In this document: in pieces, positions 1 to 64,000 of the stretch | How positions within the stretch are numbered: position 1 is the first letter of the stretch | Layout of the letters: every line of letters begins with the position of its first letter | Assembly: GCA_903898675.1 (NCBI GenBank) | Contig: CAIUGM010000005.1 | Coordinates: 62,001 to 126,000, forward strand | Direction: 5' to 3' | Origin: an uncultured Verrucomicrobiota bacterium | GTDB lineage: Bacteria; Verrucomicrobiota; Verrucomicrobiia; Opitutales; Opitutaceae | Length of the DNA: 64,000 nt | Position numbers and translations under genes: made by a program | Notes under the pieces: generated by a model | Told to the model about the DNA's origin: nothing | What the model saw: only the letters and a program-made list of their open reading frames with translations | Databases searched by the model: none

Positions 1-76
1 CGCCGCCCAGCACCAGTTTCCGGCCGGCGGCCGTCCGGTGGATGTCGTAACCGTGGCCGATACGCAGGGCGGGCAT
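1..76 (-). CDS. ispF: 2-C-methyl-D-erythritol 2,4-cyclodiphosphate synthase, N-terminal fragment
   Basis: Only the first 25 codons lie in the window; the gene runs off the left edge. The reverse complement from the ATG at 76-74 reads MPALRIGHGYDIHR and continues in frame to base 1. RxGxGYDxHR is the hallmark N-terminus of IspF, and the Asp and His of GYDIHR are metal ligands in the family. IspF makes the cyclic diphosphate of the MEP isoprenoid pathway in the cytoplasm. It starts 5 bases after the ispD stop, giving an ispD-ispF operon read leftward, which strongly supports the call. Confidence 0.85.
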   Translation of the reverse strand, partial: MPALRIGHGYDIHRTAAGRKLVLGG

Positions 77-81
77 AAGCG

Positions 82-762
82 TCAGGGAGCGAGCTCGGTG
101 AGCAGGAATTCCAGGTAAGCCAGGTCCGACGGCGTGGTCAGCTTGGGATTCGGGTGCGGGTTTTCCAGCAGCGCGATCGGGTGCTTGAGCAATTCCACGG
201 CGGCGGCGTCATCCGTGATGGTCAGCTTGCGCTCGGCCACGGCGGCGTAGGCGCGGCAGATCAGCTTCCGGGAGAAGACCTGCGGGGTCTCCATCGCCCA
301 CAGGTGCTTGCGGACCAGGGTGCGCAGCCGGCCCTCGCCGTGGTGTTCCTTGATCGTGTCGGTGACGCGGTGCGCGAGTACGACCGCGTCCTCGCGGCGG
401 ACGATCTTGTGCAGGGCGACCAGCTGGTCGGGCCGCACCAGCGGACGCGCGCAATCGTGGATGAAGACGTACTTCACGTCGTCCGGCAGCTCGGCCAGGG
501 CGGCCGCCACGGAGTCCTGGCGTTCCTCGCCGCCCGGCACGAAGAGCGTGGGGGTCGGCGCGTAGGCCGACAACTCCACCATCTGGCGCTGGTCGTGATA
601 GGTGACGATGAAGGTGTCGATCACGCCGCTGCGGTAGAACGCGCTCGCCGTGTGGGCGAACACCGGCTTGCCGCCGAGGGGCGCGAGCACCTTGTCGGCG
701 ACGACGCCCTCCATGCGGCGGCCGCTGCCGGCGGCGAGAAGAATGGCGGCGGTACGGGACAT
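82..762 (-). CDS. ispD: 2-C-methyl-D-erythritol 4-phosphate cytidylyltransferase
   Basis: 226 residues, the usual IspD length. The N-terminus shows the nucleotidyltransferase signature ILLAAGSGRRM, followed by ADKVLAPLGGKPV and the conserved VFIHDCARPLV stretch (family: VHDAARP). The enzyme transfers CMP from CTP to methylerythritol phosphate, the third step of the MEP pathway. It is followed immediately by ispF in the same direction. The ATG at 762 is 7 bases from the first 8-bp word of the intergenic element at 770-897. No Shine-Dalgarno is obvious. Confidence 0.93.
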   Translation of the reverse strand: MSRTAAILLAAGSGRRMEGVVADKVLAPLGGKPVFAHTASAFYRSGVIDTFIVTYHDQRQMVELSAYAPTPTLFVPGGEERQDSVAAALAELPDDVKYVFIHDCARPLVRPDQLVALHKIVRREDAVVLAHRVTDTIKEHHGEGRLRTLVRKHLWAMETPQVFSRKLICRAYAAVAERKLTITDDAAAVELLKHPIALLENPHPNPKLTTPSDLAYLEFLLTELAP

Positions 763-769
763 GTTATTG

Positions 770-897
770 GACGACGGGACGACGGGACGACGGGACAGCG
801 GGACTGCAGGCCGCGGATTGCACGGTCGGTGTGATTAGAAGATCAATAATTGTAGAGGTCATGGTCTTGTTGTCCGTAGTCCTGTGGTCCCGTCGTC
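770..897. repeat. Inward-facing word-repeat element A (8-bp word GACNNCNG)
   Basis: The left arm on the plus strand (770-809) is five 8-mers: GACGACGG three times, then GACAGCGG and GACTGCAG. The right arm on the minus strand (897 down to 866) reads GACGACGG, GACCACAG, GACTACGG, ACAACAAG. The arms face each other, so the element is a long imperfect inverted repeat filling the ispD/pyrF junction. The outer 11 bases of the arms are perfectly complementary (770-780 with 887-897). The right arm begins on the base right after the pyrF TGA. Confidence 0.75.
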
Positions 898-1590
898 TCA
901 TCCGAGCTCCGCGAGGATGGCTCTCGCGGCCGCGGCGGGATCGGCGGCCTTCAGGATCGGGCGACCGACGACGATGTAGGTGGAGCCGGCGCGGGCGGCC
1001 TCGGCGGGCGTCATGACCCGTTTCTGGTCATCGCCGCCCGTCTCGTTGGCCGGGCGGATGCCGGGGGTGATGAGCTGCATGCCGGCGGGCAGCTTTTGGC
1101 GCAGCATGGCCACTTCCAGCGGAGAGCAAACGAGGCCGCGCAGTCCGGCGTCGGCGGCGAGCTGGCCGAGGCGCGCGACCTGGTCGGCGGAGGAGGCGGT
1201 GACACCGATCTCGTTCAGGCCGGCCGTGTCCATGGAGGTGAGGACGGTGACGCCAAGCAGGAGGAGACTGGGATTGTGCTTCAGTTGCGCGGCCCGGGCG
1301 GCCCGCATCATTTCGCCACCGCCGGCGGTGTGCAGCGTGAGCATCTGGATCGGCAGCGGGGCCAGCGACTCCACGGCCTTAGCGACCGTGTTGGGGATGT
1401 CGTGCAGCTTCAGATCGAGGAAGATGTTGAAGCCCAGCCCGGCCACCTCGCGCACATACCCGGGGCCGTAGGCCGTGAACATCTGGAGGCCGATCTTCAC
1501 CCAGCGCAGCTGGCCCCGCAGCTGGTGGAGGATGGGCGCGGCTTCTTCGCGGGTCGGGACGTCGAGGGCCAGGATCAAATCGCAGGGCAT
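898..1590 (-). CDS. pyrF: Orotidine 5'-phosphate decarboxylase
   Basis: 230 residues, typical of the short class of OMP decarboxylase. It converts OMP to UMP in the last step of de novo pyrimidine synthesis. The N-terminus LILALDVPTREEA is the first beta strand of the barrel, and LDLKLHDIPNTV carries the catalytic Lys/Asp motif DxKxxD. The C-terminal IVVGRPI with its Gly-Arg phosphate-gripper segment is present. It is flanked by element A at its stop and element B 7 bases before its ATG, so it is probably transcribed on its own. Confidence 0.94.
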   Translation of the reverse strand: MPCDLILALDVPTREEAAPILHQLRGQLRWVKIGLQMFTAYGPGYVREVAGLGFNIFLDLKLHDIPNTVAKAVESLAPLPIQMLTLHTAGGGEMMRAARAAQLKHNPSLLLLGVTVLTSMDTAGLNEIGVTASSADQVARLGQLAADAGLRGLVCSPLEVAMLRQKLPAGMQLITPGIRPANETGGDDQKRVMTPAEAARAGSTYIVVGRPILKAADPAAAARAILAELG

Positions 1591-1597
1591 GTTGGGA

Positions 1598-1762
1598 AAC
1601 CACTAATGGACACTAATGGACACTAATCAAAGAGAGAAATGAGGCGGACACACCGAGGTTGGATGAGGCTCCTGCAGCGGAGAAAACTCCGGGCACTGCG
1701 ACCATGCGGTCCGACCGGGGTTTTGGGCTAGGATTGGGGCGCATTAGTGTCCATTAGTGGTT
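1598..1762. repeat. Inward-facing word-repeat element B (10-bp word ACTAATGGAC)
   Basis: The plus strand at 1601-1628 carries the 10-mer CACTAATGGA twice plus a partial third copy. The minus strand at 1762-1742 carries the same word. The terminal 21 bases (1598-1618 and 1742-1762) are perfectly complementary. The element lies between the divergent starts of pyrF and ispE and ends within 10 bases of each start codon. The 113-base centre (1629-1741) contains no gene. Confidence 0.78.
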
Positions 1763-1771
1763 AACTATTTC

Positions 1772-2659
1772 ATGGCCGTCACCGTTTTTAGTCCCGCCAA
1801 AATCAATCTTTACCTCGCCGTAACCGGCCGGCGCCCCGACGGCTTCCATGACCTGGTCTCGGTGGCGGCGCCCCTCGACTTCGGCGATGAGCTGGAAGCG
1901 GAGCGCCAGCCGGGAGGGGTTGGCCGCCAGTTCAGCCTGACGTGCGACCATCCGGAGGTGCCGCGGGACGATTCCAACCTGGTTTTGAAGGCGGCGCGCG
2001 CCTTTGCGGCCGCGACTGGCTATGAGGGGAGGGTGGCTTTCAAACTGACCAAGCGCATCCCGCTCGGCGCCGGCCTCGGCGGGGGCAGCAGCAACGCCGT
2101 GGCGGCGCTGCGCGCGCTGAACCAGCTCAGCGGCGGATTGCTACCGGTGGAAAAACTCTCCGGGCTGGCGGCGGGACTGGGTTCCGATTGCGCACTGTTT
2201 ATCCACTCGGCGCCCGTGGTCATGCGCGGCCGGGGCGAAAGCGTCGAACTGTTGCCCGCGGCGGCGGCCGCCCGGCTGCGCGGCCGGGACGTCCTGCTGT
2301 TCAAGCCCGGTTTTGGCATCAGCACGCCCTGGGCCTACCAGCGGATGATCGCCCGGGGGACGGACTACGTGCCGGCGGCCGAGGCCGAGCGCAAACTCGT
2401 GGCCTGGCTGGCCGGGGAGGCGCCGGTGGAGGAGTTGTTGGGGAATAACATGGAGCCGGCGGCTTTTGAGAAATACCTCGCCCTGCCGGTGCTGCTGGGA
2501 AAATTGCGGGACGATTTCGGCGTGGTGGGGCGGATGAGCGGCAGCGGCAGCGCCTGCTTCGCCCTGCCGGGTGAAGACCGGGTGACGGCCGGCGTGCGCG
2601 AAAGCATCCGACGGTGCTGGGGCCCGCTTGCTTTGGTGCAGAACGCACGGTTGACCTAG
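1772..2659 (+). CDS. ispE: 4-diphosphocytidyl-2-C-methyl-D-erythritol kinase
   Basis: 295 residues from the ATG at 1772 (MAVTVFSPAKINLYL). A GTG at 1757 is also in frame, but it lies inside repeat element B and before the conserved PAKINL start of the family, so it was not used. IspE is a GHMP kinase phosphorylating CDP-methylerythritol. The ATP-binding motif GAGLGGGSSNAVAALRAL sits near residue 95 and the C-terminal GSGSACFAL matches GHMP motif 3. With ispD and ispF nearby, three of the consecutive MEP-pathway enzymes are in the first 2.7 kb. Confidence 0.93.
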   Translation: MAVTVFSPAKINLYLAVTGRRPDGFHDLVSVAAPLDFGDELEAERQPGGVGRQFSLTCDHPEVPRDDSNLVLKAARAFAAATGYEGRVAFKLTKRIPLGAGLGGGSSNAVAALRALNQLSGGLLPVEKLSGLAAGLGSDCALFIHSAPVVMRGRGESVELLPAAAAARLRGRDVLLFKPGFGISTPWAYQRMIARGTDYVPAAEAERKLVAWLAGEAPVEELLGNNMEPAAFEKYLALPVLLGKLRDDFGVVGRMSGSGSACFALPGEDRVTAGVRESIRRCWGPLALVQNARLT

Positions 2660-2666
2660 TTACGCA

Positions 2667-2696
2667 TTGACCGTTGGGTGGGCTGGTTTGTAAATC
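2667..2696 (+). promoter_or_regulatory. Candidate sigma70-type promoter for ptsI
   Basis: TTGACC at 2667-2672 is separated by 18 bases from TAAATC at 2691-2696, which is preceded by TG as in extended -10 boxes. The ATG of ptsI follows at 2715. The fit is by eye only. The short leader leaves no room for a structured 5' region. Confidence 0.35.
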
Positions 2697-2714
2697 CACT
2701 CGCCCAACTACAGT

Positions 2715-4478
2715 ATGGAACCCAGCGCCCAAAACGAACTCGTTATCCAGGGCTCCGCCGCCTCCAAGGGTATCGCGTACGGGCAGGTCTTCCTCTACCT
2801 GCAGAGTGAGTTGGAAATCCCGCGCTATACGGTCGATCCCGACAAGCGCGTCGCGGAAATCGCCCGGTTCGAGCACGCCCTGGTCGTCACGCGCCAGCAG
2901 ATCTCGCAGATCCAGGCGCAGGTGACGAAGAACCTGAGCGAGGAGGAGGCGCTGATTTTCGACGCGCACCAGATGGTGCTCGAGGACCAGGCGCTGATCG
3001 GCGAGACGATCCGCGATTTTCAGAAATCCGGGCTGAACATCGAGACCTGCTTCAACACGGTTGCGCAGCGTTACATCCAGGCTTTTGCGGAGATTGACGA
3101 CGAGTACCTCCGCGAGCGCGCCGCCGACATCAAGGATGTGGCCAAGCGCGTGCTGCATGTCCTGCTGGGCCAGACCGCCAACAGCCTCACCGAGCTGGTC
3201 GAGCAGCGCATCATCGTCGCCCACGACATTTCCCCGTCCGAGGCGGCCGGCATCGACCGCAGCGCGGCCCTCGCCATCGTGACCGACGCGGGCAGCCGCA
3301 CGAGTCACGCCGTCATCGTCGCCCGCTCGATGAAGATCCCCGCGGTCGTCGGCGTGCGCGACCTCACCACCAAGGTGAAGAACGGCGACTGGCTGATGGT
3401 CGACGGCTACGACGGCGTGGTCATCGTCAATCCGACCGAGCAGACCCTTTTCCGCTACGGCAAGATCCAGAAGGCCAAGAAATCCTTCGAGTCCCGGCTG
3501 ATGACGGTCAACGAGCTCGCGGCCGAGACGCTCGACGGCGTGAAGATCACGCTCCGCGCCAACATCGAGAAGCCCGACGAGGTCGCGCTCGTGAAGCAGT
3601 ACCGGGCGGACGGCGTCGGGCTCTACCGCACCGAGTTTCTTTTCCTCAGCACCAATCACCTGCCGACGGAGGACCAGCAGTACGCGGCGTACCGCGAGAT
3701 CGTCGCGGGCCTGGCGCCGGCGACGGTGACGATCCGGACGCTCGATGTCGGCGGCGACAAGCCGCTGCCCGGCGACCCGCACCTGATCGGGCCGGAGGCG
3801 AATCCCTTCATGGGCCTGCGGGCGATCCGGATGTGCCTGGAGAACCCCGCGCTCTTTAAGGCCCAGCTCCGCGCCATCCTGCGCGCCAGCGCCCACGGCA
3901 AGGTCGACCTCATGTACCCCATGATCAGCGGCACCGAGGAGCTCGACCGGGCCAACGCCCTGCTCGACGAGGCCCGGGCCGAGCTGAAGGAGCGCAACCA
4001 GCCCTTCGATGCCACGATGCGCACGGGCACGATGATCGAGATCCCGAGCGCCGCCATCGCGGGCGACCTGCTCGCGGAGAAGTGTGATTTCTTCAGCATC
4101 GGCACCAACGACCTCATCCAGTACCTGCTCGCGATCGACCGCGGCAACAACCGCATCGCCCACCTCTATGACCCGTCGCACCCGGCGGTCATCCGCGTGT
4201 TGAAGCAGATCGTCGACCTGGGTCACGCGGCGAAGCTGAAGGTCAGTGTCTGCGGCGAGATGGCCGGCGACCCGGTCTTTGTGCCGCTGCTGCTCGGGCT
4301 TGGCGTCGATGAACTCAGCATGACGCCCACGCTGCTGCCCGCGGTGAAATTCCTGGTCCGCGCCATGAAGCTCTCGGACGCCAGGAAACTGGCAAAGGAT
4401 GCCCTGGCCCAGACCGACCCGAAGAAGACCTTCGCCCTGATCGAGGCGTTCTACAACGAGCGCATGAAGGTGGAATAG
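2715..4478 (+). CDS. ptsI: Phosphoenolpyruvate-protein phosphotransferase (PTS enzyme I)
   Basis: 587 residues, close to canonical EI (about 575). The N-terminal swivelling domain carries the phosphorylated His in SRTSHAVIVARSMKIPAVVG, at residue 198. The C-terminal PEP-binding barrel has the EI signature around DFFSIGTNDLIQYLLAIDR and the active-site Cys in VCGEMAGDP (residue 513). EI takes phosphate from PEP and hands it to HPr in the cytoplasm. No HPr (ptsH), EIIA or sugar EII gene is adjacent, so whether it feeds transport or a regulatory PTS cannot be told from here. It stands alone between ispE and a convergent gene. Confidence 0.93.
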   Translation: MEPSAQNELVIQGSAASKGIAYGQVFLYLQSELEIPRYTVDPDKRVAEIARFEHALVVTRQQISQIQAQVTKNLSEEEALIFDAHQMVLEDQALIGETIRDFQKSGLNIETCFNTVAQRYIQAFAEIDDEYLRERAADIKDVAKRVLHVLLGQTANSLTELVEQRIIVAHDISPSEAAGIDRSAALAIVTDAGSRTSHAVIVARSMKIPAVVGVRDLTTKVKNGDWLMVDGYDGVVIVNPTEQTLFRYGKIQKAKKSFESRLMTVNELAAETLDGVKITLRANIEKPDEVALVKQYRADGVGLYRTEFLFLSTNHLPTEDQQYAAYREIVAGLAPATVTIRTLDVGGDKPLPGDPHLIGPEANPFMGLRAIRMCLENPALFKAQLRAILRASAHGKVDLMYPMISGTEELDRANALLDEARAELKERNQPFDATMRTGTMIEIPSAAIAGDLLAEKCDFFSIGTNDLIQYLLAIDRGNNRIAHLYDPSHPAVIRVLKQIVDLGHAAKLKVSVCGEMAGDPVFVPLLLGLGVDELSMTPTLLPAVKFLVRAMKLSDARKLAKDALAQTDPKKTFALIEAFYNERMKVE

Positions 4479-4499
4479 GGCGGCTAGCCCCGGACCGCG

Positions 4500-6644
4500 C
4501 TAGCGGACAAAGGTGGCCTTCACCCGTTTTGACAGCAGGAAATAAGGGATCCAGAGCAGCGCGGCGCCGGCGGCCTGGTAAATGTTCTGGAGGGTCTGGC
4601 TGTTCACGCCGCCACTGGTCCCGATTTCGAACTGGTCGCACAGCAGGTGGTCGGAGAGAAGGAACAGCGGGGTGGTGGCCAGCATGGCGATGATCACTGT
4701 CGGCAACGACCGCCGGCACTGGAAGAAGAGAATGGCGGCCAGCAGGCTGAAGGCGATCAGGGACAGATTGCCCGCGAGTTCGAACTGGATCATGCCGCCG
4801 GTGGCCGGGTGATAGGCCGCGCTCTCGGGCGACATGTAGGTGATCCAGATTCTCTGGTCAAAGTAGGTGTTAAGCACCCGGCGCAGGTTGAAGAGCAGGG
4901 CGAGCGGCCGCAGCACCAGCCCGATCGCGGGCAGGACCAGCCAGCCACCCAGTCCCGGGGGTGGGAGTTCACCGATCAAGGGTGGCTCGGTCAGGCCAGG
5001 CTGGAGCAGGAGCTTGCGACCCAGCCAGAACCAGAACGCCAGCACCGCGGCACTCACGCCGACCGAGATCCAGTTCACGGCGAATTTCTCCAGCTCCCGC
5101 GCAAGCCGCAGGTTGCGCGTCAGGTTAAAGCCGAGGTGCTTCCTCACCTCCGCAAGTTTGGCGATGTAGTCAGGGATCACGTCAACCGCGACGTTGTCCT
5201 GCGCGGAGATCCAGTGGTAGGTCCGGACGAGGGAGCGGGGCTGGTTGTGCGAAGCGGTGGAGAAAAGGAACCAGGGGGAGGTGCTGCCGAAATTGCTGTC
5301 GTGCAGTTTCCAGTCGTCGGGGAAATTCACCCTGGTCCGCACCACACAGTCGACCGGGTGACTCAGGCTGAGGGGCGCGGCCCGGGTCAGGTCTTCCGGC
5401 TGGTCCGTGTAGTTTTTCATCGGCCAGGCATAAAACTCCGCCTGGTAGATCTCGGCCTCGCCCTGCCGTTTCCACAGGTCGGGGATCGTGTAGGCGAAGT
5501 TGATCCGGATGGTGTTGAGGGACTCGTTGTCCTGCCAGACCGGGGGCTTCTTCAGCACGAGGCGCGGGTGTGCCCGCTTGCGGGCGTCGGCAAAGTCGCG
5601 GCTGATCACCTCGGGCGTGTGGGTCGTGAGGTAGTATCGGAAGTTGTTCGCGGCCTGCCCGGCGTAGAGATAAGAAACCGAGACGGTTGCCGGCTGGTCG
5701 TAGCCGGCGAAATCGTAGATTTCATTGATCTCCGATTGCCAGCGCGCCTCGGGCTGGCCGGTCCACTGCAGGAGGTCGCGGGCCTCGGCCGTGACCGGCA
5801 GTCCCGCCGAGGCGTCCACCGGGCTGCGGGCGGTCAGGCTGCCGCGCTGGTAGGATTGGGTGGCGTCGAGGAAATAGGTCTGATGGTTCAGCACCACGCG
5901 GGCGATGACGTGGTTGAAGGCATAGGGGCTCGGGAGGTTGTCACCGAGGCGGGCGCGCCGGTAGGTGCTGACCAGCACGGGATCCGCCGTGATGTTCAAC
6001 TGCCGCAGCATGGTGCAAAGGAGCAGCACCTTGTCCTTGCAGTCACCGAAGCGCTGCGCGAAGACCTCGCCGGGCGAGTGCGGCCGGTGCGAGTTGGGTC
6101 CGAGCTCGATGCCGAGGTAGCGGATTTCGCGCTGCACAAAATCGAGGATGGCCAGCGTCCGGGCCTCGGGGGTCGGGGCCTCGCGCACCAGTTCGTTCAC
6201 CTTGTTGTGCACGTCTTCCGGCACGGGCCCGGTCGGTTCATAGAGCGTCCGGGCCCACGCCGCGACATCCGCCCAGTCGCGAAATTCGCTGAGCTCGAGG
6301 TAGGGGTATTGCACGAACCAGCCCGGGGCGTCGGCGTCCCGAGTGATGACCGGCAGGTCGTGTCCGTCCCAATTGAGCTCGGTGACCCCGTCGGCCCGCT
6401 CATTCCGGGCGGGGATTAGGGGCCAGGCGGGGCCTTGCGACCGGGCGTTGATGATCCGCCCGGCGGGCACGATGACCCGCAGGCGCTGCCGGTGCACCGG
6501 CGAACTCCAGCCGGCGTACTCGGAGTTCACAAACTTGCCGTTGAAGACCGGATTTTCCCCGGAGAGGGTGCAGGCGTATTCGATGATGTCGCCCACCCGC
6601 ACATCGTTAAGCAGGAGCAGGGTGGACAGCTGGCCGTTGTACAT
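4500..6644 (-). CDS. C-terminal fragment: transglutaminase-like domain plus membrane segments
   Basis: 714 residues from the first Met after the amber codon. It keeps the second half of DUF3857, the whole transglutaminase-like core (Cys in GDCKDK near residue 200) and the hydrophobic C-terminus with about five membrane segments, for example SVGVSAAVLAFWFWLG and YQAAGAALLWIPYFLL. It has no signal peptide, so if it is re-initiated at 6644 the catalytic domain might not be exported. DUF3857 proteins are usually periplasmic and of unknown substrate. Confidence 0.6.
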   Translation of the reverse strand: MYNGQLSTLLLLNDVRVGDIIEYACTLSGENPVFNGKFVNSEYAGWSSPVHRQRLRVIVPAGRIINARSQGPAWPLIPARNERADGVTELNWDGHDLPVITRDADAPGWFVQYPYLELSEFRDWADVAAWARTLYEPTGPVPEDVHNKVNELVREAPTPEARTLAILDFVQREIRYLGIELGPNSHRPHSPGEVFAQRFGDCKDKVLLLCTMLRQLNITADPVLVSTYRRARLGDNLPSPYAFNHVIARVVLNHQTYFLDATQSYQRGSLTARSPVDASAGLPVTAEARDLLQWTGQPEARWQSEINEIYDFAGYDQPATVSVSYLYAGQAANNFRYYLTTHTPEVISRDFADARKRAHPRLVLKKPPVWQDNESLNTIRINFAYTIPDLWKRQGEAEIYQAEFYAWPMKNYTDQPEDLTRAAPLSLSHPVDCVVRTRVNFPDDWKLHDSNFGSTSPWFLFSTASHNQPRSLVRTYHWISAQDNVAVDVIPDYIAKLAEVRKHLGFNLTRNLRLARELEKFAVNWISVGVSAAVLAFWFWLGRKLLLQPGLTEPPLIGELPPPGLGGWLVLPAIGLVLRPLALLFNLRRVLNTYFDQRIWITYMSPESAAYHPATGGMIQFELAGNLSLIAFSLLAAILFFQCRRSLPTVIIAMLATTPLFLLSDHLLCDQFEIGTSGGVNSQTLQNIYQAAGAALLWIPYFLLSKRVKATFVR

Positions 6645-6665
6645 CTGCCGGTCGAGGTCGCGCTC

Positions 6666-7082
6666 CTAGTGCAGGACCTTGATCTCGGCGAGTTTCAGCC
6701 GGTCCTGGGCCTGGCCGTTCCGCCACAGCCGGATGAAGTGGTAGGTGAACGATTCAAAGCTGGGGTCGAACGCGTGGGAAATCTGGGTGCCTTCCGCGAG
6801 GCCGGCCTGGGAGGTGATCCGGTAGGCGATGTGCGTGGTGCGGGTGGCGGAGGCGACGTCGACCTGCCGGTCGAGAAACAGGAACTCCATGCCGGTGCTG
6901 GAAATGCCTTCCTTGGCCAGGCTCCGGCTCTCCGTGGCGAGGTCCAGGCCGGACCGGAGGTTGAACCAGTTTGGCAGGGGCCCGGCGGTCACTTGCTCGT
7001 TCCCGACTCCGCCGGCGTAAACGCCGGGGCAGAGTGCCGCGGCGAGATACAAGACACCGAGCAATCGGTTGCGTAAAATCAT
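6666..7082 (-). CDS. N-terminal fragment of the split DUF3857 protein
   Basis: 138 residues would be translated up to the amber codon. The start at 7082 gives a clean signal peptide (MILRNRLLGVLYLAAALCPG, cleavage near VYA-GG). A longer frame opens at 7136 but would bury the signal peptide. The rest is the first half of the DUF3857 domain, ending with DRLKLAEIKVLH. On its own the fragment would be an exported, probably unstable, partial domain. Confidence 0.6.
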   Translation of the reverse strand: MILRNRLLGVLYLAAALCPGVYAGGVGNEQVTAGPLPNWFNLRSGLDLATESRSLAKEGISSTGMEFLFLDRQVDVASATRTTHIAYRITSQAGLAEGTQISHAFDPSFESFTYHFIRLWRNGQAQDRLKLAEIKVLH

Positions 7083-7245
7083 GTGGGCCCGCTTGAAATA
7101 AAAAACACCCCGGGAAAATGCAGCAATGCAATTCACCCCGGATGACCCACGCAGCCCGGCCGGGTCTGTCCCTTGTGCGCGGATTCACCGGCCGGGCGAC
7201 GATAGCAGTTGCGCCCACCGGAATTGTGGGGCCCTTTGGGTCACC

Positions 7246-8169
7246 ATGGCGACACCCACCACTGCCTCGCCACTGTTTGATGTGACGGTGCGGGTGGGGT
7301 GTAGTTTGGTGTATGAATTCACGGGCAGCGCGATGTTGTTGTTGAATTTGCGGCCGACGCCGAACCGCAACCATGAGGTGGTCTTTGAGGCGCTGTCGCT
7401 CGGCAACGGATTGCCCTCGGAGGAGTTCATCGACAGCCACGGCAACCAGGTTTGCCGCGTGCGGCTGAATCCCGGCAGTAATTTTTTCCGCCACGACGCG
7501 ATCATGCGGGTTTCCTCGCGACCGGACAATCACGACCTGGCGGACCACACCCCGCACCGTCCGGCGGACCTGCCGCCGGAGTTGCTGCGCTACACGCTGC
7601 CGAGCCGGTACTGCGACTCGGACAAGCTGATCAATTTCGCCTGGGAAAAATTCGGCAAGGTGGAGCACGGCTGGCCGCGGGTGCAGGCCATCAGCCGGTG
7701 GATTCACGATAATCTGGAGTATCGCTACCTGTCGGGCCGCGCGGACATGTCCGCCTGGGACGTGCTGCAGCGCGGCTACGGCGTGTGCCGGGATTTTGCG
7801 CACCTCGCGATCGCGTTGAACCGCACCTTCAACATTCCCGCCCGCTATGTGACCGGGCATTTGCCGGACATCGGTTTCCCCGATCCGGAAAACCACATGG
7901 ATTTTCACGCCTACGCCGAGGTGTATCTCGGCGGCGAATGGTTCACGACGGACGCGCGCTTCCACGTGCCGCGCATCGGCCGGATCAAGGTGTCGTGCGG
8001 GCAGGACGCCGTCGACGGCGCCTTCTCCACAATCTTCGGCGGCGCGAGCCTGACCTATTTCGAGGTGTGGGCCTACCAGGTGGCGCGCGATACCGTCGGC
8101 GTCGGTGATCCCGTGGATTTTTCCAAGCGGCTCGACAACTCATGGACGATCCGGACGGATCCGATGTAG
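7246..8169 (+). CDS. Transglutaminase-like family protein
   Basis: 307 residues from the ATG at 7246 (MATPTTASPLFDVTVRVG). An upstream in-frame ATG at 7126 would add 40 residues without family character. An N-terminal beta-sandwich domain is followed by the papain-like core: Cys in YGVCRDFAHLAIAL, His in MDFHAYAEVYLGG and Asp in WFTTDARF form the triad. Such proteins act as cysteine proteases or peptide-linkage enzymes; the substrate is unknown. No signal peptide is seen, so it is probably cytoplasmic. It is divergent from the split DUF3857 gene, 163 bases away. Confidence 0.8.
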   Translation: MATPTTASPLFDVTVRVGCSLVYEFTGSAMLLLNLRPTPNRNHEVVFEALSLGNGLPSEEFIDSHGNQVCRVRLNPGSNFFRHDAIMRVSSRPDNHDLADHTPHRPADLPPELLRYTLPSRYCDSDKLINFAWEKFGKVEHGWPRVQAISRWIHDNLEYRYLSGRADMSAWDVLQRGYGVCRDFAHLAIALNRTFNIPARYVTGHLPDIGFPDPENHMDFHAYAEVYLGGEWFTTDARFHVPRIGRIKVSCGQDAVDGAFSTIFGGASLTYFEVWAYQVARDTVGVGDPVDFSKRLDNSWTIRTDPM

Positions 8170-8217
8170 CCGGCCAGCGACGGGATTTTTAGTTTGGCCA
8201 TCGAGGGAATGCGGCCG

Positions 8218-8246
8218 TTGACAGGAAACTTTCGGTGCTTTTAGTC
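8218..8246 (+). promoter_or_regulatory. Candidate promoter for the two-gene TIR-like unit
   Basis: A perfect TTGACA at 8218-8223 is followed 17 bases later by TTAGTC (8241-8246), a weak -10 box. The ATG of the small gene is at 8258. A perfect -35 with a poor -10 may mean an activator is needed or that this is chance. Confidence 0.3.
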
Positions 8247-8257
8247 ATCGATACCCG

Positions 8258-8452
8258 ATGAGCACCAGCAGCACAGTCAAGCGCGCCAAGACCGCTTCCT
8301 TGGTGGCGGGACACGGGGAGAAACCCTATATTGTTCCGGCGGCCACCCTGGCGCAGTTTCTGGCGACGTACCGTTTTACGCCCAAGCGCTACGCGGCCTT
8401 CGTGAAGAAATATTTCGGTAACAACCCGCTGCTGCCAAAACACCCAGGCTGA
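8258..8452 (+). CDS. Small basic hypothetical protein upstream of the TIR-like gene
   Basis: 64 residues, beginning MSTSSTVKRAKTASLVAG and rich in Lys/Arg and aromatics near the end (YRFTPKRYAAFVKKYFG). I do not recognise a family. Its stop is 3 bases before the next ATG, so the two genes are almost certainly co-transcribed and translationally linked. A small partner gene placed directly before an effector-like gene is compatible with an antitoxin, a sensor or a regulatory peptide, but nothing in the sequence decides this. Confidence 0.6.
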   Translation: MSTSSTVKRAKTASLVAGHGEKPYIVPAATLAQFLATYRFTPKRYAAFVKKYFGNNPLLPKHPG

Positions 8453-8455
8453 GCC

Positions 8456-9073
8456 ATGGCGAAACGGCGGCGCAAACGAGCGTCACCGCCCCGGGCCCGG
8501 CAGGTGTTCCTCAATATTCCATATAGCCGCTCCTATGAGCGGCTGATGGTGGCGCTCACCACGGCGGTGATCGTGACCGAGGCCGAGCCGATGCTCACCT
8601 TCAAGCTGGTCGAGGTCGGCGAAGGCCGGTTGCGGCGGATCATGCAGGCGCTGGCCGCCAGTCAGATTTCAATCCATGACCTCAGCTACGGTCACTGTCG
8701 CCCCGCGCGCTTCAACATGCCGTTCGAGCTCGGGCTGGCCTATGCCGAGCGTTACCGGACCGGTGATCACGAAGTGCACGTGCTGGAAGCCCGCCCGTAC
8801 CGGCTGCAGCGGACATTGAGTGACCTCAACGGCATCGATCCGAAGATCCACCATCGCAAGCCAGCGCGCGCGATCCATGCCGTACTCGGCATCACCCGCC
8901 GCCCCGATGGCAATCCTTCGACGGCGAAGGTGCTGGCGCTCTTCGAGCGGGTGTGGCGCAAACTGGTGCCGCAGCTCCGGGCGGACTTCAGCGAGGATTT
9001 GTTTGAGCGCGAGCTCTACGAGGAGCTGTGCGTCGGCATCCGGCTGGAAGCGTTTCTCGCGGGCCTGATTTGA
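8456..9073 (+). CDS. TIR-like / deoxyribosyltransferase-fold nucleotide-binding protein
   Basis: 205 residues. After a basic N-terminus (MAKRRRKRASPPRAR), VFLNIPYSRSYERLMVAL resembles the first strand-helix of TIR-like flavodoxin folds. ISIHDLSYG followed by ARFNMPFELGLAYAE is the conserved core of a widespread uncharacterised family in which the Glu of FNMPFELG is the likely catalytic residue, by analogy with TIR NADases and nucleoside deoxyribosyltransferases. A second conserved block is YRLQRTLSDLNGIDPKIHH. NAD cleavage and a defence role are inference. It forms a two-gene unit with the 64-residue protein before it. Confidence 0.65.
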   Translation: MAKRRRKRASPPRARQVFLNIPYSRSYERLMVALTTAVIVTEAEPMLTFKLVEVGEGRLRRIMQALAASQISIHDLSYGHCRPARFNMPFELGLAYAERYRTGDHEVHVLEARPYRLQRTLSDLNGIDPKIHHRKPARAIHAVLGITRRPDGNPSTAKVLALFERVWRKLVPQLRADFSEDLFERELYEELCVGIRLEAFLAGLI

Positions 9074-9089
9074 AGCGGGAGGGCGGCGG

Positions 9090-9926
9090 TCAGCGAAGCC
9101 CGGCAAATTGCCGGAGAATTTCCGGCCAAACGACCGAAGCGGGTGAGACCAAGTCGAAATGTCCGGCGCCCGGCCAGAGGGTGTGCCTGATCGAACCGGC
9201 CCGGGCGGCATAGCGCGTGCCGTAACTCGGCGATACGATGTCGTCGGCGCTGCCACTCCACAGGAAGATGCGCGCCTTCGGCACCGGCAGCTGCATGGGA
9301 TCGGCGGCTGCGAGGCCCGCGCCGTGGACGAAATCGCGCGCGCTTTCGCCGCAGTCGCTTTTTTCCCGCTGGTAGGCGGCGAGGTCGGTAATGGCCGCGA
9401 GTCCCACGACGGCCATGATGCGCGGTTCGCGGCCCGCGAGCAGCAGCGCGAGGTGTCCGCCGGCCGAATGCCCCACCGCGACCACATGGCGGGCATCGAG
9501 CTTCCACTCGGCGGCATGCGCCAGCACGAAGTTCGTCGCAGCCTGCACATCGTCGAAGGTGCCGGGCCAGCCGCCGCCCGGATCGCCGAGGCGACGGTAT
9601 TCGATATTGAAGGTGGCCCAGCCTTGGCGGCGCAGGGCTTCGGCCAGATGGCCGAGGTAGGCGCGATCAAAGGCGTTCTGCCAGCAGCCGCCGTGGAGCA
9701 GCAGGACGACGGGATGCAGGCCGGACTGCGCTGACAGGCGGATTTCCACCGTCTGCTGTGGCGCGGCGCCATAACTGACGGTGCGGTCCGCCGGCGGCAC
9801 GCTCAGTTTTTCCAAGGCGTCCCAAGTCGCGGGCTGAGTGACGGGCGTCAGGCCTGAAGGCTGCAAACATCCCGCCAGCAAGCCGAGCAGCACGCAGCAG
9901 CAGGCGGTGAACAGCCGGGGCGGCAT
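9090..9926 (-). CDS. Alpha/beta hydrolase lipoprotein (esterase / BD-FAE-like)
   Basis: 278 residues. The N-terminus is a lipoprotein signal peptide with lipobox LLAGC at residues 16-20, so it should be membrane-anchored outside the cytoplasm. The fold markers are the oxyanion motif LLLHGGCWQ, the nucleophile elbow GHSAGGHLALLLAG, the acid in SGSADDIVSP and the His in GAGHFDLVSP. This layout is that of the HGG-type carboxylesterase/peptidase group. The gene starts right after the stop of the ArsR-methyltransferase gene, so they form an operon. The substrate is unknown. Confidence 0.82.
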   Translation of the reverse strand: MPPRLFTACCCVLLGLLAGCLQPSGLTPVTQPATWDALEKLSVPPADRTVSYGAAPQQTVEIRLSAQSGLHPVVLLLHGGCWQNAFDRAYLGHLAEALRRQGWATFNIEYRRLGDPGGGWPGTFDDVQAATNFVLAHAAEWKLDARHVVAVGHSAGGHLALLLAGREPRIMAVVGLAAITDLAAYQREKSDCGESARDFVHGAGLAAADPMQLPVPKARIFLWSGSADDIVSPSYGTRYAARAGSIRHTLWPGAGHFDLVSPASVVWPEILRQFAGLR

Positions 9927-10865
9927 TCACTTTCCTCCCTTCACCCCGCTCGCCAGCAACGTCTCGAAGTGCGGCTCGTTCTCCTCGCGGGAAACGGCGG
10001 CGACTTCCACCTTCTGAAAGCCGGCCTGCTTGAGGAAGCCGTGCAGGGCGCTCTCCTTGAAGCCGAGCCAGAGGTCGCCGTAGAGTTCGTGGGCCTTCTC
10101 GAAGGTGTGTTCCTTGAGGTCGAGCACGAGGAGCTGGCCGCCGGGCTTGAGGATGCGGAACGCCTCGTCGACGGCGGTCTGCGGGTGGCTGGCGTGGTGC
10201 AGGGCCTGCGAGAGAATGGCGAGATCCACTGACTTGTCCGGCAGCGGCACCTGCTCGATGTCGCCGAGCTTGTAGGTGAGATTCGCCAGGCCGTTCTTTT
10301 TCGCGAGCTCGGTGCCGACCTCGACCATCTTGACGGAGTTGTCGATGCACCAGACGCGCTCGGCCCGGTGGGCGATCAGCTGGGAGATCAGGCCCTCACC
10401 GGCGCCGAGATCGGCGACCGTGATGGCCGGCACCAGCCGGAGGGCGAGGTGGCCGATGGCTTCCCAGGAACGGCCGGGACAGTGGTTCCGGCCCAGGCGG
10501 CCGGCGATGAGATTGAAGTACTGCTCGGAAACCTGGCGGCGCTTCTGGAGGCTGCGGTCAAGGCTGGCGCGGTCCTCGGCCGACTCGGGCAGCTCGGCCA
10601 CGGATTCGCAAGCGGCCTTGAGCAGGGCGAGCTGGCGCGGCGGCAGGCTGGGGCGGAGGGAATAGAAGGCCTTCTTGCCCTCGCGCCGGTCACTGACGAA
10701 GCCGGCCTGGCGGAGCAGCGCGAGTTGGGAGGAGATGCGCGACTGGGCCATCCCGAGGATCTCCTGCAGTTCGGCGACCGACAGCTCCTCCTTCAGCAGC
10801 AGGGCGAGCAGGCGCAGCCGCGTCGAGTCGGAGAGGATTTTCAGGGATTCCCAGGAGGAGTTCAC
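9927..10865 (-). CDS. ArsR-family HTH regulator fused to a SAM-dependent methyltransferase
   Basis: 312 residues. Residues 1-90 are an ArsR/SmtB winged helix (SDSTRLRLLALLLKEELSV, then AELQEILGMAQSRISSQLALL). No metal-binding ELCVC-type motif is visible. Residues 140-310 are a class I methyltransferase: VADLGAGEGLISQLIA is the SAM loop, LAILSQALHHASHP motif II/III and ILKPGGQLLVLDLKEH motif IV. Such fusions may sense SAM or a methylated product and regulate transcription directly. The downstream lipoprotein hydrolase is contiguous. The start at 10865 leaves 89 bases to the greA terminator. Confidence 0.85.
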   Translation of the reverse strand: MNSSWESLKILSDSTRLRLLALLLKEELSVAELQEILGMAQSRISSQLALLRQAGFVSDRREGKKAFYSLRPSLPPRQLALLKAACESVAELPESAEDRASLDRSLQKRRQVSEQYFNLIAGRLGRNHCPGRSWEAIGHLALRLVPAITVADLGAGEGLISQLIAHRAERVWCIDNSVKMVEVGTELAKKNGLANLTYKLGDIEQVPLPDKSVDLAILSQALHHASHPQTAVDEAFRILKPGGQLLVLDLKEHTFEKAHELYGDLWLGFKESALHGFLKQAGFQKVEVAAVSREENEPHFETLLASGVKGGK

Positions 10866-10929
10866 GGCGGGCCAATCCTATGGGGACAATTGCACCGGTT
10901 TACAAGAGCGGTACGCGGACAGCCTGTGG

Positions 10930-10950
10930 GGCGGGATCAGCGATCCCGCC
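10930..10950. other. 21-bp perfect palindrome upstream of the ArsR-methyltransferase gene
   Basis: GGCGGGATC at 10930-10938, a 3-base spacer AGC, then GATCCCGCC at 10942-10950 form a perfect 9-bp inverted repeat. It lies 65 bases before the ATG at 10865. No U-run follows on either strand, so it is not a standard terminator. Autoregulatory operator for the ArsR-type protein is a possibility; it is also close to the greA terminator and may simply extend it. Confidence 0.35.
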
Positions 10951-10953
10951 CTG

Positions 10954-10985
10954 CAAAACAAAAGGCCGCGCTGTCGCGCGGCCTT
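10954..10985 (-). terminator. Rho-independent terminator of greA
   Basis: On the minus strand AAGGCCGCGC, loop GACA, GCGCGGCCTT (10985-10962) is a perfect 10-bp stem followed by TTGTTTTG. It lies 22 bases after the greA stop at 11008. Confidence 0.8.
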
Positions 10986-11007
10986 GGGGAATAATCTTCG
11001 CCGACCC

Positions 11008-12858
11008 TTACTTCTTGGCGTCGATGTAGCGCGTGATGCCGGAGATCTGGAACTCCTGGTGGGCGGTGCCGATCTTGAGCTTCACGTGTTCGCCGATCTT
11101 CTTGCCCATGATGGCCTGGCCGAGCGGGGTCTTGTAGGCGATGCGGTGATTGTCCGGATCGCTGTCCCAGGCGCCGAGCACGCTGTAACGGACCGCCTTG
11201 CCGGTGGCGACATCGCGGAGATCCACGATGGTACCGACGCTGACGGCATCCGTGCCGGCCTCGGCGAAATCGGTGATGCGGGCGCGGGCGAGATCGCGCT
11301 CGAGCTGCGCCTTCTGGCCCATGAGGACGGACTGGTCCTGCTTGGCCATCTTGAACTCGGAGTTCTCCTTAAGGTCGCCGTGCTCGCGGGCCACCGCGAT
11401 GGCCTTGGAGTTGTCGGGGATGCGCTTCGAGACGATCTCCTCGTACTCGATGCGCTTGCGCTCGTAGCTCTCGCGGGACACGAGGAACTGCTCGTCCTTG
11501 GCCTCGGATTCGCCGGACACGAGGGACTGGAGCGAGGGGAAGAGTTTGATGAACCGGGCGAGCAGCGACTTCTTGGTCAGCTCCTCGAAGCCCTGGTTGA
11601 GCAGCAGGCTGTTCGCGAGATCGCGGGCGGTCTCGGTGTCGGCCGTCGAGAGCAGGTCGCCAATCAGGTCCGGGTCGTCACTGAGGACCTCGCCGAGCGG
11701 GATGCGGCGGGTGCCGGCGGACTGCAGCGCCTCGTAGTCGATGGCGAAGAAGATGGCCCCGAGGAGGCGCGGGGTGACGAGCTCGTTGAGGAGCTTGGAG
11801 AACTTCTTCGAGTGGCGGTTCTTGATGACCCACAGGAGGACGGGGGCGCGGAGATTCTGCTCTGTCTTCCAGCGCTTGAGGGCGGCGGCGAGTTCGTCGG
11901 CCTGGCCGTTTTCCATCAGGAAATTGATGCACTCGGTCGTGAACTTGCCCTGCGAGGTCTTGAGGAGGGCGAAGACGATCTCGCGCCACTCGAGCGGGTG
12001 GGTCTCCTTGACGAGTTCAAGGAAGCGGGACTGGAAGTGGACCGGGATCTTCTCGGCGATGGCGGTGAGACCGCGGACTTCCTTGATCAGGTCGGGCTGG
12101 CTGGGGGTGGCCGTGGAGTTGTCGTGGCCGAGGATCTTCGCGAGCTCGTCACGGACGAACGCGCCGTAGAGCCGCTCGGCGGCGTCGAGCTGGTTGCTGT
12201 CGCGCACCGCCTCGGTGATGCCGTTGAGCACCTGGGCCAGGCCGGCCTTGGCGTCATCCTTGATGGAGGCGGCGAGGAGGTCTTCCGCGAGGGAGATGCG
12301 GCGGCGGGCGGAACGGGTGTTGGTGAACTCCTCGAGAATCTCGGACTCGGCGGATACGGGCTCGTCGCGGACGATGTAGCACTCGATCTTCTTGGCCGGC
12401 ACGCTGACGCGCGGGTCCTTGATCAGCTGCTTTTTGACGTTGGCGAACCAGCGCTTGAATTTTTCCTCGCCCACGACCTGGGTCAGGACGATTTCGAGCT
12501 CGATGGCGCTCGCGGCCTTGTTCGGGTAGGCGGAAAGGGTGTCGATGACGAGCTGGACCGGATCATCTTCAACCAGGGCCTTGACCTTGGCCGGCTCGGT
12601 CTCCTTGCGGGCGAGGATGTGCTTGGCTGGAAGGACTTCCATGCTCGTGACGCAGAACACGGGATCCATGTGGTGGGCCTTCTTGCCCTTGAAATCGATC
12701 ACCAGCTTCTGATCAGACTCGTCATATTCCTTGATCTGGCCGAAACCCCAGCTGCGGTGGACGACGTAGGAGCCGGGCTCCATGGCCTCGAGTTTGGCCT
12801 TGGACGCCTTTAGGGCGGGGTGTTTGGCAACAATCGCGGAGATGGCTTCAGAATTCAT
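11008..12858 (-). CDS. greA: Transcription elongation factor GreA with long PVC-type N-terminal extension
   Basis: 616 residues from the ATG at 12858 (MNSEAISAIVAKHP). Ordinary GreA is about 158. The last 160 residues are a complete GreA: the coiled-coil finger contains REHGDLKENSEFKMAK with the acidic tip, and the FKBP-like C-terminal domain contains VGTIVDLRDVATG and TPLGQAIMGKKIGE. GreA stimulates RNA polymerase to cleave backtracked transcripts. The first 450 residues are mostly helical; near the start VVHRSWGFGQIKEYD resembles a CarD-like or Tudor-like barrel. A comparable long GreA is known in Chlamydiae. It is divergent from rsmB, 44 bases apart, with its own terminator. Confidence 0.85.
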   Translation of the reverse strand: MNSEAISAIVAKHPALKASKAKLEAMEPGSYVVHRSWGFGQIKEYDESDQKLVIDFKGKKAHHMDPVFCVTSMEVLPAKHILARKETEPAKVKALVEDDPVQLVIDTLSAYPNKAASAIELEIVLTQVVGEEKFKRWFANVKKQLIKDPRVSVPAKKIECYIVRDEPVSAESEILEEFTNTRSARRRISLAEDLLAASIKDDAKAGLAQVLNGITEAVRDSNQLDAAERLYGAFVRDELAKILGHDNSTATPSQPDLIKEVRGLTAIAEKIPVHFQSRFLELVKETHPLEWREIVFALLKTSQGKFTTECINFLMENGQADELAAALKRWKTEQNLRAPVLLWVIKNRHSKKFSKLLNELVTPRLLGAIFFAIDYEALQSAGTRRIPLGEVLSDDPDLIGDLLSTADTETARDLANSLLLNQGFEELTKKSLLARFIKLFPSLQSLVSGESEAKDEQFLVSRESYERKRIEYEEIVSKRIPDNSKAIAVAREHGDLKENSEFKMAKQDQSVLMGQKAQLERDLARARITDFAEAGTDAVSVGTIVDLRDVATGKAVRYSVLGAWDSDPDNHRIAYKTPLGQAIMGKKIGEHVKLKIGTAHQEFQISGITRYIDAKK

Positions 12859-12902
12859 AATTGCGTATCGAGTCGGTGAACCGATTAGTAGAGGGGACAA
12901 TG

Positions 12903-14237
12903 ATGCAGGATGTCAAACAGGGTTTGGGAAAAGCCTCGGAAGGGGTAAAAAGCACGCCTGGCGGCTGGGCTGCCGCGGTGGCACTGACCGAGCGCTGGCT
13001 GGCGCAGGCGGAACGCGTGGACACGTTGCTGGAAGGACTTGCGCCCGGCCTGACCACGCAGGATCGCGCCCGGGCCCAACAGCTTTTCTACGGGGTGGTC
13101 CGCTGGTCGAACCGCCTGGAAGCCGCCCTGGACGGGCTGATGGCGCGTCCGCCGCGGGCCAAGGTCCGCGCTTTGTTGCTGGTCGCCGGATTTGAGCTTT
13201 TGGAGCAGGTGGATGAAGGCAGTAAGGAGCGGGTGGAGGGCGGTGTCGCCAAGGTGATCCACCACGCGGTTGAGAAAGCCAAGTCACTCGCCAGCCCGAA
13301 GGAAGCCGGACTGGTCAACGCGGTGGCCCGCAAGATGGCGGCCCGGCTGGCCGAAAAGCCGGCCGACCTCGCCACCGAGCTGGCGCATCCGGAATGGCTG
13401 GTGGCCCGCTGGACCCGTCAGTTTGGCGTCGAGATCACCCGGAAGCTGATGGAATGGAACCAACAGCCCGCGCCGGTTTATGCCCGCTGGCGGACCGAAG
13501 CTCCGGTGCCCGAATTTCTGGCGCCAACCAAGTGGGCGGGATTTTACGAAGTGAAGGCTGGCAAATGGGCCGAAGTGCGCCAGCTCGCCAACGAAGGTGC
13601 GCTTTATCTGCAGGATCCGTCCACGCGGTTGTGCATCGAGCTGCTCGCGCCGCAACCCGGCGAGGTCATCCTCGACGCCTGCGCGGCGCCGGGCGGCAAA
13701 AGCCTTTTCATCGCCGATACCATGAAGACGGGCCGGGTGGTCGCCCTGGATGAGCCGGCGGCACCCGGCAAGACCGACATCCGGCTCGTGCGGCTGAAGG
13801 AAAATCTCGCCCGGGCCCCGGTTGGCGTGGAGGTGGCGATGGTCGAGGCCGACCTGCGGATCGTGAAGACGGAACTCTACCGGAATCTCAATCTGCCGGA
13901 GAGCTACGACGCCGTGCTGCTCGACGCACCATGTTCCAATACCGGCGTCATGCGCCACCGCATCGACGTGAAGTGGCGGTTGCAGGACGGCGACTTCGCC
14001 AAGCACGCGGAAGCGCAGCTCGAACTGCTGCACGCCGCCGCCCGGCTGGTGAAGTCCGGCGGCCGGCTGGTCTACAGCACCTGCAGCGTCGACGCCGACG
14101 AGAACGACGGAGTCATCAAAACCTTTTTCGACAGCCGCGGCGGCGGGCCTTTCCGGCTCGAGCGCAGCATCCGGGCTTATCCGTGGATCGACGGCCACGA
14201 CGGCGCGGGGGCGTTTCTGCTGGTGAAGAATGGTTGA
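12903..14237 (+). CDS. rsmB: 16S rRNA (cytosine-C5) methyltransferase, RsmB/NOL1 family
   Basis: 444 residues. Two adjacent ATGs (12900, 12903) are possible; GAGGGG at 12891-12896 is spaced 6 bases from 12903, so that was chosen. An N-terminal NusB-like RNA-binding helical domain (QQLFYGVVRWSNRLEAAL) precedes the Rossmann methyltransferase: ILDACAAPGGKSLFIADT binds SAM, DAVLLDAPCSNTGVMRHR holds the first Cys (PCS motif) and LVYSTCSVDADEND the catalytic TC motif. It would methylate a 16S rRNA cytosine. Its TGA stop falls inside the first 7-bp word of repeat element C. Confidence 0.88.
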   Translation: MQDVKQGLGKASEGVKSTPGGWAAAVALTERWLAQAERVDTLLEGLAPGLTTQDRARAQQLFYGVVRWSNRLEAALDGLMARPPRAKVRALLLVAGFELLEQVDEGSKERVEGGVAKVIHHAVEKAKSLASPKEAGLVNAVARKMAARLAEKPADLATELAHPEWLVARWTRQFGVEITRKLMEWNQQPAPVYARWRTEAPVPEFLAPTKWAGFYEVKAGKWAEVRQLANEGALYLQDPSTRLCIELLAPQPGEVILDACAAPGGKSLFIADTMKTGRVVALDEPAAPGKTDIRLVRLKENLARAPVGVEVAMVEADLRIVKTELYRNLNLPESYDAVLLDAPCSNTGVMRHRIDVKWRLQDGDFAKHAEAQLELLHAAARLVKSGGRLVYSTCSVDADENDGVIKTFFDSRGGGPFRLERSIRAYPWIDGHDGAGAFLLVKNG

Positions 14238-14328
14238 GAGTTTAGGGCCGAGTGTTGAGGGAATTAACCCGGTGGCCGGTAGGCTGCTTTTGTCCCGGCT
14301 CTCAACTTTCAACTCGTGACTTTCAACT
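14233..14328. repeat. Inward-facing heptamer element C (word GTTGAGA/AGTTGAA)
   Basis: Plus-strand heptamers from 14233: GTTGAGA, GTTTAGG, GCCGAGT, GTTGAGG. Minus-strand heptamers from 14328: AGTTGAA, AGTCACG, AGTTGAA, AGTTGAG. It fills the junction of the convergent genes rsmB and the aspartic protease. The rsmB stop TGA (14235-14237) lies inside the first word. Confidence 0.65.
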
Positions 14329-14345
14329 GGCCGCGCGAGCGCGGC

Positions 14346-15584
14346 CTACGGCACCAGTTCGAAGATCTTCACCTCCACGTCGGTCTCCTTCGTGCCGGCC
14401 AGGAAAGTATAGGTGATCGCCGGGGCGGACTTCAGCAGGCCGGCGTAGCGCTCGTAGTTCCATTTCTCGACGGGCTCGCCGTTGATCCGGACGCAGAGGT
14501 CGCCGGCCTGGACGCCAAGCTGGGCGGTGGGCGTGTCGGGGATCACGGTCATCACCCGCCAGTAAACCGGGGAGCGCGAAAATGAAAGCCCGGTGCTGCG
14601 GCGCGGGGCCATCGTGACGGGACCGTCCGCGGCGCGCACGAAGGTCACCTGGTTGCGGCGCTGGTCGAAGGTCACCACGAAGTTCCGCAGGAATTCCCCG
14701 CCGATCGAGGAGAGCTGGTCGGTCAGGTCGACGACGGGCTTCTGGATGGTGTGGGTGCCGATCAGCACATCCTGGTCGAGCCGGCCGGTGAGCTGGCGGC
14801 GGTCACCCTGCAGCGACGAGATGAGCGTGCCCACCCGTGGGCCGTTGGCGAAGCGCGGGTGCAGGCCGACGGGATTGAGGCTCAGACTGCCGTCGCTACC
14901 GGAGTCCACCAGCACGATGAACGACTCGTTGCCCATCTGGATGGGGATGAGCGGCGTGCCCTGCTCGTTATTGAAAGGCACCGTCGAGACCAGCGGCGCC
15001 GGTCTGGGCGCCGGCGGGTTCCCCAGCGGATAGGGCGCGATGACCAGCCGTTGGGCGGGATAGTCCATCGTCAGGATCGTATCGCGGAACACCGGGAAGC
15101 CGATGATGCCGTCGATCGTCAGCCCGAGGTGGCTTGAGAGCTCGGTGAAATCAAACACCAGCGCCGGCACGCGCTCAAACGACGCGTCACCGAGCCGGAA
15201 CTGGCCCAGGGTGATGGCGGCCAGCTCGATCTCGCCCCCGTTGGCCGAACGCACCTGTACCTTCCTGGGCAGCGTGCCCTTGCGCTCCTTCAGGGCGAAA
15301 CGCCTGGCCAGGTCCGGTGTCACCAGGGTGGCGGTCGATCCCGTATCGACGAGGAAGCGGTACGTTTTCCCATCCGCCCACTTCGACTCCACGACAAAGA
15401 AATTGGAGATGATCCGCGCCGGCAGGACGGCCGTGGTCGAATCGACCACGGTGCGTGCGGGTGCCCGGCGGGACGAGCTGATGCAACCGGACGCGAGGAA
15501 GCAGAGGGCGGGGAGCAAGGAACAGAGGGCCAGCTGCACCACGCGGTGCAGGATGGCGGTCGATGCGGTTGTGCCCCGGGTCAT
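14346..15584 (-). CDS. Lipoprotein with duplicated retropepsin-like aspartic protease domain and PDZ domain
   Basis: 412 residues from the ATG at 15584. The lipoprotein signal ends in FLASGC. Two aspartic protease half-sites occur in one chain: FLVDTGSTATLVT near residue 80 and VLVDSGSDGSLSL near residue 235. A C-terminal PDZ domain (VIPDTPTAQLGVQAGDLCVRINGEPVEKW) completes it. Predicted role: periplasmic, membrane-anchored proteolysis. The start codon overlaps the stop of the MFS gene by 4 bases (ATGA), so the two are translationally coupled. A longer frame opening at 15857 lies antisense to conserved MFS sequence and was rejected. Confidence 0.82.
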   Translation of the reverse strand: MTRGTTASTAILHRVVQLALCSLLPALCFLASGCISSSRRAPARTVVDSTTAVLPARIISNFFVVESKWADGKTYRFLVDTGSTATLVTPDLARRFALKERKGTLPRKVQVRSANGGEIELAAITLGQFRLGDASFERVPALVFDFTELSSHLGLTIDGIIGFPVFRDTILTMDYPAQRLVIAPYPLGNPPAPRPAPLVSTVPFNNEQGTPLIPIQMGNESFIVLVDSGSDGSLSLNPVGLHPRFANGPRVGTLISSLQGDRRQLTGRLDQDVLIGTHTIQKPVVDLTDQLSSIGGEFLRNFVVTFDQRRNQVTFVRAADGPVTMAPRRSTGLSFSRSPVYWRVMTVIPDTPTAQLGVQAGDLCVRINGEPVEKWNYERYAGLLKSAPAITYTFLAGTKETDVEVKIFELVP

Positions 15585-16957
15585 TTCTGCGGCTTGGGCA
15601 GGGTTGTGCTGAGCCCGAAGGCCCCGGCGGACAGGATGGCGCCGACGATGAAGACGCTCCGTGACCCGAAAAGCCAGAAGGCGGCGCCGGCGAGAATCGG
15701 GGTGATGGCGCGCGACAGGGAACCGAGGGAGCGGAAGATGCCGAGGACGCGGCCCTGTTCCTGCGGGCCGCTGTAGAGCGAAATCAGGCCGCTCGTGGCG
15801 GGATTCACCAGGCCCGAGCCGGTGGCCAGGCAGGCCAGCCCGGCGTAGAGCATCCATGGATGCAGGGCATACCCGATGGCCAGCAGGCCGGCCGCGGAGA
15901 AAACCAGGCCGTAGTTCAGGACGCGGATCTCATCGATCCGGGCGAGGAGTTTGCGAACGATGTAGCCCTGCGTGATGATCGAGCAGACGCCGAGAAACCC
16001 GAGCAGGTAGCCGTTTTCCCGCGCCGTGTAGCCGAACCGCTCGGCGGCCAGGAAAGTCAGCGAGGTTTCCATCGCCACGAACGCGAGCGAGTAAACGAAC
16101 GCCACCAGGTTGGCCCGTCGCACCGCCGAGTTGCTGAGCCCCAAAATGGCGGCGAGCGGGTTGCGGATGCGCGGATCGCGGGCCCCGGCCCGCGCTGCTG
16201 GCGAAAGCGTCTCGTGGAAGCGCAGGTAAATCCACAGGAGATTCACGAAGCACATCGCCAGGGCGATGAAGGCCGGGATGGAAAACGGATTGATGCCGAA
16301 CCGGGCCAGCGACGGGTGGAGCGTGAGGAGGTTGAAGTGGGCTGTCAGGGCGCCGAGCGTCGGTCCGGTGACGAGGCCGAGGCCGAACGCGGCGCCGACT
16401 ATTCCCATGGCCTTGGCGCGCTCGGTGCGGGTGGTGACATCCGCCACGGCCGCGGTGGCGACGGAGAGGTTGCCGCTGAAACCGCCGGTTACGATGCGCG
16501 AGAGCAGGAACAGCCAGAAGGAACCGCTGACCACCCAGAGCAGGTAGCCGAAGGCCGTGCCGGCCACGGTGAGGAGCAGCACGCCACGCCGGCCGCGCTT
16601 GTCGGAGATGGCGCCCCAGAACGGCGCGAAGATGAACTGCAGGATCGAGAAGAAGGAGCTGAGCACCCCGCCGAAAAGCACGGCGGCGAAGGCGTTGTCC
16701 CGGCCAAACGCGCGGGCCAGCGCGTCGGACTGGGTGAGCAGCCAGCCGAGGACGCCGCTCTGCCCGTCGGTGTTGAGGTAGTGGGCGATCAGGTCCGGAC
16801 CCAGCGGAAAGATGATCGAGAAGCCGATGAGGTCGATGTACAGCGTCAGAAAAATGACGCCGAGCGACAGGGGCTTGGTCGGGGCGGAACTGGCGGCGGG
16901 CGGATTCAAATCGGGAGATGGAAACGGCGAGGTTGAGCGAATCCCGTCCCTGCGCAA
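15581..16957 (-). CDS. MFS transporter, TetA-like drug:proton antiporter family
   Basis: 458 residues with about 12 membrane helices, beginning LSLGVIFLTLYIDLIGFSIIFPLGPDL. The motif-A loop GAISDKRGRRGVLLL between helices 2 and 3 and the helix-5 motif GAAFGLGLVTGPTLG are typical of the DHA1/TetA group. It probably exports a small molecule from the inner membrane; the substrate is unknown. The start at 16957 is a TTG; another TTG at 16909 is possible, since the first 25 residues are not conserved. It is coupled to the downstream aspartic protease lipoprotein. Confidence 0.82.
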   Translation of the reverse strand: MRRDGIRSTSPFPSPDLNPPAASSAPTKPLSLGVIFLTLYIDLIGFSIIFPLGPDLIAHYLNTDGQSGVLGWLLTQSDALARAFGRDNAFAAVLFGGVLSSFFSILQFIFAPFWGAISDKRGRRGVLLLTVAGTAFGYLLWVVSGSFWLFLLSRIVTGGFSGNLSVATAAVADVTTRTERAKAMGIVGAAFGLGLVTGPTLGALTAHFNLLTLHPSLARFGINPFSIPAFIALAMCFVNLLWIYLRFHETLSPAARAGARDPRIRNPLAAILGLSNSAVRRANLVAFVYSLAFVAMETSLTFLAAERFGYTARENGYLLGFLGVCSIITQGYIVRKLLARIDEIRVLNYGLVFSAAGLLAIGYALHPWMLYAGLACLATGSGLVNPATSGLISLYSGPQEQGRVLGIFRSLGSLSRAITPILAGAAFWLFGSRSVFIVGAILSAGAFGLSTTLPKPQK

Positions 16958-17054
16958 AGCCTCTTTCGGGCCGCCGGGATTAATTAAAATTGAACGGGGT
17001 GGAGCGGGGCGCGGCGACGAGCGCCGGCCCTACACTCGATCGCGCATCCCGTGG

Positions 17055-17402
17055 CTACTTCAGGTTCGCCTGCACTTTCTTTGGCAGCTTCGCCACCACG
17101 AGATCATAGCTTCGCCGAATCCGGGCCAGCAGTTCCTTTTCCGGCAGCGCGTCGAGATCGGCGACGCGGACCCAGTGGCGCTTGGCGCAGTATGGGGCCT
17201 GCGCGATGCCATCAATCTCCGTGAGTTCATCGAACTCGTCCGGCGTGCACTTGAAAATTATGCCGTCAATCACGTCCGCATCGAGCGCGATCAGGAAGAA
17301 CATCTTGCCGGCGACCTTGTGGACCAGGATTTCGCCCCACTGCTTGACCACCGTGGTCTGCGGCAGCGAGAGGGCGAAGGCCTTGAGCCGGTCGAGGCGC
17401 AT
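17055..17402 (-). CDS. MmcQ/YjbR family protein
   Basis: 115 residues, matching the small MmcQ/YjbR family: MRLDRLKAFALSLPQTTVVKQWGEILVHKVAGKMFFLI at the start, HWVRVADLDALPEKELLARIRRSYDLV later. The family has a CyaY-like fold often labelled DNA-binding, without an assigned reaction. It follows glyA in the same direction across repeat element D; its ATG is 14 bases from the first heptamer. Confidence 0.82.
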   Translation of the reverse strand: MRLDRLKAFALSLPQTTVVKQWGEILVHKVAGKMFFLIALDADVIDGIIFKCTPDEFDELTEIDGIAQAPYCAKRHWVRVADLDALPEKELLARIRRSYDLVVAKLPKKVQANLK

Positions 17403-17416
17403 GGACGGATAAGCGA

Positions 17417-17500
17417 GAAGTTTTAAGGTTTAAGTTGTAAGAAAAGAACCTCGATCCGAATTCTGACTTAAAACTTACCCTGCTTAAACCTTACAACTTA
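17417..17500. repeat. Inward-facing heptamer element D (word TAAGNNN)
   Basis: Plus strand from 17417: GAAGTTT, TAAGGTT, TAAGTTG, TAAGAAA. Minus strand from 17500: TAAGTTG, TAAGGTT, TAAGCAGGG, TAAGTTT, TAAGTCA. The words share TAAG, but their order differs between arms, so this is not a simple copied palindrome. The glyA stop codon (17493-17491) is the TAA of the second minus-strand word. Confidence 0.78.
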
Positions 17501-18759
17501 TAGGGCAGCGGAAATCGCGAGGTCAGCGCCACAACCTTCTGCTTGGTGCTGGCGAGCACGGCGGCTTCGTCCGGTGTCCCGATGGCGACGAGCACGCCGT
17601 CGATCAGGCCGGCGATCTCGTCCATCTCGGCTTCCTTCATGCCGCGGGTCGTCATGGCCGGCGTGCCGAGGCGGATGCCGGAAGCCTGGAAGGGTGAGCG
17701 GGTTTCGAACGGCACCGTGTTCTTGTTGCAGGTGATATTGGCCTTATCGAGTGTCTCCTGGGCGACCTTGCCGGTGAGCGCAGGAAGCTTGGCCCGGAGA
17801 TCGACCAGCATGAGGTGATTGTCGGTGCCGCCGGAAATAATGTTGTAGCCGCGCTTCGTCATGCCGGCCGCGAGGGCGCGGGCGTTCTGGATGATCTGGC
17901 CGGAGTAAGTCTTGAATTCGGGCTTGAGGCACTCGGCAAAGCACACGGCCTTCGCGGCGATGACATGCATGAGCGGTCCGCCCTGGCCGCCGGGGAAAAC
18001 GGCGGAATCAATCGCCTTGGCGTGGGCGGCCTTGCAGAGGATCAGGCCGCCCCGCGGGCCGCGGAGGGTCTTGTGGGTGGTCGTGGTGACAAAATCGGCG
18101 TGGGGAAAAGGCGACGGGTGATGGCCCGAGGCGACGAGGCCGGCGATGTGCGCGATGTCGGCGAAGAGCAGCGCGCCCACGCTGCGGGCGATCTCGCCCA
18201 TGCGGGCGAAGTCGATGATCCGCGAGTAGGCCGAGGCGCCGACCGTGATCATCTTGGGTTTCTCACGCAGCGCGACCGCGGCCAGTTCGTCGTAGTCAAT
18301 CAGGCCGTCGGCCTCGCGCACGCCGTACTGGGAAAAATTATAGAGCTTGCCCGAGAAATTCGCCGGGTTGCCGTGCGTGAGGTGGCCGCCGTGGCTCAGG
18401 TTCATGCCGAGCAGCTTGTCGCCCGGCTGCAGGACGGCGGTGTAGACGGCGAAATTGGCCTGCGAACCGGAGTGGGGCTGCACGTTGGCGTGCTCGGCGC
18501 CGAAAAGCAGCTTGGCCCGCTCAATGGCCAGGGTCTCGATCTGGTCGACATACTCGCAGCCACCGTACCAGCGCTTGCCCGGGTAACCCTCGGCGTACTT
18601 GTTGGTCAGCACGCTGCCCTGGGCCTCCATGACCGCGGGATACGTGAAGTTTTCGGAGGCGATGAGCTCGACGTGGCTCTGCTGGCGGGCGAATTCGCCG
18701 GTGATGGCGGCGTAGACGGCGGGATCGAGCTGTGAAAGGGGGCTAGCGTTGAGCGACAT
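17491..18759 (-). CDS. glyA: Serine hydroxymethyltransferase
   Basis: 422 residues, canonical length. It converts serine and tetrahydrofolate to glycine and methylene-THF with PLP. The PLP lysine is in [17 protein letters not shown], and the N-terminal [20 protein letters not shown] and [15 protein letters not shown] are family hallmarks. The C-terminus FPLPYKL is unusual only in its last two residues, which are encoded by heptamer words of element D. It lies in a minus-strand run with purD (glycine use in purine synthesis) and the tyrosine phosphatase. Confidence 0.96.
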
Positions 18760-18762
18760 GAA

Positions 18763-18845
18763 AATTTTGGATTTTAGATTCTCGATTTTGGACTGGCAGA
18801 AAATCGCATCGGGAATCGAAAATCGAGAATCTAAAATCCAAAATC
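18763..18845. repeat. Inward-facing heptamer element E (word GATTNNN) with perfect 26-bp arms
   Basis: Plus strand from 18763: AATTTTG, GATTTTA, GATTCTC, GATTTTG. Minus strand from 18845: GATTTTG, GATTTTA, GATTCTC, GATTTTC, GATTCCC, GATGC, GATTTTC. Bases 18764-18789 and 18819-18844 are perfectly complementary over 26 bp. The stop TGA of the phosphatase gene (18846-18844) runs into the first word. A transcript across the junction would form a strong AU-rich hairpin just before glyA. Confidence 0.82.
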
Positions 18846-19335
18846 AGGCCCCGGGCCGGATTATGAGTGTCTTAAGGAAATCCAACACGCTGGGGATGGC
18901 CTCGACCATCTCGTCGCGGGTGGCCTCGTAGACCTTGAGCGGCCCGCCGTAGGGATCGCCGATCTCCTTCTCGGCGGCGGCCGGCATGAACTCGCGGAAA
19001 AGATGGAGGTTCTTCGGCACCGGCATCGCCTTCATTTGAATGATCGAGCGGTGCGATTCCGTCATGCCCAGGACAACCAGGGCGTCATCCAGCATGGCCT
19101 GGGTCAGCGAGTGGCTGCGGTGGCCGGCGATGTCGATGCCGGCCTTTTTCAGGGCGATCACGGCATTTTCCGAGACCGGTTCGCCGGAGCGGGTGGCGAC
19201 CCCGGCGGAAATGACCCGCAGCGACCGCAGCGGCGCGGGCTGGCCGGCGAGGGCATGTTTCAACAGGCCCTCGGCCATGGGACTGCGGCAGATGTTGCCG
19301 GTGCAGACGACGAGGATGTGGCCGGAATCGGGCAT
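18844..19335 (-). CDS. Low-molecular-weight protein-tyrosine-phosphatase family protein
   Basis: 163 residues. The N-terminal ILVVCTGNICRSPMAEG is the CX5R phosphate loop of the LMW-PTP family (Cys nucleophile, Arg at +6). The general-acid Asp is in EIGDPYGGP and is followed by VYEATRDEM. Members dephosphorylate tyrosine kinases of capsule synthesis or phosphoarginine; TGNICRSP resembles the YwlE/Wzb group. The gene lies between elements F and E in the purD-glyA run. Confidence 0.88.
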   Translation of the reverse strand: MPDSGHILVVCTGNICRSPMAEGLLKHALAGQPAPLRSLRVISAGVATRSGEPVSENAVIALKKAGIDIAGHRSHSLTQAMLDDALVVLGMTESHRSIIQMKAMPVPKNLHLFREFMPAAAEKEIGDPYGGPLKVYEATRDEMVEAIPSVLDFLKTLIIRPGA

Positions 19336-19339
19336 TAGG

Positions 19340-19383
19340 TAAGGCGCTAGGCTGGAGGCTTTAGGCGTCAGGCGAAAGCCTGA
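19340..19383. repeat. Heptamer element F (word NNAGGCN)
   Basis: Plus strand: TAAGGCG, CTAGGCT, GGAGGCT, TTAGGCG, TCAGGCG, then on the minus strand a single TCAGGCT (19383-19377). The end forms a small hairpin TCAGGC, GAAA tetraloop, GCCTGA (19368-19383). It sits 4 bases upstream of the phosphatase ATG. It appears to be a short version of the same inward-facing plan. Confidence 0.6.
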
Positions 19384-19415
19384 AACAGAAAAAGCGGATT
19401 GCGCGCTGCGGCAAC

Positions 19416-20063
19416 TCAGTGGCGCAAGGCGAGGAGGGCCTGATGGAGATGAACGGCGCGCTGCAAAACATGGTCGATCAAGGGGGCCGGTTTTTCATCG
19501 GCCGCATCGGATTTGGGTTCGGTGGGATCGGGGGCGGCCGGCGGCGCAGGGTCGGTGTTGCCGGCCTTGAACTCCTGCACGAGGGTCGCCTCGTCAAAGC
19601 GCTCCTTCTCGATCTTGCCCGAGATCAGCGTCGCGACGGGTGTGCCATTGTCCAGGGCGTCATAGGCGCGCCGGTCGGTGGCCGCGTCGGCCTTGACCAC
19701 GATCTTGGCCGAGCGGGAGCTCGTGATGCCGAGGCTGATGAACGCCCCGGGCGCCTGGTTGATCGCGTCGACCACGCCGGCCGGCGTGGCGGGGCTGATC
19801 AGGATGAAGAGCGGAGAGCCGGCCGGATGGAGGGCGAGGGCGGCGCGCAGCGCAGTGAGGGATTCGTCGGTGGCCGCGGTGTAGCGCAGGTCGAGCACGA
19901 AGGCGCGCTTGGCGGAAAGGGCGGAGTTCAAATATAGGGCCGAGTCGGCCAGCGAGTGCACCCGCAGGTAGGAAAGATTGTAGCCAAGGTCGGTGGTTTC
20001 CGCCGCGCCAGCCGCCAGGGCGAACGAAAAAAGAATGAGGAGAAACCTGAGGGATTGCTTCAT
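19416..20063 (-). CDS. Exported hypothetical protein
   Basis: 215 residues from the ATG at 20063. A signal peptide is clear ([22 protein letters not shown]). The middle ([23 protein letters not shown]) and [20 protein letters not shown] resemble the alpha/beta core of S41 peptidase or crotonase-like folds, but no catalytic serine is visible. A proline/aspartate-rich linker follows ([20 protein letters not shown]). The start overlaps the purD stop by 4 bases. A longer frame opening at 20414 overlaps purD and was rejected. Function unknown. Confidence 0.65.
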
Positions 20064-21385
20064 GAACGGTGGAGCTGTCGGGCGCCGATGTCGCGGCGGT
20101 AATACTTGGATGCACACTCGATTTTTTCGCAAGCCGCATAGGCACGGTCGGCCGCCTCGCGCAGCGTGGCGCCCAGGGCCGTGACCCCGAGCACCCGGCC
20201 GCCGTTGGTCACGATCTGTCCGGCCGCGTTGTGCTTGGTGCCAGCGTGGTAGATGACGGTCGAAGGGAGAAGGGAAGAGGGAGAGGGGAGCACGATTACG
20301 TCGCCCTTGGCGAAAGATTCGGGGTAACCCTTCGCGGCGATCACCACGCACAGGGCGTAGTCGGGTTTTACTGCCAGCTTGAAACCGGCCAGTTCGCCCT
20401 TTGCCGCGGCCCAAAGCAGGGCGAGCAGGTCGGTCTGGAGGCGGGGTAGCACGACCTGCGTTTCCGGGTCGCCGAAGCGGGCGTTGTACTCGATCACGCT
20501 CGGGCCGGTGGGCGTGAGCATGATGCCGATGAAAAGCGTGCCGCAGTACGCGATCCCCTCGGCCGCGATGGCGTCGACCGAAGGCCGGACGATCTCGTGT
20601 TCGATGCGCCCGAGCAGTTCCGGCGTGACGACCTCGGCCGGCGAGTAGGTGCCCATGCCGCCCGTGTTCGGGCCGGTGTCCCCGTCGCCGATGCGCTTGT
20701 GATCCTGTGAGGTCGGCAAAATGACGTAATCGCGGCCGGACACCACGACGAGAATCGAGGTCTCCTCACCGAACAAACAGTCCTCGATCAGGATCCGGCT
20801 GCCGGCGGCGCCGAATTTATTGCCGGCGAGCATGTCCCGCACGGCCGCCTCCGCCTCCGCCGGCGACTGGGCCACGACCACGCCTTTGCCGGCCGCGAGG
20901 CCGTCGGCCTTGATGACGATGGGCACGGGCCGGGAACGCAGGTAGGCGAGCGCGGGTTCGACCGCGGTGAAAAATCCCGCGGCGGCCGTCGGGATTTTAT
21001 GCTTCAGTAGAATTTCCTTCGTGAAGGTTTTCGAGGCCTCGAGCCGCGCTCCCTCCGCCTTCGGGCCATAGACCGGAATGCCGGCGGCAATGAGCTGGTC
21101 CGCGAGCCCAAGGGAGAGCGGCACCTCGGGACCGACGACGACGAACTCAATCTTCTCGCGCTGTGCGAGTGCGACGAGGCCGGCGATGTCATCCACGGCG
21201 GTTGGAAAGCACGGCACTTCCCCGGCGATGCCGGCATTGCCAGGCGCACAGATCAGACGCGGCCTGGCGGGTGAAGCGACGAGCGAGCGGACGAGCGCGT
21301 GTTCGCGTCCACCAGAGCCGACGACGAGGACTGACCGCGGCAGCGCCGCGGAGTTGAGAGTTGAGGGCTGAGGGTTGAGGGGCAC
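20060..21385 (-). CDS. purD: Phosphoribosylamine-glycine ligase
   Basis: 441 residues with the GTG at 21385. ATP-grasp enzyme joining glycine to phosphoribosylamine in purine synthesis. The conserved [18 protein letters not shown] normally sits at the extreme N-terminus, [17 protein letters not shown] and [16 protein letters not shown] follow, and [12 protein letters not shown] is the metal/ATP motif. Residues 2-12 ([11 protein letters not shown]) are encoded by the heptamer arm of element G. No ATG, GTG or TTG exists between the arm and VLVVGSGG, so translation must begin in the repeat or at a CTG. The stop overlaps the next gene by 4 bases. Confidence 0.93.
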
Positions 21386-21434
21386 GGGCGTAGGCGGATA
21401 ATTCCTCTCAACCCTCAGCTATCAACTCTCAACT
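21352..21434. repeat. Inward-facing heptamer element G (word AGTTGAG), overlapping the purD start
   Basis: Plus strand from 21352: AGTTGAG, AGTTGAG, GGCTGAG, GGTTGAG. Minus strand from 21434: AGTTGAG, AGTTGAT, AGCTGAG, GGTTGAG. The 31-base arms differ at only three positions. The right arm ends 3 bases from the stop of the LOG-domain gene; the left arm is translated as the first residues of PurD. Confidence 0.82.
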
Positions 21435-21437
21435 TTG

Positions 21438-23345
21438 TCACAGCACCTGCAGTGTCTTCCGGTAGAAGCGCACGACCTCATCGGGGTCGTCGGTGAAGAG
21501 GATGTAGTCGGCGATCCACGCGGGGGCGCGCTTGGTGCGGATCATCTCGCGGACCTGCTTCCGGAGGTCGCCCCAGAAACGCGCGTTGAAGAAGACGTAG
21601 GGCACGCGCGGCCGGATGCCGAGCTTCAGGTTGCACATCTCGATGCCGATTTCCTCGAGGGTGCCGACACCGCCGACGTTGAAGATGCAAAAATCCGCCG
21701 CCTCGAACCATTTCTGCCGGAAGTGGCGCGACGATTCCTGGAAGGTGTTGAAGAAGTCCACGCCCAGCTCCGGCGGCTGGGCCTCGAGTTCGAGGAAGCA
21801 GGCGCCGGTCAGCGCGCCCTTGCTGCGGGCCTGGTCGGTCGCGAGGCGCATGACGCCGCCGCCGCCGCCGGTGAGGACGCCGACGTTGGGGCCGATGAAG
21901 CCGGTGAGCTGCTCCACGAGGCTCGTGATGCGGTCCGTGTCGGCCTTCTCGATGCCCACGGCGGAGCCGTAGAAGGCGAGGATGGTGCTTTCCTGGAACT
22001 TGCGGGCGGTTTCCTCGCGGACGAAGAAGCCGTGCTCCTTCTTATAGGTGTGGACGTAGAGGTCCTTGGTCACGTCGTCGTACCAGTACACCTGCACGCC
22101 GATGGCGTTGAAGGTGTCGAGCCGGGCGTGCGCGTTGCTGGAGAGAAAATAACCGTGGGTGCGCGAGGCCTGGCGGAAGATGATGCGCTTCAGCTTGACG
22201 TCGCCGATGCGGGTCAGGAGCTCGATGTGTTCCAGCAGGTCGGGGAAATAATCGATGATCAGCGTGTCGGAGTCGGGCGGGGCGTTGTCGAGGGCCTGGA
22301 TCATGGTCCGGCTGCCGACGGGGCAGGCCTCGCCCTCGAGGAATTTCTTGAGGTCCTCGTTGGCGCGCACCAGGACGCTGCGGTTCTCCATCGTGGCGCT
22401 CTGGCCGCGGACGGTGATTTTGGTCTTCGGCTTGGGGTCGGCGGTGACGAGCGGCGGGTTATGATCGAGGCATTTGTACAGGTTGCTGGCGGTGGCGAGC
22501 AGGCGCTGGCGTTTCTTGGTCAGCGTCTTGACCTCGGGATCGGTGAAGGGCGGAGCGCGGAAAATATCCACCGACACCATGGGATTCACGACCGGCTGGT
22601 CGCCGGTATTGTAGATCTCCAGCATGATGTTCGTGCCGAAAGTCTTGATCGGATCGAGCAGGATGGCGCTGGTGTGGAGGCCGAAGTTGCCCTCGCCCTG
22701 GTTGAGCACGACGTAGTGCTCCTTGAGGTACATGGAGCAGCTCGTGAGGATGCCCGAGTGCGGGGCAATCGTGAGCGGCGAGGCCTCATGGCGGATCTGC
22801 ACCTTGTCGAGCAGGTTGCGGCCGGCGTTGCCGCTGACGATGTGCTCGAAGTTGAGCCGTTGGAGCTTGGTCGAAAGGGTGTAGCTGACCTGGTGCGGCG
22901 TGAGAAAGACCCGGCCGCGGGAGTCGATGCTGATGGTGTTGGGCAGCTTGAGGTCGTTGGCCTTGATGGCGGCCCAGATCTCGCCGGTGGAGAGCTTGGC
23001 CGCGGTGGGGGCGTAGAACAGGCGGCCGACTGGCACGCCGGGCCGGAGGAGCTTCTTCCAGTAGGGCGCGTTCGGGAAGTTGGCGTCGTAAATGAAGGCG
23101 TCAGCCTCAAGCAGCAGGCGGCTGCCGTCGACCGTCGGTTTGCCCTGCAGGAGCATCTCGATGCCGATGCGGGCCAGCGAGCTGCGCTCGGTGAAATGGA
23201 TCTCCGCGAGGTGGGCCTTGAGGAAGTCCATCTCGGCCGGATTGCGCGGCCAGAAGGCCAGACTGAGGGCGACCTTGTCGCCGCCTTTGTTCTTTACCGT
23301 CAAAATCTGGCCGTCGGTGCTGTGCCAGAATTGGTTTTCGTTCAT
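21438..23345 (-). CDS. Large protein with unknown N-terminal region and C-terminal LOG/lysine-decarboxylase-like domain
   Basis: 635 residues from the ATG at 23345; an in-frame start at 23384 would add 13. The last 220 residues are a LOG-type Rossmann domain: STILAFYGSA, GVLTGGGGGVMRLATDQA and NVGGVGTLEEIGIEMCNL correspond to the nucleotide and phosphate-binding motifs (GGGxxG and GGxGTxxE) of LOG cytokinin-riboside hydrolases. The first 400 residues are not recognised; they contain TLSTKLQRLNFEHIVSGNAGRN and a segment LIIDYFPDLLEHIELLTRIG. A nucleotide-monophosphate ribohydrolase with an added sensory or substrate domain is a guess. Confidence 0.7.
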   Translation of the reverse strand: MNENQFWHSTDGQILTVKNKGGDKVALSLAFWPRNPAEMDFLKAHLAEIHFTERSSLARIGIEMLLQGKPTVDGSRLLLEADAFIYDANFPNAPYWKKLLRPGVPVGRLFYAPTAAKLSTGEIWAAIKANDLKLPNTISIDSRGRVFLTPHQVSYTLSTKLQRLNFEHIVSGNAGRNLLDKVQIRHEASPLTIAPHSGILTSCSMYLKEHYVVLNQGEGNFGLHTSAILLDPIKTFGTNIMLEIYNTGDQPVVNPMVSVDIFRAPPFTDPEVKTLTKKRQRLLATASNLYKCLDHNPPLVTADPKPKTKITVRGQSATMENRSVLVRANEDLKKFLEGEACPVGSRTMIQALDNAPPDSDTLIIDYFPDLLEHIELLTRIGDVKLKRIIFRQASRTHGYFLSSNAHARLDTFNAIGVQVYWYDDVTKDLYVHTYKKEHGFFVREETARKFQESTILAFYGSAVGIEKADTDRITSLVEQLTGFIGPNVGVLTGGGGGVMRLATDQARSKGALTGACFLELEAQPPELGVDFFNTFQESSRHFRQKWFEAADFCIFNVGGVGTLEEIGIEMCNLKLGIRPRVPYVFFNARFWGDLRKQVREMIRTKRAPAWIADYILFTDDPDEVVRFYRKTLQVL

Positions 23346-23521
23346 GGGATTGGCGAGCTTTGGACAGGTTGGCGGGGCTGACAAGCCCGCGCTTATCCGA
23401 CCACCCGGAGGGAATTTCGTGCCTATAGGGGTTGATTTTTATACGGCGACCGGCAAGTTCCGTCGGTTTTAACGGCACAAAACCGCCCGGGCCGTTTCCT
23501 AATCGGGCTTACCTCCTCTAA

Positions 23522-24331
23522 ATGAAATTCACATCCAATGTCAGTGCAGCCCTCGTCAGCCTGGGCCTGCTCGTCGCCGCTTCCGCCGAGGAACCGGTCA
23601 AATTCAGCGTCCCGGGTGTCACCACCCCCGCCGCTGCCCCGCAGGCGGCCCCGGCCGCCCCCGCGGCCAAGTTCTCCGAGGCCCAGGTCCTCGAAGCCTA
23701 TGGCTGGTACACCGGCATGCGGATGGGTTTGAACCAGCTCGGTTTCACCAAGGAGCAGGTTGAGGCCATGGCCCGCGGCATGATTGCCTCGACGGCCAGC
23801 ACCCAGCCCCCGTTTGAGCTGAAGGAAGTCGGGCCGCAAATCGAGGCCTTCCTCAGCAAGAAGAACGAAACCTACATGACCAAGCTGCGCATGGAAAACC
23901 TTGCCCAGGGCGGGGCCTTCTTCACCAAGCTGAAGGAGAACAAGAACGTCGTCGCCCTGCCGAGCGGCCTGTACTACGAGAGCCTCAAGGCCGGGACCGG
24001 CGCGGTGCCGAAGGTCGGCCAGACGGTCACGATCCATTACACCGGTTCTCTTACCACGGGCCAGGTGTTCGATACCTCGCTTCAGCCCCGCCAGCAGGGT
24101 GCGCCAATCGAGCCGGTTGAGATGGTTGTGCAGCCCGGCCAGCTTATTCCCGGCATGGTCGAGGGCCTCCAGAAGGTTGCCGTCGGCGGCAAGATCAAGC
24201 TCTACATCCCGCCGTCGCTCGCCTACGGCGACGAGGGCAGCCAGGCGATCCCGCCGGGTGCCACGCTGGTCTTTGAAGTCGAGTTGCTGGCCGTCAAGGA
24301 CACGCCGGCCCCTGCTCCCGCGGCCAAGTAA
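23522..24331 (+). CDS. FKBP-type peptidyl-prolyl cis-trans isomerase, exported
   Basis: 269 residues. A signal peptide (MKFTSNVSAALVSLGLLVAASAEE) is followed by a Pro/Ala linker, the helical FKBP_N dimerisation domain (residues about 55-140) and a C-terminal FKBP catalytic domain: VGQTVTIHYTGSLTTGQVFDTS, LIPGMVEGLQKVAVGGKIKLYIP and LAYGDEGSQAIPPGATLVFEVELL. This is the layout of periplasmic FkpA/Mip chaperones, which catalyse proline isomerisation in exported proteins. It ends with a strong terminator and stands alone. Confidence 0.9.
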   Translation: MKFTSNVSAALVSLGLLVAASAEEPVKFSVPGVTTPAAAPQAAPAAPAAKFSEAQVLEAYGWYTGMRMGLNQLGFTKEQVEAMARGMIASTASTQPPFELKEVGPQIEAFLSKKNETYMTKLRMENLAQGGAFFTKLKENKNVVALPSGLYYESLKAGTGAVPKVGQTVTIHYTGSLTTGQVFDTSLQPRQQGAPIEPVEMVVQPGQLIPGMVEGLQKVAVGGKIKLYIPPSLAYGDEGSQAIPPGATLVFEVELLAVKDTPAPAPAAK

Positions 24332-24353
24332 TCCGGAATCAGTTTAGCTTTCG

Positions 24354-24385
24354 ACGCCCTCCCGGCCGGGAGGGCGTTTTTATTT
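24354..24385 (+). terminator. Rho-independent terminator after the FKBP gene
   Basis: ACGCCCTCCC, loop GGCC, GGGAGGGCGT (24354-24377) is a perfect 10-bp stem followed by TTTTATTTT. It starts 23 bases after the stop and reaches the stop of the convergent threonine aldolase gene. Confidence 0.9.
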
Positions 24386-25450
24386 TGCCCCAAGCTCCGC
24401 CTGCAGTTCGGCGGCAAAGCGGTCCACGGTTTCCGGCGTCGTGGCCCACGAGCACATGAGGCGATAGCCGTTGTCGCCGATGAAGCGGTAAAAGTGCCAG
24501 CCGCGGGCCCAGAGGGTCTCGGCGACGGCCGCGGGCATTTCCACGAAGACCCCGTTGGCGGCGGGTTCGGCGATGAATTTCACCTGCGGCAGCGGCCGGA
24601 GCGCCGCGGCGAGGCGTTGGGCCATGGAGTTGGCGTGGGCGGCGTGACGCAGCCACGCGCCCGTTTCCAACATGCCCACCCACTGGGCCGCGGCGAAACG
24701 CTGCTTGGAGGCAAGCTGCGCGCCCTGTTTCACGCGGTATTCAAAATCCCGGGCATACTCCTGGTTAAAGAACACGACCGCCTCGGTGGTGTTCATGCCG
24801 TTTTTCGTCCCACCGAAGCTCAGCACATCCACGCCGGCACGCCAGGTGAAGTCGGCCGGCGAGCAGCCGGCGGCGCCGAGGGTGACGGCGGCGTTGGCAA
24901 AACGGGCGCCATCCAGGTGGACCGCGAGGGCGTGTTTCTTGGCGGTGGCACAGAGGGCGCGCACCTCGTCCGCCGTGTAGACGGTGCCCCACTCGCTTGA
25001 TTGGGTCAGGGTCAGGGCGCCGGCCTTGGGGAAATGCACGTCGGGGCGCCTGAGCGCGGCGCGCTCCACGTCGGCGGGCAGCAGTTTGCCCAGCGGACCC
25101 GCGATCGGGATGACCTTCGCCCCGCCGGTGAAGAACTCCGGCGCGCTGCACTCATCGACTTCCACGTGGGAAACATCGTGGCAGATGATGCGGTGGTAGC
25201 TGCGGCAGAGGGCGGAGAGGGCAAGGGAGTTGGCCGCGGTGCCGTTGAAGACAAAGAACACCGCGCAATCGGTTTGGAAGACGCCGCGGATCAGTTCCTT
25301 CGCCCGCTGGGTCCACTCGTCCTGGCCGTAGGAGGAAACCGTGCCGGCATTGGCCGCGTTAAACGCGGCCAGCGCCTCGGGGGCCAGGCCGGCGGTGTTG
25401 TCGCTGGCAAACGTGTAGTCGTGGTGGATCGGGCGGGACGGCTCGGACAT
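24380..25450 (-). CDS. ltaE: Low-specificity L-threonine aldolase
   Basis: 356 residues from the ATG at 25450 (MSEPSRPIHHDYTFASDNTAG). A longer frame to 25585 lacks family sequence. Fold-type I PLP enzyme cleaving L-threonine or allo-threonine to glycine and acetaldehyde. Conserved blocks: FASDNTAG, YGQDEWT, FVFNGTAANSLAL, HLDGARFANA (PLP Asp and Arg) and VLSFGGTKNGM, where Lys forms the Schiff base. It is divergent from aroK, 128 bases apart. Confidence 0.88.
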   Translation of the reverse strand: MSEPSRPIHHDYTFASDNTAGLAPEALAAFNAANAGTVSSYGQDEWTQRAKELIRGVFQTDCAVFFVFNGTAANSLALSALCRSYHRIICHDVSHVEVDECSAPEFFTGGAKVIPIAGPLGKLLPADVERAALRRPDVHFPKAGALTLTQSSEWGTVYTADEVRALCATAKKHALAVHLDGARFANAAVTLGAAGCSPADFTWRAGVDVLSFGGTKNGMNTTEAVVFFNQEYARDFEYRVKQGAQLASKQRFAAAQWVGMLETGAWLRHAAHANSMAQRLAAALRPLPQVKFIAEPAANGVFVEMPAAVAETLWARGWHFYRFIGDNGYRLMCSWATTPETVDRFAAELQAELGAK

Positions 25451-25578
25451 GGCGCGAAAGACTGGGATTTTTGCCGCGGCTTGAACAGGGTTAACTTCCC
25501 GGCCGGGGGTGGGCGGAGGCCGTGACACAACCTGCACTTGCGCCGGTGCGCGCCGCCGTGTTGCGTCACGCTGCACGC

Positions 25579-26115
25579 ATGACACTGCCGGACACCAACC
25601 TTTACCTCGTGGGCTTCATGGGCACCGGCAAGAGCACCGTCGGCCGGCAGGTGGCCAAGCAGCTGGGCTTTCAATTTCTCGACAGCGACCATGAGATCGA
25701 GCGCCTGCAGGGGAAGCCGGTTTCCGCCATCTTCGCCAACGAAGGCGAGGCCGCCTTCCGGGCCATGGAGCGTGAGTTCATTGAGCGCGGGCACCCGGCG
25801 AACCGCTGCGTGGTGGCGGGGGGCGGCGGACTGGTGGTGCCGCCGGGCATGCTGGAGCTGCTGCGCGCCCGCGGCATCGTGATGTGCATGCACGCGCCGA
25901 TCGAGACCATCCTGCAGCGCACCATGCACACGAATCACCGGCCGCTCCTCCAGGTGGAGGAGCCCGAGAAGCGGTTGCGGGAGCTTTACGCCCAGCGCGA
26001 GGAAATCTACCGGCGCACCGGCACGATGGTGCTGACGGACCGCCGGCCGCTGCGGGAGATCGTCGGCCATGTGCTGCGGCTGTACCGGTTCGAGGCGGCG
26101 CATTTCAAGAAATGA
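25579..26115 (+). CDS. aroK: Shikimate kinase
   Basis: 178 residues from the ATG at 25579 (MTLPDTNLYLVGFMGTGKST). A GTG at 25522 would add 19 unconserved residues. P-loop GFMGTGKSTVGRQVA, shikimate-binding DSDHEIE and EGEAAFRAMEREF, and GGGGLVVPPGMLELL are canonical. It phosphorylates shikimate in aromatic amino acid synthesis. Its stop overlaps the queG ATG by 4 bases (ATGA), so the genes are translationally coupled although their pathways are unrelated. Confidence 0.92.
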   Translation: MTLPDTNLYLVGFMGTGKSTVGRQVAKQLGFQFLDSDHEIERLQGKPVSAIFANEGEAAFRAMEREFIERGHPANRCVVAGGGGLVVPPGMLELLRARGIVMCMHAPIETILQRTMHTNHRPLLQVEEPEKRLRELYAQREEIYRRTGTMVLTDRRPLREIVGHVLRLYRFEAAHFKK

Positions 26116-27287
26116 CCGCCCCGGTCGGAGCGAGGATTGACGGCGAGCGGCGCGAGGAACTGCGGCGCCGGCTGCAAGCGCTGGGTTTTGACGAGGTGCG
26201 CTTTGCCGCGGTCGGGGCATTGAACACCAGCCTGCGCGGCTGGCTGGACGCGGGCTACCAGGCCGCGATGCAATGGATGGACCGCACCGCGGACAAACGG
26301 GCGGAGGCGGGCCTGGTCCTGCCCGGCGCGCAGAGCGTGATCATGCTGGGCGTCAATTACTGGACCGCGCCCAAAGGCGCCGCCACGGGCACGCCGGGCG
26401 GCAATCCGCGCTGGGCCCGCTATGCGTTGCACGTCGACTACCACGACACCATCAGGCCGGGATTGGTGGCGGCCGGAAAAATACTGGAGGAAACGGGCGG
26501 GCTGCGGGCGGAAGATTACCGGTACTACGTGGACACCGGCCCGGTGCTGGAGCGCGGCTGGGCGGCCCGGGCGGGTCTCGGGTTTCGCGGCAAGAATGCG
26601 ATGCTGATTTCCCGGACGCACGGCAACTGGCTCTTTCTCGCGTCGATCCTCACGCGCCTGGCCATCGCGCCCGATGAGCCGCTGCGGAAAAAAATCTTGG
26701 CCCGGGACGGTGACGAACCGGCGGGGTTGCTTTGCGGCAAGTGCACGCGGTGCCTCGACGCCTGTCCGACCGATGCCTTTCCCCGGCCGGGCGAAGTGGA
26801 TGCACGGCGGTGCATTTCCTACCAGACGATCGAGAACAAGGGCATCATTCCACGGGACCTGCGGCCGGGGATCGGGGACCGGGTCTATGGCTGCGATGTG
26901 TGCCTCGAGGTCTGCCCGTGGAACCGTTTTGCCCGGCAGGGCCGCCAGGTCTTGCTGGAGGCGCGCCACGACATCGCGGAATTGCCGCTCGGAGAAATCC
27001 TCCGGCTGACGCCGGGTCGCTTCACCGAGGTCTTTCGCGGCACGGCGATCAAGCGCCTGAAGCTCACCGGGCTGCTGCGCAATGCGTGCGTGGTGGCCGG
27101 CAATTCCGGCGAGGCCGGGCTGTTGCCCGCGTTGCTCGCACTGGTCGCGCATGACGCGCCCATCGTGCGGGCCCATGCGGTGTGGGCGGTGCAGCGTCTG
27201 GCGGGGACGGACGCCGGGCCCTTGCTGGAGTCCGCCCGGGTGGCCGAAACCGACGAGGCCGTGCGGGCCGAATACGCGGCCGGCTAG
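26112..27287 (+). CDS. queG: Epoxyqueuosine reductase
   Basis: 391 residues. The last step of queuosine tRNA modification, reducing epoxyqueuosine with cobalamin and two 4Fe-4S clusters. The clusters are visible as CGKCTRCLDACPTDAF and YGCDVCLEVCPWNRFA. The N-terminal cobalamin-binding half contains MQWMDRTADKRAE and VDTGPVLERGWAARAGLGF, both diagnostic. A C-terminal HEAT-like segment follows. Its stop codon overlaps the convergent thioesterase stop by 4 bases (CTAG at 27284-27287). Confidence 0.93.
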   Translation: MTAPVGARIDGERREELRRRLQALGFDEVRFAAVGALNTSLRGWLDAGYQAAMQWMDRTADKRAEAGLVLPGAQSVIMLGVNYWTAPKGAATGTPGGNPRWARYALHVDYHDTIRPGLVAAGKILEETGGLRAEDYRYYVDTGPVLERGWAARAGLGFRGKNAMLISRTHGNWLFLASILTRLAIAPDEPLRKKILARDGDEPAGLLCGKCTRCLDACPTDAFPRPGEVDARRCISYQTIENKGIIPRDLRPGIGDRVYGCDVCLEVCPWNRFARQGRQVLLEARHDIAELPLGEILRLTPGRFTEVFRGTAIKRLKLTGLLRNACVVAGNSGEAGLLPALLALVAHDAPIVRAHAVWAVQRLAGTDAGPLLESARVAETDEAVRAEYAAG

Positions 27288-27694
27288 CCTTCGGCGCGGA
27301 ACAGGGCGCGCATTTTTTCCGTGAAGGCCGCGGGCGGGCGCACGGGTTCGCCCGCCTTGTTGATGAAGCCGTGGACGGTGAAGCCGGTGACGAGCAGCTC
27401 CTCGCCGCGCCGCACTTCATACTCCAGGCGGATGCGAAGCAGGGGTTTTTCGTGCAGGCGGGTGACGATTGTGATGTTGTCGTCGTAAAGCGCCGGCTTG
27501 AGGAATTTCACGCCGAGCTCGATGACCGGCAGGAGGTAACCCTGGGCTTCCAGCTCGCGATAGGGCAGCCCGCATTCCTTGAGCAGCGTGGTGCGGCCCA
27601 CTTCAAACCAGGGCAGGTAATTGCCATGATAGACGATGCCCATCATGTCGGTTTCGGCATAGCGGACAGTGATCTGGGCGCGCGATTCAAGCAT
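27284..27694 (-). CDS. Acyl-CoA thioesterase, YbgC / 4-hydroxybenzoyl-CoA thioesterase family
   Basis: 136 residues from the ATG at 27694. The hotdog-fold signature VRYAETDMMGIVYHGNYLPWFEVGR carries the catalytic Asp followed by YxxxYxxxF-type residues typical of YbgC. It hydrolyses short acyl-CoA or acyl-ACP thioesters in the cytoplasm. A start at 27730 is in frame but overlaps the glycosyltransferase stop and lacks family sequence. It may follow the glycosyltransferase in one transcript. Confidence 0.85.
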   Translation of the reverse strand: MLESRAQITVRYAETDMMGIVYHGNYLPWFEVGRTTLLKECGLPYRELEAQGYLLPVIELGVKFLKPALYDDNITIVTRLHEKPLLRIRLEYEVRRGEELLVTGFTVHGFINKAGEPVRPPAAFTEKMRALFRAEG

Positions 27695-27716
27695 GGGGTC
27701 AGGGTGCCGCAGCGGA

Positions 27717-28874
27717 TCAGGGTTGTCCAAACAAGGATTGGGCGGAGTCGCACCAGGTGTGGCCGACGGCCCGCGCCCGGCCCCCGGCGCCCAACCGGTG
27801 GCGCAGGGCGGGTTCAGTGATCAGCCGGGAAAATGCGGCGGTCAGCCCGGCGAGGTCGCCCGGTGCGACCAGCAGGCCGTTTTCGCCGTGGGTGATGGCT
27901 TCGGGCACACCGCCGATGTCATGGGCCACGACCGGCAATCCGTAGGCGCCGGCTTCCAGGTAAACCAGGCCGAAGCCCTCGACACTGTGTTTGTGCGGCA
28001 TGCTGGTCATGGCGAAGATGTCGGCCTGGCGGTAAATATCCCCGAGCTTCTCGTCGGCGATGTCGCCCAGGAATTTCACCGGGAAATCCGCGCTCGCGGC
28101 GGCGGCGGCCAGGGCGCCGTCATAGTTCTCCTTCGAGTGGGAACCGACCAGCCAATATTCCAGCCCGGCCCGCTGGCCGGCTGGCAGGGCCTTGAGCGCG
28201 GTGATGACCTGGAGCTGGCCCTTGCGGGGATTGATCCGGGCCACGGTGAGGACGATGGTCTTGCCGGTGTTGCTCCCGTTGCCGGCGGGCAGCCCGGTCG
28301 GAAGATCGGTTCGCAGGGCACCCGGAGTAAGGACGATTTTTGCGGCCGACTCCGGGAAGTGACGGATGAAAAGATCCCGGGCAAAGACACTGACCACACT
28401 GATGCGGGCGGCTTTGCGCAGCAGGTGGGTGGTACTCCAGCGCAGCAGTCGGCGCGAGGCGAGGCGTTGGATCTCGGATCCGTGGAAAGTCAGCAGCAGG
28501 CGCCCGGGTTGAAGGGTGTCGAAATACTGCAGGAGCAGCATCGCCAGCAGCGGACCGGGCTCAGGGATGTAAAGGGTGGCTTCGCGCAGGCGGTCACGCT
28601 GGGCCAGAAGCTGGCGCGCCATGCGCCACTGGCTCAACAGGCCGTGATCACCGGCGAGGGGCAGGCGGCGGATCGGGAAGGGCCAGTCCAAGTCAGGTAC
28701 TCCCGGGGGCAGGGCGGGGGCCCAGACCTCGACCTGATAACCCAGGGTTTGCGCGGCCCGGGCCATTTCCGCCGCATAAATCGCGATTCCACCGCGATGG
28801 GGGAAGAATTCATGGGTAACCAAAACCAGTGGCCTGGCCTGTCGGTCGGTCTTGGTGGAAGTGTTTGGCTGCAT
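27717..28874 (-). CDS. Glycosyltransferase family 4
   Basis: 385 residues, GT-B fold. The N-terminal LVTHEFFPHRGGIAIYAAEMARA is the glycine-rich acceptor-side loop; VLTVARINPRKGQLQVITAL is the nucleotide-sugar domain entry; HSVEGFGLVYLEAGAYGLPVVAH holds the EX7E motif. It transfers a sugar from an NDP donor to a lipid or glycan acceptor on the cytoplasmic face. It is divergent from the lipid operon at 29064, 189 bases away; acceptor and sugar are unknown. Confidence 0.85.
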   Translation of the reverse strand: MQPNTSTKTDRQARPLVLVTHEFFPHRGGIAIYAAEMARAAQTLGYQVEVWAPALPPGVPDLDWPFPIRRLPLAGDHGLLSQWRMARQLLAQRDRLREATLYIPEPGPLLAMLLLQYFDTLQPGRLLLTFHGSEIQRLASRRLLRWSTTHLLRKAARISVVSVFARDLFIRHFPESAAKIVLTPGALRTDLPTGLPAGNGSNTGKTIVLTVARINPRKGQLQVITALKALPAGQRAGLEYWLVGSHSKENYDGALAAAAASADFPVKFLGDIADEKLGDIYRQADIFAMTSMPHKHSVEGFGLVYLEAGAYGLPVVAHDIGGVPEAITHGENGLLVAPGDLAGLTAAFSRLITEPALRHRLGAGGRARAVGHTWCDSAQSLFGQP

Positions 28875-29022
28875 CGACGATTGCGCGGGAGTCGGGCTGC
28901 TTAAAAAAACCCGGAATCAGGAAACAAACTCGCCCGCATGTCGTCTAGCAAGCAATGGCGAGTCAACTGGCTAAATTTGGTCCGCGACCTGCTTTAGGGT
29001 CCATATCCTACCTGAGTTTTTT

Positions 29023-29038
29023 GGGTTTACATAAACCC
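29023..29038. promoter_or_regulatory. Candidate operator upstream of the lipid operon
   Basis: GGGTTTA, 2-base spacer CA, TAAACCC: a perfect 16-bp palindrome ending 25 bases before the ATG at 29064. The position suits a repressor or autoregulator of the downstream operon. There is no protein assigned to it and no second copy was noticed in the window. Confidence 0.35.
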
Positions 29039-29063
29039 CAGCCTTTAAGTTACTAAAACCTAC

Positions 29064-29990
29064 ATGGCACAGGCAGCTAACAATTCTTCGGTCACCCCGT
29101 TGAAACCTTTCACACCCGAAGATGATGTAAATTTGCGTGAGGCGCTTAAGCGCTGTTCAGCAGCAACCTACGAAGCTGCCGCGCAATTTAGGAAAACGGG
29201 AAATAACGAGCATTTGCCGGCCATCGTGCTCGGCATCATTGAGCGTTACGTCGAGCCCGACCTCCGCGCCAAATTGAAGGATGCGGATGACGACCTGCGG
29301 GTTATCGAGGATCTGGGCATCGATTCGCTGACCATGATGGAAATCGTCATCCTGGTGGAAGATGTGCTCCAGATGTCCATTAATAACGAAGAGCTTCGTT
29401 ACCTGCGCACGGTGGGCGACGTTAAGACCTTTATCGAGTGCAAGGTTCGCGGTTTGCCGCTGCCCAAGCCCACGAAATTCATCCCGATCGAGCAGATCAT
29501 GTCGATCATGCCGATCCAGCCGCCCTTCCTCTTTCTCGGCGAGGCCTCCGTCAACGCGCACGGCGCCAATGCCAAGTACAAGATCAGCGGCCAGGAATTT
29601 TTCCTGCAGGGTCACTTCAAGGATAATCCCGTACTGCCTGCTTCCATCATGCTTGAGGCGCTCGGCCAGCTGGCGGTGCTCTTCCTGCTTGAAGGCCAGG
29701 TGGGCGAGGACGGCAAGGTGGTTGATCATAAGACCATTTTCTTCACGTCCTGCGAGGGCGTGCGCTGCCACCGGGTCTGCAAGCCGGGGGATGTGCTCAA
29801 TCTTTCCATCAAGCCCAAGCGCTTGAAGTCGCCCCTCGCCACGTTCGAAGGGCAGATCCGCGTCGGTCAGCAAAAGGCCGCCACCGCCGAGGAAATAACC
29901 CTGACCTTCGGCTTTGCGGAGGAAGTGGTTCAACCCGTGCAGTCGGCGGCGCCCGTCTCGGTCCCGGCGCAGGCTGTGGTCAACGGTTGA
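29064..29990 (+). CDS. Acyl carrier protein fused to a FabA/FabZ-type hotdog dehydratase
   Basis: 308 residues. Residues about 50-130 are an ACP: VIEDLGIDSLTMMEIVILVED has the phosphopantetheine Ser at residue 88. Residues about 140-285 are a 3-hydroxyacyl-ACP dehydratase: LQGHFKDNPVLPASIMLEALGQ gives the catalytic His184 and Glu198. ACP and dehydratase as one chain suggests substrate channelling. It is the first of four plus-strand genes (ketosynthase, SDR, glycosyltransferase), so it probably builds a dedicated acyl chain rather than housekeeping fatty acids. Dehydration of a beta-hydroxyacyl-ACP is inferred from the motifs. Confidence 0.85.
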   Translation: MAQAANNSSVTPLKPFTPEDDVNLREALKRCSAATYEAAAQFRKTGNNEHLPAIVLGIIERYVEPDLRAKLKDADDDLRVIEDLGIDSLTMMEIVILVEDVLQMSINNEELRYLRTVGDVKTFIECKVRGLPLPKPTKFIPIEQIMSIMPIQPPFLFLGEASVNAHGANAKYKISGQEFFLQGHFKDNPVLPASIMLEALGQLAVLFLLEGQVGEDGKVVDHKTIFFTSCEGVRCHRVCKPGDVLNLSIKPKRLKSPLATFEGQIRVGQQKAATAEEITLTFGFAEEVVQPVQSAAPVSVPAQAVVNG

Positions 29991-30103
29991 AGCAATGGGG
30001 TCCGGCTCGGCCGGCTGCGGTGATTGACCGTGGCGGGAAAAGCTTTTTCATACACCGCCAAGCGGTGGTGGCCCCTATTACCATCGTTCCGGTCTAACCC
30101 TTC

Positions 30104-31363
30104 ATGCGGAAAGTTTATATCACAGGCCTTGGTTTCATCACCAGCATCGGCAATGAGGCCGGCTCGGTTTCCGAAAGCCTGCGGGAGTTGCGCCACGGGA
30201 TCATCCAATACCCGCCGTTCCAGAAAAACGACATCCCCGTCAAGGTCGCGGCACCCATCCGGGATTTTCAGACCAACACAACGGATCCCGAGGACTGGAT
30301 TTTCCCCGCCCGTTACAACATCCGGCGTGAAGCACTCCGCGGCATGGCGCCGCACGGCGTCTATTCTTATTGTGCCATGCAGCAGGCGGTGGAAGACGCC
30401 AAGCTGACGGAGGCGGATTGGTCCGATCTCTACACGGGGCTTTACGCCGCGTCGGCCGGCTCGCCTTTCCTGCTGACCCATCACGTCGAGCGCATGCGCA
30501 AAGTGGGTGTCATGCGCTGCCCGCCGCTGGGGGTCGTTGCCTCCATTTCCGGCACGGTGAACTTCAACCTGGTCTCGCAATTCAAGATCAAGGGCGCCTC
30601 CACGGGATTTTCCTCCGCCTGTGCCTCCTCGGCGCATGCCTTGGGTTTCGCCTATGACGAAATCGCCCTGGGCCGCCAGCGGCGGATGTTCGTCGTGGGG
30701 GCGGAGGACGGCAACGTCGAGAGCATCCTGCCCTTTGCCGGCATGCGGGCGCTTTCCCTCCAGACCAACCCCTCGATCGCATCGCGCCCGTTTGATGTGG
30801 CCCGCGACGGATTTGTCGGCACCGGCGGTGCCACCGTCCTGGTCCTCGAGGGCGAGGAAGAGGTCGAGCGCCGGGGCGCCAAGGTTTACTGCGAGGTCGC
30901 CGGCTGGGGCCAGGCCTCGGACGGCTATAACGTCGCCATCTCGCATCCCGACGGGGCCGGGTTGCGGGTGGCGATCGAGAACGCGCTTAAATACTCCGAT
31001 ATCACCTCCGAGGCCGTCGATTATGTTAATGCGCATGCGACCTCGACCCCGATCGGCGACCTTTCCGAGGCCCGGGCCCTCAAGGCCATCTTTGGCCATT
31101 CACCCACGCGGCCAGCCATCAGCAGCACCAAGGCACTGACCGGTCACGGACTCTCATTGGCCGGTGCCATGGAGGCCGGCTTCTGCGCCCTGGCCATCCG
31201 GGAGGGCTTCATGCCCGGCTCGGCCCACATCACGCAGATCGACCCCGCCTGTGACGGCCTCAATATTATCCGCTCGACCTTGCCCCACCGGCCCAACGTG
31301 GTCCTGAGCAACAGCAGCGGCTTTGGCGGCGCCAACGTATGCCTGGTGTTTCGCGCCGCCTGA
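30104..31363 (+). CDS. Beta-ketoacyl-ACP synthase (FabF-like)
   Basis: 419 residues, thiolase fold. Active-site Cys173 is in GFSSACASSAHALGFA; the two His are in YVNAHATSTPIGDL and SSTKALTGHGLSLAGAMEAG, with Lys in the latter, giving the full KS triad. It would condense an acyl primer with malonyl-ACP, probably on the ACP of the preceding fusion protein. The N-terminal 90 residues diverge from housekeeping FabF (for example FQTNTTDPEDWIFPARYNIRR), as in specialised ketosynthases. It follows the fusion gene by 113 bases and precedes the SDR by 10. Confidence 0.86.
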   Translation: MRKVYITGLGFITSIGNEAGSVSESLRELRHGIIQYPPFQKNDIPVKVAAPIRDFQTNTTDPEDWIFPARYNIRREALRGMAPHGVYSYCAMQQAVEDAKLTEADWSDLYTGLYAASAGSPFLLTHHVERMRKVGVMRCPPLGVVASISGTVNFNLVSQFKIKGASTGFSSACASSAHALGFAYDEIALGRQRRMFVVGAEDGNVESILPFAGMRALSLQTNPSIASRPFDVARDGFVGTGGATVLVLEGEEEVERRGAKVYCEVAGWGQASDGYNVAISHPDGAGLRVAIENALKYSDITSEAVDYVNAHATSTPIGDLSEARALKAIFGHSPTRPAISSTKALTGHGLSLAGAMEAGFCALAIREGFMPGSAHITQIDPACDGLNIIRSTLPHRPNVVLSNSSGFGGANVCLVFRAA

Positions 31364-31373
31364 GGTTCGCTAC

Positions 31374-32216
31374 ATGAGCGCTGCCGTTCTCTCCGCCCAG
31401 TACCGTACCGCCTTTGTCACGGGCGCGAGCACCGGGCTGGGCCTGGCTTTCGCGGACATGCTGCTCGCCGGCGGGGTCGAGGTCTGGGGCACCGCCCGCG
31501 ACCCGGCGCGGTTGCGGCCCCGGGATGGATTTCACGCCGTCGCACTCGAACTGTCGGACGGCGCGGTGGCGGAGAGAATATTCCTCGACGCCGAGCGCGC
31601 GGCCGGCGGCTTCGACATTGTCATCAACAACGCCGGCTTCGGCGCGTTCGGGGCCTTTGCCCACACGGAATTTTCCGTCTGGGAGGAACAGTTGCGGCTG
31701 ATGCTCGTGAACACCGCCCGCCTCAGCCACGCAGCGCTCCGCGGCATGCTGGCCCGCCGGCGGGGTGCCCTCGTCAACATTTCCTCCATTGCCGGCGAAT
31801 TCGGGATGCCCTACCAGGCGGTCTACAACACCACGAAGGCCGGGCTTTCCGCCCTGAACGAAAGCCTGATGTACGAGCTGCAGGGCACGGGGGTGATCGT
31901 CCTCGATTTCCGTCCCGGCGACTACCGCACTGATTTCGAGGGCTCCGTCCGCCGTCCGGTGCAGGACGCGGCCCTGGCGGCCGATGCGGTCAACACGGCG
32001 CGCATGGCCCGCGTGTGGGCAACCTTCGTGGCGATGATGCGGACCGGCCCCGCCCCGGCGCATGCGGCCGCGACGCTGCAACGCGCCCTGCTGCGCGGCC
32101 GGAGCGGCACCGTGCGTTCGGGCCGTTTCTTCCAGGCCGTGCTCGGGCCTTTCCTGGCGCGCTTCGGTTCACTGGCGCTGCGCCGGAAGGTGCAGGAAAA
32201 ATATTTCGGTCTCTAA
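31374..32216 (+). CDS. Short-chain dehydrogenase/reductase
   Basis: 280 residues from the ATG at 31374. The NADP-binding TGASTGLGLAFADML, NNAGFGAFG, catalytic Ser in NISSIAGEFG and YNTTKAG (Tyr and Lys of YxxxK) are all present. In this operon it likely reduces the beta-keto product of the ketosynthase, although its sequence is closer to general SDRs than to FabG. The last 60 residues (VQEKYFGL end) are basic and may contact the membrane. It is followed after 2 bases by the glycosyltransferase. Confidence 0.84.
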   Translation: MSAAVLSAQYRTAFVTGASTGLGLAFADMLLAGGVEVWGTARDPARLRPRDGFHAVALELSDGAVAERIFLDAERAAGGFDIVINNAGFGAFGAFAHTEFSVWEEQLRLMLVNTARLSHAALRGMLARRRGALVNISSIAGEFGMPYQAVYNTTKAGLSALNESLMYELQGTGVIVLDFRPGDYRTDFEGSVRRPVQDAALAADAVNTARMARVWATFVAMMRTGPAPAHAAATLQRALLRGRSGTVRSGRFFQAVLGPFLARFGSLALRRKVQEKYFGL

Positions 32217-32218
32217 CC

Positions 32219-33451
32219 ATGGCGCGCGTCCGCATCCTCGTCCTCACTTCCAGCACCGGCGCGGGCCATGACGCCCGCGCACAGGCCTTCGCCGAATGGT
32301 GCTTCGAGCTTTACCGGCACGACATCGACGTGCGCATCGAGCAGATGCTGGAGAAGTCCTCCGGCTTCTTCAGCGCCTGCGTGGGATTTTATAACTGGAT
32401 CCAGAAAAAATCCCCGTGGATCCACAAGGCGTTCTACCTGTTTGTCGAGCTGCTCGGCTACCTCAACAAGAGCTCGGTCAGCTTTGGCCGGGCCTACTAC
32501 GAGGCGGTGCTGCGCGAGTACCAGCCCCACCTGGTCTTCAGCGTCCACGATTGCCTCAACCGGGGGTATTTCCAGCTCGCCCGGAAGGTCCTCGGGCCGG
32601 ACCGGGTGCGCTGCGCGACGTACTGCGGGGAATTTTCCGGCGGCTTTGGCTACAGCATGAACTGGGTCGAGCCCAGCGCCGACCTCTACATTTCCCGGAC
32701 CCCGACGGCCCGCGACTACGCCGTGAAGCTGGGCATGCCGCTCGCGCGCACGCGGGTGCGCGGCCACATGATGCAGCCGCGGCAATACACGGAGGTACTG
32801 GGGCCTGAGGCCCGCATCGCCTACCTCGAGGAAACCCTGGAGCTGCGCTCCGACCTGTTCACGGTGTTTCTCGCCACGGGCGGCAACGGCGCCAACAACC
32901 ATCTCGAACTGCTGCCGAAGCTGCTGCCGTTCGCGAGCCAGGTCCAGGTGATCGTGATCTGCGGGAAGAACCGCGACGCCTACAACCAGCTCGTGCACTG
33001 GCGCAGCGAGCACCCCGAGCTCAACTGCTTCGTCGACGGCTACTCCGACCAGGTGCACCTGCTCATGCAGGTGAGCGACGTGATCATCACCCGCGGCGGC
33101 ACCACCACCTGCGCCAAGGCGCTGCATTTCCGCTGCCCGATCGTGTTCAACGCCTTTGGCGGCATCATGCCGCAGGAGTCCCTGACCGTGAAATTTTTCC
33201 GCAATGGCGCCGATACCCCGAGCATCGCCAATGCGGCGGACTTCGGCCATCTGCTGGCCGTCTGGATGCACAAGCCCCGCAGTTACGGGGCCCTGCGCGA
33301 AAAATTTCTCAAGCTCCGCTACGAGGAGGATCCCATCGTGGTGATCCAGGAACTGGTTGACCTGGCGCAGGAGGCTTCCGGTACCGCGCTCAAGCCCGGG
33401 CCGCTCCCGGCCAAGCTGCGCAAGCGCGCCGAGGCAGCCGGCCCTACCTAG
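32219..33451 (+). CDS. MGDG-synthase-like glycosyltransferase (GT28)
   Basis: 410 residues. ILVLTSSTGAGHDARAQAFAEW matches the N-terminal loop of monogalactosyldiacylglycerol synthases and processive diacylglycerol glycosyltransferases. The C-terminal half has FLATGGNGANNHLELLP, VIVICGKNRDAY and DVIITRGGTTTCAKALHFRCPIVF, the GT28 donor-binding region. It would glycosylate a lipid at the inner membrane; the SDR/KS/ACP genes just upstream suggest the lipid is the product of this operon. Its stop overlaps the stop of the convergent lipoprotein gene by 4 bases (CTAG). Confidence 0.83.
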   Translation: MARVRILVLTSSTGAGHDARAQAFAEWCFELYRHDIDVRIEQMLEKSSGFFSACVGFYNWIQKKSPWIHKAFYLFVELLGYLNKSSVSFGRAYYEAVLREYQPHLVFSVHDCLNRGYFQLARKVLGPDRVRCATYCGEFSGGFGYSMNWVEPSADLYISRTPTARDYAVKLGMPLARTRVRGHMMQPRQYTEVLGPEARIAYLEETLELRSDLFTVFLATGGNGANNHLELLPKLLPFASQVQVIVICGKNRDAYNQLVHWRSEHPELNCFVDGYSDQVHLLMQVSDVIITRGGTTTCAKALHFRCPIVFNAFGGIMPQESLTVKFFRNGADTPSIANAADFGHLLAVWMHKPRSYGALREKFLKLRYEEDPIVVIQELVDLAQEASGTALKPGPLPAKLRKRAEAAGPT

Positions 33452-33930
33452 TACGTGACGACGTCGAGGTAGTAGTGCTCGCCGGACTGTCCACTGCCGG
33501 CAAAGCCCGACCGCTTCGCGAAGGTCAGCGCAATCTGTCCTTCGATCGAGTTGTCGTAATAGACCACATAAACCATCACGCCCGGATTGATCTTTGAGGC
33601 GGAGGTCGGGGTATGGATCACGGCTTTCCGGGCGAGGGCGAGGGCGAGCTGATCCCGGGCGTGATCGGGGAAACTCTGCCCGACCCGCTTGATCCTCACT
33701 TGACCATCCTCCTCGATCCAGCCGTCCAGGACGACATAACCGGTGTACTTCAATCTCTCCAGGGTGGTACGCTGCCTGGGATTGAGAATTGATTCGATAT
33801 CGCTCCAGGGAATCGGATCCGCCCCGTGGACCAACGGGGTCCCGGGGGAGGCCGCGGGGTTTCCGGCCGCGCAACCGCCGAGCAGGCCCGCCATAAGGGC
33901 CACGGAGTGAAACTTGAGGCGGAAGTCCAT
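33448..33930 (-). CDS. Hypothetical lipoprotein
   Basis: 160 residues. The N-terminus ends in a lipobox-like LLGGC (residues 16-20). The middle (ERLKYTGYVVLDGWIEEDGQVRIKRVGQSFPDHARDQLALALARKAVIH) resembles a TonB-C-type or energy-transducing small domain, in which a new residue pair is combined with G-x-V-x-x-x-x-V strands; this is weak. Convergent with the GT28 gene and divergent from the GT4 gene at 34062. Function unknown. Confidence 0.6.
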   Translation of the reverse strand: MDFRLKFHSVALMAGLLGGCAAGNPAASPGTPLVHGADPIPWSDIESILNPRQRTTLERLKYTGYVVLDGWIEEDGQVRIKRVGQSFPDHARDQLALALARKAVIHTPTSASKINPGVMVYVVYYDNSIEGQIALTFAKRSGFAGSGQSGEHYYLDVVTY

Positions 33931-34061
33931 TGAGCCACGGTCCGGGTGGATCGTGGTCCAAGGGTGCGACGGTCGGCGATGGCCGGCAAGGGCCGATGGC
34001 GCCGGACCTCGCTTTTCCGCTTTCCTGACTTGGGCATAAGCCTTTGGGTGGGGACTGACCC

Positions 34062-35273
34062 TTGCCTCGCCCGCCCCACATTGCCCTGCTGTTCACGACG
34101 TTTCCGAAGACCTCGGAGACCTTTTTGCAGCGCGACGTGGCCGCGTTGCAAGCAAAGGGGCTCAACCTGAAGCTGTACTCGCTGTGGGGCGGGGGCGGGG
34201 AGTTCCGCGGAATGCCGGTGCGTAATTTCCCCAAGTGGCGGCTGGTCCCGCTCTTTCTTTTTGTGATCCCATGGAACTGTGTGCGGCGGCCCCGGCTCGT
34301 GCGGGATCTGTTCGAGGGCGTCCTGACGCGGGGCGCGCCTTCCTGGCTGAATTTTTGGGAGAACATGCTCGGGGCGGGTTTTGCGGGCTGCTATTCCCGC
34401 GAGTGGCGGCAGGATCCGCCCGCCCTGATCCACGGCGCGTGGGCCGGTGCGCCGGCGACCGCGGCGTGGGTGTTCTGGCGCATGTTCGGCTGGCCCTACA
34501 GCTCGGGGGCCCACGCCTACGACATTTATGAACACGGCGGCGACTGGTGGCTGCGGGAGAAGCTCCAGCACGCCCGGTTTGTCCACACCTCGACCGAAAT
34601 GGGCCGGCGCGAACTCGTGGAGCGCGGCGTGGCGGCGGACAAGATCGTGTGCATCCGCCGCGGGCTCGAGGCCTTTCCGGCCTTCAAGCCGTTGCGTTCG
34701 CCCCGCCGGCCGCTGCATTTGCTGTGCATCGCCCGGCTCGTGCCGAAGAAGGGACTGGATTACCAACTGAGGATCTATGCGGCGCTGCAGGAGGCCGGGA
34801 TCGCATTCGAGGCCCGCATCGTCGGCGCGGGCCCGCTGCTACCCCAACTGGAGAGCCAGGCAGCCAAGCTCGGCCTGACTGGTGCAGTGAAGTTTCTGGG
34901 CCACCTGGCGCAGCCCGAGGTGTGGGCGGAGCTGTCGTGGGCGGATGTGCTGCTACACACCGGCGTGGTGGCGCCGAGCGGCGACCGCGACGGCCTGCCG
35001 AATGTGATCCCCGAGGCCATGGCGGCCGGCGTGCTGGTGGTGACTTCACCGGTTTCCGCCACCACCGAGGCCATCAGCCAGGAGCGCACCGGCCTGGTGG
35101 CCGATGTGGACCTGCCGCTGGCGTGGGTGATCGCGCTGCGCCGGCTGGGCGAGGACGACCGCTTGGCGGAGGCGCTGCGGACCGCGGCCCGCCAGTGGGT
35201 CGAAGCCAATTACGATGCGCACCGGAATACCGGCCGGCTGGTCGAGTGCTTTCAACGGGCGATCCAGGCATGA
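34062..35273 (+). CDS. Glycosyltransferase family 4
   Basis: 403 residues with a TTG start at 34062; no ATG or GTG fits the conserved beginning PHIALLFTTFPKTSETFLQRDVAAL, which is the GT4 N-terminal strand used by colanic-acid type transferases. LHLLCIARLVPKKGLDYQLRIYAAL and GLPNVIPEAMAAGVLVVTSPVSATTEAI are the donor-domain motifs. Its stop overlaps the start of the next glycosyltransferase by 4 bases, so both act in one unit, probably on the same glycan. Confidence 0.82.
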   Translation: MPRPPHIALLFTTFPKTSETFLQRDVAALQAKGLNLKLYSLWGGGGEFRGMPVRNFPKWRLVPLFLFVIPWNCVRRPRLVRDLFEGVLTRGAPSWLNFWENMLGAGFAGCYSREWRQDPPALIHGAWAGAPATAAWVFWRMFGWPYSSGAHAYDIYEHGGDWWLREKLQHARFVHTSTEMGRRELVERGVAADKIVCIRRGLEAFPAFKPLRSPRRPLHLLCIARLVPKKGLDYQLRIYAALQEAGIAFEARIVGAGPLLPQLESQAAKLGLTGAVKFLGHLAQPEVWAELSWADVLLHTGVVAPSGDRDGLPNVIPEAMAAGVLVVTSPVSATTEAISQERTGLVADVDLPLAWVIALRRLGEDDRLAEALRTAARQWVEANYDAHRNTGRLVECFQRAIQA

Positions 35274-36328
35274 TTTACTACGACACGACAAAAATGGGCC
35301 CGGCCCGGCATCGCTCGGGGCTGATGCGGCTGAGTTCGCGGATCCGGGAGGAACTGGGCTCGGCGGTCACGACGGTGGGTTGGGACGGCCGGCGCCGCGC
35401 CTTCACCGCCGGGGACAAGCGCGCCGTCGTCGACTTCTTGCCGACGGACTGGCTGCTCACCGTGGAAATGTTCAGCGAGGCGGAGCGCCCGGGTTTTTCC
35501 GCCTTCCTGCAACAACCGCCCTGCCGGCTGGCGGCGATGTTTCACGACGCGATTCCGGTCAAGTTGCCCCATATCACCTGGCCGCAGAGCGTCCAACGGC
35601 ACCCGGAATACATGAAGCGCCTGGCGGGGTTTGACCGGACGTGGGCTATTTCCGAGTCGACCAAAAAGGACTTCACGGAGTTCTGGCGCTGGCAGGGGAT
35701 CACGCCGCGGGCGACGGTGGGCGTCATCGAGCTCGGCGCCGATTTCGATGGAGGCAACCGGGTGCAGCGCGATCCGTTGATTGCGCGGGAGCGTCCGTCG
35801 CTGCTCTGCGTCGGCATCGTTGAACCGCGCAAAAACCAGGGTTTCCTGCTCGAGGTGGCCGGGGCGCTTTGGGCGGCGGGGGTCGATTTCGAACTCCACG
35901 TGGTAGGCCGGGTGAACCCGCATTTCGGCCGGCCGGTGCTGGCCCGGATGAAAGCACTCCAAAAGCGCGAGCCGCGCTTTCATTTCCATGCCGCGGCGGG
36001 TGACGCGCAACTCGGCTGGCTTTACGCGCAGGCCCGCGCCGTGGCTTTGCCAACGATTGCCGAGGGCTGCGGGCTGCCGCTGCTCGAGTCCCTGTGGCGC
36101 GGCGTGCCGTGCGTGTGCAGCGATTTGCCGGTCCTGCTGGAGAACGCCGGCGGCGGCGGCTGCCTGGTGGCGAAGGTTAACGACCTCGCGGACTGGCAGG
36201 CGAAATTGCGGACCGTGCTGACCGATGGTGCGGAGTGCCGCCGGCTGCAGACCGAGGCCATGGCGCGTCCGCTGCCGCGGTGGGTGGACACGGCCCAAAC
36301 ACTCCTGAAGGCGCTGCGCGCCAGTTGA
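35270..36328 (+). CDS. Glycosyltransferase family 4 (mannosyltransferase-like)
   Basis: 352 residues. MIYYDTTKMGPARHRSGLMRLSSRI is the start of a GT4 subgroup that begins with a D/T...RxGI/L loop; LCVGIVEPRKNQGFLLEVAGAL and IAEGCGLPLLESLWRGVPCVCS (EX7E) are clear. The start ATG is embedded in the stop of the preceding gene (ATGA). The stop TGA is inside the first heptamer of element H. The closest relative in this window is the product of 37679-38851. Confidence 0.85.
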   Translation: MIYYDTTKMGPARHRSGLMRLSSRIREELGSAVTTVGWDGRRRAFTAGDKRAVVDFLPTDWLLTVEMFSEAERPGFSAFLQQPPCRLAAMFHDAIPVKLPHITWPQSVQRHPEYMKRLAGFDRTWAISESTKKDFTEFWRWQGITPRATVGVIELGADFDGGNRVQRDPLIARERPSLLCVGIVEPRKNQGFLLEVAGALWAAGVDFELHVVGRVNPHFGRPVLARMKALQKREPRFHFHAAAGDAQLGWLYAQARAVALPTIAEGCGLPLLESLWRGVPCVCSDLPVLLENAGGGGCLVAKVNDLADWQAKLRTVLTDGAECRRLQTEAMARPLPRWVDTAQTLLKALRAS

Positions 36329-36401
36329 AGGTTGGATGATATTGGTTGAAAGAACGACCCCCGCAACCGGGACTCCGTCTTTCAACTGATGACTTTCACC
36401 T
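36323..36401. repeat. Inward-facing heptamer element H (word AGTTGAA/GGTTGAA)
   Basis: Plus strand from 36323: AGTTGAA, GGTTGGA, TGATATT, GGTTGAA. Minus strand from 36401: AGGTGAA, AGTCATC, AGTTGAA, AGACGGA. It lies between the convergent glycosyltransferase and SPT-like genes. The stop codon of the former (36326-36328) is within the first word. A GC-rich hairpin GCCGGGC-GAA-GCCCGGC follows at 36405-36421. Confidence 0.65.
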
Positions 36402-36425
36402 TTCGCCGGGCGAAGCCCGGCGTGC

Positions 36426-37622
36426 CTACATCTGCTTGACGGCGTAGGCCATCGCGGCGGCGATCTTCTCCAGGTCCTCGTCGCTGTGCAGGGCGGAAAC
36501 GGCGGTGCGGATGAGATCCTTGCCCGGGGGCACGGCCGGGGCGATCGACATCACGGTGAAAACACCCTTCTCCAGCAGCGCCTGCCAGAAGCGGTAAACG
36601 AGTTCCTTTGAACCGAGCACGATCGGGACCGCGGGTGTCTCGCTGCCCCACGTGTCGAGGCCCAGGCCCTTGAGCATTTCGCGGTAACGCTTGGTATTGC
36701 GCCAGAGACGCTCCAGGTGTTGCGGCTCGGTCTGCATGATATCGAGCGAGGCGGAAGCCGCGGCGGCCATGCTCGGGCTGATAGCGGCACTGAACAGCGT
36801 CTGCTTGGAATTGGTGCGGAGGTATTCGATCAGCTCGCGGGAGCCCGAGACGAAACCGCCGGTGCTTGCGAGCGACTTTGACATCGAGCCGCACAGGATA
36901 TCGACCTTGTCGTTCAGCTTGAAGTGATCCGCCGTGCCGCGGCCCTGCCGGCCCAACACGCCGAATCCATGGGCGTCATCGAGCACGGTGAAGCAGCCCG
37001 CATCCTCGCCGATCTGCGCCAACTCGGGCAGCTGGCAGATGTGTCCTTCCATCGAGTAGACACCCTCGATCACCAGCATCTTGGTCTGGCTGTGCGGAAT
37101 GTTCTTCAGGATCTGGCGCAGATCCTCGGGATTGTTGTGGCTGAAGCGCTCGAGGGAGGCCATCGAGAGCCTCACGCCATCCCAGAGACAGGAGTGAAGA
37201 TTCTTGTCGGCGAGAATCATGTCCCCCTTCTGGGCAAAGGTGGCGACCGCGGAAACGCAGGAAACATAGCCGGCGACGCTGATATGGCAGGCTTCGCGCC
37301 CGAGGAACGCCGCGAGTTTTTCCTCCAGGTCGACGTGGTAGGCCCGCGTGCCGTTCGAGATGCGGGCCCCGGTGGTGCTGGAGCCCCAGGTCCTAGCGCC
37401 CGCGCCGCACGCCTCGATCACCTTGGGATGAAACGAGAGTCCCAGGTAGTCGTTGCTCGAGAGCATGACCATGTCCCGGCCTTGCAGCCGGATATGGGTA
37501 CCCTGTTGCGAATCCACGGCATGGTAGTAGGGCTTGTACTTGAGCCGCATCTTCGTCGCGTAGTCATCCTGGGCGCGCTCGATGATGGCTTTCTTGTTTT
37601 TGGTGAACAGGGAAAGGGCCAT
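36426..37622 (-). CDS. Alpha-oxoamine synthase, serine palmitoyltransferase / KBL-like
   Basis: 398 residues, PLP fold-type I. LQGRDMVMLSSNDYLGLSFHPKVIEA, GSSTTGARISNGTRAYHVDLE, VLDDAHGFGVLGRQGRGTADHF and GSMSKSLASTGGFVSGSRELIEYL (Schiff-base Lys) define the family (KBL, BioF, HemA, SPT). The SKSLASTGGF form is closer to SPT than to KBL (GKALGG) or BioF (GKALGS). It condenses an amino acid with an acyl-CoA or acyl-ACP thioester. Only 3 kb from the ACP/KS/SDR operon, a sphingoid-base role is plausible but not proved. SPT versus KBL needs phylogeny. Confidence 0.82.
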   Translation of the reverse strand: MALSLFTKNKKAIIERAQDDYATKMRLKYKPYYHAVDSQQGTHIRLQGRDMVMLSSNDYLGLSFHPKVIEACGAGARTWGSSTTGARISNGTRAYHVDLEEKLAAFLGREACHISVAGYVSCVSAVATFAQKGDMILADKNLHSCLWDGVRLSMASLERFSHNNPEDLRQILKNIPHSQTKMLVIEGVYSMEGHICQLPELAQIGEDAGCFTVLDDAHGFGVLGRQGRGTADHFKLNDKVDILCGSMSKSLASTGGFVSGSRELIEYLRTNSKQTLFSAAISPSMAAAASASLDIMQTEPQHLERLWRNTKRYREMLKGLGLDTWGSETPAVPIVLGSKELVYRFWQALLEKGVFTVMSIAPAVPPGKDLIRTAVSALHSDEDLEKIAAAMAYAVKQM

Positions 37623-37678
37623 TAAATTGTGCCAGACTAGAGTTTAGAACCCACCTGTTAGCAACCGCAAAGGACCAG

Positions 37679-38851
37679 TCAGCCCCGTCGCGGAAGTCCT
37701 TCCATCCAAGCGGTCAATTCAAGCGTGTAGGACGGCCATGATTTGAAGTGGCGGGCCCTGGCCTCGGCGCCCAGCGCCGCCAGTTCGGCCGGATTTTGCA
37801 GGAGGCGGCGGATGGCCGGCGCGAGGCTCGCCGCATCCACTGCATCCAACGCCACGCAGCCGCCGTCCCGGGTGGACTCCGCGAGGGCGCCGCGGCCGGA
37901 GCAGATGCAGGGCTTGCCGTACTGCAGGCTTTCCAGCACCGGCAGACCGAAGCCTTCGATCAGCGAAGGGTAGATGGTGAAGGCGCATTCGCGATAGGCG
38001 GTGTGAAGGGCGGCGTCACTCACGCTCCCCTCGAAGAGCACCGGCCGGCCCGCCTGTTGCAGGGCGGAGACTTTGGCCAATGCCGCCGCGGCCGTGTCCG
38101 TCCGGGCCAGGCCCAGCAATTGCAGTTCAAACTTCACGCCTTCCTGCCACAACCGCTCGCAGGCTTGCAGGAGGGCCAGGTGGTTTTTGCGGCCCTCGAG
38201 CGTGCTGACGCAGAGCAGGCGGGGGATGGCGCGTTGGGCCGGGATTCCGTCGGGCGGACTGGGTCGCTCATCGATCGCCAGTGGAATCGCGGTCACCACC
38301 GGCGTGTCGCTCACGCCCAGCCACCGCCAGTAGTCGCGGAGGCTGGCCGCCGAAGTTTCCGATATCGCGGCGACGCCGTCGAACAGCAACAGTTCGCGCA
38401 GGTACGCCGGCAGCCGGGCCACGGTGCCGGGCGGGGTGAGCTCGGGGTATTGCAGGCCGATCGCATCGTAGAAGATCGCAACCCGCGGTCCGCGCACCCG
38501 GGCGAAAATTTCCGGCAGCCGGGCCCCGACCCTGGCCGAGAAGAGTTCGGGACAAATGAAGGCTGCGCCGGCGGGCAGGGCCGGTTTCGCCCCGAGCAGG
38601 CGCCGGGCGTGGCCGGTGATCCGGCGATGCAGCGGCCACTTGGCGCCGCGGGAACTTCCCGCCGCCTGGCCGGGCCGCAGCGTGGCGGTTTCACCGGCGT
38701 CGGTTGCGCGCCAGGACTTCAAGTAGGGATCGTAGCAGACCGCGCCGGTTTTCCGCCCCTTGGCCAGCTCGGTGTAGAGCGAACGGCACACCCGCTGAAT
38801 GCCGGTCTGGGCCTGGGTGTGGCTGGTGTGCGTGGCGTCGAAAAGAAACAC
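37679..38851 (-). CDS. Glycosyltransferase family 4
   Basis: 390 residues. It begins MFLFDATHTSHTQAQTGIQRVCRSL, the TGIQR loop of the GT4 subgroup seen in the gene at 35270. LLCVSTLEGRKNHLALLQACERL and LIEGFGLPVLESLQYGKPCICS (EX7E) mark the donor domain. It lies 5 bases after the stop of the membrane protein at 38857 in the same direction, so they are one operon. Acceptor unknown; a cell-surface polysaccharide is likely from context. Confidence 0.84.
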   Translation of the reverse strand: MFLFDATHTSHTQAQTGIQRVCRSLYTELAKGRKTGAVCYDPYLKSWRATDAGETATLRPGQAAGSSRGAKWPLHRRITGHARRLLGAKPALPAGAAFICPELFSARVGARLPEIFARVRGPRVAIFYDAIGLQYPELTPPGTVARLPAYLRELLLFDGVAAISETSAASLRDYWRWLGVSDTPVVTAIPLAIDERPSPPDGIPAQRAIPRLLCVSTLEGRKNHLALLQACERLWQEGVKFELQLLGLARTDTAAAALAKVSALQQAGRPVLFEGSVSDAALHTAYRECAFTIYPSLIEGFGLPVLESLQYGKPCICSGRGALAESTRDGGCVALDAVDAASLAPAIRRLLQNPAELAALGAEARARHFKSWPSYTLELTAWMEGLPRRG

Positions 38852-38856
38852 GGGGG

Positions 38857-40344
38857 TCAGGGTTGGCGCTGCCAGAACGTGACCTGGCCGACGGTATTCA
38901 GCTTGGTCCAGTGCCCGCCGATTTTCTCCAGGGCCTCGGGGGTCTCGAAGGCAAATAGTGCGGCGTAGACAGGCCGGCCGTCCTGCGCAATGGCGGCGAG
39001 CAGCGGGTTGTATTTGCCGGCGTCGACCTGTTCCCAGCGCAGCAACAGGAAATCAGTGTAATAGTAGAATGCGCCGCTGACCTGCATGCAGAAGATGGCC
39101 GACCGGGCCGGCAGGTTTTGCTGCGCCCAATGGGCGGCATCCGGGTAGCTGCGTTCGTTGCGCTCGAAATCGAGCACATCCAGCTGCTTCACCTGCCACG
39201 CCTGCCAGACCCCCGCGCCGAGCACGAGGATGACCGTGACGGTGGCCGCGATGGCGGGGCGCAGGCCCCAGGCCGAGCGGGCGGCGGCGAGCACGGCGAC
39301 GGTGACCAAAATCAGGGCCGGGAAGGCCGGCAAAATGAAGCGCAGATACCACCACGTTTCGCCCGAGTGATAGTAGAACGCATAAAAACCGGTGAGGGTG
39401 AAAAACCAGGCCGCCAGGACGGCGTAACCCCGCTGGCGGAGGGCGGGCAGGAAAGGCGCGGCCAGCGCGACCACGATCAACGGGGTGAGGAGCGTCGGGA
39501 TCCAGTGCGCAAAATGCGCCAGGTTGTGCGGGACGAAATCCCGGTTGAACGAAGTGGAAACGTCCCCGTAGCCCGTGATCAGCGGCGAGCCATAGACGCG
39601 CCAGTTATAAAACGCGAAACACGCGGCGCCCGGCAGGCCGCCAAGGGCGACCGGGAGATAGGCCCGGAATCGGAAACCGAGGGCGACCATCACCGGGACA
39701 ACCAGGAGCGCGTTGGTGGGACGGACGAGCACGGCCATGCCGATCGCCGCCCCGCAGGCGAGCCCCCAGCGCCAGTTGTCCCGCGCCCCCAGGGCGCAGT
39801 AGAGGGCGGCAAGGGTCCAGCCCAGGGCCAGCAGGTCGCTCATGGGCTGGATCGCACAGAATAGAAACAGCGGGCACAGCCAAAGCAGGACAACCGCGCC
39901 GGCCGCGCAGGCCGGCGGCAAGGCGAGCCGGCGGACAAACGCCCAAAGCAAGCCGGCGCACGCGAGTGCGACGATCAGGTTCACGGCGGGAGCTGCATTG
40001 TGCCAGCCGGCGATCTGCGCGGCGCTCAACAGGTGGAGGGGCAGGCCGATGGGGTAGGTCGGGACCATCTCGCCGCGGGCCGGCTGGATCCGGAACCCCA
40101 GGGGCTGATAGACCATTTCACCGAATTCAGTCAGGGTGTGGCCGGGCAGTTCCCGGGCCGGCACGAGGAATTTTGCCCGGCCGAGCAGCCGGGCGCTGTT
40201 CAGGTACCCCGAGGAATCAGCGCCCCCCGCATGCGGGGAGATGTAATGGGCGACAAAAACCGCATAGCCAGCCACCAGCAGGATCACCACCGCGCGCAGC
40301 CAGCCAGAGGCGGAGGGTCGGGGGGAGGGCGCGGGATCGTGCAT
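38857..40344 (-). CDS. Polytopic membrane protein, GT39/ArnT-like glycosyltransferase
   Basis: 495 residues with about 10 membrane helices (WLRAVVILLVAGYAVFVAHYI; NLIVALACAGLLWAF; AATVTVILVLGAGVWQAW). The first periplasmic loop has GADSSGYLNSARLLG, with the acidic residue where GT-C enzymes place their catalytic Asp. The C-terminal about 120 residues are soluble and periplasmic. Such proteins transfer sugars from polyprenyl-phosphate donors outside the cytoplasm. The specific sugar is unknown. Confidence 0.75.
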   Translation of the reverse strand: MHDPAPSPRPSASGWLRAVVILLVAGYAVFVAHYISPHAGGADSSGYLNSARLLGRAKFLVPARELPGHTLTEFGEMVYQPLGFRIQPARGEMVPTYPIGLPLHLLSAAQIAGWHNAAPAVNLIVALACAGLLWAFVRRLALPPACAAGAVVLLWLCPLFLFCAIQPMSDLLALGWTLAALYCALGARDNWRWGLACGAAIGMAVLVRPTNALLVVPVMVALGFRFRAYLPVALGGLPGAACFAFYNWRVYGSPLITGYGDVSTSFNRDFVPHNLAHFAHWIPTLLTPLIVVALAAPFLPALRQRGYAVLAAWFFTLTGFYAFYYHSGETWWYLRFILPAFPALILVTVAVLAAARSAWGLRPAIAATVTVILVLGAGVWQAWQVKQLDVLDFERNERSYPDAAHWAQQNLPARSAIFCMQVSGAFYYYTDFLLLRWEQVDAGKYNPLLAAIAQDGRPVYAALFAFETPEALEKIGGHWTKLNTVGQVTFWQRQP

Positions 40345-40465
40345 TATTTAACGTTGTCGAGCGTCCTAGGCTGCCATTGTTTTCAATGGTGGCTCAAACT
40401 AAAAACCCCGGCGACCCCAGTTGGTCCGCCTTCCGCCCGAAGCCGGTGACCGCCACGGTTCGCCC

Positions 40466-42106
40466 ATGAGGCAGTGGCTGGCAGATTTCTGGCGGTCCCG
40501 CGGCCTCAGCCGCCCGGTGGCGATCATCTACGTGGTGCTCGCGCTCCTCTTCGCGCTGGCCGTCAGCCAGTTTTATATTCCAGGCAAGGGCTTCACCTCG
40601 CTGATCGCGTTTGGCGACCAGCAGGAGTCGGTGCGGTTGTCCAAGGTCCGCCGGGTCGATTACTATGTGGAGCGTTTCTCCTCGGGGTATGACGCCCAGT
40701 TTTATGCGCAGATCGCGATGGATCCGTCGCTGAAAAACCAGGGCCTGCCGCGCGCCGTGGACAGTCTGCCCTACCGGGCCCGCCGGATCCTGTTTTGCGC
40801 CACCGCCTACTTGTTCGGCCTCGGCGACCCGGCGCGGATCCTCCAGGTCTTCGCCCTGCAGAATGCCGTTTCGTGGCTCCTGCTCGGGGTGCTGATCCTG
40901 CATTGGTTTCCCCCGACAGGCTGGAGCAATCTGCTGCGCTGGTCCGGCGTGATGTTTTCCCTTGGCGTTTGCGCCAGCGTTCGCAACGCGCTCATGGACG
41001 GCCCCAGCCTGCTGCTGATCGCGCTCGGCGTTTTCCTGCTCGAGAAAAAGCGGCCCTGGGCCTCGACGGCGGTGCTGGCCCTGAGCGGATTGGGCAAGGA
41101 AACGAACCTGCTGGGCGGCTCGATCTTGTTGCCGGAGACCCGGACGAATTGGAAAGGGTGGGGCCTGGCCGTCTTGCGCGGTGTGCTCGTCGCCGCTCCG
41201 CTGCTGTTGTGGCTTGTTTATATTACCTATCAGGTGGGACCGGTGACCGACGTGGGCCGGCGCAACTTTGACCTGCCCTTCCTCGCCTACGTCGCAAAGT
41301 GGCGGGAAGTCGCGGCGGACTGGGCGGGGTTGCGCATGGAGTTTTTCGCGCCGGTTTACGGCGTGCTGATCATGATCAGCCTGACGGTGCAGTTTCTCTT
41401 CCTCGTCCTGCGTCCGCAATGGACCAAGGCCTGGTGGCGGATCGGCGTTTGCTTTGCCCTGCTCATGGTTTTTTTGGGCGGTGCCGTGTGGGAGGGATTT
41501 CCCGGGGCGGCCTCCCGGGTCCTGCTGCCCATGCAACTGGCCTTCAATGTCCTGGTCCCGAACGGGCGCAAATGGCTCGCCGTGCTGCTCGCCGGCAACC
41601 TGACTTTGGTTAGCGCCCCCTACATGCTGCAGTCCCCGCCCAGCGAGGGGTACATGATCGCGGGCAACACTTCGCTGCGCACGAGTGAGACGGGCCGGAT
41701 CGTCCGCGTGGATTTTTCCCCCGAGTGGTATGGGGCCGAGCAAAGCGGGGCGAACTACTGGTGCTGGTCGCCCGGTTCAGCCTCGGTGATCGTGCAGAAT
41801 CCCCACCCGGTGCCCCTGCAGGCGCGGCTCCGGTTTTCGCTGACCGCCAAGGGCAGTCGCGCCATCTGGGTGCGGGTGAACGGCGCCGAGGCCTGGCGCG
41901 CCTCCTTGTCGGACGAGGACACCGTGGCCGTGAGCCTGGCCCGGGTCAGCCTGGCGCCCGGGGCCAACCGCATCGAATTCGTCACGGACGTTCCTCCTGT
42001 CGCGGTGCAGTACGATGAACGCTTATTCTCGTTTTCGCTGACCGATTTCCGGATCGATTTGCAGGAACTTCAGCCGGCCCGGGCCGGGATCCCGCCGGCC
42101 CGCTAG
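40466..42106 (+). CDS. Polytopic membrane protein with C-terminal beta domain
   Basis: 546 residues from the ATG at 40466. Residues 20-410 hold about 9 membrane helices. The first loop contains RRVDYYVERFSSGYDAQFYAQIAMDP, where GYDAQFY resembles the catalytic-Asp loop of GT-C glycosyltransferases. Residues 430-546 are soluble with a beta-rich character (FSLTAKGSRAIWVRVNGAEAWRAS), like a carbohydrate-binding or sugar-shielding domain. It occurs among glycosyltransferases. Its stop codon overlaps that of the convergent methyltransferase (CTAG at 42103-42106). Confidence 0.72.
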   Translation: MRQWLADFWRSRGLSRPVAIIYVVLALLFALAVSQFYIPGKGFTSLIAFGDQQESVRLSKVRRVDYYVERFSSGYDAQFYAQIAMDPSLKNQGLPRAVDSLPYRARRILFCATAYLFGLGDPARILQVFALQNAVSWLLLGVLILHWFPPTGWSNLLRWSGVMFSLGVCASVRNALMDGPSLLLIALGVFLLEKKRPWASTAVLALSGLGKETNLLGGSILLPETRTNWKGWGLAVLRGVLVAAPLLLWLVYITYQVGPVTDVGRRNFDLPFLAYVAKWREVAADWAGLRMEFFAPVYGVLIMISLTVQFLFLVLRPQWTKAWWRIGVCFALLMVFLGGAVWEGFPGAASRVLLPMQLAFNVLVPNGRKWLAVLLAGNLTLVSAPYMLQSPPSEGYMIAGNTSLRTSETGRIVRVDFSPEWYGAEQSGANYWCWSPGSASVIVQNPHPVPLQARLRFSLTAKGSRAIWVRVNGAEAWRASLSDEDTVAVSLARVSLAPGANRIEFVTDVPPVAVQYDERLFSFSLTDFRIDLQELQPARAGIPPAR

Positions 42107-42852
42107 CGTTTCCGGGCGAGGTAACCCCAGCTTTCCAATTCGCTCCCGGCGGCATCGTAGCGGTAGGCATTGAGCAGCTCGGCGCCGGCTTGATCGAGGA
42201 GGGCCAGGATCTCGGCCCGCGGCAGGGCGTGCATTTCCATCACGGGCTCGAACAAAAACCACACGCTCAGCCAGCGGCGCAGCCGGCGCCGCAGCCGCTT
42301 GTAGAGCGTCGGCAGCCAGAGGGTGAGCAGCGTGTTCTCCCGCGGCTGCTGGCTGGGCAACTGGAACAGGATCACCCCGCCGGGCGCCGCGACCCGCACA
42401 AACTCCGCGATGTATCGCCGCGCGTAGACGGGTTCCATGTGCTGGAGGGTGATCAGGCTGTAGACGAAATCGAACTGGTCGCCGGCCAGGAGCTGAAGGT
42501 CGGGCCGGGAATTGTGCACGTAGTTCACCCGGTCGCCGTGCCGGTTGTACCGGTCGGCCAGCCCGAGCATTTTTTCGGAGATATCGACCCCGGTCACCCG
42601 CTCGAAGTGCAGGGCGAGGGCCTGGGTCAGGCGACCAACCCCGCAGCCAAAATCGAGGGCGCGGCCGGTGCGCAGTCCCGGGTAGCGGGCGCGGACACCC
42701 TTGAGCTCGGCTTCAACCGTGTTTTTTCCGTCGGCGAAAAATTCATCGATCTGCCAGCGGTTGCCCTTCTTGTCCGGATCGGTGAGCACCGCCCAAAAGG
42801 GATCGGTCTCCGCCATCTTATCCCAGTGGCGGCGGGTTTGGCTCAGCTTCAT
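42103..42852 (-). CDS. Class I SAM-dependent methyltransferase
   Basis: 249 residues from the ATG at 42852 (MKLSQTRRHWDKMAETDPFWAVL); another ATG at 42891 is in frame and would add 13 residues. GRALDFGCGVGRLTQALAL is the SAM loop, FDFVYSLITLQHMEPVYARRY motif II to III, and VAAPGGVILFQLP motif IV. HWDKMAETDPFWAVLTDPDKKGNRW before the core is typical of methyltransferases in O-antigen and exopolysaccharide clusters, which methylate sugars. Substrate unknown. Confidence 0.8.
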   Translation of the reverse strand: MKLSQTRRHWDKMAETDPFWAVLTDPDKKGNRWQIDEFFADGKNTVEAELKGVRARYPGLRTGRALDFGCGVGRLTQALALHFERVTGVDISEKMLGLADRYNRHGDRVNYVHNSRPDLQLLAGDQFDFVYSLITLQHMEPVYARRYIAEFVRVAAPGGVILFQLPSQQPRENTLLTLWLPTLYKRLRRRLRRWLSVWFLFEPVMEMHALPRAEILALLDQAGAELLNAYRYDAAGSELESWGYLARKR

Positions 42853-43089
42853 TTCAACGACCACCGCCCAGCTGCGGGCTGATGTTTCCATGCCGGAGTG
42901 TCGCCCGGGCCCGAAGAAAGAAAGGAGGATGGTTCATCGCTGAACTTGGGGACGGCGGGACAGGCATGCGGGATGATTTCAGCCACTTTATCGCCGGCGT
43001 CCAACCCCTTGTAAACCTGGAAGCAGCTCGTGGTATTTTCGCTTCCCAACCCGGAAACCTAGCGCATAGTCGCCCCCGCATACCCGCTG

Positions 43090-45285
43090 ATGCTGTATTA
43101 CCTCATTGCTGCCGGACTGATAGCCCACACGTATTTTTGGGGCGCCGGATTGACCCATTTGATGCTGCCACGGCCGTGGCGCCGCTGGCGGTGGGCTTTC
43201 GCCCCGGGTTTTGGCATGGCATTGCAATCGGCGGTTGTGTGGGCCGGCGCACACACCGCCCTGCATGGGACCAATGTCTATGCCCTCTGGACTGAGCTGC
43301 TGCCGCTGGGGTTGCTGGGGGTGGGGATTTCACGGCAAGTGATGCGGAACGGGTGGGGCTTCTTTGATGTTTATCTGCGGCCGCCGGCTTACTTTGTCGC
43401 GGGGATCATGATGATCAGCGGCTGGATTCTGCTCAGCCCGATGGTTGCCGCCGGCCGGGGGGTGACCTCGAGTTCGCTGGGGAGCTGCGATCACGCCGAC
43501 TATGCCGCCGGGGCGCGGGTGCTGGCGGAGTTTTCCCCCGATGACCGGATGGGTCTGATGGGCCTGAAGGAGGTCACCCACATCGGGTCCGTGGACTACT
43601 TCTTCGATTTCTGGTTGCGCATAAATCATTTCACGCCCTCCGCCCTGATTGCGCACAACAGCACGATTTTCGACCTCGAGGTCTACCGGCTGGTCAGCAT
43701 CACCGCGGTGGTCTTCCTGCTGCTGAACGTGCCGCTGGTCTTCCTGCTCGCCCGGATCGTCGCCCGCTTGAAGACCGCGGGCGCCCTGTTTGTCGCCGGG
43801 CTTTATGCCGTGTCCCCGCTCAGCGCCTACGCGGTCCATCAGGGCGCGCTCGGTCAGCTGCTCGCGGCGCATGGCATCGCCATTTTGGTCGTCACCGTCG
43901 CGATCCTCTTCCGGAGCGTGGAAACCGGGCGCCCGCTCTGGCCCTTTGGCCTGGTCTTGCTGACGGCGTTCTGGCTGCTGGCGGGCAGCTATAATTTCAT
44001 TGTGGTCGTCAGCCTGGCGCAAGCCGCCGGCTGGCTGCTCGGGCGCTGGCTGGGCGGGGCCCCGCGCCGGCGGATTTTCCGGGTCGCCGGTGTCACCGGT
44101 GCCGCGCTGGCGGCGTGCATGATCCTGTTCTGGCCGCGCTTTGCCGGTATCGTGGAGCGGTTCCAATTGTTTGCCGGCCACGACTACGGCTGGCCCGTGC
44201 CCCTGGTGACGTGGGAAGGCTGGCTGGGTTTGGTCCGCGACGTCTACCTCGAGGGTTACCCCGCGTTTTGGCGCGGGGCGCTCCTGATCGCGCTGGCCGC
44301 GGGCTGGATCGTCTGGCTGGTGCGGGCCTGGCGCACGCGCCGGGCGACCGCCGTGGCCGCGGCCGCGCTCGTGCTGCCGGTTGCCGCCGGCTGCGCCATC
44401 CTGGCCTGGGCCAGTTTGCGCCGCAGCAATGCGAGCTACGACGATTTCAAGATCCTGTCGGTTTTCTATCCGGGACTGCTGGCTGGCCTCTGCGCGTGGC
44501 TTGAATTCCGCGGCACCAGGCTGCGCGTCTGGGGCTCGCTGGCCTTCGTGGTGATCATCCTGGCCCTGAATCTGGTGCGGGCGGAGGATTTTCGCAGCAA
44601 GATGATGCATCCGCCGCTGCGGGTGGACCGGCATATTTCCGTCCTGCGCAAAATCGAGGGCATGCCGCAGGTGCATTCGGTAAACGTCCGGGTCAGCCTT
44701 TATTGGGCCCGACTTTGGGCGGACGCGTTTTTGCTGCGCAAGCCGCACTATTTTGAGGAAGAGGCCTACGAGGGGCGCAACATCACGCCCTTGCGCGGCG
44801 AGTGGGACCTGCTCTACAGCCTGCTGCGCATCCTGCCGGTCCGCCCGGCCGACGCGATCGATCTGGGCCAGGATTTCTATCTGGTGCGACCGGCGGAGGT
44901 CAGCTTCATGGACGCCGATTTCGGCGCCGGCTGGAATGCCACCGAACACTTTGGCTCGGACCGCTGGCGCTGGACGGCCGGCGCGGGCCAGATCATCCTG
45001 AACAACACGGCACGGACGCCGATGGAGGTCAGCGTTCGGTTCAAGGCCAACGGACTGGGCCCCGGCGATATCTTCGTTTTGGAGTACAACGACCGCGTGT
45101 TAACCGGCTACACCCTTGGCTTGAAGCCCGACTGGACGGAGGCGACCAAGCTGACGCTGCCACCGGGGGCTACCGTCCTGGTCCTCCGGTCGGGTTACAA
45201 GGGCGGGCCGGCGGTGCCGGATGACGAGCGCAAGCTGGGAGTGGCCCTGCACCAGATGGAATTAACCATACTTGGTCAGCCTTGA
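43090..45285 (+). CDS. Large polytopic membrane protein of the glycan cluster
   Basis: 731 residues with roughly 12 membrane helices starting at MLYYLIAAGLIAHTYFWG. The loop GSCDHADYAAGARVLAEF contains an acidic D/H/D triplet where GT-C proteins keep their catalytic residue. The last 130 residues are a periplasmic beta domain (FGAGWNATEHFGSDRWRWT), similar in style to the protein at 40466. Likely a glycosyltransferase or glycan-modifying enzyme; not assigned to a named family. The methyltransferase follows 43 bases later. Confidence 0.7.
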   Translation: MLYYLIAAGLIAHTYFWGAGLTHLMLPRPWRRWRWAFAPGFGMALQSAVVWAGAHTALHGTNVYALWTELLPLGLLGVGISRQVMRNGWGFFDVYLRPPAYFVAGIMMISGWILLSPMVAAGRGVTSSSLGSCDHADYAAGARVLAEFSPDDRMGLMGLKEVTHIGSVDYFFDFWLRINHFTPSALIAHNSTIFDLEVYRLVSITAVVFLLLNVPLVFLLARIVARLKTAGALFVAGLYAVSPLSAYAVHQGALGQLLAAHGIAILVVTVAILFRSVETGRPLWPFGLVLLTAFWLLAGSYNFIVVVSLAQAAGWLLGRWLGGAPRRRIFRVAGVTGAALAACMILFWPRFAGIVERFQLFAGHDYGWPVPLVTWEGWLGLVRDVYLEGYPAFWRGALLIALAAGWIVWLVRAWRTRRATAVAAAALVLPVAAGCAILAWASLRRSNASYDDFKILSVFYPGLLAGLCAWLEFRGTRLRVWGSLAFVVIILALNLVRAEDFRSKMMHPPLRVDRHISVLRKIEGMPQVHSVNVRVSLYWARLWADAFLLRKPHYFEEEAYEGRNITPLRGEWDLLYSLLRILPVRPADAIDLGQDFYLVRPAEVSFMDADFGAGWNATEHFGSDRWRWTAGAGQIILNNTARTPMEVSVRFKANGLGPGDIFVLEYNDRVLTGYTLGLKPDWTEATKLTLPPGATVLVLRSGYKGGPAVPDDERKLGVALHQMELTILGQP

Positions 45286-45328
45286 GGGTCTTGCGGCCTG
45301 GCGGCTTCGATCCCACGCTCCTGCTTCG

Positions 45329-46060
45329 ATGCAACCCGATGAATACCGCAAGATGGCCGAGGTGGAGGACGACATGTGGTATTACCGGGCGCTGCACCGG
45401 CATGTCGTGCAGGCGCTGACGGAGCGGCTGACCGCGCCGGACCCGACGGTGCTCGACGCCGGGTGCGGGACCGGCGGGTTGTTGCGCAGCCTGCATGAGG
45501 CCCGGCCGGACTGGAAACTGACCGGGTTGGATTTCTACCCGCTCGCCTGTGCCCTGGCCCGTGGGCGCTCGGGGTGCGAGGTCGTGGCGGGTTCGATCGC
45601 GGCACTGCCGTTTGCAGCGGCCACCTTTTCCGCCGTGGTCTCCTGCGATGTTGTCTGCCAGGTGGCCGACCCGGCGGCGGCCCTGGCGGAGTTTCACCGC
45701 TGCCTGCAACCGGGTGGGACCATCGTACTCACCATGCCCGCCTACCAATGGATGTATTCCTACCATGACCGCGAGGTGGGCAATCTGCGGCGCTACAGCC
45801 GCGGCGAGGTCAACGGCCTGCTGCAGGCGGCCGGTTTTACGGTTGGCCGGAGCACCTACTGGAACATGCTCCCGTTTCCCCTGGCGGTCCTGCGCCGCAA
45901 GATCTTCACCCCGACGGCGCCGACCAGTGATGTCCGGCTTTACCCGGCACCCCTGGAGGCGGCCTTCAACGGCCTGATGGCCATGGAACATGGCTGGCTT
46001 GGGCTGGGCGGCCAGATGCCGTTCGGCAGTTCGGTGCTGACTGTGGCCGTAAAATCGTGA
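45329..46060 (+). CDS. SAM-dependent methyltransferase
   Basis: 243 residues from the ATG at 45329 (MQPDEYRKMAEVEDDMWYYRAL). A frame opening at 45272 overlaps the preceding stop and adds unconserved residues. VLDAGCGTGGLLRSLHEA is the SAM site, LTGLDFYPLAC motif I end, and HRCLQPGGTIVLTMPAY motif IV. MAEVEDDMWYYRALH-type starts occur in methyltransferases paired with undecaprenyl-phosphate glycosyltransferases. It is 22 bases before the GT2 gene, consistent with a shared pathway. Confidence 0.82.
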   Translation: MQPDEYRKMAEVEDDMWYYRALHRHVVQALTERLTAPDPTVLDAGCGTGGLLRSLHEARPDWKLTGLDFYPLACALARGRSGCEVVAGSIAALPFAAATFSAVVSCDVVCQVADPAAALAEFHRCLQPGGTIVLTMPAYQWMYSYHDREVGNLRRYSRGEVNGLLQAAGFTVGRSTYWNMLPFPLAVLRRKIFTPTAPTSDVRLYPAPLEAAFNGLMAMEHGWLGLGGQMPFGSSVLTVAVKS

Positions 46061-46082
46061 CAGGCTCGGGCTTCTTCCCTCC

Positions 46083-47012
46083 ATGACTCCGGCCTTAAGT
46101 TTCGTCATCCCGCTTTACTACAGCGCGGAAACCATCTCGGCGCTGGTCAAGGAGATCGAGACACTGCCGATCGAGGGCGGCCATGAGTTGGTGTTGGTCA
46201 ACGACGGCAGTCGCGACGCCACCGCCGGCATCTGTCGCGAACTGCTGCGCGATGCGCGCATTCCGATCGTGTTCGTCAACCACTCCCGCAATTTCGGCGA
46301 GCACAACGCCGTGCTCACCGGCTACCGGCATGCGCGGGGCGCCTATGTCGTCAACCTCGACGACGACGGCCAGAACCCGCCGGCCGAGGCCGTGCGCCTC
46401 TGGCAGCACGCCAGGCGCGAGGGACTCGACGTCGTGTACGGGCACTATTCCCGCAAGGAGCACTCGTTCTGGCGCAATCTCGGCAGTGCGCTGACCAACC
46501 GCATTTCCGACTGGGTGCTGGACAAGCCCAAGGGCTTTTATCTTTCCAGTTTCCGCTGCGTGAGCGCCTTCGTCGCCCGCGAGGTGGCGGCACACGCCGG
46601 GCCTTACCCTTACATCGACGGGCTCATCCTGCAGGTGACCCAGAACATCGGCGCGCTGGAGGTGCATCACGCCCGGCGGCTCGGCGGGGAAAGCGGCTAC
46701 ACCGTGCGGCGCCTCGTGCGCTTGTGGGCCAGCACGTTCGTCAATTTTTCCGTGATGCCGCTGCGGCTCGCCACGTTGCTGGGGCTCATGATGACTCTGG
46801 TCGGACTCGGGGGCCTGACGGTGGTGTTCTACCTGTGGTTCACCAACCGGGGCCCGGATTACGGCTGGGGTTCACTGATGGGTGCGCTGCTGGTTCTCTC
46901 GGGTACGCAGCTGGTCATCCTCGGTTTGATTGGCGAATACGTCGGCCGGATGTTCCTGACGGTGAATGGCCGGCCCCAGTCCGTGGTGCGCTCGGTGGAG
47001 CGCGCCGGCTAG
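46083..47012 (+). CDS. Polyprenyl-phosphate glycosyltransferase (GT2, GtrB/ArnC-like)
   Basis: 309 residues. The GT2 catalytic domain occupies residues 1-225 (LSFVIPLYYSAETISALVKEI; ELVLVNDGSRDAT; VVNLDDDGQNPPAEAVRLW gives the DDD metal site). Two C-terminal membrane helices (LGLMMTLVGLGGLTVVFYLWF; LLVLSGTQLVILGLIGEYVGRMFL) are the signature of GtrB/ArnC/YfdH transferases, which load a sugar onto undecaprenyl phosphate. The donor would then be used by GT-C membrane proteins in this cluster. Confidence 0.88.
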   Translation: MTPALSFVIPLYYSAETISALVKEIETLPIEGGHELVLVNDGSRDATAGICRELLRDARIPIVFVNHSRNFGEHNAVLTGYRHARGAYVVNLDDDGQNPPAEAVRLWQHARREGLDVVYGHYSRKEHSFWRNLGSALTNRISDWVLDKPKGFYLSSFRCVSAFVAREVAAHAGPYPYIDGLILQVTQNIGALEVHHARRLGGESGYTVRRLVRLWASTFVNFSVMPLRLATLLGLMMTLVGLGGLTVVFYLWFTNRGPDYGWGSLMGALLVLSGTQLVILGLIGEYVGRMFLTVNGRPQSVVRSVERAG

Positions 47013-47018
47013 GCCGGT

Positions 47019-49613
47019 TTATTCGGGCCAGAGCGAGAACGCGTTCAACCGGCGGCGGTAGCGCGCACCGATGACCGACGGGGCAAAATGTTCGCGGATA
47101 TCCGTGGCCGCGGTCCGGCCCAGTTCCTGCGCCAGGGCGGGCTCCGCGACGAGGCGGCGCATCCACCAAGCCGCGTGCTCGATCTCGGGCTCGGCCCAGA
47201 GCTGGCCCTTCTGGTAGGGACCGTGGGTCTCGGTCAGCTGCACGGTGGTGCATTTTACCGGGCAGCCGTTGCGGGCGTTGACGAACTCCGCCGTCGCGGA
47301 CCAGTCTGTGGAAATGACCGGTTTGCCCAGGTACATGCACTCGGCCACCGACAGGCCGAAGCCCTCGGCGCGGTGGAGCGAGACGAAGGAATCGCAGGCG
47401 GCCTGCAGGGCATGGACATCGGCGGCCGGCAGGGATTCGGCGATCACCCGCGCATGCTGCAGACCGGCGAGGGCGGCGCGCAGGCCGGCGAAAGCCTCGG
47501 GGTTCCGCTCGGGATTCTGGGTTTTGATCACCAGGCCGACCCCCTGCTCGCCGGGGAACGCCCGCCGGTAGGCCGCGATGACCGCCAGCGGATTTTTCCG
47601 TTCCTGGTAGGAGTTGAGGTCGTAGGCGAAAAGAAAAAGGAACCGGTCAACCGGGAGGCTAAAACGCGCGCGGCCGTCCGGCGCCGGCCGAGGCAGCTCG
47701 ATGGCATGCGGCATGACGTGCACCGGCCGCGGCACCTTGGCGGCGATCGCATCGCGCACGAACGCGGAGGGGCACCAGATCTCGTCGAAGTAGGCGCACT
47801 GCCGCACCCAAGCATCGGGGAACTCGGGCAGTTCCCAGGCCCAGTATGCGATGTTGTATTTGTCCGCCCGGAAGGCGGGGCCGTGGTGGTGGTCGATTTC
47901 CTCGCCTTGCGGCGGATCGATATGGAACACATTCACCGGATGCGGGTTCGCATCCTGCAGCCGGGCGTCAAAGGTATCGACCGTCGTGCGGTTGAGGCAG
48001 TTCAGGCGCATGTCGATCAGCGACGTCTTCAACCCCGCGGCATCACAGGCGCGCGCCATGCAGCGGACGGATTCACCCACGCCCAGCGAGGCGCGGAACC
48101 AGCCGATCAGGTTCAGGCCGGACGGAGCCGTGCGCCAGCGGCGGGCGCGCTGCAGCGGGTTGCCATGCTTGAAGTCGTAGATCGGCTCGTCGTCGCCGAC
48201 GATCTGGGACAGGCGCAGGCGGTGGTTCAGCCGCTGGGGCCGGTACAACTCCAGCTGCGTCCGCCACCGCTCCGGCAGCGGCCAGCGGGCCGTGACGCGG
48301 CCGAGCCACGCGAGGAAATTTGTCCGTTCCGCGCCCAGCAGGGTGATCGTGATCTCCGTCGGGTGCTCCGCGACGACCAGGGGCCGGTCAATCCCGCAGT
48401 TGAAATGATCCACGGGCAGCGGGAAGAAATCCCTGCTCTGGGCGCCGTTGATGGTCAGGCGCAGGCCGAGCGGGCCGGCCGCTTCCGGCTGGTCGGGCGG
48501 TTCCGGCATGAGGAAGCCGTTGACGAAAAAATTGCGGTTGGGAGTGCCGGCGGGCAGGCGGATGCGGACCTCCTCGCGCACCCAGAAGGTGTCGAGGTTG
48601 ATATCCAGGCCCGGCCGGTCGCGATACGCGCCGGTCAGGGCGTAGGCGGAGACAGGATGGGTGGGCGTGGCGATCGCCCCCTCGAGCCGCTGCTGCCAGT
48701 GCAGCTCTTCGTAATGAAGCGCACTGCCCACGGCCAGTGTGGCGGCGGCGGGCGGCTGTTGGCTGAAGCCGGCGCGATAGGCGAGTGCGCCCATCCCCGT
48801 GGAAAACTTGACGGAGCCCGGGTTCCGCAGGAACTGCCGGCTGGTTTCCCGGGCCCAAGTCAGGCAGCCCAGGGCCAAAATCGTTTTGCGCCACCGGGCG
48901 AAGAGCCGGCGGCTGTTGGCCTCGTCCGCCAGGCCCGCCGGGCCGCGGGCCGCGCGGATATGGTGGCGCACGACGCTCTCTGGTGCGACGACGATGCGGT
49001 AGCCGCGCTCGCGCAGCCGGAAACAGAGATCAACATCCTCGCCGCCGTTCCGGAAGGCTTCGTCGAATCCGCCCTCGTGCAGGAAAATCTCCCGGCGCAG
49101 TCCGCAACAGGCGGCGGTCACGGCGGGGGCCGTGCGCCTTGATCCCGTCTGGCCGGGCCCGCCCCGGCGATGCACCACCTTCGCGTCCGCCGACACCTCA
49201 ATCCCCGTGTGGTCAACCGCACCCGTGGCGGCATTCAACTGGATGTTGCCGACGACGCCGGTGCGCGGGGAGCCCAGGGCGGCGAGCATCGGTTCCAGCC
49301 AGCGGGGCTGGAGCACGAGGTCGTTGTTCAGGAAAAAAATAAATTCACCCTGCGCGGCCGCGGCGCCGCGGTTGCAGGTGCCCGCGAAGCCGAGATTCCT
49401 GTCGTTGAGGAGAACGCGGCAGGACGCCGCCGGGCCGTTCACGGCCTGCAGGTTTTCCGCCGTCAACCAGTCACGCGTGCCGTCCGTGGAACCATCGTCC
49501 ACCAAAATGATCTCGTAAGCCAGGCCGGCCGGCACGGTCTCGCGCAGGCTGGCCAGCATGGCTCGCGTCAGGGCCAGGCCGTTATAGAGGGGTACGATGA
49601 ACGAGACTTTCAT
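47019..49613 (-). CDS. Dual glycosyltransferase: N-terminal GT2 and C-terminal GT4 domains
   Basis: 864 residues. Residues 1-250 are a complete GT2 (VSFIVPLYNGLALTRAML; IILVDDGSTDGTRDWL; GEFIFFLNNDLVLQPRWLEPML). A middle beta-rich region of about 230 residues carries YPFVRE-like strands (NFFVNGFLMPEPPDQPEAAGP). Residues 500-864 are a GT4 domain with FRASLGVGESVRCMARACDAAG, FLFAYDLNSYQERKNPLAV and LHRAEGFGLSVAECMYLGKPVIS. A two-headed enzyme could add two different sugars in sequence. Confidence 0.82.
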   Translation of the reverse strand: MKVSFIVPLYNGLALTRAMLASLRETVPAGLAYEIILVDDGSTDGTRDWLTAENLQAVNGPAASCRVLLNDRNLGFAGTCNRGAAAAQGEFIFFLNNDLVLQPRWLEPMLAALGSPRTGVVGNIQLNAATGAVDHTGIEVSADAKVVHRRGGPGQTGSRRTAPAVTAACCGLRREIFLHEGGFDEAFRNGGEDVDLCFRLRERGYRIVVAPESVVRHHIRAARGPAGLADEANSRRLFARWRKTILALGCLTWARETSRQFLRNPGSVKFSTGMGALAYRAGFSQQPPAAATLAVGSALHYEELHWQQRLEGAIATPTHPVSAYALTGAYRDRPGLDINLDTFWVREEVRIRLPAGTPNRNFFVNGFLMPEPPDQPEAAGPLGLRLTINGAQSRDFFPLPVDHFNCGIDRPLVVAEHPTEITITLLGAERTNFLAWLGRVTARWPLPERWRTQLELYRPQRLNHRLRLSQIVGDDEPIYDFKHGNPLQRARRWRTAPSGLNLIGWFRASLGVGESVRCMARACDAAGLKTSLIDMRLNCLNRTTVDTFDARLQDANPHPVNVFHIDPPQGEEIDHHHGPAFRADKYNIAYWAWELPEFPDAWVRQCAYFDEIWCPSAFVRDAIAAKVPRPVHVMPHAIELPRPAPDGRARFSLPVDRFLFLFAYDLNSYQERKNPLAVIAAYRRAFPGEQGVGLVIKTQNPERNPEAFAGLRAALAGLQHARVIAESLPAADVHALQAACDSFVSLHRAEGFGLSVAECMYLGKPVISTDWSATAEFVNARNGCPVKCTTVQLTETHGPYQKGQLWAEPEIEHAAWWMRRLVAEPALAQELGRTAATDIREHFAPSVIGARYRRRLNAFSLWPE

Positions 49614-49697
49614 GCCGGAAGCGCAGGTTTAGACCGCTCCTACAGGACACGCACGCCGAAACTTCGGGTTGGCTGCTCGGAGCGGCTCAAGGGCGGC

Positions 49698-51581
49698 TTA
49701 TTTCCCCGGTCTTCCGAAGGTTTCTTCGAGAAACCCAAAGATGTCCTTGAAGTAATCGATCCAGAACTGCTCCCGTTTATCCTTTTCCCAAGGATAATCT
49801 GCGCTCTTCAGGATGTGATGGGATGAGCCTTTTTTTAACAAGGACTGCATCCGGGTTGTGGTGGGACTATGGGAATCAGAGGCGAAAACATAGGTGTGGT
49901 AGGAAGGAAGCTTGAGCCCGGGGATGAGCGGGCTGGGATCGACCTGACTGGCGTATTTCGCCGCCGCCTGCCATCCTCCAAGATCGGTTTCCGCCTCGCC
50001 GGACTTTTTCGGAGCCATCGCGAATCGCTCGTAAGACGTGCTTTCCCCTTCAAAGGGTGTGCCGATATTGATCCACGCGGCGAACATTCCAGGATTTCTA
50101 GCTAAGGTATGAATCGCAACAATGCCGCCGTATCCACCACCACAGAGGACCACGCGTTTCTCATCAACCAAGCCCTGCTGGATCAGCCAGCCCACGCCGT
50201 CCGCCAGGTCATTGGGCATGCCTTTATCAATCTGGTAGTCTCCAGCCTTCATGAATGTTCGACCGTATCCAGTTGTGCCCCGATAGTCGATTCGTGCCAC
50301 CGCATATCCCCGGGAGGCAAGAATCTGGTCAAATTCGATGAAGCTGTAATGTACCCGCTCGCCCGCAAAACCGTCGCTGGCGGCAATCAGTACCAGCGGA
50401 GGTTTTTGGGTTCGCTCATGCGGTAGAATTAGCCGCCCATGGATCAACAGTCCATCGCGGGCCGTGAACTGAAAGGGCGTTCCTGGGCAGGGTCCGGCCG
50501 GGTCATAGCCATTGTATCTTAGGCCAAGCGGCAGAATCTGTTTTTTCTTACGATCCAGCAGATAATAACTGCCACGATCGTGGTCGCTCTGCGAATACAC
50601 CACGACGATCTGCTCGTCCGTGGTGCAGCTCACAATGCGGTTCACCGTATTCGGCAGTGAGGCGTCAACCATGGTCTGCAACTTCTGATCTTCGGCGGAG
50701 AAATAATGCAGCCGCGGCCGGTCAGTTTCATAGGCTAAAGCCCGTGGTTTTGAGTGGTCATCACTCCAGGCGAGCACGTCGTCAGGATCGGCCGTGGTCT
50801 CGGCGGGGATACGCTCAGTGGTCATCGTGTTTGGATCAAGCGCCACGGCCTTGGCCGGTCCGTCGGAGGTATAGTCCCAGGCAATGAGCCGCTTTTGGTC
50901 TGGATGCACCGAAATGATGCTGAAATTGGGGCGGATGCTTGGTCCGAGCTCCCGTCTTTGCCACTCGGCGCCGGGTGCCGGCCGCCACATCAAGAAATCC
51001 TTGTCGGCCCAGGAACCGCCCGCCGCGACCAGGTTGCCGGTCTGGTCACTCACCCACCAGCTTAAGTGTTCCGGGGTGTTGTCGGATCTGCCGAGTTTTC
51101 CCGTGCGAACATTCAGTTTTGCATAGCCCAGATTGTATCCGGCCACCACGACATTTTCTGGATCAGCCGGCAGGGTATTGATCAGATAAACGTTCCACTG
51201 ATATTCGAGCACCTCGCTAACTTTTTTTGTGCGCAGGTCGAACGACCGGAATTCTACCGATCCGTTGACGCTTTGCACGAGAAGCAGGAGTAAATCAGAG
51301 CTTTTCCACCAGTAGTTTATCAGCCGTGCATCATCCTTGGACTCGGCTAGCAGGCTGGGCTGAAAGGTGGATAGCTCTATGGCCGCGAGGTATTGCTTCT
51401 TGTCGCGGGTAATGATCGCCCCGAGCTTGAGACCGTCCGGGGAAAGTTTGGGTGAAGTGAAAAGGGCATCATTGTACCAGGCTGAAAAGGGCAGTGGTTC
51501 GGCCCCAGACAAGGCGCCGTATAGAGTGAAGCAAAGCGCGAGGAGTGCGATGATGCGGATGAGTCGGGACGAGGGGCCCAT
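49698..51581 (-). CDS. Prolyl oligopeptidase-family (S9) protein lacking catalytic Ser and His
   Basis: 627 residues with a signal peptide (LIRIIALLALCFTLYGALSGAEP). An N-terminal beta-propeller (residues about 30-370) and a C-terminal alpha/beta hydrolase domain (GRLILPHERTQKPPLVLIAA; GRTFMKAGDYQIDKGMPNDLADG) are recognisable. The nucleophile elbow reads VVLCGGGYGGIVAIH: Gly (codon GGA at 50135-50133, residue 483) replaces the Ser of GxSxGG. The usual GHGF His is ADYPWE. Asp in SDSHSP is kept. So it is probably a non-hydrolytic exported S9 homologue. Low GC relative to its neighbours, with more A/T codons, suggests transfer or relaxed selection. Confidence 0.8.
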   Translation of the reverse strand: MGPSSRLIRIIALLALCFTLYGALSGAEPLPFSAWYNDALFTSPKLSPDGLKLGAIITRDKKQYLAAIELSTFQPSLLAESKDDARLINYWWKSSDLLLLLVQSVNGSVEFRSFDLRTKKVSEVLEYQWNVYLINTLPADPENVVVAGYNLGYAKLNVRTGKLGRSDNTPEHLSWWVSDQTGNLVAAGGSWADKDFLMWRPAPGAEWQRRELGPSIRPNFSIISVHPDQKRLIAWDYTSDGPAKAVALDPNTMTTERIPAETTADPDDVLAWSDDHSKPRALAYETDRPRLHYFSAEDQKLQTMVDASLPNTVNRIVSCTTDEQIVVVYSQSDHDRGSYYLLDRKKKQILPLGLRYNGYDPAGPCPGTPFQFTARDGLLIHGRLILPHERTQKPPLVLIAASDGFAGERVHYSFIEFDQILASRGYAVARIDYRGTTGYGRTFMKAGDYQIDKGMPNDLADGVGWLIQQGLVDEKRVVLCGGGYGGIVAIHTLARNPGMFAAWINIGTPFEGESTSYERFAMAPKKSGEAETDLGGWQAAAKYASQVDPSPLIPGLKLPSYHTYVFASDSHSPTTTRMQSLLKKGSSHHILKSADYPWEKDKREQFWIDYFKDIFGFLEETFGRPGK

Positions 51582-51627
51582 AAACGCGACAGTGTCAGGG
51601 TTCAGGATTTTGTTCAGACTATCAGAT

Positions 51628-52995
51628 TCATGCCAGCACCCGCAACGACAGGAATATCATGGCCAGTTGGCGCGGGTCGTAGTCGGTGGTAAGGTGCCGG
51701 CTGTAGTGCAGGGTGAGCTCATTGCGGCCGGCGAGCAAAGCGAGGGGTGCGGCCAGCCGCTCCTTCTGGTTGATCCGGGAGAAAGTATGGGTGAGCACTG
51801 GGACCCCATTCAATTCCACCCGGACGGTTTGCCGTTCGGTGTAGGTGAGGGCGTCGGCGACGAATCGCACCGGCTTGGCGTCCGCCGAATGAATCACCAG
51901 CCGGGTCACCGGCGCGAAGCCCCAGTGGAAGGGCGGCAGGAAGGCTTCCGGGACCGGCCCCTCCTCGTCGCCCCAGCCCTTTTCCGGCACAAAGCCGGTG
52001 AATTTTTCCGCGGCATCCTCCGGCAGCGGGGTGCGGATTTCTTCCAGCGGCAGTTCACGGATAAGGGGCGCTGCATCCGGGGCGGCGCCAAGGCTGCCGG
52101 TATCGATGAGACGACCGTGACTGACGGCCAGCTTTTCCAGAAAGGGCAGCAGGGCCCGGGCGATCCGGTTCCAGTCGGCCGAGGGTTTGGTGTAGCGCAG
52201 CGCGGGGCCCCGGTACTCGACCGGTCGCAGGCGCAGCTCGGCGACCGGTTTGCGCACGGTGGCGAAAAAGAGATCGGGATCCTCCGCGAGCAGCTGGAAG
52301 CCGAGCCGGTAGTGTTCGTCGAGTCCGGCGTGTGAACTGCCGCGGCTGAGTTTCTGCAGTTCGGCCAGCACCACGCGCAGCACCTGGTGCTGCGGCGAAC
52401 GCAGGGCGAGGTGGGCGAGAAAATAATCCTCCGGCAGCGGCTGGTCGGCCAACGGCGCGGTGTCGCGGTAAAGCACATGACTGCCCTTGCCGGCGGAAAC
52501 GCCCGGTTCCACGGCCAGCGGGCGCGGCACCAGGATCTTCCGGGTGGGGGCGTCCGAGGTTTGGCAGTACCGCAGGCGCAGGACCGGATTGGCCAGTGCG
52601 GGATCATCCTCGGTTGTCGGGTAGTAGTTGACCAAGGGAATGCTGGCCGGCCGGTCCTGGGCCAGTTTCGCGAGACTGTCTTCCAGCGCCGCCCGGCCTG
52701 GGCCCGTCAGGATTTCGTCGGCGTCGAGCGGCAGGACCCAGTCGGCCCCGAGGGATTGCGCCGCGAGGTGGGTCAGGTGATTGCTGCGCACGTGCTGCAG
52801 GTTGCCGATGGCCGCGTCCGTATAGAGGGTGATGGGCAGGCCTTCCTGCTTGAGCGCGGCCAGGATTTCCCGGGTGCCATCGGTGCTGTCGTGGTCGAAG
52901 ACGAGGTGATGGTCGACCCAAGTCAGGGTGTGCCGGACAAAGGCCTCAATGATGTCCGCTTCGTTTTTGACGATGGAAACAGCCGCAAGACGCAT
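51628..52995 (-). CDS. Glycosyltransferase family 2-like protein with C-terminal beta domain
   Basis: 455 residues. MRLAAVSIVKNEADIIEAFVRHTL, VDHHLVFDHDSTDGTREIL and ADWVLPLDADEIL are the motifs of the GT2 subgroup often annotated as Glyco_tranf_2_4 or SunS-type. Residues 300-455 contain a beta-sandwich-like segment (FVADALTYTERQTVRVELNGVPVLTHTFS) resembling carbohydrate-binding modules in the membrane proteins at 40466 and 43090. It belongs to the glycan cluster; substrate unknown. Confidence 0.78.
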   Translation of the reverse strand: MRLAAVSIVKNEADIIEAFVRHTLTWVDHHLVFDHDSTDGTREILAALKQEGLPITLYTDAAIGNLQHVRSNHLTHLAAQSLGADWVLPLDADEILTGPGRAALEDSLAKLAQDRPASIPLVNYYPTTEDDPALANPVLRLRYCQTSDAPTRKILVPRPLAVEPGVSAGKGSHVLYRDTAPLADQPLPEDYFLAHLALRSPQHQVLRVVLAELQKLSRGSSHAGLDEHYRLGFQLLAEDPDLFFATVRKPVAELRLRPVEYRGPALRYTKPSADWNRIARALLPFLEKLAVSHGRLIDTGSLGAAPDAAPLIRELPLEEIRTPLPEDAAEKFTGFVPEKGWGDEEGPVPEAFLPPFHWGFAPVTRLVIHSADAKPVRFVADALTYTERQTVRVELNGVPVLTHTFSRINQKERLAAPLALLAGRNELTLHYSRHLTTDYDPRQLAMIFLSLRVLA

Positions 52996-53074
52996 GCGGC
53001 CAGTGTGCTAATCGCCGCTGGAAAGCAGAGCTAAATTTGCGGGCCGCCCGCCGGCGCGCGACCGGGCAACCGCT

Positions 53075-53950
53075 TTATTGCAGCAACCGGCCCAGGTAGG
53101 CGCCGTAGGACGACTTGCCCAGCTTCCTGATGTTGGCCTCAAGCCCCGCCCGGTCGATCCAGCCCTGCTCGTAGGCGATTTCCTCCAGGCAGGCGAGCTT
53201 CAGGCCGGTGCGGTTCTCGAGCACGTGGACAAACTGGGCGGCCTCGATCAACGAGTCGTGCGTTCCGGTGTCCAACCAGGCGGTGCCACGGCCGAAGAGT
53301 TCCACATGCAACTGTCCGCGCTCGAGGTAGAGGCGGTTGAGGTCCGTGATTTCCAGTTCGCCGCGGGCGGAAGGCTTCAGGCTGCGGGCGAGCGGGACCA
53401 CCTCCTTGTCGTAGAAGTACAGGCCGGGGACGGCGTAGTTGGACTTGGGTTGCTTGGGTTTCTCCTCGAGCGAAAGCACGCGGCCGCCGGGACCGAATTC
53501 CACCACGCCATACGCCTCGGGGTTCGCGACGTGGTAGCCGAAAATCGTGGAGCCGGTCGTGCGGGCCGAGGCGTCGCCGAGGCATTTCACGAAATGCGCG
53601 CCGTAGAAAAGGTTGTCGCCCAGGACGAGGGCGGAAGGTTCGCCCTTGAGGAAGCCGGTGTCGCCGGCGATGTGGAAGGCCTGCGCGAGACCCTCCGGCT
53701 TGGGCTGCGCGGCATAGCTGAGCTGCAGCCCGAACTGGGAGCCGTCACCCAACAGCAGCTTGAACAGCGGGAGATCCTGCGGCGTGGAGATGACCAGCAC
53801 CTCGCGAATGCCGGCCAGCATCAGCACCGACAGCGGATAATAAATCATCGGCTTGTCGTAGACCGGCATGAGCTGCTTGCTCACGGCGATGGTCAGGGGG
53901 TAGAGCCGGGTGCCGGAGCCACCGGCCAGGATGATGCCTTTGCGAAGCAT
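53075..53950 (-). CDS. rfbA: Glucose-1-phosphate thymidylyltransferase
   Basis: 291 residues, normal RmlA length. [35 protein letters not shown] is diagnostic, with VLGDNLFYG and [20 protein letters not shown] following. It makes dTDP-glucose from dTTP and glucose-1-phosphate, first step of dTDP-rhamnose synthesis. It is last in the minus-strand run from the NRS/ER-like gene through rfbB. Its ATG is 5 bases from the first TAAG word of element I1. Confidence 0.95.
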
Positions 53951-53955
53951 AGGTT

Positions 53956-54033
53956 TAAATTTTAAGAGCGTAAGGTTTAAGCAACGGAGATTTTCAGGCT
54001 TACAACTTTAGGCTTTAGCTTGCGTAAAGCTTA
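53956..54033. repeat. Inward-facing heptamer element I1 (word TAAGNNN) before rfbA
   Basis: Plus strand from 53956: TAAATTT, TAAGAGCG, TAAGGTT, TAAGCAA. Minus strand from 54033: TAAGCTT, TACGCAAGC, TAAAGCC, TAAAGTTG, TAAGCC. It is the first of two adjacent elements between rfbA and rfbB. Confidence 0.72.
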
Positions 54034-54106
54034 CCACGGAGCCGCCGGCTAGGATTAGGCCTTTTCTATTGCTCACGGGTGCAGGGTAAACAGACGGGAT
54101 AGCGTT

Positions 54107-54173
54107 TAAGGGCGTAGGTTTTAAGCAGCAGAAGTGTCGGGCTTACAACTTAAACCTTACACCTTAAGCCTTA
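54107..54173. repeat. Inward-facing heptamer element I2 (word TAAGNNN), contains the rfbB stop
   Basis: Plus strand from 54107: TAAGGGCG, TAGGTTT, TAAGCAG. Minus strand from 54173: TAAGGCT, TAAGGTG, TAAGGTT, TAAGTTG, TAAGCCC without interruption. The rfbB stop TAA (54166-54164) is the first three bases of the second minus-strand word. The 73 bases between I1 and I2 hold no gene. Confidence 0.78.
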
Positions 54174-55234
54174 CCGGTTCCGAGTCTCTCCCTGGAGTAT
54201 TTCCTGGCGGTAATATCCGCGGCCCACGGGCGGTTTTGGAGGTACCAGTCGACGGTCTTCTCGATGCCGGTGGCGAACGTCTCGACGGGCTTCCAGCCGA
54301 GCTCGCGGCTGAGCTTGGTGCAATCGATGGCGTACCGCCGGTCGTGGCCGGGCCGGTCGGCGACGTGCTTGATCAGGTTGGCGTAGGTCTGGCCGTCGGC
54401 GCGGGGCGACTTGCGGTCGAGCAGCTCGCAGATTTTTTTGACGATCGCGATGTTGGGCTGCTCGTTGAGGCCGCCGATATTATAGGTCTCACCCGTGCGC
54501 CCCTGCTGCAGCACCAGCCAGATGGCCGCGGCGTGGTCACCCACGTAGAGCCAGTCGCGGATCTGCATGCCGTCGCCATAGACGGGCAGCGGTTTCCCCT
54601 CGAGGGCGTTGAGGATGATGAGCGGGATCAGCTTCTCCGGGAAATGAAACGGCCCGTAGTTGTTCGAGCAGTTGGTCGTGAGCGTCGGCAGGCCATAGGT
54701 GTGCTGGTAGGCGCGGACCAGGTGATCGCTGGAGGCCTTGGAGGCGGCGTAGGGGCTGTTGGGCTCGAAATTATGTTCCTCCGTGAAGGCCGGGGCGCCC
54801 GGGGCGAGCGAGCCGTATACTTCGTCGGTCGAGACGTGGAGGAACCGGAAGGTGTTCTTCTTCATGTCCGGCAGCTGACTCCAGTGCAGCCGGACACCGT
54901 TCAACAGGCGCAGGGTTCCGACGACGTTGGTCTGGATGAAGGGCTCGGGCGAGTCGATGGAGCGGTCGACGTGTGACTCGGCCGCGAAATTCACGACGGC
55001 GTCGATCGCATGTTCCTTCAGCAGGCGGGCGACCAGCGCCGGGTCGCCGATATCGCCGTGCGCGAAAACATAGCGCGGGTCGCCGGCGAGGTCGGCCAGG
55101 TTGGCCGGATTGCCGGCGTAGGTGAGCGCATCGAGGTTGACGAGCTTGCGCAGGCCGGACGGTTTTTCCGTCAGGCGCTGCCGGATGAAGTTGGAGCCGA
55201 TAAAACCGCAGCCGCCGGTTACCAGTAAGTTCAT
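54164..55234 (-). CDS. rfbB: dTDP-glucose 4,6-dehydratase
   Basis: 356 residues. MNLLVTGGCGFIGSNFIRQRL (NAD loop), LHVSTDEVYGSL (Thr, Asp, Glu catalytic), SPYAASKASSDHLVRAY (YxxxK) and NNYGPFHFPEKLIPLIILNAL are RmlB hallmarks. It converts dTDP-glucose to the 4-keto-6-deoxy sugar. The last residues before the stop are encoded in the first TAAG words of element I2. Element I3 begins on its start codon: the T of the reverse-complemented ATG is the first base of TAAGTTT. Confidence 0.95.
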   Translation of the reverse strand: MNLLVTGGCGFIGSNFIRQRLTEKPSGLRKLVNLDALTYAGNPANLADLAGDPRYVFAHGDIGDPALVARLLKEHAIDAVVNFAAESHVDRSIDSPEPFIQTNVVGTLRLLNGVRLHWSQLPDMKKNTFRFLHVSTDEVYGSLAPGAPAFTEEHNFEPNSPYAASKASSDHLVRAYQHTYGLPTLTTNCSNNYGPFHFPEKLIPLIILNALEGKPLPVYGDGMQIRDWLYVGDHAAAIWLVLQQGRTGETYNIGGLNEQPNIAIVKKICELLDRKSPRADGQTYANLIKHVADRPGHDRRYAIDCTKLSRELGWKPVETFATGIEKTVDWYLQNRPWAADITARKYSRERLGTGKA

Positions 55235-55692
55235 AAGTTTTAAGAGCGTAAGGTGTAAGCCCGGAAGGGGGTGGGGCTAGGCTCGGATTTAAGTTTCAAG
55301 GTTTAAGCGACCGGAGCAAGGCATTGGTCATTTTGGAGACTTCCGTGTATTTCGCCTCCAACGCGGCGTAGGCCTCGGGCGAGAGCATGCCAAGATCGTT
55401 GGCGAGCAGTAACAAATAGCGGGTCTCCTCGGTTGAGCCGCGGGCAATGATCAGAAATTGACGGAACTCCGCCAGTGATCCGCGACCCTTGCCCTCTGCA
55501 ATGTTGGTTGGAATCGAGGCGGCGGCACGGCAGAGTTGGTCAGTAACGCGATAGCGTTCCTCGGCTGGAAACGACTTGGTTATGCGATATACTTCCAGCG
55601 TGGCCGCATGCGCTTTCTGCCAGACGATCAAGTCGCGCCAACTTTCAATTTTATCGGTGCTCACGAGCTTAAAACTTATCCCTTAAACCTGA
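55234..55692. mobile_element. Candidate IVS-like element I3: TAAG heptamer arms enclosing a four-helix-bundle gene
   Basis: Left arm, plus strand from 55234: TAAGTTT, TAAGAGCG, TAAGGTG, TAAGCCC. A second plus-strand set at 55290-55310 (TAAGTTT, CAAGGTT, TAAGCGA) overlaps the end of the gene. Right arm, minus strand from 55685: TAAGGGA, TAAGTTT, TAAGCTC, directly followed by the GTG start of the gene at 55664. Thus the gene at 55296-55664 is enclosed by inward-facing words exactly like the empty elements nearby. The whole unit fills the junction of rfbB and the NRS/ER-like gene. Confidence 0.55.
55296..55664 (-). CDS. Four-helix-bundle protein, 23S rRNA intervening-sequence protein family
   Basis: 122 residues with a GTG start. 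IESWRDLIVWQKAHAATLEVYRIT, RYRVTDQLCRAAASIPTNIAEG, KGRGSLAEFRQFLIIARGSTEE and TRYLLLLANDLG are the conserved stretches of the family first seen inside 23S rRNA intervening sequences (IVP); the fold is also that of Avd, the accessory protein of diversity-generating retroelements. Its biochemical role is unknown. It interrupts the rhamnose genes, and both its ends sit in TAAG heptamers: the stop TGA is adjacent to CTTAAACC-type words. Confidence 0.9.
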   Translation of the reverse strand: MSTDKIESWRDLIVWQKAHAATLEVYRITKSFPAEERYRVTDQLCRAAASIPTNIAEGKGRGSLAEFRQFLIIARGSTEETRYLLLLANDLGMLSPEAYAALEAKYTEVSKMTNALLRSLKP

Positions 55693-55696
55693 CCAC

Positions 55697-56566
55697 TCAG
55701 GCGCTGCGCCAGGAGCGCAACGCCTGCTCCACGGCTTCGTGGACCGGCGTGAGCTTGATGCCGGTGGCCGCGAGCTTGGTGGAGTTCATGACGCAATTGG
55801 AGCGCGGGGTCTTGGCCGCCGTCTGCATGAACTCGGCCTCGTCCTTGAAGAACGTGAACTGCTTGGCGGACACCCCGGTTTTCTTGATGAGCTCAACCAC
55901 CTCGTGGGTGGTGACCTGGCCGGGGTTGGTGACGTTGTAGGTGCCGAACGGCACGCGCTTCTCCCAGCAGGCAAAGGTGGCGGCGACGAATTCCTCCAGC
56001 TGTGAGATCGAGTTGGTGGCCTCCAGCAGCGTGCTGTATCGCATCAGCTTGCTGAGATAGTTGCGCGGGTTGTCGACCTCGTTGAACGGGATGCGCAGGC
56101 GCCAGACATAAACCTGCGGAAAACCGGCCAGGACCTCCTCGCCGAGCGCCTTGGTGCCGGAGTAAAAGCTGCAGTTGTCCGTGCGAAAGGTGAAGTTGGG
56201 CGTGTCGGTCTCGGTAAAGCCGGAGCCGTCGGGCCGGGCGCCCGTGAAGATGCAGCCGGAGGAAACATGGCCCCAGGGAACGCCGGCGGCGGTGCACGCC
56301 TGGGCGATCGTGCCGGGCAGCACGCCGTTGCCCAGCAGGCACTCGGTCTTGTGCAGTTCGCAGGCGTCGACGTTGGGCTTGCCGGTGTAACCGGCGGCGT
56401 TGATCAGAAATTCGGGCTTCTCCCGGCGCAACAGCTCGGTGAGCGCCGGCAGGTTGGTGTAGTCGAAGTCAGCCCGCCGCACGTTGCGGAAGGGCAGGCC
56501 TTTGCGCTGAAGCAGGGCTTGGTAAGCCGTGCCCACATAACCGGAACCGCCGAGCAGGAAAATCAT
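55697..56566 (-). CDS. NRS/ER-like nucleotide-rhamnose synthase (3,5-epimerase/4-reductase)
   Basis: 289 residues. It is an extended-SDR enzyme: IFLLGGSGYVGTAYQALL (NADPH loop), INAAGYTGKPNVDACELHK, VSSGCIFTGA, FTETDTPNFT, CSFYSGTKALGEEVL (YxxxK), LRIPFNEVDNPRNYLSKLMRY and FGTYNVTNPGQVTTHEVVELI. The TGKPNVDACE and NPGQVTTHE stretches are those of the plant/fungal RHM C-terminal domain and its bifunctional relatives, which do both epimerisation and reduction. No rfbC or rfbD is present beside rfbA and rfbB, so this enzyme probably completes rhamnose. RmlD-only activity is the alternative. Confidence 0.82.
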   Translation of the reverse strand: MIFLLGGSGYVGTAYQALLQRKGLPFRNVRRADFDYTNLPALTELLRREKPEFLINAAGYTGKPNVDACELHKTECLLGNGVLPGTIAQACTAAGVPWGHVSSGCIFTGARPDGSGFTETDTPNFTFRTDNCSFYSGTKALGEEVLAGFPQVYVWRLRIPFNEVDNPRNYLSKLMRYSTLLEATNSISQLEEFVAATFACWEKRVPFGTYNVTNPGQVTTHEVVELIKKTGVSAKQFTFFKDEAEFMQTAAKTPRSNCVMNSTKLAATGIKLTPVHEAVEQALRSWRSA

Positions 56567-56632
56567 GGGAAAGGGGAGAAATATGCTCAGCCTGGGACGG
56601 GCAACAAGCTGTTTTTAAACGGGCCCGCCGGG

Positions 56633-57400
56633 CTATTTCTTCCGGTAGTCGCCCCGGCTGAAGTATTTTTCGAGCCAGACATAGGCGCAGATGAAGAAAT
56701 ACCGGCTGCCCATTTCCTTGATCTTGAGCTTGGCCTCGCCGAATTTGCGGTTCTGCCAGGAAATCGGGATCACGGTCCAGGTGTACCCGCGCACGATCGC
56801 CTTCAGGGGAATCTCCACGGTCAGGTTGAAGTGGGGGGCGAGCAACGGCCGGCAACCCTCGATGACCGTCCGGCGGTAGGCCTTGAAGGCGTTGGTGGTG
56901 TCGTTGAGCGCGATATTGAAGCCGAGGCGGACGAGCAGGTTCGCGAGCCGGTTCACGAGCAGCTTGATGCGGGGGTAATCGATGACCCGGCTGCCCTTGA
57001 TGAACCGGCTGCCGAAGACGCAATCCCAGCCCTCGTTTAACAGGCGCCAGTAGCGGACGGCATCCTCCGGCGAATCGGAGGCGTCGGCCATCATGATGAC
57101 GCAGCCGTCGCCCTTGATGTGATTCAGGCCGTAGAGCACGGCGCGGCCGAAACCGTGCGGACCCTTGTTTTGCATTGGGACCAGGGTCGGCACGGTCTTG
57201 GCCAGTTCCGCGAGCACCGCCCAGGTCCGGTCAACGCTGCCGTCGTCCACCACCACGATTTCATGCGGCACGCCCTCGCGCTGCAAAGCCTGGTAGATTG
57301 CCGTGACCGTCGACGGCAGCGATTCCTGTTCGTCCCGGGCGGGCATGACCACCGAATACAGGGTCAGGGGCGGGTGGGAGGGAGGGGCGTCGGAGGTCAT
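56633..57400 (-). CDS. Glycosyltransferase family 2 (dolichol-phosphate mannosyltransferase-like)
   Basis: 255 residues. YSVVMPARDEQESLPSTVTAIYQAL, EIVVVDDGSVDRTWAVL and VIMMADASDSPEDAVRYW form the GT-A core with its DxD-like motif; FGSRFIKGSRVIDYPRIK follows. There are no C-terminal membrane helices, so it is the soluble DPM1-like type, loading a sugar onto a polyprenyl phosphate. Its end (SRYFFICAYVWLEKYFSRGDYRKK) is basic. It lies 66 bases upstream of the NRS/ER-like gene, with which it may be transcribed. Confidence 0.84.
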   Translation of the reverse strand: MTSDAPPSHPPLTLYSVVMPARDEQESLPSTVTAIYQALQREGVPHEIVVVDDGSVDRTWAVLAELAKTVPTLVPMQNKGPHGFGRAVLYGLNHIKGDGCVIMMADASDSPEDAVRYWRLLNEGWDCVFGSRFIKGSRVIDYPRIKLLVNRLANLLVRLGFNIALNDTTNAFKAYRRTVIEGCRPLLAPHFNLTVEIPLKAIVRGYTWTVIPISWQNRKFGEAKLKIKEMGSRYFFICAYVWLEKYFSRGDYRKK

Positions 57401-57439
57401 GCCGGAAGGTGGAGAATTAGGCGGGCGTCGGGGCGGGAA

Positions 57440-59158
57440 TCAAGGTTTCCCGAGACGATCGTTGCGCACATAGATCCGGGTGCCATCGACGTCGGCCACC
57501 AGTCCGTAGTGGAGGTCGATGTAGTCGCGCAGCGCGGGGAAGGTCTCATGGCCGAGGGCGGCGCGATCCTGGAAGGTGAAATTGCCCGGACCCACGGTGT
57601 CGATGAAGACGGGCGGGCGGTTGCGCTGCAGGTCGGTCATGTAGCGCGCCCGGTAGTAATCGATTTGTGCGCTGGCCTGGATTTCAGCGGCAGTGTGGGC
57701 GGTGCGGTTCGACTGCCGCATTCCGGTCAGGACATAATAACGGCACATCCAACCCCACTGGCCAAGCGATTCTCCCGCGCGGGCGTAGCGCAGGATTTCC
57801 TGCACGACCGGGGCCGCCGGGGCGGTGGCGTAAGCGGTCAATTTGCCGAGATACGGATGGGGGTGGGAAGCGCGGGACTCCACCTGGGGCCAGAGCATCA
57901 GGCCGGTAAATGCGAGCAGCAGCACGCCACGCTGGATCAAGCTTGCCGTCCCCGTCTTGCCGGCCAGCTGCCACCAGCCCGCCAAGAGGCAGCCGGCAAA
58001 CAGGGTCGCCGGCATGATCAGAAAAATCAAATAGTGGGTGTACTGCCGTCCGGGCGTCAGCACGGCCACCAGGCTGGAAAGAAGAAAAGCCCCGCTGAGC
58101 GCCAGCAGCCGCAGGGTTGCGGCCGGAAAGGCAAAGGACCGCATGAGCGTGGCGGCCATGAACGCCGCCGCGCCCGCCGCGAAGGCATAGAAGCCACTGC
58201 CGATGTCGGCAAACTCCCAGAAACGCCGGAGCATCTCCGCATGCGTGTAGTGATGGTCACCGGCGTAGCGGAGATTCTGCACGATGTAGGACCGCCAGGC
58301 GTGCTCCTGTTGTCCGTAGATCAAGGTCACAACCGTGAAGAGCAGCGGCACTGCGGCGGTGCCGGCGGCCAGGACCCCGACGCGGCGGAGCCTGGTTTTC
58401 AAATCAGTTTCGGTTGAACAGAGATTGATCAGGCTCGCGGTCACGAGGAGCGCGGCGGCGATCGGTGCACCCTGCAGTTTGGCCAGTGGTACGGCGCCCA
58501 GGGCCAGGCCGCCGCCAAGCCAGCACCAGAACGAGGCCCTTCGTTCCAGCGCGCCCAGCAGGGCGAGGCTGAGCAAGGTTGCACCCAGCGCATCGAGGAA
58601 CAGCGGGGCGTGTTCGCTGGAATAGTGCACAAAGTCCCAGAAGGTGCTGAACGCAAAAAAACAGAAGGCCGGCAGGCAACCGAGCCGGCCCAGCGCCTCG
58701 CCGTAGTACCGCGCCAGGGCGAGGTAGGTGAGCGCGATCGCGGCGAGCAGCAGCACCGAGCCCGTCAGGCGGGCCGTGCCGTAATTGATGGGCAGGCCCA
58801 CCAGCCGCACCGCCAGCAGCGGATAGGTGTCCAGCGGCCCATGGGTGCTGCCATCGACCGAGCGCCAGTAGATGGGATCGGACTGGAGGGTGATCCCGCC
58901 CGCGATCAGCTGGCTCTCATCGGGATTCAATTCCTCGCCGACAAAAAACAGCGGCCAGCGAAACGCGAGGAAGGTTGCAGCCAATACGAGCAGAAAGAGC
59001 CAGCGTGGCCAGAATCTCCGGGTGGCCGCCTCGAATTTCTCCCCGCCGAACCCGGCCAGGACCGGCCCGATCCCGACCACGACCAGCAGGGTGAAGCATG
59101 ACCAGGCGAGGGTCCAGTAGCGCGTCGGCTGCGAATCAAACCATTCGAGCATCAGCAC
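57440..59158 (-). CDS. Polytopic membrane glycosyltransferase, GT39/PMT-like
   Basis: 572 residues with about 11 membrane helices (YWTLAWSCFTLLVVVGIGPVLAG; WLFLLVLAATFLAFRW). The first periplasmic loop has EELNPDESQLIAGGITL, in which the D-E pair corresponds to the catalytic acidic motif of GT39/ArnT-type enzymes. Such proteins use polyprenyl-phosphate sugars made by GT2 enzymes like its neighbour at 56633. Substrate and product are unknown. Confidence 0.78.
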   Translation of the reverse strand: MLMLEWFDSQPTRYWTLAWSCFTLLVVVGIGPVLAGFGGEKFEAATRRFWPRWLFLLVLAATFLAFRWPLFFVGEELNPDESQLIAGGITLQSDPIYWRSVDGSTHGPLDTYPLLAVRLVGLPINYGTARLTGSVLLLAAIALTYLALARYYGEALGRLGCLPAFCFFAFSTFWDFVHYSSEHAPLFLDALGATLLSLALLGALERRASFWCWLGGGLALGAVPLAKLQGAPIAAALLVTASLINLCSTETDLKTRLRRVGVLAAGTAAVPLLFTVVTLIYGQQEHAWRSYIVQNLRYAGDHHYTHAEMLRRFWEFADIGSGFYAFAAGAAAFMAATLMRSFAFPAATLRLLALSGAFLLSSLVAVLTPGRQYTHYLIFLIMPATLFAGCLLAGWWQLAGKTGTASLIQRGVLLLAFTGLMLWPQVESRASHPHPYLGKLTAYATAPAAPVVQEILRYARAGESLGQWGWMCRYYVLTGMRQSNRTAHTAAEIQASAQIDYYRARYMTDLQRNRPPVFIDTVGPGNFTFQDRAALGHETFPALRDYIDLHYGLVADVDGTRIYVRNDRLGKP

Positions 59159-59167
59159 GGGAGTTCG

Positions 59168-60241
59168 TCAGAGGGGCGCCGAGCGCTCAAGCCAGTCGGG
59201 GTGAAGCTCGGCGTGCCGGGCGATCTCTTCCAGGATGGCCGGCGTCTTCGTGGCGGGTGCCCAACCCCAGACGCGCGTGGCCTTGGCGTGGTCGAGCACG
59301 ATCCAGGGGAGATCGAAGGCGCGGGTGGCGCCGTCGGCGGCGACGGTATGTGCGCCCAGCCGCTGCGTGCACCACGTGCTCAGCTGCCGGAGGGACATGG
59401 CGGAGGCGGCCCCGCCCGACAAATTGATCACGCGGTCGCCCGCGGCAACCGTGGGAACCGCCATCTGCTGCTCGAGCAGGGGCGCGAGGTCCCGCGGGTG
59501 CAGGCAGTCGCGCACCTGGTGGCCGTGGCCGCCGAAGCCGAGGTATTTCAGCGGACGCTTCCCTCGCCACGCATTGATCCAGTAGGCGAAGATGCCCTGG
59601 TCGGCGCGGCCGAACTGGCCGGCGCCGGCGAGCACGCCGCAGCGGTTGATGAAGACGGGGAAACCGAAGGATAAGCCGTATTCGAGCGCGAGCGCCTCGG
59701 ACGCGAGCTTGGTCGCGCCGTAAAGTGAAATAGGTGCACCCGTCGCGAAGGATTCATCGAGTCCGGCGGCGCTCAGCCCGGCCGGCAACGCCGCGCCGGG
59801 GGCGGGGACAAAGGCATCGTTGACCGCGGTCACCTTCAGGCTGGCGAGCGCGGCGATGGAATAAACGCGGCTGGTCGAAAGCAAAATGAAGCCGGCTTTG
59901 TGCGCCTTGCAGTATTCCAGCAGGTTGATCGTTCCACCCAGGTTATGCTCCACCAGCTGGCGCGAGCTGGTCTTGCCGTCCACGCCGGCGAGCACGCTGG
60001 GGTTGGCGGCGGCGTCGATCACCCAGTCGGCGGCGGGCAGGGCCTCCACGTCGCTGGCCGCCCGCAGGTCGGCGTGAAACAGCGTCACGCCCAGCGCCTT
60101 CAACTCCGCCCGGTTTCCTTCGCTGCCCGGGCGGATGAAATTGTCACAGCCGAAAACCTGATGCCCCCGGCCCGACGCGAGCATGGATTTGGCCAGGGTG
60201 CTGCCCGCAAAGCCGCAGATGCCGGAAATCAGGATACGCAT
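59168..60241 (-). CDS. NAD-dependent sugar epimerase (CDP-tyvelose/paratose 2-epimerase-like)
   Basis: 357 residues, extended SDR. MRILISGICGFAGSTLAKSMLASG (GxxGxxG), VIDAAANPSVLAGVDGKTSSRQLVEHNLGGTINLLEYC, LLSTSRVYSIAAL and YGATKLASEALALEYGLSFG (YxxxK) are visible. AANPSVLAGVDGKTS with HNLGGTINLLEYC is the pattern of Tyv-type CDP-sugar 2-epimerases. Its stop lies 9 bases upstream of the membrane glycosyltransferase ATG (59158). A UDP-sugar substrate cannot be excluded. Confidence 0.8.
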   Translation of the reverse strand: MRILISGICGFAGSTLAKSMLASGRGHQVFGCDNFIRPGSEGNRAELKALGVTLFHADLRAASDVEALPAADWVIDAAANPSVLAGVDGKTSSRQLVEHNLGGTINLLEYCKAHKAGFILLSTSRVYSIAALASLKVTAVNDAFVPAPGAALPAGLSAAGLDESFATGAPISLYGATKLASEALALEYGLSFGFPVFINRCGVLAGAGQFGRADQGIFAYWINAWRGKRPLKYLGFGGHGHQVRDCLHPRDLAPLLEQQMAVPTVAAGDRVINLSGGAASAMSLRQLSTWCTQRLGAHTVAADGATRAFDLPWIVLDHAKATRVWGWAPATKTPAILEEIARHAELHPDWLERSAPL

Positions 60242-60307
60242 GTGGAGGGGAGCAAAGCAGGACTTGACCGCGGGGAAAGCGTGAAAACCGCCGGATACCC
60301 CGGGAAG

Positions 60308-61075
60308 CTAAAGGCGCTGGAAACGATACTTCACCAGGGCGCGCAGCCAGGTGGGCGGGTCGCGGAAGATTGAGACCTTCTTGCCCTCCTTGAAGGAGCG
60401 CGACCGGTAGGCCACCGGGATCTCCACCGGCTTGTAGCCTTTCCGCGCCAGCTTGATGAGCAGCTCCCAGTCAAAATCGAAACGATCACACTCCAGGGTG
60501 AGGCCGGTGAGGCATTCCCGGCGGAACACCTTGTACATGGTGAACGGGTCGCGCAGCGTGAGCCCGAGGGAGAGATCGATCAGCCCGGTGAAGAACCAGT
60601 GCCCCGCGTTCAGCATGAAGGCATGCAGCATCTGCTCGTCAAATTTGCGGATGAAGATGCGGCTGCCGCCGTGGCGCGAGCCCAGCACGAAGTGGTGGGT
60701 TCCGGCCTGGATCGGCGCCAGCAGCGCCTCGTAGTCGGCCAGGTCATACTCGAGATCGGCGTCCTGGATCAGCACGACGTCACCGGTCATGTGTGCCAAG
60801 CCGTGGCGGACGGCGTGGCCTTTGCCCCGGGCCTTTTCCTCCAGCAGGATCCTCACGTGCGGGTGCGCCTGGTACGCCTGCACGATCTCGCGGGAACCGT
60901 CCGTCGAGTTGCTCTCGACGATGATGATCTCAATCGCCCAGCCCTCGATCCGCTTGGCCACGATGGCCGCGAGGGCCTGGGGCAGCGTCGCCCGTTCGTT
61001 GTAGACCGGGACGATGACCGACAGCGTCGGCCGCGCGGGCAGGGGCGGCAGGATCCGTGGATTACTCGGGCTCAT
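60308..61075 (-). CDS. Glycosyltransferase family 2
   Basis: 255 residues from the ATG at 61075 (MSPSNPRILPPLPARPTLSVIVPVYNE); a frame opening at 61123 overlaps the upstream membrane-protein gene more and was not used. TLSVIVPVYNERATLPQALAAI, IIIVESNSTDGSREIV and VVLIQDADLEYDLADYEALLAPI give the GT-A core with the DxD motif. FVLGSRHGG and MYKVFRRECLTGLTLECDRFDFDWEL are those of polyprenyl-phosphate mannosyltransferase-like GT2. The start overlaps the preceding stop by 4 bases. Confidence 0.84.
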   Translation of the reverse strand: MSPSNPRILPPLPARPTLSVIVPVYNERATLPQALAAIVAKRIEGWAIEIIIVESNSTDGSREIVQAYQAHPHVRILLEEKARGKGHAVRHGLAHMTGDVVLIQDADLEYDLADYEALLAPIQAGTHHFVLGSRHGGSRIFIRKFDEQMLHAFMLNAGHWFFTGLIDLSLGLTLRDPFTMYKVFRRECLTGLTLECDRFDFDWELLIKLARKGYKPVEIPVAYRSRSFKEGKKVSIFRDPPTWLRALVKYRFQRL

Positions 61076-64000
61076 GCCGCTTGGCTTTGACCGGCGGCGC
61101 GCGATCGGACCAGAAAAAAGCATCCGACGGCCAACCCCGCCGCGCCCGCCGCGCTGAGGAAAAGCGCGGTCGTGAAATACTGCGGCCAGTAGGCGAACTT
61201 GATTTCATAGCGCCCTGCCGCCGGGATCACCACGCCCTTGAAGGCATGGTTGACGCGGAAATAGGGGGCGGGTTGGCCGTTCAGCGTGACCTGGAAGTCC
61301 TCGGCGTAGTACGCCTCGGTGAGCACCGCGACCCCCGGCTGGGGGGCGTTAATCACGAACGACGTGTTGTTGGCCGTCAGCTGGTAATTCGTGGCGGCGC
61401 GAATCACGCGGCCACCGGGCGTGGCCGTCGCGACCGCCGGGGCAATCTCGTTGGCTTGCACGGCCGCAAAGGGGCGGCCGTCGCCGGTGCGGACCAGCCG
61501 GGCAAAATCATCCACCGTGGCGTACGTCCCCAGCTCCGTGGTGAAAAATGCCCGCGGCCAGGCCCCGGGGCTGGCATAGACATCGAGATCATATTGCCCG
61601 ACCAGTTGCAGGCCGGCGATGGTGCGCGGCGCCGGCGTGTGGGTCGCGATGGAATGGGTCACATTCAGCAGGTTGTACGCCGCGAGCGTGTGCGGCGCCT
61701 CCGCTTCAGCCGTCGACCAGTCCCAGATCCAGACGCGTTTCAGGTCAAACGCCTCGGCGAGTTCCTGATAATACCGGCTGCGCACGGCATCCACGCCATA
61801 CAAACCTTCCCAGTGCACGGCCGTGTTGTAGGAGGGGTAAAGGTTGGCGTCCCAGCCCAGCACCCGGCCGGGTTCGGTTTGCGCGTGATTGATCGCCGCG
61901 ACCGCGGGCGAGGCGGCGTGCAGGTCGAACCGCCAGCCCGGGACAAACGCGTAGTGATTGAAAAATGTTTCCCCGTACTGGCTGTGCCGCCAGAGCAACA
62001 TGGGCAAGCCGAGGCCCAGCCCGACCAAAAGCGCGCCCGGCCGGAGCGTGGATTGCAGCGCCCATCTGGCTCCGACCAGAAGGCTGAGGCCGGCCAGCGT
62101 GAGCGCCGGGACGTAACCCGTGAAGAAGGGACTGAAGGCTCGCCCGGGCAGACCCAGAAAAAACGCGGCCGCCAGCACGGCTCCGAACATGGTGAGCAGC
62201 CCGACCTGGCGCCACCAACCGGGCTTCCGGATGGATTCAATCGCGTCACGAAAACCGCAGCCCGCCAGCAGCGCGAGCAGGATCAGAAGCACGGACGAGA
62301 AGGTATTGCCGACATGCACGATGTTGCCGACGAACGGAATCTTCACGATCACCGCCGACGGGATCAGCCCGAAGGCCAGGGCGAAGGGCGGCAAGGCGGC
62401 GAGGAAGAGGGCGCGGCCCGCCCGGTCGGAGCGCCACAACCGGGGCGCGACCAGCCACCAAAGCACGCCGGTCAGGAAGAGAAAATTCAGGGCCGGGGCG
62501 AGGACGGTTTCGTCGTCGGTGATCTGCCGGTAAAAAATGTCATCAAAGAAACCGATGAAGTCCCGCAGCGGCAGCGGCACCGCCACCGGCACATCGTAGC
62601 CGGTGTAGGAGTGCCGCCAGGAAACCAGAAAGGACATCCAGCCCGGCGCGGTCAGCAGGATGAAGGCGCCGCCGGCCGCGGTGGCGAGCAGCAGCTGCCG
62701 CAGGCGACGACCAGGCGCCGGCGGGGACAGCGCGAGCAAGACCACGCCGGCCAGGTTGAGGCAGGCCATCAGCATGTACGCTTCCTTCATCGTTCCGCTG
62801 GTCATGACCACCCAGTTGGCCGCCACGAGTGCGCCCAGCCAGCCGGCCTCGCCGCGGGGGGACTTAGCCTGCAGCAAACCGGTCCAGGCCCAGAGGATCC
62901 ACGGCGAGTAGCAGACACTGAAATTTGCCGGATGCAGCAGGCGGTAGGTGAAGAAGGCCACGAAGCCGCCGCCGACCGTGACCAGCAGGGCCGAACCAAA
63001 ATGCCGCGTCAGGTGCCAGGCGGTCAGGCCGAGCCCCGCCGCCAGCAGCCAGTGGGCGAGGACGAAGCGGATATCCCACGCCCAGGCGGCACCGTCGGCC
63101 GCGATGGTGATGAAATTGAACGGATCGCCGAACATCGACTGCCCCTGGCCGAGCAACGGTTCGCCGCCGAGCGAGTAGCGGTTCCACAGGGGTAGCTCTC
63201 CATCCAGCAGCGCGGCGCGCTGCACCATCGGGTAGTAGAGATGCTGGAACAGCAACGCTCCCGTGTCCGACCGCATCATATTGGTGTACGGGTGTTCCTT
63301 GCCGCCCGGCAGCGTCGGCTGGTGGCCGTACAGCATGAAGGCGCCGTTCTCCGGCGAGGCAAAACTCCGGCCCTGGAACAGCACGGGATGGCATTGGATG
63401 GCGACCACCACGGCGCCCACCAGCGCGATCGAGGTCCGGGGCCGCGCCTGCAGCCAGCCGCCCAGCCGGGCGGCGAGGCGCAGCAGGGGCCGGGCGACCA
63501 ACGGGCAGCCGAGCAGGAGTCCGAGGAGAAAAACGGGCAGGGCGACCGGCAGGCCCAGTGCGAGCCAGATCCGGGGTGTGCCCGCCAGCTGGATGGGGGC
63601 GGGAGATTTCAGCTCCAGGATGGAGTCGCGGGAATCCGGCGTGGTTTCCACATAGACCTCGTCGCCCGCCGGCTCCAGCCGCGCGATTTCCTGGCGCGCC
63701 TTGAAGTCGGCCGGGCTGAACGTGTGCACCACCCGGCCGCGGGTATCCACGATCTGGGCGTGGGAGAAGTGGAACGAGCCGACGCCGTCGGTCGGGTCCA
63801 GGCGCAGCGCCTTGATGTCGCCCATCGGCATCATGTAGCGGTAAACCACCGGCGCCGGTTCGATGCGCAGCGGCTGGCGGGAGGAATCGCTTTCGTTGAA
63901 GCCCCGGCCCAGGTCCCAAAACAGCTGGGTGTAACCGGGCGCCGTGGCGGTGAGGGTGATGTCGAAGAAGTAGTAGTCGCGCCGCTCGACTCCGGTGGTC
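61072..64000 (-). CDS. YfhO-like polytopic membrane protein, N-terminally cut by the window edge
   Basis: At least 975 residues; the frame is open to base 64000 without a start, so the 5' end is outside. In-window sequence upstream of the GTG at 63849 (FFDITLTATAPGYTQLFWDL, then GRGFNESDSSRQPL) is a periplasmic beta domain, so that GTG is not the true start. Residues after it hold about 12 membrane helices, then a soluble region, and a last helix (FTTALFLSAAGAAGLAVGCFFL). This matches YfhO-type proteins, proposed to glycosylate lipids or teichoic-like polymers. Its stop overlaps the next GT2 start. Confidence 0.78.
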   Translation of the reverse strand, partial: TTGVERRDYYFFDITLTATAPGYTQLFWDLGRGFNESDSSRQPLRIEPAPVVYRYMMPMGDIKALRLDPTDGVGSFHFSHAQIVDTRGRVVHTFSPADFKARQEIARLEPAGDEVYVETTPDSRDSILELKSPAPIQLAGTPRIWLALGLPVALPVFLLGLLLGCPLVARPLLRLAARLGGWLQARPRTSIALVGAVVVAIQCHPVLFQGRSFASPENGAFMLYGHQPTLPGGKEHPYTNMMRSDTGALLFQHLYYPMVQRAALLDGELPLWNRYSLGGEPLLGQGQSMFGDPFNFITIAADGAAWAWDIRFVLAHWLLAAGLGLTAWHLTRHFGSALLVTVGGGFVAFFTYRLLHPANFSVCYSPWILWAWTGLLQAKSPRGEAGWLGALVAANWVVMTSGTMKEAYMLMACLNLAGVVLLALSPPAPGRRLRQLLLATAAGGAFILLTAPGWMSFLVSWRHSYTGYDVPVAVPLPLRDFIGFFDDIFYRQITDDETVLAPALNFLFLTGVLWWLVAPRLWRSDRAGRALFLAALPPFALAFGLIPSAVIVKIPFVGNIVHVGNTFSSVLLILLALLAGCGFRDAIESIRKPGWWRQVGLLTMFGAVLAAAFFLGLPGRAFSPFFTGYVPALTLAGLSLLVGARWALQSTLRPGALLVGLGLGLPMLLWRHSQYGETFFNHYAFVPGWRFDLHAASPAVAAINHAQTEPGRVLGWDANLYPSYNTAVHWEGLYGVDAVRSRYYQELAEAFDLKRVWIWDWSTAEAEAPHTLAAYNLLNVTHSIATHTPAPRTIAGLQLVGQYDLDVYASPGAWPRAFFTTELGTYATVDDFARLVRTGDGRPFAAVQANEIAPAVATATPGGRVIRAATNYQLTANNTSFVINAPQPGVAVLTEAYYAEDFQVTLNGQPAPYFRVNHAFKGVVIPAAGRYEIKFAYWPQYFTTALFLSAAGAAGLAVGCFFLVRSRAAGQSQAA

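Follow-up and report, generated by a model that had tools for sequence, protein, structure and literature searches.

An IVP gene between inverted 7-bp-phase arms at the rfbB–NRS/ER junction: a probable cassette of the intervening-sequence type

The closest described systems are the intervening sequences (IVSs) of 23S rRNA genes. For Coxiella, the available text of one report describes a 23S IVS with a 28-bp stem and GACAGAT heptamers ahead of the S23p start, places the RNase III site where the first heptamer repeat begins, and argues that the IVS protein is probably not expressed, with S23p described as reductively evolving (PMC4990558). The same text records 23S IVSs with an S23p ORF in Leptospira and Brucella (PMC4990558). 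A second body of work, again in its available portions, concerns heptameric arrays described as unexplained, namely GGGAATC in Xanthomonas and GGGGA(C/T)T in Nostoc, with 70 inverted heptamer pairs in Xcc (PMC4692102), and TAACTGA in Beggiatoaceae (PMC4679880). These are like the arrays reported here in being 7-bp intergenic arrays often near start or stop codons, and the available descriptions give no link to IVP genes (PMC4692102, PMC4679880); unlike them, the present arrays enclose one particular gene family and vary in sequence along with its protein. Among the matches listed in the open-access literature, none linked heptad arms with IVP genes located outside rRNA. REP/RAYT elements and MITEs form a third point of comparison, as short inverted elements with gene-bearing and gene-less copies, which is also true of the TAAG elements considered below. 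Here, in contrast to them, the arms are variable in sequence and fixed in period, the unit itself carries no transposase, there is no clear target duplication, and the gene-less copies have no common core by eye.

The window, that is, the whole stretch of 64,000 nucleotides that was analysed, carries an IVP gene between an rfbB-like and an NRS/ER-type gene, and not inside a 23S rRNA gene. A preliminary description had placed this gene between inverted TAAG arms, plus-strand on the left and minus-strand on the right, which was confirmed by TAAGNNNTAAG sites flanking 55296–55664. The features of the locus are as follows.

54164–55234, minus strand: rfbB-like dTDP-glucose 4,6-dehydratase, the left neighbour (PF16363; matches within the genus)
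55235–55259, read on the plus strand: outer array AAGTTTTAAGAGCGTAAGGTGTAAG, with the polarity of the inner 3' arm, abutting the rfbB start codon
55285–55307, read on the plus strand: inner 3' arm GGATTTAAGTTTCAAGGTTTAAG, covering the last IVP codons and the stop
55296–55664, minus strand: IVP / four-helix-bundle (S23p family) gene, 122 aa, GTG start
55668–55690, minus strand: 5' arm (gene sense) AGGTTTAAGGGATAAGTTTTAAG, three 7-bp units, ending 3 nt before the GTG start
55697–56566, minus strand: NRS/ER-type RmlD-like reductase, the right neighbour (PF04321)

Profile searches gave the IVP gene 136.2 bits with PF05635 (E 6e-40, cut-off 33.8) and 126.6 bits with TIGR02436 (E 4.7e-37, cut-off 24), so that it belongs to the family by both curated cut-offs; its top match among solved chains was PDB 2gsc (XCC0516; E 4.9e-16). 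On reading the sequence, the cassette fills the NRS/ER–rfbB junction, and the IVP gene lies on the same strand as both of them. TAAGNNNTAAG was found at 14 sites in the window versus 0.12 expected, including those around the IVP gene (plus strand at 55234 and 55249, minus strand at 55668 and 55675), and the whole window genome gave 51+55 sites versus 14+12 for the reversed pattern. The outer array contains a perfect 12-bp inverted match to the opposite flank; base-shuffling these flanks 1000 times produced such a match twice. The inner array, a third array under which the IVP stop codon lies (55296–55298), is predicted to pair with the 55668–55690 arm, both as a duplex and in the fold. The window arms score poorly (4 and 5) when strict self-match at 7 bp is required. 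The window copy is a degenerate example and weak evidence alone; it was therefore judged together with its relatives, and the family-wide test carries the case.

Compared with the 23S IVS in the available description (PMC4990558), the window cassette is alike in holding an S23p/IVP ORF in the loop between complementary ends (the 12-bp inverted match, and arms that pair in prediction), in having heptamers at the stem ahead of the ORF (TAAGNNNTAAG on both sides, though degenerate by strict self-match), and in placing the ORF, as judged by position, in the sense of the predicted host transcript. It is unlike in lying between protein-coding genes. LSU rRNA was likewise absent by Rfam from all 80 named loci from other genomes treated below. 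Among 8 plasmid-borne IVP loci picked by hand from 37 records, inverted arms with a score of at least 14 were present at 7, and the IVP gene of Azospirillum lipoferum AZO_p2 (L370) was found inside a 23S rRNA gene (RF02541, 2548.8 bits), between inverted heptads of the GACAGAG/GACGGAT type (score 21). This copy and the Coxiella IVS heptamers thus indicate the same plan inside and outside rRNA. By its plan the window cassette would act as an IVS does, although it does not belong to the 23S IVSs; those classical elements appear to be of its kind, placed in another niche. The two also differ in the state of the protein, since a median dN/dS of 0.075 (maximum 0.181; 90 pairs, of which 51 were usable) showed that the IVP proteins here are under purifying selection, whereas Coxiella S23p is described, in the available text, as reductively evolving.

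The preliminary description had proposed to compare IVP genes with other small genes for the presence of arms. In the window's order, PF05635 matches were obtained in 65 of 95 genomes searched, and 113 IVP loci were taken from the matches listed, mostly the best scoring; 111 had full 160-bp flanks and were scored, 2 with short flanks being left out. Inverted and/or 7/8-bp-phased flanks were detected at 91 of these 111 loci versus 0 of 111 base shuffles, the 20 loci below both thresholds including L003 of the window genome and L048. An inverted match of at least 12 was present at 78 loci versus 1 of 111 dinucleotide shuffles (one per flank, none at period 7). As a control, 30 ParE-toxin loci were drawn from 57 of these genomes; the 22 with full flanks (8 left out) gave 0/0 at period 7 and 0 of 22 inverted. 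Self-match of at least 10 at period 7 was reached by 39 upstream and 53 downstream flanks, and at period 14, a multiple of 7, by 37 and 45. The remaining upstream/downstream counts were 8/5 at period 8, 1/1 at period 9, 0/2 at periods 12 and 13, and 3/3 at period 15, with none at periods 4, 5, 6, 10 and 11. The window genome itself has four IVP genes by profile search, whose arm heptads are GTTTAAG (window copy), GTTGAGA (L002, inverted score 22), GATTTTC (L004, score 25) and a weak GTGAAAG-like unit (L003, score 11).

Outside the order, named loci from a scan of GTDB genomes (77 of 80 scored, 3 left out) had inverted arms in 59 of 77, with period 7 in 32 upstream and 36 downstream flanks and period 8 in 11 and 8; base 1827 was taken as the match end except for 11 truncated and two other loci, so some downstream flanks are offset by a few to tens of bases. 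According to record titles, the loci with inverted arms come from Bacteroidota, Planctomycetota, Acidobacteria, alpha-, beta- and gammaproteobacteria, Clostridiales, Chloroflexi, Cloacimonadota, Elusimicrobia and a Methanophagales archaeon. A general lack of arms among the IVP genes of the clade, which the preliminary description had named as the result that would speak against its reading, was hence not what was found.

Only 70 of the 113 elements have two strict 7-bp arms, and 43 do not. In the 70, the start codon lies a median of 10 nt past one arm and the stop codon a median of 4 nt before the other, the stop falling inside the arm in 20; read inward, the arms consist of 40% G, 27% A, 20% T and 13% C. 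The IVP gene is co-directional with both neighbours at 85 of 105 loci, 8 of the 113 without clear neighbours being left out. RNA-duplex energies compared with base shuffles, a crude test, gave a weak signal (13 of 112 beyond 3 sd). At L364, the arrays are in direct orientation (inverted score 6). Three-frame stop codons were considered as the cause of the 7-bp phase and are not general: they occur in 36 of 140 arms in the sense direction and 33 in the antisense direction, versus 0.05 in base shuffles, which do not preserve the period.

The relation between arm sequence and protein was evaluated on the 70 elements with two strict arms. Left–right arm similarity was 0.744 within an element versus 0.485 between loci, and an element's own right arm ranked first for 50 of 70. 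For different loci in different genomes, arm similarity correlated with IVP identity (r = 0.45), the maximum of 300 within-order permutations on every third pair being 0.131; it averaged 0.626 at 55% identity or more (n = 119), 0.496 at 45–55% (n = 111) and 0.465 below 45% (n = 2050). Homogenisation of the arms by the genome was rejected, as arm pairs from different loci of the same genome stood at background (0.482, n = 50). Between clades, that is, the window's order versus the named and plasmid loci, the correlation was 0.264, and 0 of 1000 permutations were as high; similarity rose from 0.530 among the 90 pairs with 50–60% identity to 0.753 among the 26 with at least 60%, although the latter rest largely on one clan, the 15 highest listed all involving L367, L376 or L377. 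For instance, AGGAGTC arms flank both the plasmid IVP of the cyanobacterium Aulosira and L055 from the window's family, two proteins with 73% identity. Riemerella L371 is a counter-example, with GTTTAAG arms and an IVP only 31% identical to that of the window. An element's own left arm fitted its own right arm better than that of an orthologue in 259 of 360 comparisons (match scores 15.7 for its own and 11.9 for the orthologue's; random 7.4), which indicates that the two arms evolve together. The heptads differ by element, match between left and right, and follow IVP similarity; gene and arms hence move as a unit, and the arm sequence tends to travel with the encoded IVP protein.

Both persistence and movement were seen on comparing loci. 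Sixteen locus groups have both flanks in common; locus names such as livH, gyrA, pheS and mmsA are presumptive, having been given by recall from sequence reading. On the IVP tree (113 rows, few columns, many unresolved forks), several of these groups are single clades spanning genera, which indicates long vertical persistence. The window junction group (L001, L048 and L065) is one clade with 99% SH-aLRT, and its IVP and flank identities are close (81% versus 84% for L001–L065, 76% versus 83% for L001–L048). Such parallel divergence suggests co-inheritance at the NRS/ER–rfbB junction; independent re-insertion there is unsupported, and the window copy, judged from these sequences, is probably not a fresh insertion. 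Over 180 same-locus pairs, mean IVP identity was 0.63 versus 0.72 for the flanks, with the IVP higher in 51. In addition, a GAGTAGC-armed clan with 74–87% protein identity resides at several loci, its inner forks being weakly supported, and the starred branches of the tree imply no fewer than 3 changes at the rfbB–rfbA locus.

Reading of 17 rfbB loci (L174–L190; rfbB is only 58–60% identical in four) gave four states of the NRS/ER–rfbB junction. An IVP of the window lineage is present in 2, the window genome and G005; a different IVP-like gene is present in G014; a GxxExxY-like gene with other arms is present in 6, five of which are among the PF13366 matches while that of G017 was assigned by reading and is perhaps truncated; and 8 are insert-free, with 6–17 nt from stop to start by hand count. 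Constant presence of the gene at this locus, the other outcome named as speaking against an IVS-like element, is thus contradicted by the eight junctions without insert. Similar variation was found on Nostoc plasmids (8 records read among 11 similar), where the A–B junction is empty in 5, the genes being 3 nt apart, and filled in 3 (L376, L377 and L382) by a CAGGAGT-armed IVP exactly at the gene A stop codon. Two of these three share the identical protein WP_114080759.1, and the third is annotated shorter. At the B–C junction, L368 has a different IVP with GGGAAAA arms, and the other seven records have a 1-nt overlap or a spacing of 2–3 nt. Aulosira plasmid2 carries a related IVP (83%) at another locus, for which two relatives show an empty site. 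Orthologous sites both with and without the insert, a trait of transposons and MITEs, are therefore seen at both the rfbB and the Nostoc A–B junctions; filled versus empty A–B sites showed inverted arms and no clear target-site duplication. These named Nostoc sites can be used for mobility tests.

Gene-less TAAG elements also occur in the window.

53953–54034: gene-less TAAG element just upstream of the rfbA start, in tandem with the next
54102–54175: gene-less TAAG element at the rfbB–rfbA junction, arms at about 54102–54125 and about 54142–54175, the right arm including the rfbB stop codon
17420–17500: gene-less TAAG element elsewhere in the window, arms at 17420–17441 and 17467–17500

An element like that at 54102–54175, similar also in its loop, lies at the same rfbB–rfbA junction in G019. 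In 24 stretches of the window genome together with the window, the TAAG elements have a common arm consensus and loops that, by eye, look unrelated; in about 7 of these 24 stretches only one arm is in view. Arrays are also abundant elsewhere: G006 has 23+29 GTTTAAG-type matches (reversed control 4+8) and no IVP match, G024, also without an IVP match, has 92+87 GTTGAGA array matches when two mismatches are allowed, and G023 has 143+143 GTTGAGA matches within one mismatch, often solitary in 30 loci read. For GTTGAGA, reversing the pattern gives no valid control, since it then hits those very arrays shifted in register. Arrays in genomes without an IVP match therefore either outlive the gene or spread without it. 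The suggestion of the preliminary description that the nearby short elements are derivatives lacking the gene did not find support, as their loops look unrelated and arrays abound where no IVP was found; deletion from a full-size element was rejected on the same reading by eye, not scored, which revealed no common loop core.

We consider 55235–55690 to be an IVS-type cassette, mobile or once mobile, consisting of one IVP gene between inverted 7-bp-phase arms, with a probability of roughly 0.78. Its anatomy, the generality of that anatomy, the co-inheritance of arms and protein, the purifying selection on the protein, and the filled and empty sites are shown by the sequences. The earlier proposal of an IVS-like element with its own protein is hence upheld by the family-wide arms, by the 23S-borne IVP with like arms and by the insert-free junctions in congeners. 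Mechanistically, the cassette lies between co-directional operon genes and would presumably be transcribed along with them. The transcript could fold to a hairpin with the IVP gene in the loop, and, by analogy with 23S rRNA IVSs, RNase III would probably cut the stem, thereby freeing the IVP message and sparing the neighbours. The heptad sequence appears specific to the element lineage, inherited and moved with the protein, for which reason the arms are most likely recognition sites, putatively of IVP or of a partner acting with it. Insertion may be carried out by separate machinery.

Several other explanations compete with this cassette reading. IVP might be a resident regulator, the arrays being RNA or DNA operators through which its own arms autoregulate and the gene-less arrays form a regulon. 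The frequent position of arrays right at start and stop codons, the purifying selection on IVP and its retention across genera at several loci are all consistent with regulation, which also fits a regulatory proposal for the TAACTGA repeats in the available text (PMC4679880). A regulator is, however, hard to reconcile with arrays abounding in G006 and G024, where no IVP gene was found, with presence or absence of the gene at the same junction among congeners, and with one IVP copy inside 23S rRNA; we regard it as unlikely, though deserving real weight. It is improbable that the gene at the window junction is simply an ancient vertical one, repeatedly lost and now immobile. The single clade of L001, L048 and L065, which tracks its flanks, argues for this, and it may well be true of the window copy itself. 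At the family level, it is opposed by the GAGTAGC-armed clan at its several loci (with its weak inner forks), by the changes required at the rfbB–rfbA locus, and by the identical IVP on two Nostoc plasmids whose junction is empty on five others.

A known enzyme could also move the unit in trans, either a DGR/Avd-type reverse transcriptase or a Y1/RAYT transposase, with IVP as an accessory. Hairpin ends without target duplication resemble those of IS200/IS605 and REP elements, and IVP weakly resembles the DGR accessory protein Avd, which is a four-helix-bundle homologue; the scores (25.7 bits versus a cut-off of 80, and 24.9 bits for bAvd) are, however, below the curated Avd cut-offs, and with 0 RVT_1 matches in the window genome (G000) the gene does not qualify as DGR Avd. 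RVT_1 was matched in 16 of 57 genomes and in none of the other 41, among them G000 and the one-contig IVP-bearing genomes G012 and G023, so that a resident reverse transcriptase is largely refuted as the mover. G019 has 8 IVP genes and no Y1 match, so a resident Y1 transposase is not required, whereas G000 gave 2 Y1 matches (best E 3.4e-5); Y1 in some genomes, or an enzyme on a transient plasmid or phage, may contribute. We judge such movement in trans quite improbable. Least credible of all is an ordinary operon gene beside fortuitous heptameric microsatellites produced by polymerase slippage, which the available text quotes as accounting for heptamer excess (PMC4692102). Differences in array copy number among relatives and the many solitary arrays of G023 agree with slippage, which may still set the copy number. 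It fails to explain the inversion around one gene family, the left–right matching and the co-inheritance of heptad and protein across loci and clades, and is refuted as a complete explanation.

The cassette reading ties together the orphan S23 protein and the rRNA IVSs that encode it, the widespread genes for a 'four helix bundle protein', and the unexplained arrays of heptamers, making IVSs one niche of a class present in many phyla and not an rRNA oddity. More tentatively, and at less than even odds, we speculate that there is a large class of minimal elements whose period is set by the protein family (7 bp, sometimes 8, for IVP; 9 bp for GxxExxY/PD-(D/E)XK), whose arm sequence drifts by lineage, and whose protein would read the arms and drive placement without a classical transposase; scattered heptamers would be their traces and the 23S IVS their best-known address. 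A parallel family bears on this idea. PF13366 (PDDEXK_3) genes, which we take to be of the GxxExxY type, matched in 42 of 57 genomes, and 27 of 30 loci had full flanks (3 left out). Inverted arms of at least 12 were detected in 23 of the 27, with upstream/downstream flank counts of 6/7 at period 9, 1/1 at period 10, 1/0 at period 8 and none at period 7. The GxxExxY family thus shows the same armed plan as IVP in a 9-bp phase. This suggests that each protein family has its own period, which may be a readable property of the encoded protein, and the PF13366 loci double as a specificity control for IVP. L048 of G005 belongs to the window's IVP lineage and junction, yet has a 9-bp phase, which indicates that the arm period can change.

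Inverted arms with a 9-bp phase were observed around the GxxExxY-type (PF13366) genes at loci L204–L233, where the two arms were inverted in 23 of the 27 loci fetched with full flanks. A gene of the same type was found, on reading the junctions, between NRS/ER and rfbB, where the window has its IVP gene, in six congeners (L177–L179, L184, L187, and L190), five of which are places also listed by the PF13366 profile search. Genome G024, one of those searched, contains GTTGAGA arrays (92+87 matches, with 2 or fewer mismatches allowed), and the PF05635 (IVP) profile search of this genome gave no match.

The IVP gene at L045 is adjoined by a very long array of approximately 19 AGACAGA units. The phase is 8 bp, not 7 bp, in the IVP clade composed of L035, L036, and L064, and the array of L036 consists of approximately 8 near-identical units of AAAGGCAC.

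In the cyanobacterial plasmid loci L364 and L366, the IVP gene lies within CRISPR operons in the order cas6, IVP gene, and cas4; the operon is type I-D, as given by the cas1d annotation in L366. At the same cas6–cas4 junction, Anabaena sp. 90 holds an IVP element, whereas in Dolichospermum sp. UHCC 0315A (L372) the space between the cas6 end (919) and the cas4 start (1165) is taken up by an inverted element that differs from it, GTAGGTTGGGTT...AACCCAACCTAC. The L372 region exhibited 98.8% identity to Anabaena sp. 90 over the 72% that matched.

Between the two tandem TAAG elements of the window, positions 54036–54099 appeared by eye to carry a second, decayed 5′ end of rfbA, which looks as if a TAAG element had been duplicated together with the start of rfbA.
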